From assembly GCA_023255875.1 (NCBI GenBank), contig JAGDVY010000039.1, positions 1-49,285 on the forward strand: 49,285 nucleotides of DNA, read 5' to 3'. Shown here piece after piece: positions 1-49,285 of this stretch. Numbering within the stretch: the first letter of the stretch is position 1; each line of letters begins with the position of its first letter. The notes under the pieces were generated by a model. That model made no database searches. It was not told the DNA's origin and saw only the letters and a program-made list of their open reading frames with translations. The translations under genes were made by a program, and so were the position numbers. Origin of the DNA: Hydrogenobacter sp. Lineage in GTDB: Bacteria > Aquificota > Aquificia > Aquificales > Aquificaceae.

Positions 1-140
1 TCTTTGCTTTCAAACTCCAAAAGACAGCTTAAAGTAAGCATATTTAGATTATAGCTTTAAGAAATCAAGTTTTGTCAATGCTTTGGGATTTTTCAAACAG
101 CTTCATAAAATCTTAACTTTTACTTCCTACTATATATCCC

Positions 141-296
141 ATGAAGGTCTTGAAAGTTAATGACGGAAAGGTAGCTGAGAAGTTGCGTATGAGGCTCTTA
201 AAAAAGGGTATGGTGGTTGCAGAGGTTTACAAAGAGGAGGACCTAAAAAAGGACTTTGTAAAAAAGGCGAATGTGGTACTTTTTGTAAAAAGGTGA
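141..296 (+). CDS. small hypothetical protein, 51 aa (MKVLKVNDGKVAEKLRMRLLKKGMVVAEVYKEEDLKKDFVKKANVVLFVKR); absent from ORF track
   Basis: Complete ATG..TGA frame with protein-like composition. A hairpin (298-316) follows its stop directly. No clear Shine-Dalgarno. Confidence 0.5.
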   Translation: MKVLKVNDGKVAEKLRMRLLKKGMVVAEVYKEEDLKKDFVKKANVVLFVKR

Positions 297-297
297 A

Positions 298-316
298 GAG
301 CCTCACAGAGAGGCTC
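298..316. terminator. hairpin between convergent small ORF and sod (GAGCCTC-ACAGA-GAGGCTC)
   Basis: Perfect 7-bp stem with 5-nt loop between convergent stop codons; overlaps the sod stop. Confidence 0.5.
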
Positions 317-950
317 ACTTTATGAAATCTTTTAACACTTCGTAAGCCTTCATAGCCTTTTCAAACCTTTCGTTGATCACATCCCAATTTAGGCTTTCAA
401 GGAAAGCATCTATATATGGAGCTCTTTTGTTCTTTTGGTCCACATAGTAGGCGTGTTCGTATGTGTCAAGCACTATTATGGGTATGAGCCCTGTGTAGTT
501 ATAAACATTGTGAGCGTCAAGTCCATTCACCACGAGCCTACCTGAAAAGATGTCAAGACCGAGAATTGCCCATCCTCTAAAAGCCATACCTGCAGCCTTT
601 AGCTCCTGAACACAGGCATCCCAAGATCCAAAGTCTTCCTCTACCTTTTTCTTTAGAGCTTCAGAAGGTTGTCCTTGAGGCTTTAGGTGTCCAAAATATA
701 GCTCGTGAAGGACAACACCCATGTAATTGAAAGTTTCCTCTACTTTGAGCTCTCTGTATTCGGAGTAGTTCTGATTTGCCTTGCTTCTGTCGGAAAAGTT
801 CATATCCGCAAGCTTTTCTTGAATTTCGTTGTACTTGGCTACATAGCCCTTGTAGTGACCTTCAAAGTGAGGTTCTATCTGCTCGTTGGATATACCCCTG
901 AGGTCTGATGGCTTAAGATGATCCTTTGGTTGTACCTTGTGGATAGCCAT
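315..950 (-). CDS. sodB: Fe superoxide dismutase
   Basis: Fe/Mn-SOD motifs (NYMGVVLHELYFG, AILGLDIFSGRLVVNGLDAHN, DTYEHAYYVD); very close to remembered Aquifex pyrophilus Fe-SOD. Confidence 0.95.
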   Translation of the reverse strand: MAIHKVQPKDHLKPSDLRGISNEQIEPHFEGHYKGYVAKYNEIQEKLADMNFSDRSKANQNYSEYRELKVEETFNYMGVVLHELYFGHLKPQGQPSEALKKKVEEDFGSWDACVQELKAAGMAFRGWAILGLDIFSGRLVVNGLDAHNVYNYTGLIPIIVLDTYEHAYYVDQKNKRAPYIDAFLESLNWDVINERFEKAMKAYEVLKDFIK

Positions 951-1049
951 TGCTTCACCTCCTTTTTAGAGTTTTCTTTCCTATATTATATTAACGATTT
1001 TGAAGGGATAATTTTATGAGAACGGTCATCTTGAAAAGGAAATGAAAAG

Positions 1050-1607
1050 ATGCCAGAGCTGGAACTTTTCTTAAGATGGGTACATTCTATTGCGGGTAAT
1101 ATTTGGACGGGTATGCTCTTATTCCTTACTCTTGTAAATACACCTTATATGAAGATGACAAAACCAGAAGAAAGACCGGCACACATACCCAAACTTATGC
1201 CTATAGCTCTTACTTGGTTTAGGTACGCATCAGTGGTGACCGTTTTGTTGGGTCTTATGCTTATCTACATAAAGTATTGGTCCGTTGGTGATGTTATAGG
1301 ATCAGATTCAGCAAAAACCATACTTGTAGGTGGAATATTGGGCATAATCATGATGCTAAACGTTTGGCTGTTTATCTGGCCCAATCAAAAAAGGATCATA
1401 CAGGCAACCATTAAAGGAGAAAAACCTGACCCAAGTTGGAGCAAAAAGGCATTGCTTTTTTCAAGGATAAACTTTATCCTCTCTTTTCCTATGTTACTCT
1501 TTATGGGAGCTTCCTCTCACTATCCTATGGGATGGGACATGATACTTATAACAGGCGTTATAACTGCGCTAATAGGTTTAGGTATAGTCCTGTATGTGCA
1601 ACGTTAA
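1050..1607 (+). CDS. multi-pass membrane protein with WVHSIAGNIWTGMLLF-type first helix (possible heme-binding/urate-oxidase-like membrane family)
   Basis: Intact ORF, four predicted hydrophobic segments. Confidence 0.6.
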   Translation: MPELELFLRWVHSIAGNIWTGMLLFLTLVNTPYMKMTKPEERPAHIPKLMPIALTWFRYASVVTVLLGLMLIYIKYWSVGDVIGSDSAKTILVGGILGIIMMLNVWLFIWPNQKRIIQATIKGEKPDPSWSKKALLFSRINFILSFPMLLFMGASSHYPMGWDMILITGVITALIGLGIVLYVQR

Positions 1608-2034
1608 CGATGATGAGCTTCGTGTCCTTTTTTTTCTGACTTTTTCACATCCGCTTGAACTTTTACTTCTCCTGACTTTTCAAACTTAAGGGTTAGCTCT
1701 ACCTTTTGTCCTTCTTTGGGTTTTTGCAGTAAGTTTATGAACATAAGATGGTAACCTCAGGGCTTTAGCTCTACGCTTTTACCGGGTGGTATCTCCAAAG
1801 CTTTTATTCTTCTCATTTTGCCACCAACAGTTTCGTGCATCTCCACCACCTTGGCTATGCTTGTGGATGTGGATATAGGTTTGTCTGGCTGATCTCCCTT
1901 ATTTTCTATTATCATATAGGCAGCGCTTATCTTTGATGCTGGAGCACTTCCTTCACTCACGCATCTTTTACTTCTATTTTTGACATTGCAAAGACTACTC
2001 CCGCCAGACCTAAAGCAAGTGTGAGCTTCTTCAC
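1604..2034 (-). pseudogene. copper chaperone PCu(A)C, degraded
   Basis: Signal peptide (GTG start MKKLTLALGLAGVVFAMSKIEVKDA), then TGA, frameshift, APASKISAAYMIIENKGDQPDK...MHETVGGKMRRIKALEIPPGKSVELKP, TGA, GYHLMFINLLQKPKEGQKVELTLKFEKSG. These are PCuAC motifs in broken frames. Confidence 0.85.
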
Positions 2035-2108
2035 ACTAAAACCTTCAATGGGTTAATTACTGTGTTTATTTTAACACAAGAAGATAAAAAGTTTGTGGAA
2101 ATTTAACA

Positions 2109-2182
2109 CCGGTCCGGCGGGAGTCGAACCCGCAACCTTGGGATCCGTAGTCCCACGCTCTATCCAGTTGAGCTACGGACCG
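2109..2182 (-). tRNA. tRNA-Arg (ACG)
   Basis: Cloverleaf: acceptor CGGTCCG/CGGACCG, anticodon loop CT-ACG-GA on stem TGGGA/TCCCA, T-arm GCGGGTTCGACTCCCGC; CCA not encoded. Confidence 0.95.
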
Positions 2183-2422
2183 TTATTCTAGTATCTCAAG
2201 GACCACCCTTTTGTTAATTTTTCTGCCCATAGCGGAAAGGATGGTCCTAAGAGATCTAGCTATCCTTCCTTGCTTTCCTATGACCTTGCCAAGGTCTTTT
2301 TGATCAACCCTGAGCTCAATGACTACCGTTTTCTCTCCTTCAATTTCCACCACATTCACGCGGTCTGGATTGTCCACCAAGGACTTGGCGGTGATCTCTA
2401 CGATGTCTCTGAGCTGGCTCAT
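2183..2422 (-). CDS. khpA: KH-domain RNA-binding protein
   Basis: VDQKDLGKVIGKQGRIARSLRTIL KH motif; follows rpsP. Confidence 0.92.
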   Translation of the reverse strand: MSQLRDIVEITAKSLVDNPDRVNVVEIEGEKTVVIELRVDQKDLGKVIGKQGRIARSLRTILSAMGRKINKRVVLEILE

Positions 2423-2434
2423 GCTCCTACCTCC

Positions 2435-2671
2435 TTAGAGTATTTTTGCACTTTTGAGAAGACTTTTGGCGCGGTCTGTGACTTCCGCACCTTTAGACAA
2501 CCATTCTTTCACTTTATCCTCTTTAATTTCCAAGCGTTTGTTTATAGGGTCGTAGGTCCCCAATATGTCTATATACTTGCCCTCTCTGGGACTTTTTGCG
2601 TCCATGACCACTATCCTGTATATAGGGTGGTGAGTTCTTCCAAATCGCGTAAGCCTTATCCTGACTGCCAT
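2435..2671 (-). CDS. rpsP: 30S ribosomal protein S16
   Basis: MAVRIRLTRFGRTHHPIYRIVVMDAKSPREGKYIDILGTYDP. Confidence 0.97.
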   Translation of the reverse strand: MAVRIRLTRFGRTHHPIYRIVVMDAKSPREGKYIDILGTYDPINKRLEIKEDKVKEWLSKGAEVTDRAKSLLKSAKIL

Positions 2672-2841
2672 AACCTTCCTCCTGAACTACTAATTATAAC
2701 AAAAAATTTCACCTTCTTATGGAGTTTATGACTACGCTCAAGGAAGAGAGAGCCATCATAAGCTGTCCCTCTAGTTTGAGTGAAGCTTTCATGGTTTATA
2801 AGATCTCAAAAAGATCGTGTTAATTCAAGACTTTTATTTAT

Positions 2842-3636
2842 CTAAGGTTTTAGACACAATTTTAACGATGATTTTAACTCCTGTACCTTTTGGGAAAGCT
2901 CCTGAAGTTTTCCTTCACCCGCAAGCTTTACTAAGGCGCTTCCCACCACAACACCATCAGAGAAATCCCCTATTGCTCTTGCCTGTTCTCCGTTAGAAAC
3001 ACCAAAACCTACTACTACGGGCTTATCACAGTTTTTTCTGTATCTCTCTATGTCTAATCTTAGCCTCTCTATGGGAAGCTTTTCTCTGGCACCGGTAGTT
3101 CCTGTGATAGAAACAAAATAAGTCATATCATCCGTGTATTCGCATATGAGTTTTAGCCTCCTTTCTGAGCTTGTGGGCGAAGCAAGAAGCACCAAAGACA
3201 GTCCATACTTTTGAGTGTATCTTTTTAATTCCTGACACTCTTCTGGGGGAAGGTCTGGCACTATAAGACCATCTATACCGCTATCTTTGGCAAGCTCACA
3301 GAATTTTTCAAAACCTACCTTAAACACAGGGTTGTAATAAGTCATAAGGAAAAAAGGTATGTCTGGAAACTCCTCTCTTAATGTGGAACTTATGCTCAAA
3401 ACGTGCTTTAACCTTATGCCTCTCTTTAGAGCCTCTTCGTGGGCTATCTGTATGGTAATGCCGTCTGCGATGGGATCAGAGAAGGGAAAGCCTATCTCAA
3501 GAAAGTCCGCACCTGATCTTATCACGGTCCTGAAGGCTTCAAGGGAGGTCTCATAATCGGGATATCCTGCCATAAGGTAGCACACAAGCACCTTTTCGCT
3601 TTTGCTAAATTTTTCTACTATTCTTTCTCTTCCCAT
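2842..3636 (-). CDS. trpA: tryptophan synthase alpha chain
   Basis: LEIGFPFSDPIADGITIQ, DGLIVPDLPPEE, GFGVSNGEQA motifs. Confidence 0.96.
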   Translation of the reverse strand: MGRERIVEKFSKSEKVLVCYLMAGYPDYETSLEAFRTVIRSGADFLEIGFPFSDPIADGITIQIAHEEALKRGIRLKHVLSISSTLREEFPDIPFFLMTYYNPVFKVGFEKFCELAKDSGIDGLIVPDLPPEECQELKRYTQKYGLSLVLLASPTSSERRLKLICEYTDDMTYFVSITGTTGAREKLPIERLRLDIERYRKNCDKPVVVGFGVSNGEQARAIGDFSDGVVVGSALVKLAGEGKLQELSQKVQELKSSLKLCLKP

Positions 3637-4025
3637 ACTTGTATCTCCACGTCAATGGGCACCGCTTTGCTTAACATGGCATACACACTACAGTACTTAT
3701 CTATGGATAGCTTTACTGCAGACTCTACTGCCTTTTTGTCTATGTTCTCCCCTACAACGGTATATATGATCTTTATGCTCTCATACACCCTTGGAAACGC
3801 ATCTCTCCTTTTGCCTATGGCGTCTATTTTTATGCTCTTTACTTTCTGCCTTTTCTTTCTGAGAATGCTTGATACGTCAACACCAGAACAACCTGCTAGG
3901 GCAACAAGAAGAAGTTCCATAGGTTTGTAGCCATGATGTCCCACTTTTATGCTTCCTGCGGAAGTTTGTGCTATAAAGGTGTCCTCCTCAGAAGATAGTA
4001 TAAGGCTCACACTCTTTTCTTCCAT
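3618..4025 (-). CDS. OsmC family protein
   Basis: GYKPMELLLVALAGCSGVDVSSILRKKRQ and SVYAMLSKAVPI motifs. Confidence 0.88.
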   Translation of the reverse strand: MEEKSVSLILSSEEDTFIAQTSAGSIKVGHHGYKPMELLLVALAGCSGVDVSSILRKKRQKVKSIKIDAIGKRRDAFPRVYESIKIIYTVVGENIDKKAVESAVKLSIDKYCSVYAMLSKAVPIDVEIQVWEEKE

Positions 4026-4026
4026 C

Positions 4027-4467
4027 TTACACGCTCGTATCTATTAAAAATAAAGGCTGTCCGTATTCCACAGTCTCTCCGTTTTCCACTAATATCTTTA
4101 CTATCCTTCCACGCACATCGCTTTCTATCTCGTTCATCACCTTTAAAGCCTCTATTATGCAAAGTATCTGTCCGGGAGATACTATGTCCCCAACTTCCAC
4201 AAAAGGTGGCGCACCCGGAGATGGAGACCTATAAAAAGTGCCAACAAGAGGGCTTTTTATCACATGAAGGTGTTTTTCTTCCTCAGATTTTTCCGATGGT
4301 GGAAGTATCTCTATGTGTTTTGGCTCTTTTTGGGTTTCTGTTTTCAATGGGTGATCTTTGTGATACGTTTCTATGTGTAGCTTTAGGTCTTGGGTTTCTA
4401 TGCTTAAGGTCTTTATGTCGCTACCTTTGATTAGGCTTATGAGTTCCTTTATAAACTCTTTGTCCAT
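4027..4467 (-). CDS. accB: acetyl-CoA carboxylase biotin carboxyl carrier protein
   Basis: [12 protein letters not shown] biotinylation motif (A-L-K-V-M variant of AMKM), [23 protein letters not shown]. Confidence 0.95.
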
Positions 4468-5036
4468 TACTTGACCCTTTCTACATACACACCCTTCCTT
4501 GTATCCACCTTTATAATGTCCCCTTCATTGATAAAGAAGGGCACTTGAACCACCGCACCTGTTTCCAATTTTGCTGGTTTTGTTCCTCCTGCTGCAGTAT
4601 CTCCCTTAAAGGCTGGCTCTGTTTCAATAACTTTTAGTTCCACATGCTTGGGCAGTTCTATACCTACGGGTTGTCCCTTGTGGATAAAGACTACCACCGT
4701 CATACCTTCTTTTAGGAACTTTATCTCCTCTTTTATGCTCTCTGCGGGAACAGGTATCATCTCGTAAGTCTGCTGACTTATAAAGTAGTAATTAGTGCCG
4801 TCATTGTAAGAATATTCCGCAAAGACTTGCTCAAAATCCGCAAGCTCAATGGTATCAGAGGACTTATAGGTTATTTCTATCACGTTTCCTGTTTGCATGT
4901 TTTTGGCTTTTACTCTCACAAAAGCCTGACCCTTACCGGGCTTTACATGCTCGTAATCAATAACCCTATAAGGCTGACCCGCATGCTCAATAAACATATC
5001 CCTTTGTATGCTGTTTATATCTATTCTGACTGCCAT
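4467..5036 (-). CDS. efp: elongation factor P (start trimmed to MAVRIDIN; track ORF starts at 5060)
   Basis: [42 protein letters not shown]. Confidence 0.96.
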
Positions 5037-5089
5037 AAGAGGTATTTTACCATAATTCAAACTTTCCTTGTCCTCTCAATTCAAAAGGT

Positions 5090-5325
5090 ATCCAAATCCC
5101 ACACGGTGGGCTTACAAACAGGTCCTTATGTGGCTGTGATGGTGAGGGAAAGAGTGGGGTTTCAATCCCACACAGTGGGCTTACAAACGAAAGAAGCAGT
5201 GTATTTATTGATTCCCACTCCACTGTTTCAATCCCACACAGTGGGCTTACAAACATGGCTTGAGGATAGGACACTGGAGTATGCACAAGAAGAATGTCTC
5301 AATCCCACACAGTGGGCTTACAAAC
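5090..5325 (-). CRISPR. CRISPR array, 4 repeats of 30 nt / 3 spacers (39, 36, 41 nt)
   Basis: Repeat GTTTCAATCCCACACAGTGGGCTTACAAAC at 5159-5188 and 5225-5254; 1-mismatch copy at 5296-5325; degenerate copy at 5090-5119. The reverse complement ends in the ATTGAAAC crRNA handle, so transcription is inferred on the minus strand. Confidence 0.95.
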
Positions 5326-5360
5326 CCCAAATCCTTATATGTTTGATCTTATTCTCTTTC

Positions 5361-5595
5361 AAGCATTTCATTAGAGGGCTACCCTCTTCAAATGAAGCTT
5401 AATTTCCGGCGATCTTCAATCTCCAAAAGGGACTAAAAGGGTATTATTTCTAACTGTTGAAACTCAATTATTAGAAGCATATCATCAAAAATCAAGACAC
5501 AGAATGTTTTGATGAAAAAAACGATCCCTATTCAACTGCCAAGATAACAAGGGGCTTATAAAACCCCTCAATTCCTCGTTTTGATTTTAGTCCCT
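5361..5595. ncRNA. candidate structured RNA / inverted-repeat cluster (strand unresolved)
   Basis: Compound hairpin 5361-5400, plus an 11-bp closing pair 5428-5438/5585-5595 enclosing hairpins 5448-5476, 5482-5515 and 5550-5568. Confidence 0.4.
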
Positions 5596-5612
5596 AAAGA
5601 GAGAAGCTTTTT

Positions 5613-5626
5613 ATGATATAAATCAT
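5613..5626. promoter_or_regulatory. ATGAT-N4-ATCAT inverted repeat upstream of rlpA
   Basis: ATGATATAAATCAT, FNR/CRP-like architecture; may instead be a TATGAT -10 box. Confidence 0.35.
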
Positions 5627-5662
5627 GACATATGTTTTTGGTTTTAGCTTTAATTTCTTGGC

Positions 5663-6316
5663 ATGAGAGTGTTTTTTCTGCTCTTTTTTGTGTTTTGGAG
5701 TGGTTGTTCTGTGGTGATAAAAGAAAAGCCACAGCGCTATGAAGGTGTGTTAAAGGTTAATTGCCAAAGTCCCATATACACAAAGGGTTTTTATTGTGAA
5801 GGAAACAGGGCAAGAAGTGCTTTGGTGCAACCGTGGAGTAAGGTAAAGATAATTAACCTGAAAAATCAAAAAAGTATAACTATAGCGGTTATGCGTGATG
5901 ATAATGTTGAGGGAGTGTGTGTGCCTCAAAGGTATAGGAGTATTCTTGGTGAAGAGCCTTTTCCTGCAAAGCTTGAAATACAAAGGTGTGGAAGGGAAGG
6001 TATCACGGAATGTCCCGCAAGGATAGAAGGGTTAGCAAGCTATTACAGAGAGCCCTATCACGGCAGAGAATCTACTTATGGTATTCCTTACGATATGTAT
6101 GGTATGTATGCATCTCATAGAACTCTACCTTTGGGAACTTTGCTTAGGGTGATAAACACGGAAAACCAACGGGAAGTTGTTGTTAAAGTTATAGACAGGG
6201 GACCTTTCAAAGAGGGAAGGGTGTTGGACCTCTCTTATGGTGCAGCAAGGGAACTGGGTATGATTAACAAAGGTGAGGTTAAGGTGATAGCTTATGTTTT
6301 AAGGTGCGGAGAGTGA
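5663..6316 (+). CDS. rlpA: RlpA-family septal ring lytic transglycosylase / DPBB lipoprotein
   Basis: Lipoprotein signal FWSGCSV; DPBB motif GLASYYREPYHGRESTYGIPYDMYGMYASHRTLPLGT...VKVIDRGPF. Confidence 0.9.
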   Translation: MRVFFLLFFVFWSGCSVVIKEKPQRYEGVLKVNCQSPIYTKGFYCEGNRARSALVQPWSKVKIINLKNQKSITIAVMRDDNVEGVCVPQRYRSILGEEPFPAKLEIQRCGREGITECPARIEGLASYYREPYHGRESTYGIPYDMYGMYASHRTLPLGTLLRVINTENQREVVVKVIDRGPFKEGRVLDLSYGAARELGMINKGEVKVIAYVLRCGE

Positions 6317-7194
6317 ATTTTGCGAACTATGGGCACAAAGGCTTTTGCGGAAACAAGCACCGTATCTCCTACACTCAAGTCATCTGCGGTGTCCTTATCA
6401 ACAACTACCTGCACTAACTCAGAACCTATGGCAAGGGTTAGCACACAAACTACATCTGTGTAGGTCTTTTCCAAAAGTATGGCACTTAGGGAAAACTTGG
6501 GTGAGCTTTTGCGCGAAAAGAGAACTTCCTTAGGTGTCCCTTTTGCTAAAACTTTTCCTTCCAAAAGATACACCACTTGGTTTGCAAGTTTAAAAGCGTC
6601 CTCTTTGTTATGGGAAACCATGATAGTGGTTATTCCGTAATTTTTGTGAAAGTTCTTTATTTCCTCTCTGAGCACTTGTGCCATTTGATAATCAAGGGCT
6701 GAAAGGGGTTCGTCTAAAAGAAGTATGCTGGGCTCTCTTGCCAGGGCTCTTAGGAGTGCCACCCTCTGTTTTTGTCCTCCTGATAGAGATGTGGGATTTC
6801 TGTGGGCAAGGTGTTCCATACCTGCCATTCTCAGGAGTTCCATGATCTTATCCTTGTCCTTTCTCTTCATACCAAAGGCTATGTTTTCAAAAACGCTCAT
6901 GTTAGGAAAAAGAGCGTAATCTTGGAAAACAAAACCTACATCCCTTTTTTGAGGTGGAAGGTTTATACCCTTTTGGGAGTCAAACCAAACCTTACCTTTT
7001 ACTTCTATGTAGCCTTCATCTGGTTTTTCAAGCCCTGCTATCATACGCAAAAGCGTGGTTTTTCCACTACCAGAAGGACCAAAAACTACAAGAAAATCCC
7101 CTTCCTTTACTTCAAGCTTTACCTCAAGGACAAAATCTCCGCTTGTACCGTGAAGCCTTTTTTTCACCTCAAGTCTTATCAAGAGATGCTCCAC
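6292..7194 (-). CDS. modC: molybdate ABC transporter ATP-binding protein
   Basis: Walker A FGPSGSGKTTLLRMIAGL, signature TSLSGGQKQRVALLRAL, Walker B ILLLDEPLSALD; adjacent modB/modA. Confidence 0.92.
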   Translation of the reverse strand: MEHLLIRLEVKKRLHGTSGDFVLEVKLEVKEGDFLVVFGPSGSGKTTLLRMIAGLEKPDEGYIEVKGKVWFDSQKGINLPPQKRDVGFVFQDYALFPNMSVFENIAFGMKRKDKDKIMELLRMAGMEHLAHRNPTSLSGGQKQRVALLRALAREPSILLLDEPLSALDYQMAQVLREEIKNFHKNYGITTIMVSHNKEDAFKLANQVVYLLEGKVLAKGTPKEVLFSRKSSPKFSLSAILLEKTYTDVVCVLTLAIGSELVQVVVDKDTADDLSVGDTVLVSAKAFVPIVRKIHSPHLKT

Positions 7195-7847
7195 CTCCTG
7201 TTTAGGATATAAAGGCTCAAGAGGGCAAACAATGAGAAGCTCAAAAGGATAAAGGCATACATATGAGCTGTTGAGTAGTCTATCTTTTCTACCGCATCGT
7301 ATATGGCTATAGACACTACCTTGGTTTCTCCTTCTATGCTTCCTCCCACCATGAGCACCACACCAAACTCACCCACCGTGTGAGCAAAAGAAAGCACCAA
7401 CCCTGTAAGTATAGATGCCTTCATGTTGGGAAGTATAACCCTCAAAAGCGTTTCCAACTTAGACTTTCCAAGAGTCCAGCTTGCTTCTATTAGGTTTTTA
7501 GGAACTGATCTAAATCCCGCAGTTAGAGGATGTATCATCATGGGCATGCTGTAGATCACAGATGCGAGCACTATACCCTCAAAGTGAAATACGAGCTGTT
7601 TTCCAAAAAGCTTGTACCACAGATACCCCAAAAAACCCTTTTTGTTAAAAAGCAAAAGGAGGTAAAATCCTAAGACCGTAGGAGGAAGCACCAAAGGTAG
7701 AGAAATTAAAGCCTCTAAAAGGGCATTTATTCTGTGTTTGGTGTATGCAAGATAGTAGGACAAGGGTATTCCAATAATTAGAAGAATAAGGGTTGTCCAA
7801 AAGGAAAGCTTTAGGGTAAGCCATAAAGGCACAATAAACTCACTCAT
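7179..7847 (-). CDS. modB: molybdate ABC transporter permease
   Basis: LPPTVLGFYLLLLF; EASWTLGKSKLETLLRVILPNMKASILTGLVLSFAHTVGEFGVVLMVGG. Confidence 0.94.
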   Translation of the reverse strand: MSEFIVPLWLTLKLSFWTTLILLIIGIPLSYYLAYTKHRINALLEALISLPLVLPPTVLGFYLLLLFNKKGFLGYLWYKLFGKQLVFHFEGIVLASVIYSMPMMIHPLTAGFRSVPKNLIEASWTLGKSKLETLLRVILPNMKASILTGLVLSFAHTVGEFGVVLMVGGSIEGETKVVSIAIYDAVEKIDYSTAHMYAFILLSFSLFALLSLYILNRRWSIS

Positions 7848-8241
7848 GGGCCACTTCCAAGGCTACATGCCAAGGTGGCAAAAAGATAAAGACCCTTTTA
7901 CCCTCGGACAATCCAAGAAGCTCCGCCTGATGTCTCAAAAGAAGAACTTTTAGGGTTGTTTCTCCTTTTTCCACATGCACCATACACAGCACCTTTCCCA
8001 CTTGCAAACCTTTTACAATTCCATCAAAAGTGTTTATGTGAGCGATAGGCTCTTGCGTAAGCACAGGACTCGTTTCGTTAAAAAAACAATCTACGAGAGA
8101 GCCCTCCCTTATAAAACCCGCCCCCTCTCCTCTCTCTTCTAAAACTACCGAGTGTATAGTGCCTATATGAGTGATTACCTCTACATGAGATATTCCGTGA
8201 TCAAACTCAATCCTTTCCACTCTTCCCCTGAGTGAGTTCAT
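7840..8241 (-). CDS. TOBE/molybdopterin-binding-like protein in mod operon
   Basis: MNSLRGRVERIEFDHGISHVEV start and position between modB and modA. Confidence 0.65.
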   Translation of the reverse strand: MNSLRGRVERIEFDHGISHVEVITHIGTIHSVVLEERGEGAGFIREGSLVDCFFNETSPVLTQEPIAHINTFDGIVKGLQVGKVLCMVHVEKGETTLKVLLLRHQAELLGLSEGKRVFIFLPPWHVALEVAHE

Positions 8242-9005
8242 TTTTCCTTAGGCACATCAAAACCGTATTTTTTGAGTATCTCCACCGCTTTGGGAGACAG
8301 CACAAATTCGTAAAAGCGCTTTACCGCTTGGGAGTTTTCACCAACCTTAGTAATACCATAGCCTTGTACTATGGGTTTGTGCTTTTCCTCTGGTATAAGC
8401 CAATAGGTACCCACTTTCTTCATATTCTCAGACACAGCCAAAGAGAGTGGTATTATACCCACATCCGCAGAACCAGAATAAACAAAGCTTGCGGTTTGAG
8501 ACACGTTTTCCCCAAGTACCAACTTGTCCTTTATTTTGTCAAAGACACCGTAGTTTTCCAAAGCCTCCTTAGCAGCCCTTCCATAAGGTGCGTGTTCCCA
8601 GTTCGCTATAGCGACCTTTCTAACCTTTGGGTCTAACAGAATTTGAGGAAACTTAGATGGGTCTAAACCCGAATCCTTTCTTACCCAAACCACCAACCTA
8701 CCTATAGCGTAAGGCTTGGGTTTGGTTATTATGTATCCTTCTTTGTATAGTTCCTCCACATACTTCATGTCTGCGGAAAAGAAGATGTGAAAGGGTGCGC
8801 CTGCCTTTATCTGAGCGGTGCCCTTACCCGAAGAGCCAAATATTAACTCCACCTTGTCCTGTGGATGTTCCTTCTCATAGAGCTGTGCTATATCTTTGAG
8901 AGCGTACTGAAGGTCCGCCGCAGCAAAGACCCTTATGAGCTCCGCCCTTGAGAAGGAAAATGCCAGCATAAGAGCAAAGAAAAGTATCCTCAGCATGTCA
9001 TACAC
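8238..9005 (-). CDS. modA: molybdate-binding periplasmic protein
   Basis: RVFAAADLQYALKDIAQLYEK, FGSSGKGTAQIKAGAPFHIFFSAD. Confidence 0.94.
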   Translation of the reverse strand: MYDMLRILFFALMLAFSFSRAELIRVFAAADLQYALKDIAQLYEKEHPQDKVELIFGSSGKGTAQIKAGAPFHIFFSADMKYVEELYKEGYIITKPKPYAIGRLVVWVRKDSGLDPSKFPQILLDPKVRKVAIANWEHAPYGRAAKEALENYGVFDKIKDKLVLGENVSQTASFVYSGSADVGIIPLSLAVSENMKKVGTYWLIPEEKHKPIVQGYGITKVGENSQAVKRFYEFVLSPKAVEILKKYGFDVPKEK

Positions 9006-9014
9006 CTCCTTTCT

Positions 9015-9727
9015 TTATAAGTTTGCTATTTTAAGGCTTTTGCTTGCGTAGTATCCGGGAAGGTTTTCTAAGTATTTCCTATACACTTTGGAAGTCAAAG
9101 CATTTATGACCTTTTGAAAGTATCTATCCTCCTCAAGCTCGTAGTCCTCCCTTTTTACACTGAAAAACCCAAGCCCATACTTCACCACAAAAAGCCTTGT
9201 GGTAATTCCCACATCACCAAAGCCGTTCTTTAGGCTAAAGGCTATGTCCCTGTGGCTACCTGAAACTTCCTTCCACTGCGTAGGTTTTATGTCTTCCTTT
9301 ATCTCCTCAAACACCTTTCTGACACCTGTGCCCTTTTCTCTTAAAAGCCAAAGGAGGAAGGAGTTTTTAAGATGTTGAAGGCTTTTTGCCTCTAAGCCTT
9401 CCCTCAGAGCCACTCCTTCCTCCCAGGAAAAGAGCTGAGCAAGGCGAAAGGTCCTTCCAAGATACTCACTAACTGCTTTTTTGCGCTTATAAAAGGTACT
9501 TCTTTAAAGGCTTCAAAGATTGTGGGTTCTTCTTCTTGGGAAAAGAGCTCTTCCACAGTACAATCCTAAGCCTTTGCAAGTCTTAGAGCATAATCTACAG
9601 AAGGAATAGCTTTTCCCGTCTCTATGGCGCTTATGGTGGTTCTTGGTATTCCCGTAGGTGTGGATAGGTCTTCCTGAGACAGATCCTTTTTGAATACTAA
9701 GATATTGTCAAGCTTTTTATGATGTGC
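9015..9727 (-). pseudogene. HTH + PBP-like (molybdate-type) transcriptional regulator, degraded
   Basis: XRE HTH (KKDLSQEDLSTPTGIPRTTISAIETGKAIPSVDYALRLAKA), TAG at 9566-9568, DCTVEELF, frameshift near the T6/A6 run at 9477-9482, then PBP domain (ORF 9015..9413). Confidence 0.8.
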
Positions 9728-10599
9728 TTAGCACTGCCCTCTAAGCCAAGACTTTCCACATCCACCTCTTCCCACCCCTGCTTTCTGAACCACCTTATCT
9801 GTCTTTTGGCGTAATCCTTAGTGTTTTTCACTATACTTTCTATGGCTTCCTCCAAGCTTATCAAACCCTTCAGATAAGGTATTAACTCCTTGTATCCTAT
9901 AGCCTGCTGTGAGGTTAGGAAGTTCTCAAAACCCATATCCAAGAGCCTTTTTACCTCATCAACTAAGCCCCTCTCAAACATTTCCATCACTCTTTTTTCT
10001 ATGTTGCGAGAAAGAGTTTCCCAGCTTAGCTTTATATAAAAACCCTTAAACTCAAAGCGTGGTGTCCCCCACTTGTGAAAAGACGAGAAGGGTCTGCCTG
10101 TCTGAAGGAAAACCTCCAGAGCTCTCACTATCCTCCTACTGTCCTGTGGCGATATTTTCATGGCGTACTTTTTATCAACCACCTTTAGCTTTTCATACAG
10201 GTATGCACTGCCCTTTTTTTCTGCTATGGCATAAAGTCTTTGTCTGAGGGACCAATCGGGTGGAGGCGTCTCTTCTATACCATAAAGAAGTGCCTGTATG
10301 TAAAGGTATGTGCCACCGCACACTATAGGTATCTTTTTCCTTCTCCTTATGTCTTCTATGGCTCTTAAAGACATTTCTTCAAAAATTTTTGCGTCAAAGA
10401 TCTCACCCGGCTCAAGTATATCAACAAGATGATGCTTTATCACTTTCATACACTCTATAGGTTTTGCTGTGCCTATGTCCATGTGCTTATAAACGCTCAT
10501 AGAATCAGCGCTTATTATCTCACCGTCAAGAGCTTGAGCAACCAAACAGGCGATAGAAGACTTCCCACTTGCTGTGGGACCACCTATTATAATTAGCAT
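9697..10599 (-). CDS. miaA: tRNA dimethylallyltransferase
   Basis: MLIIIGGPTASGKSSIACLVAQ, ISADSMSVYKHMDIGTAKP, QDSRRIVRALEV. Confidence 0.96.
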   Translation of the reverse strand: MLIIIGGPTASGKSSIACLVAQALDGEIISADSMSVYKHMDIGTAKPIECMKVIKHHLVDILEPGEIFDAKIFEEMSLRAIEDIRRRKKIPIVCGGTYLYIQALLYGIEETPPPDWSLRQRLYAIAEKKGSAYLYEKLKVVDKKYAMKISPQDSRRIVRALEVFLQTGRPFSSFHKWGTPRFEFKGFYIKLSWETLSRNIEKRVMEMFERGLVDEVKRLLDMGFENFLTSQQAIGYKELIPYLKGLISLEEAIESIVKNTKDYAKRQIRWFRKQGWEEVDVESLGLEGSAKHIIKSLTIS

Positions 10600-10616
10600 G
10601 CTATAATTTAAATATT

Positions 10617-11927
10617 ATGTTTGAGCTACTTACAGAAAGATTTAATAAAAGTCTCTCTAAGCTTAGTTCCACGAAAAAAATTACCGAAAAGCACGTCAAT
10701 GATGTTCTAAGGGAAATAAGGACCGCTCTTTTGGAAGCGGATGTGGATTATGACGTGGTAAAAGCTTTCCTCAAAAGGGTAAGGGAAAGAGTGCTCACTG
10801 AAGACCTCAAAAAGAACATCTCACCCGCTGACAGCATAGTGCTTACCGTATACGAAGAGCTGACTAACATACTGGGTGGAGAGAAGTCTGATATAAAGAA
10901 GGGAACGGTACTTTTTGTAGGTTTGCAAGGTACAGGTAAAACTACTACTATAGGCAAAATAGCTCACTTTCTCAAAAACCAAGGCTTTAAAGTGGCGGTT
11001 GCCTCAACAGATGTGAGAAGACCCGCAGCTATGCTACAGCTGGAAAGACTTGCAGAGAAGGTGGGTGTTCCCTACTATCGCTTTGATGAAACATCACCTG
11101 TGAGTATAGCTGTCAAATCAAAAGAAAGAGCCTTAAAGGAAGGGATGGATTACCTACTTTTGGACACCGCAGGAAGATTGCATGTAGATGAAGAGCTCAT
11201 GCAAGAGCTCAAGCAAATAAAGGAAGCGGTAAAACCTTCGGAAGTGCTCTATGTTGCAGACGCTATGCAAGGACAGGAAGCTCTGCGCGTGGCAAAGGTC
11301 TTTCACGAAACTGTTGAGCTAACTGGAGTTGTTCTTACCAAGATGGACGGAGATGCACGAGGTGGAGTAGCTCTTTCTGTAAAGTCCGCTATAGGTGTGC
11401 CCATAAAGTTTGTAGGTGTTGGGGAAAAGATAGAGGACTTGGAAGTTTTTTATCCTGACAGGATAGCTCAGAGGATATTGGGACTTGGAGACATACAGAG
11501 TCTTGTAGAAAAAGCCCAGCAAGTCATACCAGAAGATGAAGCGCAGGTGCTTGCTACCAAGATCATGAGAGGAGAGTTTGACCTTGAGGACATGCTAAAG
11601 CAGATAAGGTTTATAAAGAGCATGGGACCCTTGGACAAACTCCTTGGTATGTTGCCAGGAATAGGTGCCCAGCTAAAGAATGTGAAGATAGATGAAAATA
11701 AACTCAAGAAGACAGAAGCCATAATCCTCTCCATGACAAAAGAAGAAAGAAGAAATCCCAAAATCATCAATATGAGTAGAAAAATAAGGATAGCAAAAGG
11801 TAGTGGTACCACTGTAGGAGATGTGAATAAGGTTTTAAAGGAGTACGAGGAGATTAAAAAAGCAATAAAGAGTATGAAGGGTCTTCTGTCTGGTGGTTCT
11901 CTACCTAAATTTCCCTTTAGGTTTTAA
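10617..11927 (+). CDS. ffh: signal recognition particle protein
   Basis: [41 protein letters not shown]-terminal M domain. Confidence 0.98.
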
Positions 11928-12373
11928 TGTCCTTCTATCTCCTTGAGGGTCTCTCTATACTCTTCTTTGTTGCTTATGCTTATAGCCTGCCTTATGATTG
12001 ATAGAGCTTCTTCCTTTCTGCCCTGTTTGAAAAGAACCCAAGCCAAGTTGTTGAGTATATCAGGTTCTTGTGGTTTTAGTTTAAGAGCCTTTCTGTACTC
12101 TTCTTCTGCTTTTTCGTAATTGCCTTCCTTTGCGTAAACATTACCCAAGTTAAAGTAAGCTTCCCACATGCCTTTGTCTTTTCGTATAGCCTTTTTGTAT
12201 TCCTCTTTAGCCAATTTCAGGTCTCCTTTTTTCTCGTATATGTAGCCCAAGTTCAGGTGTTCCTGTGCGCTCAAGCTATCCTCAAGAATAACTATCTTTG
12301 GAACTGCACAAGAAAATATAAAAATTGTAAGGATTAGAAACTTTCTCATACTGTATTTGCACAGGCTTTCCAT
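11924..12373 (-). CDS. TPR-repeat lipoprotein-like protein
   Basis: Tandem TPRs (AYFNLGNVYAKEGNYEKAEEEYRKALKLKP); FSCAVP lipobox-like N-terminus. Confidence 0.88.
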   Translation of the reverse strand: MESLCKYSMRKFLILTIFIFSCAVPKIVILEDSLSAQEHLNLGYIYEKKGDLKLAKEEYKKAIRKDKGMWEAYFNLGNVYAKEGNYEKAEEEYRKALKLKPQEPDILNNLAWVLFKQGRKEEALSIIRQAISISNKEEYRETLKEIEGH

Positions 12374-12412
12374 ATCCAGTTTTCTAAATACTACACCAGG
12401 TGTAAATTGTGG

Positions 12413-13438
12413 TCAAGTTTCTATTAATGTTTTTGCTATTTCCTCTACAAGATACGGATTTGGATCAGGAGAGGGCTTTGCAAAAAGAAAGCCTTGTGCA
12501 TAATCTGCACCCGTGTATCTCACCCATTCAAGCTCCTCTTTCTTTTCTACGCCTTCACACACAACCTTAATGTTTTCCGTATGTGCTATCTGTATTAGAT
12601 GGTTCACTATGACTTTCTTGAAGTTATTTTTGTGTATGTCCCTAATTAGTTCCATGTCTATCTTTATGTAGTCAGGTTTAAGCTCCGAAAGGTAGAAAAG
12701 ACCAGAATAACCACTGCCTATATCATCAAGGGCAACCTGTACGCCTTCTTCTTTTAAAAAGCTTATAAAGTTTTTGATAACGCTCAGTTTTAGCTCTTCG
12801 TATTCAGTTAGCTCTATGACTATCCTTGAAGGTTTAAGGTTATAAGATAAAGCGGTTGATATAAAATCGCCAAAGACTATGAAAGGGTCTATTAAGAACC
12901 GGGGGTGGAAGTTTACAAACAGTTTTGTATTGCCTTTGAGTTTTTCGCTTGCAGATTTTATAGCCTTAGTTCTACAAAAGTCCTCTGTATAAGTGGAAGT
13001 GGATTTTCCTATACTAAGAAGGTCTGTTATCTTTAACGGTGGTCTGCAAAGAGCTTCGTAAGCGAACACCTTCCCCGTTTTAAGATCAATTATGGGATGA
13101 AAAAAGGTCTTTACGTCATAGAAAATATCGCTTATAACTGTGTATATAAGTCTGTCAGCAAGTTTTTCTATACTTACCGTATTGGGGACTTCTCTTAGCA
13201 AATAAAATGCATCTATCTTTGTGTTGTCATCAACATCTTTTAAGAGATATCTAAAGCTTTTTAACATATCTTTATCCATATCTAATAGAAGCTCAAGAAG
13301 GTCCTCTCCTTTCTGTGCAAAAACTAATACCGCTGAACCTATTACCCGTGAAGGAAGTTCGTACTGTTTAACTATTTCTGAAAGCGTCCTTGCAGTATCT
13401 TCTGAATCCGTAAAAACTATGAGGACTTTGTTTAGCAC
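12413..13438 (-). CDS. EAL-domain (cyclic-di-GMP phosphodiesterase family) protein
   Basis: YEALCRP, ELTEYEEL, DDIGSGYSGL, DYIKID, CEGVEKKEE, QGFLFAKP. Confidence 0.92.
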   Translation of the reverse strand: MLNKVLIVFTDSEDTARTLSEIVKQYELPSRVIGSAVLVFAQKGEDLLELLLDMDKDMLKSFRYLLKDVDDNTKIDAFYLLREVPNTVSIEKLADRLIYTVISDIFYDVKTFFHPIIDLKTGKVFAYEALCRPPLKITDLLSIGKSTSTYTEDFCRTKAIKSASEKLKGNTKLFVNFHPRFLIDPFIVFGDFISTALSYNLKPSRIVIELTEYEELKLSVIKNFISFLKEEGVQVALDDIGSGYSGLFYLSELKPDYIKIDMELIRDIHKNNFKKVIVNHLIQIAHTENIKVVCEGVEKKEELEWVRYTGADYAQGFLFAKPSPDPNPYLVEEIAKTLIET

Positions 13439-13527
13439 CTTTAAAAATTATATCTCATGATGTATCTCATACTAAGAGCTTCTTATATCTGCTAAAATAC
13501 ATACCAAAAAGCTACAGGAGGTGAATA

Positions 13528-13860
13528 ATGAACTTTAAGCATGTTTTTATATGCGTAAATCAAAGGCCACCAGGACATCCTATGGGTTCTTGTGCGGAAA
13601 GGGGAAGTAGAGATATTTACCAAAAATTCATGGAAAAACTGCAGATGGACCCTGAGCTATTTATGAGTGTGGTAGTAACACCCACAGGCTGTCTTGGTCC
13701 TTGTGGTATGGGTCCTACAATGGTGGTCTATCCAGATGGGGTGTGGTACGGAAACGTAAGACCAGAGGACGTAGAAGAAATAGTTAATAACCATCTTAAA
13801 CAAAATCAACCCGTAGAGAGACTCGTAATTTCAAAAGGTAAACCTCCTGGTATGTTCTAA
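13528..13860 (+). CDS. thioredoxin-like [2Fe-2S] ferredoxin (Aquifex Fd4 type)
   Basis: Near match to remembered AqFd4: RPPGHPMGSCAERGSR...TPTGCLGPCGMGPTMVVYPDGVWYG...ERLVISKGKPPGMF. Confidence 0.95.
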   Translation: MNFKHVFICVNQRPPGHPMGSCAERGSRDIYQKFMEKLQMDPELFMSVVVTPTGCLGPCGMGPTMVVYPDGVWYGNVRPEDVEEIVNNHLKQNQPVERLVISKGKPPGMF

Positions 13861-13870
13861 GAGTGGGGCT

Positions 13871-14113
13871 TTACACAGCCCCGGGTACTCCTTCTTCTTC
13901 AAACTCTATCTCAAGCTTTTCCGCAGGTATTATAGTTGTTATAGCGTGCTTATACACTAAGGTTTGTTGCCTTCCATCCTCTATAAGTATGGTATAGATA
14001 TCAAAGGATCTGATCCTTCCTTGGAGTCTAACACCATTCACAAGGTATATGGTCACCTTTACCCTTCTCTTCCTTGCGGTGTTCAAAAAGCTCTCTTGCA
14101 ACTTATAGGACAT
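13871..14113 (-). CDS. hfq: RNA chaperone Hfq
   Basis: LQESFLNTARKRRVKVTIYLVNGVRLQGRIRSFD...VYKHAITTIIP. Confidence 0.96.
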   Translation of the reverse strand: MSYKLQESFLNTARKRRVKVTIYLVNGVRLQGRIRSFDIYTILIEDGRQQTLVYKHAITTIIPAEKLEIEFEEEGVPGAV

Positions 14114-15104
14114 CTCCTAACCTCCTTTCTATATGTTGTTCTACTATGCTGTAGAGCTTTTGTGCCAGAGAAATATAATAATCTGAATTTTCTAAGTTTT
14201 CAATAAGGTACTGTGGAAAGACATCTTCTCCCCAATAGGCACCTATATAAGCACCCACCAGGTATCCTATGGCATCAGTGTCTCCTCCAAAGTCTCCGTA
14301 GGAGTTTATCGCAGACCAAAAGGCACTCATGGGATTCTCTATGTTAGAAAGGAAAATAAAGAGGGATATGGGGAAGGCTTCAAAGACATATGTGGAGTTT
14401 CCTATAGTGTAAATGGCTTCTTCCAAAGTTGCACCACGCTCAAGAAGGTCTTTTACTTTATCTATATAAGATTTATGTTTTTTATACTTTGCAAAGGAGC
14501 TAACCGTTTCCAAAAGCTTTAACCTCTGTGAAAGATCGCTAAGGTCGTAATCTCCTCTAAGAAGATGAGATATGAAAACCGCAAGCATGGAACTTGCATC
14601 GTAAACCTCTGGACTTCTGTGGGTCATAATGGAAACAAGTCTTGCACCTTCTGAGGCTAGTAAAGGTTCATAGAAATGAAACATGCCAACGGCGATGCAT
14701 CTTAAAATACCTTCAACGCTTGCGGATACAAAACCAGCTTCTTCAAGGGATATACCAGAAGACAGAAGGTCAAGAGCGGTTAGCAAGGCAGGATCAGGGT
14801 ATCGGTGGATTTTCTCATCTTGCCTCCAAGCAAGGAGTCTGTTGTAAAAATCATAGGGATCTATTGCCTTTTTACTCACTATGCTTTCAAGAAGTATAAG
14901 GGTTATAGTTGTTTCGTCAGACACTTCATGGGGTGTAGAACCATATGCAGGACTAAGGGGATGAGGTTCCACAAAGCCTTCTATGGGACCACCATAAAAG
15001 TCATAGACTTCCTTTATGGTGATCTCCTCCACACACTTGCCTATAGCATCTCCCAAAGCTGATCCTATTATAGTTCCTATAAACTTACTCTCGAGCGTAC
15101 TCAT
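14103..15104 (-). CDS. ADP-ribosylglycohydrolase (DraG-like) family protein
   Basis: GSALGDAIGKCVEE, SDETTITLILLES, NSYGDFGGDTDAIGYLVGAYIGAYWG. Confidence 0.92.
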   Translation of the reverse strand: MSTLESKFIGTIIGSALGDAIGKCVEEITIKEVYDFYGGPIEGFVEPHPLSPAYGSTPHEVSDETTITLILLESIVSKKAIDPYDFYNRLLAWRQDEKIHRYPDPALLTALDLLSSGISLEEAGFVSASVEGILRCIAVGMFHFYEPLLASEGARLVSIMTHRSPEVYDASSMLAVFISHLLRGDYDLSDLSQRLKLLETVSSFAKYKKHKSYIDKVKDLLERGATLEEAIYTIGNSTYVFEAFPISLFIFLSNIENPMSAFWSAINSYGDFGGDTDAIGYLVGAYIGAYWGEDVFPQYLIENLENSDYYISLAQKLYSIVEQHIERRLGDVL

Positions 15105-16689
15105 AAACCACTTTCCTATAAATCTCTTTGGTTATAAGCTTCCAATCTTTTTTACCTTCCTCTATTTCATCGAGCATATCTTCCATGTTTGCAGTAAAAC
15201 TATAATCCATAAGACTTGGAAACTTTTCCATTAGATAATCAACCACTTTAAAGGCTATTTCTGTAGGTTTTAGGTATCCTTTTTCAACGATCACATAACC
15301 TCTCTGTTTTAGGGTTTTTACGATAGTTGCATAAGTAGATGGTCTTCCAATGCCCAAACGTTCTAAAGTTTTCACAAGACTTCCTTCTGTATATCTTGGT
15401 GGGGGCTGGGTCTCCCTTTCCTCTATGTAAATCCTTTTTGGTTTTAGTACTTCTCCCTCTGTAAGCTGGGGAAGTTTTTTGCCTTCCCATTCCTTTCCGT
15501 AGATCTTCATCCAACCATCAAACACTAAATCTTCACCTTCTGCAAAAAACTTGAGACTCTCTTCGTTAATGGGATTTAGAATAACATGAGTCTTTTCAAT
15601 TATCGCAGGGGAAGATAAACTCGCAAGGGTCCTTGAGCTTATAAGTAGGTATAGCTTTAGTTCTACACCTTCTTTGGGCCTTTTCTTTAGGCTTGTGGGT
15701 CTTATACATTCGTGTGCGGACTGAGAAAGCTTTCCTTCTCTGAATTTTCTGAGCCTTCCCACATACTCCTTTCCGTAATTTTCTTCTATAAAAGCCATAA
15801 ACTCCTGAGCTTTTTCTTGGTTCATTCTGTAGCTGTCCGTTCTTGGGTATGTGATGTATCCTTCTTCGTACAGCTTTTGGGCTATCTTTTGAATATCGCT
15901 GACACTTAAGTTGAGTTTGCTACTAGCTTCTGACTGTAAGCTTGCGGTGTTAAAGGGTTTTGGTGGGTCAGATACAGACTTTTCCTTTCTTACAGCATTT
16001 ACAACAAACATGGTATCCTTTAGCTTCTTTAGGTAAGGTTCTGCGTTGGAGGGCTTTTCAAACCTTTGATGGAAAACTGCGGAAAAACTAACTCCGTTTT
16101 TTTCAAATTCTACTTTTATGTAGTAGTACTTCTTCTTTTTAAAGCTTTGAATTTGTCTCTCCCTTTCCACTATCAGCCTAAGGGCTGGAGATTGCACTCT
16201 CCCAACGGATAAGTTTCTTTTCATAAATTCCTTCCACAAAAGGGGCGATAGCTTGTATCCTATCAGTCTATCAAGCACTCTTCTTGCAAACTGTGCATGC
16301 ACAAGGTTCAGGTCTATATCTTTAGCTGTTTGAATGGCTTTAAGTATGGAATTTTTGGTAATTTCGTAAAACATGGCTCTGTAAATCCTGCTATTCACAG
16401 GGGAGAGTTCTTCCTTTAAGAAGTAAGCTATAGCTTCTCCCTCTCTATCTGGGTCTGTTCCCAAATAGATCTTTTGGGCATTTTTGGCAATCTTTTTTAT
16501 GTTTTCCACCAACTTCTTTTTACCCTTTAGCCACACATACTTGGGTTCTAAGGTCTTTGGGTCTACTCCAAGGGAGTCCTCTGGAAGGTCTTTTATGTGT
16601 CCAAGAGTTGCCTTAACTATCCAATCCTTGCCCAAATACTTGGATATGGACTTGGCTTTTGTTGGAGACTCTACTATAAAGAGCTTCAT
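15085..16689 (-). CDS. topA: DNA topoisomerase I (short form, no C-terminal Zn fingers)
   Basis: LFIVESPTKAKSISKYLG, DPDREGEAIAY, GYITYPRTDSYRM active site; 534 aa. Confidence 0.96.
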   Translation of the reverse strand: MKLFIVESPTKAKSISKYLGKDWIVKATLGHIKDLPEDSLGVDPKTLEPKYVWLKGKKKLVENIKKIAKNAQKIYLGTDPDREGEAIAYFLKEELSPVNSRIYRAMFYEITKNSILKAIQTAKDIDLNLVHAQFARRVLDRLIGYKLSPLLWKEFMKRNLSVGRVQSPALRLIVERERQIQSFKKKKYYYIKVEFEKNGVSFSAVFHQRFEKPSNAEPYLKKLKDTMFVVNAVRKEKSVSDPPKPFNTASLQSEASSKLNLSVSDIQKIAQKLYEEGYITYPRTDSYRMNQEKAQEFMAFIEENYGKEYVGRLRKFREGKLSQSAHECIRPTSLKKRPKEGVELKLYLLISSRTLASLSSPAIIEKTHVILNPINEESLKFFAEGEDLVFDGWMKIYGKEWEGKKLPQLTEGEVLKPKRIYIEERETQPPPRYTEGSLVKTLERLGIGRPSTYATIVKTLKQRGYVIVEKGYLKPTEIAFKVVDYLMEKFPSLMDYSFTANMEDMLDEIEEGKKDWKLITKEIYRKVVYEYARE

Positions 16690-17439
16690 TTAGTACATGC
16701 CACCATTTACGTGTATGACTTCTCCAGTTATGTAATCCGCAAAAGGGGAACACAGAAAAAGCACAGCACCAGCTACATCCTCAGGTTTGCCAAACCTACC
16801 AAGGGGTATTCCCTTTAGATATTCCTGCTTTAGATCTTCCGGAAGAAGAGAAGTCATGTCCGTCTCTATAAAGCCCGGTGCTACCGCATTAACCGTTATG
16901 TTCCTGCTTGCGAGCTCCTTTGCCAAGCTTTTGGTAAAACCCACAAGCCCAGCTTTTGTGGTAGAGTAATTGACTTGCCCCACATTTCCCGTAAAACCCA
17001 CTACTGAAGATACATTTATTATCCTGCCCCACCTTTTTTTTACCATGCCCTTAACAAAAAAGGAGGTTATCAAGAAAGTACCCGTTAAATTCACTTTGAG
17101 CACCTCTTCCCAGTCTTCTAAGGACATTCTTAAAAAAAGCTTGTCTTTGGTTATGCCTGCATTATTCACAAGTATGTCTATATCTCCCACATTACTTTGT
17201 ATCTCTTCACAGGACGCTCTTACGGAATTTGGGTCTTCCAAATTAATACTTGTGCCAAAAGTAGGAACTGAGTACTTGTCAGAAAGCTCTTTGGCAATCT
17301 CCTGAGCTTTTGCTCTATCTCTTCCTGTGATTACCACACTGGCACCCGCTGATGCAAGGTACTCCGCTATTGCCCTGCCTATACCCCTTGTGGAACCTGT
17401 GATGAGCGCTTTTTTTCCCGTTAGGTCTATAGAGAGCAT
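16690..17439 (-). CDS. fabG: 3-oxoacyl-ACP reductase
   Basis: GSTRGIGRAIAEYLA, NNAGITKDKLFLRMSLEDWEEVLKVNLTG, YSTTKAGLVGFTKSLAKEL. Confidence 0.95.
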   Translation of the reverse strand: MLSIDLTGKKALITGSTRGIGRAIAEYLASAGASVVITGRDRAKAQEIAKELSDKYSVPTFGTSINLEDPNSVRASCEEIQSNVGDIDILVNNAGITKDKLFLRMSLEDWEEVLKVNLTGTFLITSFFVKGMVKKRWGRIINVSSVVGFTGNVGQVNYSTTKAGLVGFTKSLAKELASRNITVNAVAPGFIETDMTSLLPEDLKQEYLKGIPLGRFGKPEDVAGAVLFLCSPFADYITGEVIHVNGGMY

Positions 17440-17465
17440 AAAGATTAGTATATCATATTACTGTT

Positions 17466-18455
17466 ATGAAAATAGTTTTCACAGGAGTAGGAAAAGAAGA
17501 TGTAGATTACTATGCAAACCATTTGAAGGGAAACCAGCTTGTTTTTTACGATAGGCATTTGGACCTTATAAACCTAAATGAAGTGGAAGATGCAGACATA
17601 CTATGCGTATTTGTCTTTGACAAATTAAACAGGGATAGATTGGAGGCATTCAAAAGGTTAAGGCTGATAGTTACGCGTTCCGTTGGTTATGATCACATAG
17701 ACATTAATTACTGCAAGTCAAAGGGTATAAAAGTAGCACACATGCCCGCTTACTCTCCAAGATCTGTGGCAGAACACGCAATAGCCATGATGTTTGCTCT
17801 TATAAGAAGACTCAAAAAAGTAGAAAAGAGGATTAGAAACATGGACTTCTCTCAGGACAATGAGCTTGAGGCACAGACCTTTGCGGACCTGACAGTTGGA
17901 GTTATAGGGACAGGAAAGATAGGGAGCTGGACTGCAAAGATACTACATTTCTTAGGTTCCAGGGTTTTGGCTTATGATGTTGTTGAGAATATAGAGCTTA
18001 AAGCCTTAGGTGTGAATTACACAGATCTTGAAAAACTTTTAAAGGAAAGCGACATTATCTCTTTACACGTACCTTACACACCACAGACACATCACATGAT
18101 AAATGCTGAAAGGATAAAGTTGATGAAGGAAGGTGCAATACTTATAAACACCTCAAGGGGCAAGGTGGTAGATACAGATGCTCTTTACGAAGCTCTTATG
18201 CAAGGGAAGCTCGGAGGAGCTGGCTTAGATGTTTTCGAGGACGAAGAGCTACTGATACTCAAATCTTACGAAAGAGGTTTATCTTCGGATAAAAACCTAA
18301 AAATAATCAAGCTCTCAACCTTAGATAATGTTATAATCACTCCCCATATAGCTTATTACACAAAAGAAGCGGTAAATAACATAAGAAAGTGTACAGTTGA
18401 GTGTATAGAGATGTTTTTAAAACAGGGTTCTTTGGGAAGGTTTGAAGTAGTTTAA
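17466..18455 (+). CDS. D-2-hydroxyacid dehydrogenase family protein
   Basis: VGVIGTGKIGSWTAKIL NAD motif; GAILINTSRGKVVDTDALYEAL; ITPHIAYYT. Confidence 0.92.
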   Translation: MKIVFTGVGKEDVDYYANHLKGNQLVFYDRHLDLINLNEVEDADILCVFVFDKLNRDRLEAFKRLRLIVTRSVGYDHIDINYCKSKGIKVAHMPAYSPRSVAEHAIAMMFALIRRLKKVEKRIRNMDFSQDNELEAQTFADLTVGVIGTGKIGSWTAKILHFLGSRVLAYDVVENIELKALGVNYTDLEKLLKESDIISLHVPYTPQTHHMINAERIKLMKEGAILINTSRGKVVDTDALYEALMQGKLGGAGLDVFEDEELLILKSYERGLSSDKNLKIIKLSTLDNVIITPHIAYYTKEAVNNIRKCTVECIEMFLKQGSLGRFEVV

Positions 18456-18484
18456 AAATGTAAAAACATCATTTTATTCCTTCT

Positions 18485-19392
18485 AAAGGAAATAGAGTAG
18501 TCATATGTGGTGGTGGATGGGCAGGGCTTACTGTTGCCAAGTATCTCAAAAAAGAGAATCCTAATATAGAAAAGAAGACCAAATTTCTTCTCATGTCCCA
18601 TATCTAATGAATGGCTTGCCAACCTTGTAAATCTTGATTTTCTGTCTCATGACTACAATCAGCCTGTTTCCAAGTATGGATACAGATTTATAAACGCAGT
18701 GGTTGTAGGCATAGAAAGGGACAGAAAGAGAGTTTATACCAATCATGGTTACATAGAGTATGACTACCTTGTGTTAGCTCCCGGCATCCGCTACAATTAC
18801 AACGCATGGTTTAAGGGTGATAAGGAAGCGTATGTCTTTAAGAAGAATAATGTAATGTAAAGGGAAGAGTTATCATACTTGATCCTAAGGAAGACATAGT
18901 TCCCAAGGGTCCCGGTTTTAGAGCTGCTTATGAACAGCTGTATCTGAGTATAGTGGAGTATGTTCCCAAAGCTCAAATAAAGGAAGTGTTATAAAAACCA
19001 CCACATCAGGCAGGAGAACTTGTATGGATGGTAGACCTTATAGCACAAAGGACAAAGATGGCAAACCTACAGGCTGGGCGGATAGGATCCTCTCACCTTC
19101 CAAGCTAAAACTGACCCACATGTATTCTTGGCGGGTGATGTCAATAGTGGCAAAGATTATAGCAGGACGCATAGCAGGAAAAGACGTAAAGCCTACACTT
19201 CCAGACAACACTTGCTACTCTATGGTCAATGATGATCCTCAAGAAGCCATAGTCATAAGCGTTACTTATGACTACAATGACAAAGAGAAGAAGATAGTGC
19301 CAAAGCCAAAGGTAATAAACGAACGCTCTATAGACCTTGCCAAGGCAACTTATGAATGGGCAAAGAGCCTGTACAGAGACATGTTCTCATAA
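18485..19392 (+). pseudogene. FccB/SoxF-like sulfide dehydrogenase flavoprotein, degraded
   Basis: GNRVVICGGGWAGLTVAKYLKKENP; SCPISNEWLANLVNLDFLSHDYN; YDYLVLAPGIRYNYNAWF; GRVIILDPKEDIVPKGPGFRAAYEQLYLSIVEYVPKAQIKEV; PPHQAGELVW; DPHVFLAGDVNSGK; IVAKIIAGRIAGKD...NTCYSMVNDDPQEAIVISVTY. Pieces lie in different frames with stops and internal deletions. Confidence 0.85.
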
Positions 19393-19410
19393 TTTGAGAG
19401 GAGCATAAAC

Positions 19411-19780
19411 ATGGACAGAAGAGATTTTATAAAAACCTGCGGAACTGTAGCGGTGGCGTCCTTTTTGGACGCTGGCTTTTTTCCACTGTATTAGCTAATC
19501 AAGAAGGATTCTTTAAACCTTACAAATATGCTTCTATCAATGGAGCTATCCTACAAAGGAGTATGCCTTTATAAACTACTATCCTCCTGACAAGCCTTCA
19601 CAAACTACCAAAAAGGCGGGCGTCATACAGTGCTGTGCGCATCTCTCTGTCTTTAATCCAAAGGCAGGTGGGAAAGTTTTAGATGGTCCAGCAAAACTGC
19701 CTTTAGCGTCGGTGGTGCTAGAAAATGCGTTGTTTTGGAGGTGGAAAAGTACGTCAAAGAGGTTATCAGATGCTAAAAAT
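19411..19780 (+). pseudogene. Rieske-like iron-sulfur protein with Tat-type leader, degraded
   Basis: MDRRDFIKTCGTVAVASFLDAGFFPLY-TAG (19492-19494); frameshift; YYPPDKPSQTTKKAGVIQCCAHLSVFNPKAGGKVLDGPAKLPLASVVLE resembles Rieske box 1 and downstream, without box 2 CPCHG. Confidence 0.55.
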
Positions 19781-19818
19781 GTAATATAATTTTCCTCCTA
19801 AGGTTTAGGAGGTAAAGG

Positions 19819-20166
19819 ATGAGAGTAAAGGGTCCATCTTCAAGGAAGTTCAAAAAGAAGATACTAAAGCTCGCAAAGGGTTTTAGAGGACAGAGGAAGA
19901 ATGTTTATAGAAGAGCAAAGGAGTATGTGTTTAGAGCTCTGCAGTATCAGTACAGAGACAGAAGACAAAGAAAGAGAGAGTTCAGAAGGTTGTGGATAGC
20001 AAGGATAAACGCGGCGGTCAGGCTTCACGGCATGTCCTATAGCAAATTCATGGCGGGTCTAAAGAAGGCAGGCATAGACCTAAACAGGAAAGTTCTTGCT
20101 GAAATGGCGGTAAGAGACCCAGAAGCTTTTGCTAAGATAGTGGATAAAGCTAAAGCAGCCTTATGA
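19819..20166 (+). CDS. rplT: 50S ribosomal protein L20
   Basis: [34 protein letters not shown]...[23 protein letters not shown]. Confidence 0.98.
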
Positions 20167-21179
20167 TAGACCCTTCAGAGGTAAAAAGACAAGCAGAAAG
20201 GGACATAAAGGAAGCGGATAGCTTACAAAAACTCTCTCAAGTAAAGGCAAAGTATCTTGGAAAAGAGGGGGTCATTACCCTCTCTCTTAAAGGTATAAAG
20301 GATCTGCCTCAGGAGAAAAGGAGGGAGTACGGATCAAAGCTGAATGCTTTAAAGGAGTTTGTAGAAAAGCTCATAAAAGAAAAGGAAGAATACCTTAAGA
20401 ATCGTGAGATAGAAGAAAAGCTTAGCGCTCAGTGGGTGGATATGTCCGTCCCACTGGAAAGCCTAGTGGGAGCTTTGCATCCCATCACACAGACACTCAC
20501 TCGTATAAGGGACATCTTTGTCAGTATGGGTTTTTCAGTGTTTGAAGGTCCAGAGATGGAACTTGAAAGTTATAACTTTGACCTTCTGAACATACCCAAG
20601 GAACACCCAGCAAGGGACATGCAGGACACTTTCTATCTAAACATGGAGGGGTACCTTCTGAGGACTCACACTTCTCCAGCGCAGATAAGGGTCATGCTTC
20701 TTCAGAAACCACCCATACAGGTCATAGCACCTGGCAAAGTTTATAGAAGAGATGACGATCCTACTCACTCGCCTATGTTTCATCAAGTAGAGGGTCTTGT
20801 AGTGAATGAGTATGCAAATTTCAAACACATGAAGTACACCATAGAAGCTTTCCTCAAGACCTTTTTTGAGAAAGATGTGCCTGTAAGGTTTAGAGCATCT
20901 TACTTTCCTTTCACCGAGCCTTCTGCGGAGGTGGATATAGGTTGTGTAATATGTGAAGGTTTGGGATGCAGAGTATGTAAGGGTTCTGGATGGTTGGAAG
21001 TTATGGGTTGTGGTATGGTGCATCCCAGGGTCTTAGAAAACTGCGGTGTGGATACGGAGCTTTATCAAGGTTTTGCCTTTGGAATGGGTGTAGAAAGGCT
21101 TTGTATGCTCTACTTTGGCATAGACAACATAAAGCTCTTTTACGAAAACGATCTTAGATTTCTGAAACAATTTATATAA
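20163..21179 (+). CDS. pheS: phenylalanine-tRNA ligase alpha subunit
   Basis: [51 protein letters not shown]. Confidence 0.97.
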
Positions 21180-21181
21180 TT

Positions 21182-21391
21182 ATGGAGATAAAGGTCATCT
21201 ACAGAGGTCAGGAAAAGGTATTACATTTTGAAGGAGAAAGGGTCAGAGCAAAAGATATTCTAAAAGCTCTGAATCTCTCAAAGGATTATGCCTTTGTTGT
21301 CAAGAACGATGAGGTGGTAAGTGAGGAAGAAATTATAAACCCCGGTGATCGCATAAGGGTCATAAACGCCATATCTGGAGGTGTCCTTTGA
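21182..21391 (+). CDS. ThiS/MoaD/TtuB-like ubiquitin-fold sulfur carrier, C-terminus ...SGGVL
   Basis: beta-grasp pattern, FVVKNDEVVSEEEIINPGDRIRVINAISGGVL. Confidence 0.85.
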   Translation: MEIKVIYRGQEKVLHFEGERVRAKDILKALNLSKDYAFVVKNDEVVSEEEIINPGDRIRVINAISGGVL

Positions 21392-22296
21392 GAAAGTGTG
21401 TAAAGTGCAATAAAAAGGCACAAGTTTATTTACACGCGCACAGACTCTCTCTTTGTGGAGAGCATTACATAGAATGGTTTGAAAACAGAGTAGAGAGAAC
21501 CATAAAAGAGTTCAGAATGTTCACAAAGAAAAATAAGATTCTTGTTGCAGTGTCTGGAGGTAAAGATAGCCTCTCTCTTTGGCATGCGCTCACCAAACTT
21601 GGATATCAGGCAGATGGTTTTTACATAAACTTAGGTATAGGTGAGTACTCTCAAAAGTCTTTACAAAAGGCTAAGTCCTTTGCGGAAAAATACCATCTTA
21701 CCCTACACACCTTAGACCTCTCAACGGAGATAGCAAGTATTCCCGAGCTTACATCTTACGACAATAGGCCTGCATGCTCTGTGTGTGGTAGCGTAAAGAG
21801 GTACTATATGAACAAATTTGCAAGGGAAAAGGGATACACAGTGCTGGCTACTGGGCACAACTTAGATGATGAGTCTGCGGTCCTTTTTGCTAACACCTTA
21901 AGCTGGAATGTGGAGTATCTAAAAAGGCAGTATCCCGTTTTGCCAGAAGATGATGGGTTTGTCAGAAAGGTAAAACCTCTGTGTAAGATAAGCGAGAAAG
22001 AAAGCGCTCTTTATGCAGTTTTGTCAGGTATAGATTATATAGAAGAGGAATGCCCCTTTTCTGAGGGTGCTACCTCTATAGATCACAAGATCTACCTCTC
22101 ACAACTTGAGGAAAAAAGCCCCGGCACAAAGTTGAGATTCTACAGCGAGTTTCTAAGGAAGATGTATCCCCTTTTGAAGGAAAGTTCCAAAGGAAACCTG
22201 CAGAAATGCGAAGTTTGCGGAGAACCATCTAATAATTCCATCTGCAATGTTTGCAGGCTCAAGCTAAAACTGATCTCACAGAAAGAAAAGATTTAA
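21388..22296 (+). CDS. TtuA/TtcA-family tRNA 2-thiolation ATPase (TTG start)
   Basis: CxxC N-terminal zinc motif, PP-loop VAVSGGKDSLSLWHAL, CSVCGSVKRYYMN, C-terminal CEVCGEPSNNSICNVC. Confidence 0.92.
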   Translation: MRKCVKCNKKAQVYLHAHRLSLCGEHYIEWFENRVERTIKEFRMFTKKNKILVAVSGGKDSLSLWHALTKLGYQADGFYINLGIGEYSQKSLQKAKSFAEKYHLTLHTLDLSTEIASIPELTSYDNRPACSVCGSVKRYYMNKFAREKGYTVLATGHNLDDESAVLFANTLSWNVEYLKRQYPVLPEDDGFVRKVKPLCKISEKESALYAVLSGIDYIEEECPFSEGATSIDHKIYLSQLEEKSPGTKLRFYSEFLRKMYPLLKESSKGNLQKCEVCGEPSNNSICNVCRLKLKLISQKEKI

Positions 22297-23325
22297 AACA
22301 AGTACAGGAATCAATAGCGCAGAAAAGCTTAAAAGACTAAGCTGATGACTATGAAAAATTCCAAATAATGTGGAGTATAACAAAATGCCTCCTAAATGTG
22401 ATGCAAAATAAAAGAACATAAACCTGTGTATGTATTCCTCCTTTGGGTATCTATAGTAAAGGTAAGTACGGAAAAATACCCAATAAAAGGCTATGCTGAC
22501 GCCTACCATCACTGCAAGAAGGGGAAAAAGCGACGGAAATCCCAGAAGAGCTGGTATACCCATCATGATCAGGATAGTGAGCGTACCAAAGTTCTTTATT
22601 CCAAGCTTTTCCACCAAAAAAGGCGAAACTATTGCGCAGAAAAACGCCGTAAGCAGTGCTATACCAAAAAGTTTGTGTATATAAGCTTCATTAAGTGCAG
22701 AGCTATCTCTGAGCACATAGTAAGCCATGGAAGATAAAACTTCCGCATACTCACCCATAATCCAGACTACAAACACTTCCGCCAAGAACTTAGGTCTCTT
22801 TATCTGAGAAAAGCCCAACTTTTTGATACTAAAGGGAACACCCCTTAAAGACAACATAGAGATCAAAACAAAGGAGTAAAGCAAAGACATCAAAGGCAGG
22901 TTTAAACCTTCAAAGATCATAAGTAAGCCCAAAGCTAAAAAACCACCTGCGTAGGACAATCCTACCGCAGTTTCAAACTTTTCAAACTTGGTTGCCAATA
23001 CTTCATACCAAAAGAAAAAAGCTGTGTGAAAGACTGCAAAAAGAAAGAGAAGAAGTAACACAAAAGAGTTGTAAGGTAGAAAACCTATTAACAGAGAAAG
23101 AACAAAAAGCGCAGTGAGGTAGAAGCTGTAATTTAAGACTTTTATGCGGTACATGCCTGCCCACAAAAGTAAAAAACCTAAAGCGTTTGCCACAGATATA
23201 GCATAACCGTAGGTACTTGTACTTAAGAGTCCGTAGCTTTTTGAAGGAAAGTAGATGTAGATCAAAAAAGAGGAAAATATAGTATCTACAAACTCAAAAA
23301 GTATGTATAAAAGGAAAAGTATCAT
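22276..23325 (-). CDS. multi-pass membrane protein (MFS-like)
   Basis: About 10-12 hydrophobic segments. Confidence 0.65.
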   Translation of the reverse strand: MILFLLYILFEFVDTIFSSFLIYIYFPSKSYGLLSTSTYGYAISVANALGFLLLWAGMYRIKVLNYSFYLTALFVLSLLIGFLPYNSFVLLLLFLFAVFHTAFFFWYEVLATKFEKFETAVGLSYAGGFLALGLLMIFEGLNLPLMSLLYSFVLISMLSLRGVPFSIKKLGFSQIKRPKFLAEVFVVWIMGEYAEVLSSMAYYVLRDSSALNEAYIHKLFGIALLTAFFCAIVSPFLVEKLGIKNFGTLTILIMMGIPALLGFPSLFPLLAVMVGVSIAFYWVFFRTYLYYRYPKEEYIHRFMFFYFASHLGGILLYSTLFGIFHSHQLSLLSFSALLIPVLVLNLFFL

Positions 23326-24470
23326 CTTTCTTCACCCATTTGCATATCCAATACTACAGTAAAGACGGAAGCATCTCTTTTGAAGCTCACCTGTATACCC
23401 AATCTTTTGGCTATTTCATCCACTATGGTAAGACCCAGTCCGTAGGATGTATCTTCTATATCAAGTTTGCTTTTTTCATCAGTTACGTTGCTCATAAATA
23501 TCCTTAATTTGTCGTTTCTAATCTCTCCACTTATTTTTATCTCTGTGTTTTCTTTAGCGTATTTTACCGCATTGTCCAGAAGGTTAAGAAACAAAGTGTA
23601 AAGAAGCTCGTAATCAGAAAGCACCTGCACATTAGGAACATGCTCAGCACTTATAGTGAGATTTTTGGCATACAGGTTGGCTTGGTAAAACTCCACCAGT
23701 TCAGATATAAGACCTTTTATGTTTATCAGTGTGATTTTTGTAGGTTTTAGCTCAAGTTCCGAAAGGACCTTTAGGTTTTTCATGAGTTTTATGATGCGCC
23801 TAATGGCTCTTTCTATAGCCTGTTTTACGTCTTCATCCGCTTTTATATGGGATAGGTTCATGAGTATTATGCTAAGTGGAGTTTTCACCTCGTGAGACAG
23901 GTAAAGAGCAACTTTCTTTAGCTCCTTTGAGTAAAGCTCATAATCATGCAGATGTTTTCTTATATCAAGCACAGACAGAAAAGCTACAACCAAAGCGGTT
24001 ATAACAGAAGAAAAGACGGAAGATAAAAGAAGAAGATTTACTCTTTTTTCTATTTTTGCCTTAGGCAGTGCAACAACCACCTTACAAAGAGAAGTATTGC
24101 ACAGAAATTTATCCACATAAACTAAATAGTTCCCAATATCCTGAGCCTGACCGGGCATAGGTTTTAGGCTTATTAAGTAGTTTGCGTCTTTTAAATTCTC
24201 CAACCTTCTGTTAGAACTGAGTATTTTCCCTTTACTGTCTATTATCAGGATTATATAGTCATAACCTAGGTACTGATTGTCCAAAATGTCCTCATCGTGA
24301 TTCAGAAAGTCTACAAGTCTTTCACCCGTCTTCAAAAGATTTTCACTTTCCAAGTCATCTATGTATGACTTAAAGCTTAAAAAGCTAAAGGTAAAAAAGG
24401 TGCCTATAGGTAAGAGAAATTTGAAAAAGCTAAAGAAGAAAGCTTTATACAGGCTCTTTGGACTTTTCAT
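23322..24470 (-). CDS. sensor histidine kinase
   Basis: DHp YLSHEVKTPLSIILMNLSH; N box LFLNLLDNAVKYA; G box YGLGLTIVDEIAKRLG. Confidence 0.92.
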   Translation of the reverse strand: MKSPKSLYKAFFFSFFKFLLPIGTFFTFSFLSFKSYIDDLESENLLKTGERLVDFLNHDEDILDNQYLGYDYIILIIDSKGKILSSNRRLENLKDANYLISLKPMPGQAQDIGNYLVYVDKFLCNTSLCKVVVALPKAKIEKRVNLLLLSSVFSSVITALVVAFLSVLDIRKHLHDYELYSKELKKVALYLSHEVKTPLSIILMNLSHIKADEDVKQAIERAIRRIIKLMKNLKVLSELELKPTKITLINIKGLISELVEFYQANLYAKNLTISAEHVPNVQVLSDYELLYTLFLNLLDNAVKYAKENTEIKISGEIRNDKLRIFMSNVTDEKSKLDIEDTSYGLGLTIVDEIAKRLGIQVSFKRDASVFTVVLDMQMGEER

Positions 24471-25125
24471 ACCTTAGGGTATATCCCACACCCGGATGGC
24501 TTACTATATCAAATCCGTAGTTTCTTAGCAATTTTCTTAGGTTATGAACGTGCGTCCTTAGAGCGTCAATGCTAGCATCTTCATAAGAGCTCCATGCATA
24601 GGAAAAGAGAGTATCATAAGAGGTTACCTTTCCTATGTTTTCCAGAAGTTTTATAAGGATCATTACTTGCTTTTTAGGAAGTAAAAGGGTTTCTCCCTTT
24701 ATGCGTACGGTCATGGAAAAGGGATCTATCTCCATATCTTCGTACACTATAGTTCGGTTTTTTGTGATGTTTTTTACTCTTCTGAGGACAACCTCTATCC
24801 TTGTTAAAAGCTCTTCTGGATTAAAGGGTTTTACCATGTAATCGTCCGCTCCCATCTTCAAACATCTTACCTTTTCAGAAACATCATCTACTACTGTTAG
24901 GACTATTGTGGGAATATTCTTATCACTAAGTATGGGTATAAGCTTAGTTCCATCTTCTTTACCAAGGAAAAGATCGAGTACGCACACATCAAAAACTTCC
25001 CTTTCAAGCAATTCAAGCGCAGAACTCACACTTTTTGCCACCGCACAATCCCAACCTGCAGAAGAGAAAAGCTTGCTTATAGGAAGCGCTAAATCTATTT
25101 CGTCCTCAACCAAAAGAACTTTCAT
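24445..25125 (-). CDS. OmpR-family response regulator
   Basis: LLVEDEIDLALPISKLF, VLDLFLGKEDG, KMGADDYMVKPFNPEEL, winged-helix C-terminus. Confidence 0.94.
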   Translation of the reverse strand: MKVLLVEDEIDLALPISKLFSSAGWDCAVAKSVSSALELLEREVFDVCVLDLFLGKEDGTKLIPILSDKNIPTIVLTVVDDVSEKVRCLKMGADDYMVKPFNPEELLTRIEVVLRRVKNITKNRTIVYEDMEIDPFSMTVRIKGETLLLPKKQVMILIKLLENIGKVTSYDTLFSYAWSSYEDASIDALRTHVHNLRKLLRNYGFDIVSHPGVGYTLRYEKSKEPV

Positions 25126-25541
25126 AATACACTAACCTCACATAAAGGAAGTCCTCGCCAAAAAGTTTAAATCTCCTAACTTTATCTAATTTATAACCTG
25201 AATTTTTAAGTATCCTTTCTCTTTTTGGTGAGAAAAACCACATGAAGTGTGGCTCTACAAGAGCAACTATGGACAGAGGCTTAAAGAGCTTTTCTATGCT
25301 TCTCATTATGTGTTATAAAGTTAGAGGAATCGATAATTACAAGATCCTCAATGTAGGCTCTACCTCTTCTATAGCTGTAGACTAAGTATCCCACATCTTG
25401 TGTTGAAGACCTAAATATGTAAGCTTTTTTGCGCTGAAACAGTTCTCTTACTTCAATATCACTGAGCCCTTTCCAAACTTTTAGTTCTAAGGATTTTAGT
25501 TTTTCCAGGAGCTCTGGTGTATTCACCTCTAGCATGTCCAT
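25106..25541 (-). pseudogene. GNAT-family acetyltransferase, split/degraded
   Basis: ORFs 25281..25541 (..AYIEDLVIIDSSNF) and 25106..25306 (MRSIEKLFKPLSIVALVEP..FGEDFLYVRLVYYE) look like consecutive GNAT pieces in different frames; acetyl-CoA RGxG loop missing at the junction. Confidence 0.6.
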
Positions 25542-25602
25542 TTTCTTTCAATTTTAAATTGAGGATATAAATTTTTTATAAAGTTGAGATTTAAATGATT
25601 GA

Positions 25603-25627
25603 CCGGGCAAGTGCCCGGCCTTTTTTT
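25603..25627 (+). terminator. intrinsic terminator-like hairpin (CCGGGC-AAGT-GCCCGG CC TTTTTTT)
   Basis: GC-rich stem followed by T7 on the + strand; both flanking genes are on the - strand. Confidence 0.6.
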
Positions 25628-26921
25628 ATCCGTAGTTTCTTACTATCACTATAAGTCCGACTCCTATAAACACAACTGCCCACAGAACAACTATGAAAAC
25701 GGAGGCATCTCCAAGATGGTGTTCCATTTCCGAAGCTTCATAAACTTTCCCCTTGGGTGTTTTTCCTGCTCTGTAAGCCATCCACCAAGCGTAAGCGTAA
25801 AGGATAATTCCTGTCAGAAGAGTTCCGAAAAAGAGAAGTGGACTAAGAAATTCTAAATTCATTTTGTAGTTATAGATAGAATAGCCAAACCTTGCAGTAG
25901 AAGCTATCCTAAGATACTCTCTGAAAACTGCTATGAGCAGTATGGCTACTCCGCCAGCTAATAGAGAGGGTATAGCCATCTTAGCTGGATCTTTCTGTGC
26001 AGCAAGTATCACGCCTGCACATAGTACAAGTCCAAGAACTGAAAGCCATGTAAAAATGCTAGTTTTTGCATTCCAATCTTGAGGAATTGTGAGTATGTAA
26101 AGAATGTGGAATAATAACCAACCTATACCTGCATACAGAGCAAACTTAGCTCCTACCCTTCCTGCCCAATCAAGATAATCTCTATCCATATCTTCTCTGT
26201 TTCTAAAGTACCAGTTATAGAGCATTAGAAACACACCGCTCACCGATATGGAAGGAAATACTAAGAAAGCCAGATACCTGAAGATGTTAAATGCATATAT
26301 GTTCCAGCCACTTATGTTCATGGTTGTTCCGTTTGATGTATACCAGCTTACCCACTTTTCGGGGAACAGAGCTTGATAGTTAACAACGTGTATGATGAAA
26401 CCCACAAGCAACAAGAGTACTATACCAACGACAGACATAAACAGCGAAAGCGATGGTTTTTCTTTCATAAAGTATGCTCCCCATATAAAGTAGTATCCTA
26501 TGAGCAGGAAAACTATAAATAGTACGTACCACCATGCGGACAGGTTAGCAGACGTATACCAAAGAGGGTCGTATATAACCTGATAGAAGAGTAAGGGAGC
26601 AACTCCAAGAACTATGGCTAGTGAGACAGAGACTTTTGAAAGCTCAATAGTTGCTTTGCTGAGTCTGTGCCATCTTTCTCCACCCTTTATAAAGCCATAT
26701 ATGGCAATAAAAAGGCCACCTATAGAGGTATAGACAAAAACCATGTGAAGAGCCCATGTGAGCACCTGAAGCACTTGCATAACAACTGGGAAAAAGGGGG
26801 CCCCCGCGGGGTCAGCCATTGCCTTTAGCATAGAACCAGGATCCGCCGCAAGGGCTAGCTTTCCACCAACTAACGTAAAGGGCAGAACAGCTAACAAAAA
26901 CCATCTTACAATTTCCCGCAT
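25626..26921 (-). CDS. multi-pass membrane subunit partnering the bd-like/cytochrome c protein
   Basis: About 9-10 TM segments; N-terminal signal-like segment; overlapping operon with 26926..28338. Confidence 0.7.
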   Translation of the reverse strand: MREIVRWFLLAVLPFTLVGGKLALAADPGSMLKAMADPAGAPFFPVVMQVLQVLTWALHMVFVYTSIGGLFIAIYGFIKGGERWHRLSKATIELSKVSVSLAIVLGVAPLLFYQVIYDPLWYTSANLSAWWYVLFIVFLLIGYYFIWGAYFMKEKPSLSLFMSVVGIVLLLLVGFIIHVVNYQALFPEKWVSWYTSNGTTMNISGWNIYAFNIFRYLAFLVFPSISVSGVFLMLYNWYFRNREDMDRDYLDWAGRVGAKFALYAGIGWLLFHILYILTIPQDWNAKTSIFTWLSVLGLVLCAGVILAAQKDPAKMAIPSLLAGGVAILLIAVFREYLRIASTARFGYSIYNYKMNLEFLSPLLFFGTLLTGIILYAYAWWMAYRAGKTPKGKVYEASEMEHHLGDASVFIVVLWAVVFIGVGLIVIVRNYG

Positions 26922-26925
26922 GGCA

Positions 26926-28338
26926 TTACCTCCTTATAGCTTCCGCAGAAGATTTAGGTACTTCTATCTTGGCAGAAACAGAACCACCCTTGGAGATCAT
27001 ATAGGCTATGTATGCAGAGAGAGCTTTAATTTCTTGATCAGTACCTGTAAGCTTGGGCATATAAGGAGGATGATTTTCCCTCATATAGCTAACAAGGAAA
27101 TTGTATACAGCATTTGGATCGGTCATACCTGCAAACTTCTGTCCGAAAGGTCTAAGACCAGTGGATCCAGTAACGTTATGACATCCAGAGCATTGCAAAA
27201 CAGCAACCGCTTTACCAGCCATAATCTCGTTTTCTGGAGTTATCTTTTTAAGACCTTCAGGAACAAAGGGATTCACAGTGAGCAAACCTTTTTCGTTTAT
27301 TATAGGAACTTCTGACTTTATACCTTTTGCAGGTACATCTCTGGAAACAATTTGATTAACCCATATGAACTCACCTGCTACATAAGGTTTTCTCAATGTT
27401 TCTCTTATTTTTTCCTCAGGATATATGCCCGCAAAGAAGATAAGTATGTATATGGGATAAGCCATCCAGAACCTTGCTGCAGTAGGTCTAATTGCAGTCC
27501 AGAGAAAGTTAGCCAGAACAAGGAGAATTATAACCATTATGGGTAGTTTTAGGTAAATGGGTATAACATTGTTGAGTATAATATCGCTCCTTTGAGGAAG
27601 GGTTGATACATACCATGCAAAGAACATAAGTCCAAAAACTGTACCTCCTATGCCCCAGTAAGACAAGGTTTTGACTATGTCTTTATAGGTCTTTTCGTTA
27701 ATTTCTTTCCTCATAAGGCTTGCTATAGCGATTCCGACAGTACCAGCTATGGCAAACATGAAAGATGTTCTTTCAAGCAAGTGAGGGAAGTAATTCTTGT
27801 TGTAAAAGGCATCTAGTATATTGCCCGTTTCGAACCACTTTTCATGACCAGGTGAAAGCATAAAGGAGAGTATACCCACTATGATGTACATGGTTGCCCA
27901 AGATCCTATGGCAAAGGTCCATGCTAGCCTGAGCCAGCTTCTTTGGTCTATTCTACCTAAAGTGTAAAAGAGAATATATACGAGTGTGACTTCCGCTACA
28001 AACCATATCCATTCAGCAGCCCAAACCCATACAAAGTTATGAATAAGAGCGGATATACCCCGTGGATTTACTACTGTTGCGGAAAACCATATACCTGGAC
28101 CTGATATAGAACCAGACACGTAGGAAAAGACAAGAAGTCCCAAGAGATACTTCTTGATGTAGTTGTAGATCTGCGGTTGATTCTCTTTGTAGGCTTTGGT
28201 AGCCAAATATGCTAAAAGTATGGAAGCACCTACCGACGTATGAGACGCCATCACGTGGATACTAGCTATGAGGGCTATAGTAAGTCCGCTACCTATTGTA
28301 GGTACATACCACATGGGATAAAAGCCTAGCACATCCAT
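26926..28338 (-). CDS. cytochrome bd superfamily-like membrane protein with C-terminal cytochrome c domain
   Basis: CydA-like helix pattern (SIHVMASHTSVGASILLAYLATKAY; AAEWIWFVAEVTLVYILFYTLGRI), C-terminal heme c site CSGCH and PPYMPKL Met ligand region. Start trimmed to MDVLGF after AAGGAGGTG. Confidence 0.7.
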   Translation of the reverse strand: MDVLGFYPMWYVPTIGSGLTIALIASIHVMASHTSVGASILLAYLATKAYKENQPQIYNYIKKYLLGLLVFSYVSGSISGPGIWFSATVVNPRGISALIHNFVWVWAAEWIWFVAEVTLVYILFYTLGRIDQRSWLRLAWTFAIGSWATMYIIVGILSFMLSPGHEKWFETGNILDAFYNKNYFPHLLERTSFMFAIAGTVGIAIASLMRKEINEKTYKDIVKTLSYWGIGGTVFGLMFFAWYVSTLPQRSDIILNNVIPIYLKLPIMVIILLVLANFLWTAIRPTAARFWMAYPIYILIFFAGIYPEEKIRETLRKPYVAGEFIWVNQIVSRDVPAKGIKSEVPIINEKGLLTVNPFVPEGLKKITPENEIMAGKAVAVLQCSGCHNVTGSTGLRPFGQKFAGMTDPNAVYNFLVSYMRENHPPYMPKLTGTDQEIKALSAYIAYMISKGGSVSAKIEVPKSSAEAIRR

Positions 28339-28553
28339 GTCACGCACCTCCTTCACAGTAATTTAACGATATTTTAATATATCTGGGTTTTACCGTAAGT
28401 CAAGACCTGGGAACTCAAATAAATAAAAGGCTAAGAGACTCTAATTGCAAAGATTACAAAAATTAACATGAAGGATATTTCTCATAAGGATGTTGCAGTC
28501 ATACATTCAAATCTTTGATTTTCAATCTTCTGAATGGGGTGGGGTGGTCATGA

Positions 28554-28573
28554 TGTAATTTTGCAAAATTACA
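28554..28573. repeat. perfect 20-bp palindrome TGTAATTTTGCAAAATTACA
   Basis: Self-reverse-complementary, 4 nt beyond the tRNA-Ser 3' end. Confidence 0.9.
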
Positions 28574-28577
28574 ATTG

Positions 28578-28665
28578 CGGAGGGGGAGGGATTCGAACCC
28601 CCGGTGGGCTGTGAACCCACTGGTGATTTCAAATCACCCGCCTTCGTCCACTCGGCCACCCCTCC
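28578..28665 (-). tRNA. tRNA-Ser (UGA)
   Basis: Acceptor GGAGGGG/CCCCTCC, anticodon loop TT-TGA-AA on GGTGA/TCACC, long variable arm GTGGGTTCACAGCCCAC, T-arm GGGGGTTCGAATCCCTC; no encoded CCA. Confidence 0.95.
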
Positions 28666-28705
28666 TAATAATTAAAAGATTTTAAAAATGCGCTTCAACG
28701 TATGT

Positions 28706-28719
28706 ATGATTTTTATCAT
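28706..28719. promoter_or_regulatory. ATGAT-N4-ATCAT inverted repeat upstream of nuoG
   Basis: ATGATTTTTATCAT, 48 bp before the nuoG start. Confidence 0.35.
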
Positions 28720-28766
28720 GATAAGCTATAAAAAAGTGGTAGTTGTGTTATCTTAACAAATAAGTT

Positions 28767-30662
28767 ATGGAGAGGAAAGTAAAGATATTTGTAGATGGAA
28801 GAGAGATAGAAGCTCAAGAAGGTGCGTCTTTGCTTGAGGTCCTCCTAAAAGAGGGTATAAATGTTCCTTACTTTTGCTACCATCCCAAGCTCAGGGTAAT
28901 AGGTGCTTGTAGAATGTGTATAGTGTATAACGAAAAGACAGGTAGGCTCATAACCTCTTGCAACACAAAGGTTGAAGATGGTATGAGCATATCCACACAG
29001 CACGAGCTTGTAAAAAACAATCAAAAGTATCTACTTCAGGCTTTTATGACAAGACATCCTCTTGACTGTCCCATATGCGACAAAGCAGGTGAGTGCGACC
29101 TTCAAAATTACGGTGCCATATTTGGACCACAAAGACAGATCGTTCCCATTTCAGCTCTTGAAAAGGAAAGGCACTACACAGATTGGGAGAGTGATTTTCT
29201 TGAGTATTACACAAACAGGTGTGTAGTTTGCTATAGATGTACAAGGGTTTGTGATGATATAAATGGAGCTCGGGCTCTTTATGTGGAAGAAAGAGGCTTT
29301 CATGCCAACATAGTTCCCACAGTAAGACCTTTGGATACATCTTCTTGTGAGATGTGTGGTCTTTGTGTGTATGTGTGTCCTGTGGGTGCCATTATCTCTA
29401 AACCTTTCAAATACTGGAGCAGAAGTTGGCTTCTCAAAAAAGAAAAAACTGTCTGTAATGTTTGTCCTGTTGGGTGCGAGATTCAGGTGGAGTACGGTGT
29501 AGGAGATTGGCGATCAAAGAAAAAGGTCTATAGAACAAAGCCCACGGATGACCTTAATATCTGTGCAAAAGCCTTCTTTGGCTACGATGCGCATAACACA
29601 AACAGGCTCTTGAAACCTTACATTTATGGAAGAGAGGAAAGTGTAGGGAATGTGGTTAATTTTATAGCCAATTTGCTCAAAAATAACGGAGAGAACACAG
29701 CTATAATCATATCTTCTTACCTTAGCAACGAAATCTTTGAAAACATAAAGGATATAGCTACAAGAAGTGGATCTTATGTGTGTTCTACACTCACTGAGGA
29801 TTTCTATGCATTTTTAGAAGGATACGGTGATTATGCTCCCATTTACATAGATGATATTAAGTCTGCGGAAAATTATATACTGTTGGGTGAGGACATAACA
29901 TCTACCGCGCCTGTGCTTTCTTACTATGTGAAAGGCAGGGTTTATAAATACGGCAGTACTTACAAAGATGCCAAGTTCAAACCTATAGTCTTTAATAGTT
30001 TGGAAGAGCTCTATGCGGAAGTACCAAGCGGAGGTGTTTTGATAGCGAACACTACTGGTATTGTGGGATCATCAGCCAAAAGCTTGGGAGAGTTTGTGAG
30101 AAATCTCTCTCAGGACAAGGCTTATAAAGTGCTTGTGCTTCACAAAGATGCTAATTACTTGGGTGTGTATAGCCTTTTTGGGAGAGACACTCTTTCTAAC
30201 TTTGATGGTATAGTAAAAGGGATATCCGAAGGTCTTATCAAGAACCTTATAGTTTTTGGAGAGGATCTTCTTGATTATTACCCTATGCAGGAACTTACGC
30301 AAGTTTTTGATAAACTTGAAAAGCTTGTGGTCTTTTCTCCTTTTGCAGATGGACTATCAGAGCTGGCACACGTAAAGGTCCCCATGGAGCTATATGGCGA
30401 AACAGATGGAAGCTATCACACCCTTATGGGATTAAAGAAGGGCAGAAGATTTCTACCTTGGTCCTTTAACAGCATGGTTTTCTTTTCTGATCTTTTGGAG
30501 AGCTTACCTAAAGTAAATAAAGGTATAAAGGTTATAAAAGGTGAGTATCTTACATCAAAGCGTTTGGTGCATCTCTACAGGAGCAACTGGATAACTGATA
30601 GAAGCGAAAATCTCAAAAAGCTTTACGAAAAGAACTCCGCATGGATAGAGATACCATCATAA
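28767..30662 (+). CDS. nuoG: NADH-quinone oxidoreductase subunit G-like protein
   Basis: 2Fe-2[80 protein letters not shown]. Confidence 0.9.
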
Positions 30663-32620
30663 TAAACACTATACGGTTTTTGAGTGTGGATCAGGTAGAG
30701 AGGGCAAAGTCTGGCCATCCTGGTATGCCTCTTGGTGCCTCTCACATAGCTTATCTTATATTTGACAGGTTTCTAAGGTTCAATCCAAAGGATCCAAACT
30801 GGATAAACAGGGATAGGTTTGTACTATCTGCAGGACATGCCAGTGCCATGCTTTATTCCCTTCTGTTTGTAATGGGGTATGACCTTAGCCTTGAGGACCT
30901 AAAAGCTTTCAGACAGCTAAATAGCAAAACTCCAGGGCATCCCGAAAAGCACATAACACCTGGTGTGGAAGCCACCACAGGACCACTGGGGCAGGGTATA
31001 GGCAATGCGGTAGGTATGGCCATTGCAGAAAAGTATCTATCAAGCCTTTTCAACAGGGAAGGGTTCCCTATAATTGACCACTACACCTTTGCGTTGGTAA
31101 GCGATGGAGATTTGATGGAAGGTGTGTCGTGCGAAGTGGCACAGCTTGCGGGACACTTTAAACTTGGTAAACTAATAGTTATCTGGGACAACAACGGAGT
31201 ATCCATAGATGGACCTACATCTCTTGCGTGGTCCGAAGATGTGCTAAAGAGGTTTTCCGCTTCTGGATGGTATGTGCAATCTGTGGAAGATGGCTACAAT
31301 TTGGATGCTATAGAGAGTGCCATAAGGTCCGCTATAGAGCAAAGGGAGAGACCCTCCTTTATTTCCATAAAAACACACTTGGGATATGGAAGTCCCAAGC
31401 AGGATGACGCAAGCGTTCATGGCGCTCCCTTAGGCAGAGAGTTAGCCCTTGAGACCAAGCGCAGGTTTGGTTGGCCCGAGGAAGAGTTTTATGTGCCTGA
31501 TGAGGTGTATGAATACAGAAAAGAGAAGATAGAAAGGGGAGCAAAAATCCAAGAAGAGTGGAACAGGCTATTTCAAGCCTACAAAGAGTCTTATCCTGAA
31601 CTTGCAAAAGAGCTTGAGAAGGCTTTCAAAGGTGAATGGGGAGAAGAGTACAGAAAACACATACCCATCTTCACAGAACCCATGGCTACACGTCAGGCAA
31701 GTGGTAAGGTGCTAAATGCCATAGCCAAATACATACCTACCATGATAGGGGGGTCTGCGGACCTTTCTGAATCTAACAACACCTATCTGCACGGCATGGG
31801 AGATTTTCTTGCGGATAATCCAACAGGTAGGAACATACACTATGGTGTAAGAGAACACGCTATGGGCACCATACTCAACGGAATGGCATATCACGGTGGT
31901 GTGCTTCCTTACGGTGGGACCTTTTTGATATTTTCCGATTACATGAGGCCAGCAATAAGAGTTGCAGCCATGTCGGGACTCAAGGTGATATACGTTTTTA
32001 CCCACGATTCTATTGGTTTGGGAGAAGATGGACCCACACACCAACCTATAGAACAACTGTGCTCTTTAAGGCTTATACCAAACCTTTGGGTGCTAAGACC
32101 AGCAGATGCCAACGAGGTAGGTATCGCTTGGGACATGGCTTTGCAGAGAAAAGACGGTCCAGTAGCTATAGTTCTAACGCGCCAGAAGGTACCCATCATA
32201 GACAGGAAAAAGTTTGCTTCCTTTGAGGGTGTAAGAAGAGGTGCTTATGTGCTTGCGGATACGGACGGTGTTCCAGATTTGATAATATTTGCAAGTGGTT
32301 CAGAGGTGCATCCATCTATATCAGCTATGCAAATATTGGAAAAAGAAGGATTAAAAGTAAAGCTTGTAAATGTGGTATCCTTTGAGGTGTTTGAGCTTCA
32401 GGACCAAGAATACAAAAGGTATGTCCTTTCTCCAGAGGTTAAAAGAAGGGTTGCGGTAGAAGCAGGAAGAGGTATGTGTTGGTACAAGTATGTGGGGAGT
32501 GAGGGTTTAGTTATAAGCATTGAAGAGTTTGGACGGTCTGCACCAGGTGATGTACTTATGGAATATTTTGGCTTCACCGGTGAAAAGATAGCCCGAAGGA
32601 TAAAAGAGCACTATTTTTAA
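30641..32620 (+). CDS. tkt: transketolase
   Basis: [61 protein letters not shown]. Confidence 0.98.
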
Positions 32621-32648
32621 TAAATAAGCGCACAGGTAGTAAAAATCC

Positions 32649-33998
32649 ATGATTAGGCAAAGAGAACCCATTATTGCTATAGCAACGCCGTACGGTGAGA
32701 GTGCTATAGGCATACTTAGGATGTCTGGTGGAGGTCTTTGGGAAAAAGTGGGAAAACATGTACAGTTAAAAGGCAAACTAAAGCCTCGATATGCTCACTT
32801 TTTCAGGTTAATAGATGGTGAGGAAGTGCTTGATGAAGGAATACTTATATACTACAAGGCACCACACTCCTACACAGGTGAGGACATGGTAGAGATGTTT
32901 CTTCATGGAAACCCTCTTATACTCAAAAGGGCTTTGGAGGTATTCCTAAAAGAGGGTATAAGACTTGCAGAACCGGGAGAATTCACCAAAAGAGCCTTTC
33001 TTAACGGAAAGCTTGACATAACACAGGCAGAAGCGGTTGCAGACCTCATAAGTGCCAAAACAGACCTTGCAAGACAGGTAGCCCTAAGACAGCTTCAGGG
33101 AGGACTATCCGAGCACATAAACCCCCTAAGAGAAAGACTTACGGAGCTTTTGGCTTATGTAGAGGCAGATATAGAGTTTGCAGAACAGGACATTCCCACC
33201 ATTGAAAAAGAGGAGCTCATTGAACTTCTTACACTTATAATAGAAAGCATAAAGAATTTGCTATCAACAGTCAAAGCAGGAGAGTTCATCAGAAGGGGTA
33301 TAAACTTAGCCATAGCGGGAAAGCCAAATGTGGGCAAATCCTCTCTGTTTAACGTACTTCTTGGAAAAGAAAGAGCAATAGTGACGCACATACCCGGAAC
33401 CACAAGAGACTTTTTGCAAGAGCAGATGCACTTAGAAGGAATACCCATAAACCTTATAGATACCGCAGGTATAAGACAAACTCAGGACGAGGTGGAAGCA
33501 ATAGGAATAAAAAGAAGCCTATCTGCTTTGGAATCTGCGGATTTGGTACTTTTTGTAGTTGATGCTTCAAAGCCTCTTGAAGAGGAAGATTGGGAAGTTT
33601 ATAATTTAATCAAACAAAAAGATCATATAAAAGTGCTAAATAAGATGGATTTAGGATTAGACCCTTCCGTGAAAAGAATATTTCCAGATGGTGTTTGTGT
33701 AAGTGCAAAGACAGGACAAGGCATTGAGGAGCTTAAAAAGTTTATGCTCCAAAAGGCAGGAGTCTTTGGGTATGACGGTATGATGGTATATTTGTCCGTG
33801 CGTCACGGTGAGCTTCTAAGAAAGTCTTTGGATGTTTTAGAACCTCTCCTGCAAAGGTTAAAGGTAGAAGACATCTCTCCTGAGATATTAGCTTTAGAGC
33901 TTAGAGAAGCACTAAGCTATCTTGACCAGATAGTGGGAGCTATCACCACTGAGGACATGCTTAATGAAATATTCTCAAGGTTTTGTATAGGGAAATAA
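32649..33998 (+). CDS. mnmE: tRNA modification GTPase MnmE
   Basis: GKPNVGKSSLFNVLLGKERAIVTHIPGTTRD, LIDTAGIR, C-terminal FCIGK. Confidence 0.98.
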   Translation: MIRQREPIIAIATPYGESAIGILRMSGGGLWEKVGKHVQLKGKLKPRYAHFFRLIDGEEVLDEGILIYYKAPHSYTGEDMVEMFLHGNPLILKRALEVFLKEGIRLAEPGEFTKRAFLNGKLDITQAEAVADLISAKTDLARQVALRQLQGGLSEHINPLRERLTELLAYVEADIEFAEQDIPTIEKEELIELLTLIIESIKNLLSTVKAGEFIRRGINLAIAGKPNVGKSSLFNVLLGKERAIVTHIPGTTRDFLQEQMHLEGIPINLIDTAGIRQTQDEVEAIGIKRSLSALESADLVLFVVDASKPLEEEDWEVYNLIKQKDHIKVLNKMDLGLDPSVKRIFPDGVCVSAKTGQGIEELKKFMLQKAGVFGYDGMMVYLSVRHGELLRKSLDVLEPLLQRLKVEDISPEILALELREALSYLDQIVGAITTEDMLNEIFSRFCIGK

Positions 33999-34007
33999 AA
34001 AGGAGGA

Positions 34008-35312
34008 ATGATGATGGAACAGGAAGTACAAACTACCCAAGAAAAAAAGATCTACTCTTACGAAGATCTTAGGAAAATGTCCTTGGGAGAACTTCAGAAG
34101 ATAGGAAGAGAGCTTAACCTATCAAGGGTGACAGGCTTAAGAAAAGAAGAGTTAATAGAGAAAATACTTGCTACTCAAGCAAAAGAAGAAGGGCTAAACT
34201 TTGTGAAAGGAGTACTTGAGATACTTCCTGAAAGCTATGGTTTTATAAGAAGTGCGGAAAATAACTACATGCCAAGCTCTACTGACATTTATGTATCACC
34301 TTCTCAAATAAAGAAGTTTGGACTTAGAACAGGTGATACCATTATAGGCTTTGCAAGACCACCTCAAGAGAAAGAAAAGTACCAAGCCCTCATAAAGATA
34401 GAATCAGTAAATGGCTTACCACCAGATCCAGAAGTCCTAAAAAGCAGACCTATCTTTGAAAAACTCACACCTTACCATCCCACCGAAAGGTTTAACTTGG
34501 AAGTATCACCTACGGAACTCTCCACAAGAGTTGTGAGTCTTTTAGCTCCTATAGGAAAGGGTCAAAGAGGACTTATAGTAGCTCCTCCAAAGGCAGGCAA
34601 AACCGTTTTACTTCAGAAAATAGCACAGGCACTCATCCAGAATCACCCAGAGGTGCATCTTATCATACTCCTCATAGACGAACGTCCAGAAGAAGTTACA
34701 GAGATGAGAAGAATAGTAGGTGATGGAGCGGAAGTGATAGCATCAACTTTTGACGAGCCTCCAGAAAGACACATGCAAGTGGCAGAGCTTGTGGTAGAAA
34801 AGGCAAAAAGGCTTGTGGAATTAAAACACGATGTGGTTATACTCCTTGACTCTATGACTAGGTTTGGAAGGGCAGCCAATGCGGTAACTCCACCCACAGG
34901 TAGAGTCCTAACGGGTGGTATAGAAGCAACCGCTCTCCAAAGACCTAAAAAGTTCTTTGGTGCAGCAAGAAATATAGAGGAAGGTGGTTCTCTTACCATA
35001 ATAGCCACAGCACTTATAGAAACGGGTTCTAAGATGGACGATGTTATATACGAGGAGTTCAAGGGCACGGGTAATATGGAGATACACTTAGACAGAAGGC
35101 TTATGGAAAGAAGAATATTCCCAGCAATAAACATAGAAAAGTCGGGCACAAGGAAGGAAGAGCTTCTTCTTGAGGATTGGGAGCTTCAAAGAATCTGGGT
35201 GCTCAGAAAGTTCCTTGCCACCATGGATCCCATAGAAGCTATGGAATTTCTACTGGACAAGCTCAAAAAGTTCAAGACTAATAAAGATTTTCTAAAGGCA
35301 ATGCACTCCTGA
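34008..35312 (+). CDS. rho: transcription termination factor Rho
   Basis: [59 protein letters not shown]. Confidence 0.98.
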
Positions 35313-36295
35313 TGAACCTCCTTGAGTATCAAAAAGGCTTAGAAAACAGAGAGATAAAACCCATAAACTTGGTGCAAGTAGAGGACGAGTATGTCCTAAA
35401 AACCTTTATTGACAAACTATCAAACCTTTACGAGGTAAAAATTCTTTGGGGTGATGAACTGGACAGAAAGTCTTTCTTTTCCGCTTTTTCCGAAGGTGAG
35501 ATGTTCAGCAAGAAAAAGAAAGTGTATATAGTAAAAAAAGCGGAGGAGCTACTAAAATCCGCAAAAGATACCAACTACTTAATTTCTTTTGCGAAAAGGC
35601 TCAAAAATGTGAGCATATTTTTGGTGGTATCCGAAAAGCTTACAAAGCAACAGCTTGAAAAAGAACCCATAAAAACACTCCTCAGTGTAGGCGAATTCCT
35701 TGAGGCAAAAGTTCCCAACAAGAAAAAGATCAAAGAGCTAGTCAAAAACAGGTTTGAGAGAGAAGGAAGAAAGATAGATGAACAAGCCTTAGATTACCTT
35801 CTTGAGATCACCTCTTACAACCTTATGGAGCTAAGAAACGAGGTGGACAAACTCCTCCTTTACAAAGAGGATAGAATAACTATTGATGATGTAAAAAGGG
35901 TATGTGTTTCAAATGTTGAATACACCGTTTTTGATTTCCTAGATGCTTTTTTCAACAAGGACCTTGAAAGAGCTCTGCTGTATCTTTCCTCACTCCTAAG
36001 ATCTGGCATTCATCCTCTTCAGATACAGGCGGTTATGATAAGTTATGCTATCAAGCTCTTCTCTTTGGTAAGTTCAGGAGAGGATAAAGAAAAGGCTTTT
36101 GTAGAGTTAGGATTAACCAATCCTTACGTAAAAAACAGCTTTAAGACTTACGCGGAGAAATTCTCCTTAGAAGAACTAAAGCAAATGATTCTAAGACTTC
36201 ATCAGCTTGATATGATAGAGAAAGTGTATTTTGCGGATCCAGAGGAAAGCCTAAAGCGTTTTGTGATAGAATACCTTAGGTATGCGATCCGCTAA
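35312..36295 (+). CDS. holA: DNA polymerase III delta subunit
   Basis: HolA architecture ([44 protein letters not shown]); syntenic ORF start/stop. Confidence 0.85.
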
Positions 36296-36860
36296 GGTAA
36301 GCAGAGAGACCAAGGAAACTAAGATTGAGATATACATAAACCTTGATGGTACTGGGTCTTACCACATAAAAACTCCTGTCGGCTTTATAAACCACATGCT
36401 AGAGACCCTTTCCAAGCACTCGGGCTTTGACATGGAAGTGTATGCGGAAGGCGATGTTCATGTATCACACCACCACACGGTAGAGGACCTGGGTATAGTG
36501 TTGGGAATGGCATTTGAGAAAGCTCTGGGAGACAAAAAGGGTATAAGCAGATTTGGTTATAGCGTTGTGCCCATGGACGAGGCACTGGTTATGAGCAGTA
36601 TAGACATATCAGGCAGGCCCCTTTTCTTCTACGAAGACCTAGGACTAAGGGGTAAGATCACTGACTTTGATTTTGAACTCATATGGGAGTTCTTCAAAGG
36701 TTTCGCACTCTTCTCAAAGAGCACCCTCCACATTAGGGTAATAGATGGCAAAATACTTCACCATGTAGCGGAAGCGTGCTTTAAGTCCTTAGCAAGAACC
36801 CTAAAAGAAGCGGTTCGCATACAAGGTACGGATATGCCTTCTACCAAAGGAAGTCTTTAG
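36282..36860 (+). CDS. hisB: imidazoleglycerol-phosphate dehydratase
   Basis: [59 protein letters not shown]. Confidence 0.97.
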
Positions 36861-36877
36861 TTGTTGGAGGTGATATC

Positions 36878-38083
36878 ATGCTTAAAGATTTTACACCCCA
36901 AGAGATAAAAGCGGTTTTGGGTATAACCTTTGCTGTTGCGGTGAGGATGCTGGGTCTTTTCCTGCTTTTGCCTGTTCTTTCGCCCTATCTGAAAACTCTT
37001 GAAGGCTCATCTCCTCAGCTTATAGGTTTGGCTATAGGTATATACGGTTTTGCGCAGGCTTTCCTACAGATACCCTTTGGATACCTATCTGACAAATACG
37101 GTAGAAAACCCATCATAATCTTTGGGATGCTAACTTACATACTAGGAAGTGTTATGGGTGGTTTGGCTACAAACATATGGAGTATGATAGTTGCAAGATT
37201 TATTCAAGGCTTTGGTGCGGTATCTTCCGCTATGATAGCTTTGGCAGCAGACCTTACAAGAGAGGAAGTAAGAACAAGAGCCTTTGCTCATATAGGTGCC
37301 TCCATAGGTATGGTCTTTGCTCTTAGTATAACCTTGGCTCCTGTAATTGCAGGATACATGGGTGTTCCCTTTCTGTTTTTTCTGACTGCTTTTCTGAGTA
37401 CTGTTGCAGTTATCTACCTTGCCTTTTTTATACCCGAACCAAAAGTTCATGCACAAGATAGAGAAATAAAACCTTCACTGAAAAACTTCACACTGCTGAT
37501 AACTGACAAGAACCAGATAATGCTGAACTTCTCCATAGGCATACTACACGCCTTTTTGGTAGCCATATTTACCGTCGTACCTTATGAGCTTATTTATAAC
37601 TACCACTTTCCTAAACCAAAGCACTGGGAGATATACCTACCTGCGGTCCTTCTATCTTTGATCGTGATGGTGCCTTCCACTATCATTGCGGAAAAAAGGG
37701 GTAAGTTTAAAGAGGTGTTTCTAATGGGTATCCTTTCCATATTTTTGGGATTTTTGCTTTATTACCTCATGAAAAACTTTTGGGGTAGTGTTTTGCTTGT
37801 ATTTTTCTTCTTTATAGGTTTTCACTTGCTTGAGCCAATAGTTCCTTCTTTACTCACCAAGTTAACCCACAGGGATTTAAGAGGATTATCTTTGGGATTT
37901 TTCAACACTAACCAGTTCCTTGGAGCTTTCTTGGGAGGACTCTGGGGTGGGCTTGCTCTCAAGCACAGTCTTGATTACCTTCTTTTATCCGCTCTGATGG
38001 TGTGTGTCTTATGGTCTGTATTTACTTATGTGTGGTTCAGTAGTTTGCAGTCAGAAAGTAAGCTGGGAAAGAGCAGTCTCTAA
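36878..38083 (+). CDS. MFS transporter
   Basis: FGYLSDKYGRKPIIIFGM MFS motif A; 12 TM-like pattern. Confidence 0.92.
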   Translation: MLKDFTPQEIKAVLGITFAVAVRMLGLFLLLPVLSPYLKTLEGSSPQLIGLAIGIYGFAQAFLQIPFGYLSDKYGRKPIIIFGMLTYILGSVMGGLATNIWSMIVARFIQGFGAVSSAMIALAADLTREEVRTRAFAHIGASIGMVFALSITLAPVIAGYMGVPFLFFLTAFLSTVAVIYLAFFIPEPKVHAQDREIKPSLKNFTLLITDKNQIMLNFSIGILHAFLVAIFTVVPYELIYNYHFPKPKHWEIYLPAVLLSLIVMVPSTIIAEKRGKFKEVFLMGILSIFLGFLLYYLMKNFWGSVLLVFFFFIGFHLLEPIVPSLLTKLTHRDLRGLSLGFFNTNQFLGAFLGGLWGGLALKHSLDYLLLSALMVCVLWSVFTYVWFSSLQSESKLGKSSL

Positions 38084-38566
38084 CTCTTTCTTACACTGAT
38101 GGCAAAAGTGTTTGCTCTTAGCATCTATGGAAAGGGACACATTCATAACGCATTCCTCATTTGAGCAGTCTTTTAGACCAAAGGTGTGTCCTATTTTCTG
38201 GTTTACTTCTTTGAAAACTCTTTCAAAAAACAGTCTTTCGTCAGGATTTGAAAGTCTAAAGGTGCTCACTACCGCCTCCCTTTTGCTTGCAAACCCAAAC
38301 ACAAAAGGGGCATCTTGTGCATACATGTCAGAGCTTAGCAGAGCCATTATTTTTACTAGGCCTGGATAGTTCAAGGTAGAGAGGTATTCCACAACCTTTT
38401 CTGCTATGTACTGTTTTCTTTGTGGGTCATAGGCATATTTGAAGGGACTTGCTACCCAAGAGACCCTTACCTCCAAACCAAAAGTTTCTTTAATATTCTT
38501 AGCAACAGCAAAAAGAAGTCTTTTTTCTATACTTTCAAAGCTCACCACATATATGTACATGATCAC
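38051..38566 (-). CDS. archaemetzincin-family protein with degenerate active site
   Basis: NQKIGHTFGLKDCSNEECVMNVSLSIDAKSKHFCHQC vs family HExxHxxGx3Cx4CxM..CxxC. Confidence 0.82.
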   Translation of the reverse strand: MIMYIYVVSFESIEKRLLFAVAKNIKETFGLEVRVSWVASPFKYAYDPQRKQYIAEKVVEYLSTLNYPGLVKIMALLSSDMYAQDAPFVFGFASKREAVVSTFRLSNPDERLFFERVFKEVNQKIGHTFGLKDCSNEECVMNVSLSIDAKSKHFCHQCKKELETALSQLTF

Positions 38567-39936
38567 AAGCCTTCTTCCCTTTTGGCTATCTCTATCTGTC
38601 TTAGAATTTCTTGTTTTGATGTGCCTCCGTATGTTTTCCTTCTGTCTGCTACTATGCGAGGATCAAGAAGCTCAAAAACATCTTCTTCAAAGAGAGGTGA
38701 AAAATCCTTAAGCTCCTTTATGCTTAAATCTGCAAGGCTCTTTCCTTGAGATATTACGTAAGCTACCAAATTTCCCACCACGCGGTGAGCCTCCCTAAAG
38801 GGTATGCCTTTCATCACCAGATAGTTGGCAAGGTCTGTAGCACTCATAAAGTCTCCAAAAGGTGGTGTGGTTCTATCTGCTCTTACACTCAAGCCTTCAA
38901 GTACAAGACTCATAGCTTTTATGCATGCCTTAATGGTGTCAAGGCTGTCAAAGAGGGGTTCCTTGTCTTCCTGAAGGTCTCTGTTGTAAGCGGTAGGCAG
39001 GCCCTTTAGAAGGGTCAAAAGGGACATTAGGTTTCCATACAGTCTTCCTGCTTTACCTCTTATGAGCTCCAAGACATCTGGGTTCTTTTTCTGAGGCATT
39101 ATGGAACTACCGGTGCATAGCCTATCGGGAAGTTCCACAAAACCAAACTCCTGTGTGGACCACAAGATGAGGTCTTCCGAAAGTCTAGAGAGGTGCATGC
39201 CTATAACTGCACACGCATAAAGGGTATCTAACACATAGTCCCTGTCCGCTGTAGCGTATATGGAGTTTCTCACCAAGGACCTAAAGCCCAGCTCCTGAGC
39301 GGTAAAAAACCTATCTATGGGAAAGTCAACACCTGCAACAGCTCCAGAACCCAAAGGTGATGCATCAACAAGTCTGTACGCATTCATCAGTCTTTGCTCA
39401 TCACTCAAAAACATCTCTCTGTATGCCAGAAAGTAGTGAGAAAGCCTTATGGGTTGAGCCCTCTGTAAGTGCGTATAAGCAGGCACTATTATATCCACAG
39501 AGTTTTCTGCAAGTCTGATGAGTTCCCTTCTTAGGTTCTTAAGGAGACTCACGCACTCCTTTATTGCTTTCTTTATATAAAGTCTTTCGTCCGTAGCTAC
39601 CTGATCGTTCCTTGACCTGCCCGTGTGAAGTTTTCCACCAATTTCACCCACTCTTTTTATAAGCTCCGCCTCTATATTCATATGCACATCTTCAAGCTCC
39701 TTTCTAAAGGCAAATCTACCCTCCTTTATGTCTTGCAGTATGTCCAAAAGATGTTTCTCAAGAAGGAGTGCCTCTTGCTCTGTAAGTATCCCTGCCTTTA
39801 AAAGGGTCTTGATGTGCGCAAGGTTTTGTATTATGTCTTCTTCTGCAAGTCTGCTGTCAAAACTTACCGATTGGGTAAATTCTTCTACGAATTCTTCCGT
39901 TTTTTCTCTAAACCTTCCTTCCCAAGGCTTGTGCAT
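38563..39936 (-). CDS. argH: argininosuccinate lyase
   Basis: WEGRFREKTEEFVEEFTQSVSFD, TGRSRNDQVATDERL, GSSIMPQKKNPDVLELIRGK. Confidence 0.98.
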   Translation of the reverse strand: MHKPWEGRFREKTEEFVEEFTQSVSFDSRLAEEDIIQNLAHIKTLLKAGILTEQEALLLEKHLLDILQDIKEGRFAFRKELEDVHMNIEAELIKRVGEIGGKLHTGRSRNDQVATDERLYIKKAIKECVSLLKNLRRELIRLAENSVDIIVPAYTHLQRAQPIRLSHYFLAYREMFLSDEQRLMNAYRLVDASPLGSGAVAGVDFPIDRFFTAQELGFRSLVRNSIYATADRDYVLDTLYACAVIGMHLSRLSEDLILWSTQEFGFVELPDRLCTGSSIMPQKKNPDVLELIRGKAGRLYGNLMSLLTLLKGLPTAYNRDLQEDKEPLFDSLDTIKACIKAMSLVLEGLSVRADRTTPPFGDFMSATDLANYLVMKGIPFREAHRVVGNLVAYVISQGKSLADLSIKELKDFSPLFEEDVFELLDPRIVADRRKTYGGTSKQEILRQIEIAKREEGL

Positions 39937-40247
39937 TCATACAATTTTATCAGCTCTTTGATCTTTTTTTCTAAGGTACAAACCCCGTGAGAGTTGCAAA
40001 AAACACACCTGTCTTTTGCATACCTTTTAGCAAGCTTCACCATGTTGTGTCCAGTAATGGAAGTAAAGATTATTACAAAGTCTGCACATGCCAGAGCACT
40101 GTCTATGTTCTGTTGTGTCTCCTGATTTATAAACTTCACAGTCAGGTTATACTTTTTTGCCAACTCTGTCACCTTTGGCCTTAACCTGTCATGGCCCCCA
40201 AGAACTACAAGTTTCATCTTTACCTCCTTATTGATATTTGATTTCAA
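39885..40247 (-). CDS. DUF2325-family protein
   Basis: VVLGGHDRLRPKVTELAKKYN...ADFVIIFTSITGHNMVKLAKRYAK...VFCNSHGVCTLEKKI. Confidence 0.75.
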   Translation of the reverse strand: MKSNINKEVKMKLVVLGGHDRLRPKVTELAKKYNLTVKFINQETQQNIDSALACADFVIIFTSITGHNMVKLAKRYAKDRCVFCNSHGVCTLEKKIKELIKLYECTSLGKEGLEKKRKNS

Positions 40248-40276
40248 TTTTAATATCCTTACTTACAGAGGTCTAT

Positions 40277-40290
40277 ATGATAAAAATCAG
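40277..40290. promoter_or_regulatory. ATGAT-N4-ATCAG inverted repeat upstream of DUF2325 gene
   Basis: ATGATAAAAATCAG, 30 bp upstream of the 40247 start on the minus strand. Confidence 0.3.
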
Positions 40291-42156
40291 TTAGAGTTCT
40301 ATACTCACAAGCATACTGAAAGGGACCGCAAGACCGCTAAGAAGGAGAGTTCCCGGTCTTAAGGAAGGTAGAAGTTTCAAAAGCTCTGTTTCTTCAAAAA
40401 ATACGGACACTGCGTCAAGGTCGTTTTTAGTTATAAGCCTAAAGATGGCTTGGGTGTTGAGTTGAGAAAGTATGTACTTGCTTATATTGGCAGGCCTTTG
40501 GGTTATGGCTATAAGACCAACACCAAACTTTCTGCCTTCCAAGGCTATCCTTTTTGCCATAATGTAGGATAGGTTTTCTCTGCCAGAAGGTGCATCTAAA
40601 GCACCCTTTTCTGGAGCAAAGTTGTGGGCTTCTTCAAGCACCACAAGTCTCTTTTTACCGTCAAGCCTTGAAAGTATGAAGATCTCCTTCATAAGCAATC
40701 CCACAATGTTTGTTCTGGCATCAAGGTTGAGCACGTCCTTGAAATCAAACACAACTATGTTCATGTTTGAGCTCAATCCCTTTCGTAGCATATGATAAAC
40801 ATCTCTCTGATTTCTCACAGAAAATTCACCAAAATCCCGCATAAGAGCGGTCAGAAAGTCTTTTATATCATCTTTCAAGGATGTAGGAGCTGATGAGATG
40901 AGGAGATTTTCCAAGTCCATCTCTTTGTAGCATAGGAGTTCAAGGTCTGGTTTGAGATGCTTTCTAAGGTTTAAGAAGAAGGTTTTTTCTTCTGTTGTCT
41001 TTTCCCCTATACCCACACCGTAAGCTTTAAGAAGGTCCTTTATGTCTTCCACATTTATGGGAAAGAGGGTGTAAGGTATCTTTATATACTCTATGCTTTC
41101 TTTTTTCACCTTTAGCTTTTCGTAGTATTCTCCAAAGACATCAATAACAAAAAACTGGATACCCTCACCTTGTGCATGCTCTATAAATCTTCTAATGAAG
41201 GTAGTTTTTCCGGCTCCAGTAGTACCTATTACTGCCATATGCATGCTGGATACCTTTGTGATATCCATGTAAACATCAAGGTCTGTGTTTAGCAGTTTTC
41301 CAACACAAACCTTTTTTTCCATGGGATATCCAGAGAGGTTCATACTCATGATCTTTTGAATATCAGGATCGTCACCTTTTACCTTCAGAAGTTGTGTACC
41401 CACTTTCAGAGGTTTTAGAGGAACACCAAAATAACTTTCTTTTTCTTCCTTGACCTTTTTGTACTCACACAGAACTTTTACCTGACCTATTTTCACATCA
41501 CCCAATTCATTTGCACAAGCTTTTAGAAAGGCTACAAGCCAATCTCTGTCTGTGCTCCTTCCCGAAAAGAGGTTTTCCTCTAAGTTTCTAGTTCTTACAT
41601 TGGTAAGCTTGCAGAGTATGACTCCCCTTTCTGTTGGTGTCTTTAAAAAGCACTGTTCTGGAAGGTCTTCCAAAAGCAGGACCTGCGAGGATAGAGAGTT
41701 TTCTGAGAATACCACCAGAGCAACTGTATCTGGATATATCTCTTCTGATTCCTCCTTTAGCATTTGGTAAAGAAGAAGAAGTTCCTTGATTTTATCTGGG
41801 TCTGTGAGCTCTACAACTGCCTCAAAGTTTCCTTCCCGAGTTCCTGCATAGGTGAGGTTAGCAGAACCCACAAAAGCCCTACTGTCATCAATTATAAGGA
41901 ACTTAGCGTGAAGTCCTGGATTTAGGTATATTTTCCCCTTTACGCTCCTTACCGCCTTAAAAACCCTAAAGTCAGTAATGTCCATATCCTTCCTTTCCCC
42001 AGCCCTAAGAAAGACCTCTAGCTTTACATCTTCTCTGATATCTTGGAGAAGACTTTCAAGGATATCCCCCCTTATCCAAGCGGATACTATCTTGATGCTC
42101 TCTTTAGCGGATTGGACTGCCCTCCTTAGTTCTTCTATAAGCTCACCCTTTGCCAT
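40291..42156 (-). CDS. PLD-family nuclease domain fused to HerA/DUF87-type ATPase
   Basis: HKD motif HAKFLIIDDSRAFVGSANLT; Walker A GTTGAGKTTF; Walker B RLVVLEEAHNFAP; ITQRPANISKYILSQLNTQAIFRL. Confidence 0.9.
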   Translation of the reverse strand: MAKGELIEELRRAVQSAKESIKIVSAWIRGDILESLLQDIREDVKLEVFLRAGERKDMDITDFRVFKAVRSVKGKIYLNPGLHAKFLIIDDSRAFVGSANLTYAGTREGNFEAVVELTDPDKIKELLLLYQMLKEESEEIYPDTVALVVFSENSLSSQVLLLEDLPEQCFLKTPTERGVILCKLTNVRTRNLEENLFSGRSTDRDWLVAFLKACANELGDVKIGQVKVLCEYKKVKEEKESYFGVPLKPLKVGTQLLKVKGDDPDIQKIMSMNLSGYPMEKKVCVGKLLNTDLDVYMDITKVSSMHMAVIGTTGAGKTTFIRRFIEHAQGEGIQFFVIDVFGEYYEKLKVKKESIEYIKIPYTLFPINVEDIKDLLKAYGVGIGEKTTEEKTFFLNLRKHLKPDLELLCYKEMDLENLLISSAPTSLKDDIKDFLTALMRDFGEFSVRNQRDVYHMLRKGLSSNMNIVVFDFKDVLNLDARTNIVGLLMKEIFILSRLDGKKRLVVLEEAHNFAPEKGALDAPSGRENLSYIMAKRIALEGRKFGVGLIAITQRPANISKYILSQLNTQAIFRLITKNDLDAVSVFFEETELLKLLPSLRPGTLLLSGLAVPFSMLVSIEL

Positions 42157-42160
42157 GCCT

Positions 42161-42646
42161 TTAGTTATCTATCTTCTTTATCATTCTTATCCAGTAATTG
42201 AACCTGTCTTTGCTTTCAAAACCAAGAGATTTGTAAAAGTTTATAGCGGGATAGTTCTCTTCTCCTACCCAAAGTTCAGCGGTATCTAATCCTCTGCTTT
42301 TGAAGTACTCAAGGGCTTTTTCTATAAGAGCTTTTCCCACACCTTTATTTCTGTATTCGGGAAGTATGACTATCTCGTGAATGGCTCCTACTACCTTACC
42401 TTCCCTTTTGCTAAACCAATTTCCATCGCTGGCTACAAAACCAACGATCCTGCCATTATGCTTTGCTACAAATATACCTGCTATATCCCTTCTAAAGAGC
42501 CAGTTTAGATAAGCCAGCACATCATCCATGTGAGTGTAAGAGTACTCCTCAAGTCCTTTGTATCCTTCCAGATAGATGTGTGCAAGCTCCTGTATGTCCT
42601 TTTCTGAAGCCTTTTCTATGGAAAACTCTATAGCTTGTTTCTTCAT
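42161..42646 (-). CDS. GNAT-family N-acetyltransferase
   Basis: GAIHEIVILPEYRNKGVGKALIEKALEYFKSRG. Confidence 0.9.
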   Translation of the reverse strand: MKKQAIEFSIEKASEKDIQELAHIYLEGYKGLEEYSYTHMDDVLAYLNWLFRRDIAGIFVAKHNGRIVGFVASDGNWFSKREGKVVGAIHEIVILPEYRNKGVGKALIEKALEYFKSRGLDTAELWVGEENYPAINFYKSLGFESKDRFNYWIRMIKKIDN

Positions 42647-43245
42647 AACTTCTTAACCTTTACACCTTGCGGTATTTTTATCTTAAATAGGTCCTCTGAA
42701 GGCGAAAAGTTACTGGTCATACTCAAAAACTCTACAGTAGTGGTTGTTCCTTCTTTATCCTCAATCTTTATGGACTTTATGTTGTTTTCTACATCAAGCT
42801 CCACATAAACCCTGTAAAACTCATCATCTTTGAGTTTAGGCTTTAGTACCAAAGTGGTGTTTTTACCGTTTTTTATCTCTCCCATCTGCTGAAACACCTC
42901 ACTTATTGGTTTGGACAGTAGAAAAAGGGCTTCTATCACCGCAGATCTATTGTTCTCTACTCTGTCCAAAATGGCGCTTTTTTCCTGCGGATAGTAGATG
43001 AGTATATTCCTGCCATCAGACACTATGAGCATGCGCTCAGGCTGTTCGTACTCTATTCTGAACTTTCCTCCTTTTTGGGCGTAGAAAAAGCCTTTAGAGA
43101 TGTCTGGTTTGGGATACCAAGAGTAAGATACCTTCTGCACAAAGGATACCTTGATGGTTTTAGTCTCCTCAAGCTTTTTTTCCAAGAGTTGCAAAGTCTG
43201 TGCCAAAGATAATAGAGGAAGGAGCAACATTAAAAAGTATCTCAT
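42643..43245 (-). CDS. lolA: outer membrane lipoprotein carrier LolA family
   Basis: Signal peptide; KGFFYAQKGGKFRIEYEQPERMLIVSDGRNILIYYPQE. Confidence 0.88.
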   Translation of the reverse strand: MRYFLMLLLPLLSLAQTLQLLEKKLEETKTIKVSFVQKVSYSWYPKPDISKGFFYAQKGGKFRIEYEQPERMLIVSDGRNILIYYPQEKSAILDRVENNRSAVIEALFLLSKPISEVFQQMGEIKNGKNTTLVLKPKLKDDEFYRVYVELDVENNIKSIKIEDKEGTTTTVEFLSMTSNFSPSEDLFKIKIPQGVKVKKL

Positions 43246-44309
43246 AGCATGTGAAACCTCCTCAAAAAGGATAAGATAAGCTCATACCATACAATGACCA
43301 TATCCCAGTCTATGGCTTCTACGCTATCGTAAAGGGTATTTCTTATAATGAAAGGGTAAGAGCTCAAAAAAAGGGTCTGCACACCTTTTCTTTTGAAGGG
43401 TATGTGATCACCTTTGGCATGGCTTGTGCTAACAAAAGGTATGTCCATTCTCATTCCTTGAAGATGTTTAAGAAACATCTCCATAATGCGCTCACCATTG
43501 TATCCTTCTGCATCTTTGTATATAACTGCGGGATTGTGCCACCCTATAGCATCTAAGTTTATACAGTAGTATGTGTGCTTTAGACCTTTACTAACATGGT
43601 AATTGGAACCTTCAAGCCCCAGCTCCTTTGCGTCAGTGATGAGAAACCTTATCCTGTAAGGCAGACGGAAGTTTTTCTTCAGTTCATCCGCTAAAAAAAG
43701 AAGCAATATAAAACCTACTCCATCTACTGCACCAAACACTTCTGGCATAGTGTCCATGTGCGCCACCAAGTATATAGTAGGTCCTTTCCCTAACTCAAAA
43801 ACTATGTTGCTACAGAGAATCTTCTCTTTCTTAGTTTTTACCGTAAGCTTTACATAGGCATCCTCTATACGCTGAGCGTCCTCAAGCTTTACATTTACAA
43901 AGGGGATGCCTTTTCCACTTACACTACCATAGTAGTAAGTGTTGAAATTAGCCATGTACGTAATACAAGCATGTGCTTTATTTATACGATGGTGCTCTTC
44001 TTCTGATACTCTGACAAGAGCAATATCTCCTTCTATGGGCTCTCTTTTTACATAACCTTCATAAACTCCGCTGGGGCTTCCTATGTAAGGAACTCCAAAA
44101 ATTACTGTATCATCTATTTCTATACTTGCTTCTATTGGCATGAACCTCTCTATATAAAAGAACTCCTCAGAATAGCTTATGCCTCTAGATCTTAGCCACT
44201 TCTTTATAACTCTTTTAGCTGTAGTGTTTCCTTCGCCTCCAGATAGTCTGTTTAATCTTAAAACCTCGTCTGCTAAACGCTTTAGTTCCTCAAGAGTTTC
44301 ACTTCTCAT
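43242..44309 (-). CDS. M28-family aminopeptidase-like protein
   Basis: VAHMDTMPEVFGAVDGVGFILLLFLADEL, TDAKELGLEGSNYHV, NLDAIGW. Confidence 0.85.
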   Translation of the reverse strand: MRSETLEELKRLADEVLRLNRLSGGEGNTTAKRVIKKWLRSRGISYSEEFFYIERFMPIEASIEIDDTVIFGVPYIGSPSGVYEGYVKREPIEGDIALVRVSEEEHHRINKAHACITYMANFNTYYYGSVSGKGIPFVNVKLEDAQRIEDAYVKLTVKTKKEKILCSNIVFELGKGPTIYLVAHMDTMPEVFGAVDGVGFILLLFLADELKKNFRLPYRIRFLITDAKELGLEGSNYHVSKGLKHTYYCINLDAIGWHNPAVIYKDAEGYNGERIMEMFLKHLQGMRMDIPFVSTSHAKGDHIPFKRKGVQTLFLSSYPFIIRNTLYDSVEAIDWDMVIVWYELILSFLRRFHML

Positions 44310-45216
44310 AAACAGGAGTAAGCCATACCTTGTACCTTTCTATATTACCTCTGACCGCATTAAAGTAAATCTCTTGGAGCTCTCTTGTTATGACTCCCAC
44401 CTCTCCAGTTCCCACTTTTCTGTTGTCCACCTCTATTATAGGTGTTACCTCTGCTGCAGTGCCAGTCATGAAAAGCTCGTCTGCCATATAGAGCTCACTT
44501 CTAGCAACAGGTCTTTCTTCCACCTCTATCAAAAGCTCCTTTTTGAGAAGTTTTATAACCGCACTTCTTGTAATACCCTCAAGTATGTGTTCTGAGTACG
44601 AAGGAGTTATTGCCTTTTTCCCTCTTATGAGGAATATGTTTTCTCCTGAGCCTTCCGCAATAAATCCGTGTTGGTTGAGCATTATAGCCTCATCGTATCC
44701 ACTAAGAAGTGCCTCAGTTTTTGCAAGAGCGCTATTAACATAAGCACCTGCTACCTTCCACCTTGAAGGTATGGAGTTATCGTCGTTTCTCCTCCAAGAA
44801 GAGACCTTTACCCTTATACCTCTTGAAGTGTCCAAATACCTACCAAAGTTGTAGGTGTATATGGCAATATCAGGCGTAAAGCCAATTAGCTTGGGTGTAA
44901 GCGCAAGGTCCTTGAAGTAAGCTATAGGTCTTATGTAAACATCCCATCTTATCTCGCTTTTTCTGAGAATTTCTTTAGTGATCTCTATAAGCTCATCTAC
45001 TGTGTAGGGAAGTTCCATAAACATGGCTTTTGCGTTCCTCAGGAGTCTTTCATAGTGCTCACGGGCAAAAAGTATGTACAACTGCTGTTCTTTTTCGTTC
45101 CAGTAAGCTCTTATGCCTTCAAAAACCGCAGTGCCATAGTGAAACGAGTTGGTCTTTATGTTTATTTTTGCATCTTCAACAGGGATGATCTTTCCTTCAA
45201 AAAAGGCGTATTCCAT
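44299..45216 (-). CDS. ilvE: branched-chain amino acid aminotransferase
   Basis: SFHYGTAVFEGIRAYW, SGYDEAIMLNQHGFIAEGSGENIFLIR, ELFMTGTAAEVTPI. Confidence 0.97.
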   Translation of the reverse strand: MEYAFFEGKIIPVEDAKINIKTNSFHYGTAVFEGIRAYWNEKEQQLYILFAREHYERLLRNAKAMFMELPYTVDELIEITKEILRKSEIRWDVYIRPIAYFKDLALTPKLIGFTPDIAIYTYNFGRYLDTSRGIRVKVSSWRRNDDNSIPSRWKVAGAYVNSALAKTEALLSGYDEAIMLNQHGFIAEGSGENIFLIRGKKAITPSYSEHILEGITRSAVIKLLKKELLIEVEERPVARSELYMADELFMTGTAAEVTPIIEVDNRKVGTGEVGVITRELQEIYFNAVRGNIERYKVWLTPVYEK

Positions 45217-45254
45217 GAAGCTTTATTATAATATATTGCTACAGGAGGTAGGAA

Positions 45255-45857
45255 ATGAATATAGAATTCATAGGAAAAGGTATTGAATGGACAGAAGCTA
45301 TGAAAAGCTTTGTAGAAGGCAAATTAGAAAGGTTATCAAGGTTCTTAAAGGAAGCGGAAGAGGATCAAGTGGAAGTGGTGGTTACCCTTTCTACCACAAG
45401 AGCAAAACAAAAGGATTTTGCGGGAGATAGCAGACCTACTTTTTACAGAGTAGATATAGACATGTACCTCAAAACTTGGGGTGGTGGCAGTGTCCACGCA
45501 TGGGAAGAAGATGTGGATGTGTTTTCTGCGCTTGATAGAGTTATGGATGAAGTGGAAAGGCAGATCATAAAGTTAAAACAGCGCAGACACGAGATAAGAA
45601 GGAGAGCAGCAAAGCTGAAGGAGGAAATGCTAACTGCAGAACTCACACCTTCTGAAGAAAGGGAGCTCCCTCCTGTAATAGAGGAAGAGCTTGTTATAGA
45701 AAAACCCATGAGTCTTGAGGATGCCATCTTTGAGTTAAAGGAAACAGGTGTATATTTCCTTCCTTTTGTTGATGTAGCAACGGGTACTCTTAGGATACTT
45801 TATAGAAAAAGGGGAGGAAACCTTGGTGTTATAAACACCAAGTGCAAGATGTTCTGA
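45255..45857 (+). CDS. hpf: long-form ribosome hibernation promoting factor
   Basis: MNIEFIGKGIEWTEAMKSFVEGKLERLSRF; DRVMDEVERQIIKLKQR; C-terminal YFLPFVDVATGTLRILYRKRGGNLGVI. Confidence 0.94.
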   Translation: MNIEFIGKGIEWTEAMKSFVEGKLERLSRFLKEAEEDQVEVVVTLSTTRAKQKDFAGDSRPTFYRVDIDMYLKTWGGGSVHAWEEDVDVFSALDRVMDEVERQIIKLKQRRHEIRRRAAKLKEEMLTAELTPSEERELPPVIEEELVIEKPMSLEDAIFELKETGVYFLPFVDVATGTLRILYRKRGGNLGVINTKCKMF

Positions 45858-46247
45858 TCAGGGGCAAACTTCTTTTTCCTCTACTTTTACGAGCTTACCA
45901 TTTTGGTAGTAGTTGGTCTTTACTATCTTGCAGTTTCCTCTTGATGCTACTGGCTCTGCATAAACCCTTTCTCTTCCATCTTCGGACCTGTATTCCACAG
46001 GTCTGTTATTCATAGCAGCTTCCCTTGATGCCCTTGCAGCTATTTCTGTTATAGTTCCTCCTATAACCGCACCAAGCACACCACCTATAACAGCTCCTCT
46101 CCATCTATTTTCCTTATCTATAAGTGCTCCTGCTATAGCACCTCCTGCAGCACCAACTCCGGCTCCTTGATAAGTCTTCTCTGAGGTCACCTGTCCACAG
46201 CTCACCGCAAAGATGACTGGAACCATAAATAGAGCTATCTTTTTCAT
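45858..46247 (-). CDS. glycine-zipper lipoprotein
   Basis: FAVSCGQ lipobox; GAGVGAAGGAIAGALIDKENRWRGAVIGGVLGAVIGG. Confidence 0.85.
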   Translation of the reverse strand: MKKIALFMVPVIFAVSCGQVTSEKTYQGAGVGAAGGAIAGALIDKENRWRGAVIGGVLGAVIGGTITEIAARASREAAMNNRPVEYRSEDGRERVYAEPVASRGNCKIVKTNYYQNGKLVKVEEKEVCP

Positions 46248-46276
46248 ATCCGTACCTCCTGCTTTTTTTTACCTAA

Positions 46277-47014
46277 TTACCTAATATAACCTCTTGAATC
46301 TAAAAATTTCATGAAAATTTCAAGGGAAGTAAGTTCTTTTTCTCCAAGTCCGTTGTGAAGGCACTTTGTGAAATACTCAACAAGTTCCTCCCAATCAAAA
46401 CCCTCTATCTGTAGCTTTTTTTGCATAAGGTCATTGAAGAAAGATTCCTTTGATAAACTGCATAGCTCACCTATCCTTTGAGCAAGCCATGTAGGTGCAT
46501 CTCTTCTTACTATGAAAAGGGCAAAGACAAAGGGTAGCTTGTGTTTTTTGTACCACTCATATCCAAGGTCATAAATGTAGGGAAATGTACCTTTCTTCTT
46601 TTCTAGTAATGCTTCATCACCTATAAGCAAAAGACAGTCTGCACTCTCTCTGTCTTCTGTGTAGATGGGGTTTATACGGTAAATCTCCTCTAGCACATAA
46701 ATGCTAAGGTATCTTGAGGTTATAGAGTTGGGTGTGAGATACACCTTTTTGACCTGCGCAATGGGTACTTGGGAAAAGAGCAACACAGAGCAGACATATT
46801 CTTTGGAAGATATGGAAATGTCAGGCACATAGGTATATATATGGGGATTCATAAGATACTCCACGGAAGAAACTATTCCTGCTTGTATGTCTCCTCTCCT
46901 TAGCATAAGCGCAAGTTCAGAGGGATGTCCATATACGAGCTGAATGTTTGAATCTTCCCATTTGTAAAAAAGGGGCAGGGTGTTTAGGTAAGCTACTCTC
47001 CCAACTTTTATCAT
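46277..47014 (-). CDS. mqnA: menaquinone biosynthesis protein MqnA (chorismate dehydratase)
   Basis: VGRVAYLNTLPLFY; DIQAGIVSSVEYL; LTPNSITSRYL; LLIGDEAL; DLGYEWYKKHKLPFVFALF. Confidence 0.9.
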   Translation of the reverse strand: MIKVGRVAYLNTLPLFYKWEDSNIQLVYGHPSELALMLRRGDIQAGIVSSVEYLMNPHIYTYVPDISISSKEYVCSVLLFSQVPIAQVKKVYLTPNSITSRYLSIYVLEEIYRINPIYTEDRESADCLLLIGDEALLEKKKGTFPYIYDLGYEWYKKHKLPFVFALFIVRRDAPTWLAQRIGELCSLSKESFFNDLMQKKLQIEGFDWEELVEYFTKCLHNGLGEKELTSLEIFMKFLDSRGYIR

Positions 47015-48027
47015 AACTTTTGGGATAACTCTATGAACTTTGTGAGCTTCTCGTAAGCCTTACCACTGTGTATAGACTCCTTTGCCACCTCCAGAGCGGT
47101 TCTTTTGTCTTGTGTAATACCAGAGGCTATAAGACCAAACATAGCATTCAAAAGCACCATGTAGTAGGCAGGAGATTCTTCTCCTTTAAGAACGGACATA
47201 GCAACTTTTGCGCTCTCTTCTACACCCGATACGCACACAGAACTCAAGGGATATCTTTTAAATCCTACGTCTTCTGGTACAAACTCGTAAAGTATAACTT
47301 CTCCATCTTCTCTTAGGTGTGCTACTTTGGTGGCAGAGGATATGGAAACTTCATCTATTCCGTCTTTACCATGCACCACTATAGCACTTTTACATCCAAG
47401 ACCTTTAAGAGCGTGAGCTATTTTATCAACAAGCCTTTCGGAAAAAACTCCAAGTAGTTGTCTTTTGGCACCTGCTGGATTGGAAAGAGGACCCACCAAG
47501 TTAAACACTGAACGCACACCTACCTCCCTCCTTGGACCTAAAACTCTTTTCATAGCGGGATGAAAGATGGGTGCAAACATAAAGCCTATACCAAGATCCT
47601 CTATCATATTAGCCACTTTTTCTGGTGAAAGGTCTATCTTTGCTCCCATATATTCCAGCAGATCTGCGCTTCCACTTTTTGAGGAAACTGATCTGTTGCC
47701 GTGTTTGGCTACTCTTACACCTGCACCTGCAAGCACAAAGGCTGTAATGGTGGATACATTAAAAGTTCCCTGCATATCCCCACCAGTACCACAAGTGTCC
47801 ACAAGCTCTTCGGGTCTTGAAACAATAACTTTTGTAGCTAACTCTCTAAAGACTTCTGCGGAACCTTCAATCTCTTCTATGCTTTCTCCTTTCATCTTGG
47901 TGGCTATGATAAAGGCACCTATCTGTGCATCTGTGGCTCTTCCCTCCACTATATCCCTTATGGTGGTCTTTATCTCTTCTTTAGTGAGGTTCTCAAAGTT
48001 GGACAGTTTATAAAGTATTTCCCTCAT
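47011..48027 (-). CDS. trpD: anthranilate phosphoribosyltransferase
   Basis: DTCGTGGDMQGTFNVSTITAFVLAGAGVRVAKHGNRSVSSKSGSADLLE. Confidence 0.98.
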   Translation of the reverse strand: MREILYKLSNFENLTKEEIKTTIRDIVEGRATDAQIGAFIIATKMKGESIEEIEGSAEVFRELATKVIVSRPEELVDTCGTGGDMQGTFNVSTITAFVLAGAGVRVAKHGNRSVSSKSGSADLLEYMGAKIDLSPEKVANMIEDLGIGFMFAPIFHPAMKRVLGPRREVGVRSVFNLVGPLSNPAGAKRQLLGVFSERLVDKIAHALKGLGCKSAIVVHGKDGIDEVSISSATKVAHLREDGEVILYEFVPEDVGFKRYPLSSVCVSGVEESAKVAMSVLKGEESPAYYMVLLNAMFGLIASGITQDKRTALEVAKESIHSGKAYEKLTKFIELSQKL

Positions 48028-48034
48028 AGCAAGG

Positions 48035-48112
48035 TGGCGGAGCCGACGGGATTTGAACCCGCGACCTCCGGCTTGACAGGCCGGCGTTCTGACCGGGCTG
48101 AACTACGGCTCC
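48035..48112 (-). tRNA. tRNA-Asp (GUC)
   Basis: Acceptor GGAGCCG/CGGCTCC, anticodon loop CT-GTC-AA on CCGGC/GCCGG, T-arm GCGGGTTCAAATCCCGT, encoded GCCA end. Confidence 0.96.
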
Positions 48113-48129
48113 TTACCAATATTTATTAT

Positions 48130-48645
48130 ATCATCTTTTGAAGATTTTTAAAAGTAGGTACAAAGAAGAAGCACCAAAACCCAAGAGCCCTACAAAAAAG
48201 AGATAGGGTCTTGTTCCTTCAAGAAAGTCCTCTTTGCCCAGAGCCTTTTTAGATTCTGGTTTCCACAGTATTTGTTTATTTTCTTTTGTACTCTAAAGAG
48301 CCTTACCCATGAGTTTGGAGACCATGTATTAGCCAGAATTAAACAACAGGATGTAAAAAAGCCCAAAAGAGTGTTCTGTTAAGAGATGGATTTGCCTCCT
48401 GGATAATACCCAAAAGACAGAGGTATCATTTGAAACACATAGTAGTTACTAAGGGGACAAGCATAATAACCCACATGATGTGATTTACTAGAATGCCAAA
48501 GACCGCAAGAGGTACTTTCTCTTCTAGGTGTTCTTTCCTCCAAGCTATGTAATTGGGTATCCAATAAAAAAAATAGGGGAGTTACAGAACCAACAAGCAG
48601 AAGGGTAGCACCTATATAGAAAAAAGATATTCTTATTGCTGTCAT
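48130..48645 (-). pseudogene. decayed small membrane protein
   Basis: MTAIRISFFYIGATLLLVGSVTP; then shifted frame AWRKEHLEEKVPLAVFGILVNHIMWVIMLVPLV; then frame with three internal stops ending LEGTRPYLFFVGLLGFGASSLYLLLKIFKR. Confidence 0.7.
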
Positions 48646-48654
48646 AATCCTTCA

Positions 48655-49056
48655 TCATATCAATCCCTTTTCTTTTGCATAAATCCCATACTTTTTGTCC
48701 GTTCTAGCAATGTGGTTATACAACCATCCCCATGCATAAGATAGAGCCTCTCTAAAAGCTTTTGGGTCTCCTTTTTCCACGTATGGAGCTAGGTTTTGAA
48801 TCTCTCTGCGAAAAATTTCGTGCACTTTTTTATGACTTTCCAGCTCAGGATAGCCTATCTTTTCCATAAACTTTTCTTCTTCAGATAGGTGATATTCTGT
48901 GTAAGCCAAAAGTTCGTCTTTGAAAAGCTTCATGGCTTCTTCTTTTCTACCCTCTTTTAAGAGCTCGTAGGTATTATTTAACAGTTCTACCAATCTCATA
49001 TGCTGTTGATCCATTTCTTCTACATGCGTGATTAGATCATCAGCAAACTCTATCAT
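48655..49056 (-). CDS. bacteriohemerythrin (start trimmed to MIEFADDL after GGAGG)
   Basis: HVEEMDQQHMRLVELLN, TEYHLSEEEKFMEKIGYPELESHKKVHEIF, YNHIARTDKKYG di-iron ligand pattern. Confidence 0.93.
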   Translation of the reverse strand: MIEFADDLITHVEEMDQQHMRLVELLNNTYELLKEGRKEEAMKLFKDELLAYTEYHLSEEEKFMEKIGYPELESHKKVHEIFRREIQNLAPYVEKGDPKAFREALSYAWGWLYNHIARTDKKYGIYAKEKGLI

Positions 49057-49133
49057 GTTTACTCCTCCTTTCACCATGTTAGACCTCCTTTATAAAAAGA
49101 ATTTATAGTGCTATAAAAAAATTTATATTGCCA

Positions 49134-49202
49134 CTACCTTTTGTCAAGAGTTGTTACAAGTCCTTCCAAAACTGTCAGAGGAAACAAAGAACCTTTCTTC
49201 AT
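49134..49202 (-). CDS. 22-aa ORF MKKGSLFPLTVLEGLVTTLDKR with strong Shine-Dalgarno
   Basis: GGAGGAGGTACAAGG precedes the ATG; short ORF upstream of hemerythrin; may be a remnant of a longer gene. Confidence 0.35.
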   Translation of the reverse strand: MKKGSLFPLTVLEGLVTTLDKR

Positions 49203-49285
49203 CCTTGTACCTCCTCCGCTGATGTTATTTTAGGGACGGTGTGTTAAAAAATCGTTAAGGGTCAGAGTAAAAGCTTGGGCTCGTA

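Follow-up and report, generated by a model that had tools for sequence, protein, structure and literature searches.

HerA proteins drive separately encoded nucleases, and the HerA-NurA complexes characterised to date need no PLD domain. In the HerA-NurA of Deinococcus, the exit pore is made up of the HAS-barrels, to which a NurA dimer binds at a 6:2 stoichiometry (PMC9960219), while the complex of T. kodakarensis cuts both strands, its authors doubting a role in resection (PMC12977600). A search of the literature returned no paper describing a PLD-HerA fusion, though an earlier mention of the architecture is possible. That HerA drives a nuclease is already known; for a PLD domain in the same chain, with its catalytic residues conserved, present throughout a phylum and replacing the canonical HerA, the literature searched gave no precedent, and the arrangement is apparently new.

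Here, we analysed a stretch of 49,285 nucleotides (in the following, the window) from Hydrogenobacter sp., an inhabitant of hot springs that belongs to the phylum Aquificota, in which one gene codes for a PLD domain and a HerA in a single polypeptide. Similar to the HerA-NurA systems of archaea and Deinococcus-Thermus, the protein contains a complete HerA with a HAS-like segment, NurA is encoded in the same genome, and linkage to nurA is found in a sister family; it differs in that a PLD nuclease is attached to the HerA N-terminus, that nurA is unlinked here and that the partnership with NurA is a putative one. In the Sir2-HerA and DUF4297-HerA anti-phage systems, the HerA ring likewise has its partner, an effector or a nuclease, coupled at the N-terminal side, but in our case the effector is fused and of the PLD type and there is no defence island; with 85.6 bits against a cut-off of 800 and no adjacent effector gene, the protein does not qualify as a member of these systems. 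It shares one HKD motif per chain with Nuc and NucT, which in contrast are small stand-alone nucleases without a motor. A similar PLD domain is also present in MkoB/MkoC of Mokosh and DrmC of DISARM (PADLOC E=6e-13 to 6e-11, residues 4-129), whereas the motor here is of the HerA/FtsK type and the other genes of both systems are absent.

Gene, domains and neighbours

The ORF list and translation confirmed the 621-aa reading frame at 40291..42156 (followed by a stop) that the initial annotation had described, and placed it on the minus strand, where it is read from 42156 to 40291; the plus strand of this interval is full of stops. The annotation had interpreted it as a single-chain PLD-HerA fusion, which was upheld by an HMM check with Pfam PLDc_2 and DUF87 both exceeding their curated cut-offs, and the motifs quoted at that time (HAKFLIIDDSRAFVGSANLT, GTTGAGKTTF, VVLEEAHNFAP and ITQRPANISKYILSQLNTQAIF) are all found in the ORF.

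The N-terminal single-HKD PLD nuclease domain (41752..42156, minus strand, about residues 1-135) matches Pfam PLDc_2 over residues 11-126 (E=1.7e-14) and the PLDc motif over residues 82-103 (E=6e-8), both above the curated cut-offs. The motif HxK(x4)D(x6)GSxN is formed by H83, K85, D90, G97, S98 and N100, and this motif and the domain together place the protein in the PLD (HKD) superfamily. With a profile built from 30 homologues, the single-HKD nuclease NucT (6ehi) aligned over profile positions 9-139 (E=1.8e-5). It is followed by a HAS-barrel-like segment (41287..41733, minus strand, about residues 142-290), for which hhalign found a counterpart in the N-terminal portion of canonical HerA from Aquificota (prob 91, E=1.2e-6), while the Pfam HAS-barrel model (PF09378) gave no match to the window protein. 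The RecA-like ATPase core of HerA (40294..41310, minus strand, about residues 283-621) shows the DUF87/HerA central domain at residues 283-492 (E=5e-22, over the curated cut-off) as well as Walker A (GTTGAGKT), Walker B (VVLEEAH), EGRK and QRP motifs. Residues 142-620 could be aligned end to end with canonical Aquificota HerA (prob 100, E=9e-40), and the 30-homologue profile matched solved HerA structures, the alignment with Sulfolobus HerA (4d2i) starting at residue 2 of the latter and position 148 of the profile. Membership of HerA is thus indicated by DUF87, both Walker motifs and QRP, and for the HAS-barrel by hhalign and 4d2i. From the alignments with 4d2i, NucT and canonical HerA, the protein therefore consists of a PLD domain and a complete HerA. 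An AlphaFold single-chain model of the window protein, computed with one relative, had a mean pLDDT of 33.7, too low for use.

A GNAT acetyltransferase gene (42161..42646, minus strand; Pfam Acetyltransf_1, E=5e-25) lies upstream, separated from PLD-HerA by 4 nt (42157-42160) as annotated, and overlaps by 4 nt with the co-directional lolA (42643..43245, minus strand; Pfam LolA, E=8e-31), the function of which is probably unrelated to PLD-HerA. The lolA-GNAT-herA operon suggested earlier exists as a gene run, in fact as the longer co-directional series BCAT-M28 peptidase-lolA-GNAT-PLD-HerA, but a wider meaning could not be upheld: lolA-GNAT stands by PLD-HerA in 5/5 genomes of the genus Hydrogenobacter and elsewhere only in genome G009, and is a local feature of this genus and one other genome rather than a functional signature. 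The neighbours (GNAT, lolA, M28 peptidase and argH) are indeed housekeeping and not defence genes, alongside which the earlier suggestion of DNA repair as a plausible role is supported. GNAT genes that look like orthologues of each other directly adjoin PLD-HerA in both of the subfamilies described below, upstream in subfamily A (42161-42646 in the window) and downstream in subfamily B (L055:1577-2104, G008), a contact that may reflect chance or a functional link.

Distribution and co-occurrence with NurA

Of the 61 Aquificaceae genomes sampled (family f1), 44 have relatives of PLD-HerA, and profile searches revealed the fusion throughout Aquificota; a contig scan with the single sequence alone had yielded a true relative (81%) besides a distant match from an archaeon. 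When 391 genomes were surveyed, roughly two thirds of them (250+) from outside Aquificota, only two further carriers came to light, G230 with a full-length protein and G164 with a weaker match of 758 aa. The fusion is sporadic in the phylum of G230, as it occurs in 1/25 genomes there. No relative was found in the viral contigs searched, and the phage records searched gave just two distant ATPase matches.

The phylogeny of fused and unfused HerA, which the initial annotation had proposed as a check, placed every fusion in one clade separate from canonical HerA (support 100/99). This clade is divided into subfamily B, comprising family f5 (probably Desulfurobacteriaceae) and scattered Aquificaceae, and a clade of the sister family f2 (probably Hydrogenothermaceae) and the Aquificaceae subfamily A, to which the window protein belongs. 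Since the genera within subfamily A are ordered broadly as in the Rho tree, it appears to be mostly vertically inherited, with at least one transfer, as the f2 genome G064 nests inside it. Subfamily A is nearly universal in its genera, and its flanking housekeeping genes vary from genus to genus.

The lack of an adjacent nurA, reported in the initial annotation, is correct for the locus, and nurA is unlinked in this genome, so that there is no herA-nurA operon. The implied independence from NurA was not supported, since a NurA is encoded elsewhere in the genome (G000:C12:22165-22869; Pfam NurA, E=9e-14) and the sister family carries PLD-HerA in a string with obgE and nurA. With this NurA found, a stand-alone enzyme no longer served as the main interpretation. 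In 10 genomes of two f2 genera (including G089, placed by coordinates alone), PLD-HerA, obgE and nurA follow one another in the same order and on the same strand, with 1.3-2.9 kb separating PLD-HerA from the nurA downstream of it; in this family, the gene that follows nurA codes for a small helix-hairpin-helix protein (HHH_3). Adjacency of obgE and nurA was also seen in 5 of 10 Aquificaceae genomes inspected, and the canonical HerA of f2 and f5 is not beside nurA among the loci listed. Across 23 NurAs that represent three families, the catalytic Asp/Glu/Asp positions do not vary.

Among 42 good-quality Aquificaceae genomes, with partial copies at contig ends scored as present, 32 have both fusion and NurA, five only NurA, five neither and none only the fusion (Fisher p=3e-4, uncorrected for kinship). 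As four of the five double absences fall in one genus, they represent only about two independent events. In genus g10, the complete or nearly complete genomes G010, G018, G025 and G037 yielded no PLD-HerA, NurA or AddB-size nuclease.

PLD-HerA is essentially the sole HerA of Aquificaceae, the exceptions being G028, G029 and G045 with a different HerA, which in G029 adjoins a long NurA-like protein. An AddB/RecB-size PDDEXK nuclease was not found in Aquificaceae, though families f2 and f5 have one. A second HerA module, a candidate defence system, comprises a protein of 548-606 aa followed by a HerA of 599-679 aa (L220:4335-7949 in G029, L224:2741-6339 in G082, L222:3693-7359 in G115 and L221 in G028). 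The long protein resembles NurA in G029, and its coordinates indicate the same for G082 and G115; in these three genomes a small conserved gene of 141-144 aa precedes the module. For the HerA of G029, the PADLOC match is 'Type III coevolved' HerA (E=1.4e-83).

Proposed mechanism and alternative readings

As the reading in the initial annotation required, the HKD residues are kept across orthologues: H83, K85, D90, G97, S98 and N100 are invariant in 32/32 homologues with identities of 33-84%, as are the main Walker A/B, EGRK and QRP residues, and at this divergence such invariance of the HKD and Walker residues argues that the fusion is not due to chance. Within the genus, where dS is unsaturated, the PLD domain had a dN/dS of 0.09-0.18, the HAS-barrel-like middle region one of 0.08-0.17 and the HerA core one of 0.05-0.11, so that all three are under purifying selection.

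We propose, with a probability of roughly one half, a translocase of the HerA-NurA type with an extra ring of nucleases, in which DNA is pumped by the ring towards both PLD dimers and NurA. The protein would act as a hexameric dsDNA translocase, each protomer bearing a single-HKD PLD half-site ahead of the HAS-barrel. By analogy with the dimers of single-HKD, Nuc-type enzymes, six half-sites or three PLD dimers per ring are plausible; these probable dimers would encircle the pore through which DNA leaves the ring and, together with NurA, would cleave it as it emerges. As the HAS end is both the exit and the NurA dock in HerA-NurA, the PLD domains should sit at the exit, beside NurA or competing with it, and they could block rather than assist its docking. 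In Aquificaceae, the fusion appears to have supplanted canonical HerA, and the unlinked NurA is its probable partner, the near-absence of other HerA proteins and the lack of AddAB-type nucleases in this family being the observed side of this reading. The substrate would be DNA with free ends, in the processing of double-strand breaks and/or the clearance of foreign linear DNA. With both strands being cut in T. kodakarensis and a resection role doubted there, resection and plain DNA destruction are both retained. The phylum-wide occurrence of the fusion, the replacement of ordinary HerA and the co-encoded NurA indicate that it is probably a variant machine for DNA degradation or repair. A broader and rather doubtful version sees an ancient Aquificota ring with two nucleases, one PLD domain per protomer and a docked NurA dimer, which replaced canonical HerA and AddAB/RecBCD in Aquificaceae. 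Some findings count against the leading reading: G230 lacks NurA despite its PLD-HerA, no NurA accompanies two divergent f3 copies either, and five good Aquificaceae genomes hold NurA without the fusion, nurA being unlinked in the genome of the window.

A self-contained nuclease against invaders, with HerA feeding phage or plasmid DNA to its own PLD domains without NurA, is a somewhat unlikely alternative that draws mainly on subfamily B. This older subfamily is sporadic (including G230) and more mobile than A, with restriction-modification and toxin-antitoxin genes among its neighbours: a type III DNA methyltransferase (E=3e-155) follows PLD-HerA at L054:2-4282 (G014), and an RHH/PIN pair adjoins it in G035 (L051). 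A broken subfamily-B copy (L234:3001-4936) is carried by plasmid ece1 (39,456 bp) of Aquifex aeolicus VF5 (G003), where it is annotated as two ORFs (a DUF87 protein and an ATP-binding protein), with an in-frame stop and with its N-terminal PLD portion lying in another frame. The likeness of the PLD domain to DISARM DrmC and Mokosh proteins, and of the ATPase to PADLOC HerA models, points in the same direction. Subfamily A, however, shows mostly vertical inheritance, is present in nearly all members of its genera, lies among housekeeping genes, co-occurs with NurA and is linked to nurA in the sister family, and at family level the anti-phage HerA equivalogs are unmatched (~85 bits against cut-offs of 800-850).

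Several further observations concern these copies. An ORF near the broken gene on ece1 (L053:7742-8197) has its own HxK...GSGN PLD-like motif. PLD-HerA is split or broken in G078 and G133, the decayed copy in G078 (L226) lying near restriction-like fragments that match no Pfam family. In G230, PLD-HerA (L209:13252-19000) adjoins a GIY-YIG protein and transposase-like genes, and at a distance of about 2.8 kb there is a UvrD helicase and PDDEXK_1 pair resembling AddA/AddB; the pair was rejected as a repair link, which would be weak, as oppositely oriented genes intervene.

Considerably less probable is a PLD domain that merely oligomerises the ring or guides DNA while NurA does the cutting. The presence of a NurA with intact catalytic residues would suit this role, and canonical HerA-NurA works without a PLD domain, but all HKD residues, beyond those required for the fold, are invariant in the 32 homologues, and purifying selection acts on the domain. 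A DNA-transfer or chromosome-handling ATPase, with PLD trimming or nicking the DNA in transfer, is very improbable: the HerA/FtsK superfamily does include DNA-donation ATPases such as the HerA-type TdtA of Thermus (as outlined in PMC5365140), and an HHH_3 protein follows nurA in the sister family, but secretion or conjugation genes were not found beside any subfamily-A copy examined and NCBIfam matches to DNA-import/export ATPases were far under the cut-off.

If a HerA-NurA-type translocase with additional PLD nucleases is the correct reading, its function would bear on DNA-end processing in bacteria without detected RecBCD/AddAB, and a single-polypeptide translocase-nuclease from thermophiles lends itself well to biochemical and cryo-EM work. 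The purpose of HerA-NurA machines, be it repair, defence or both, is a further point that it would inform.
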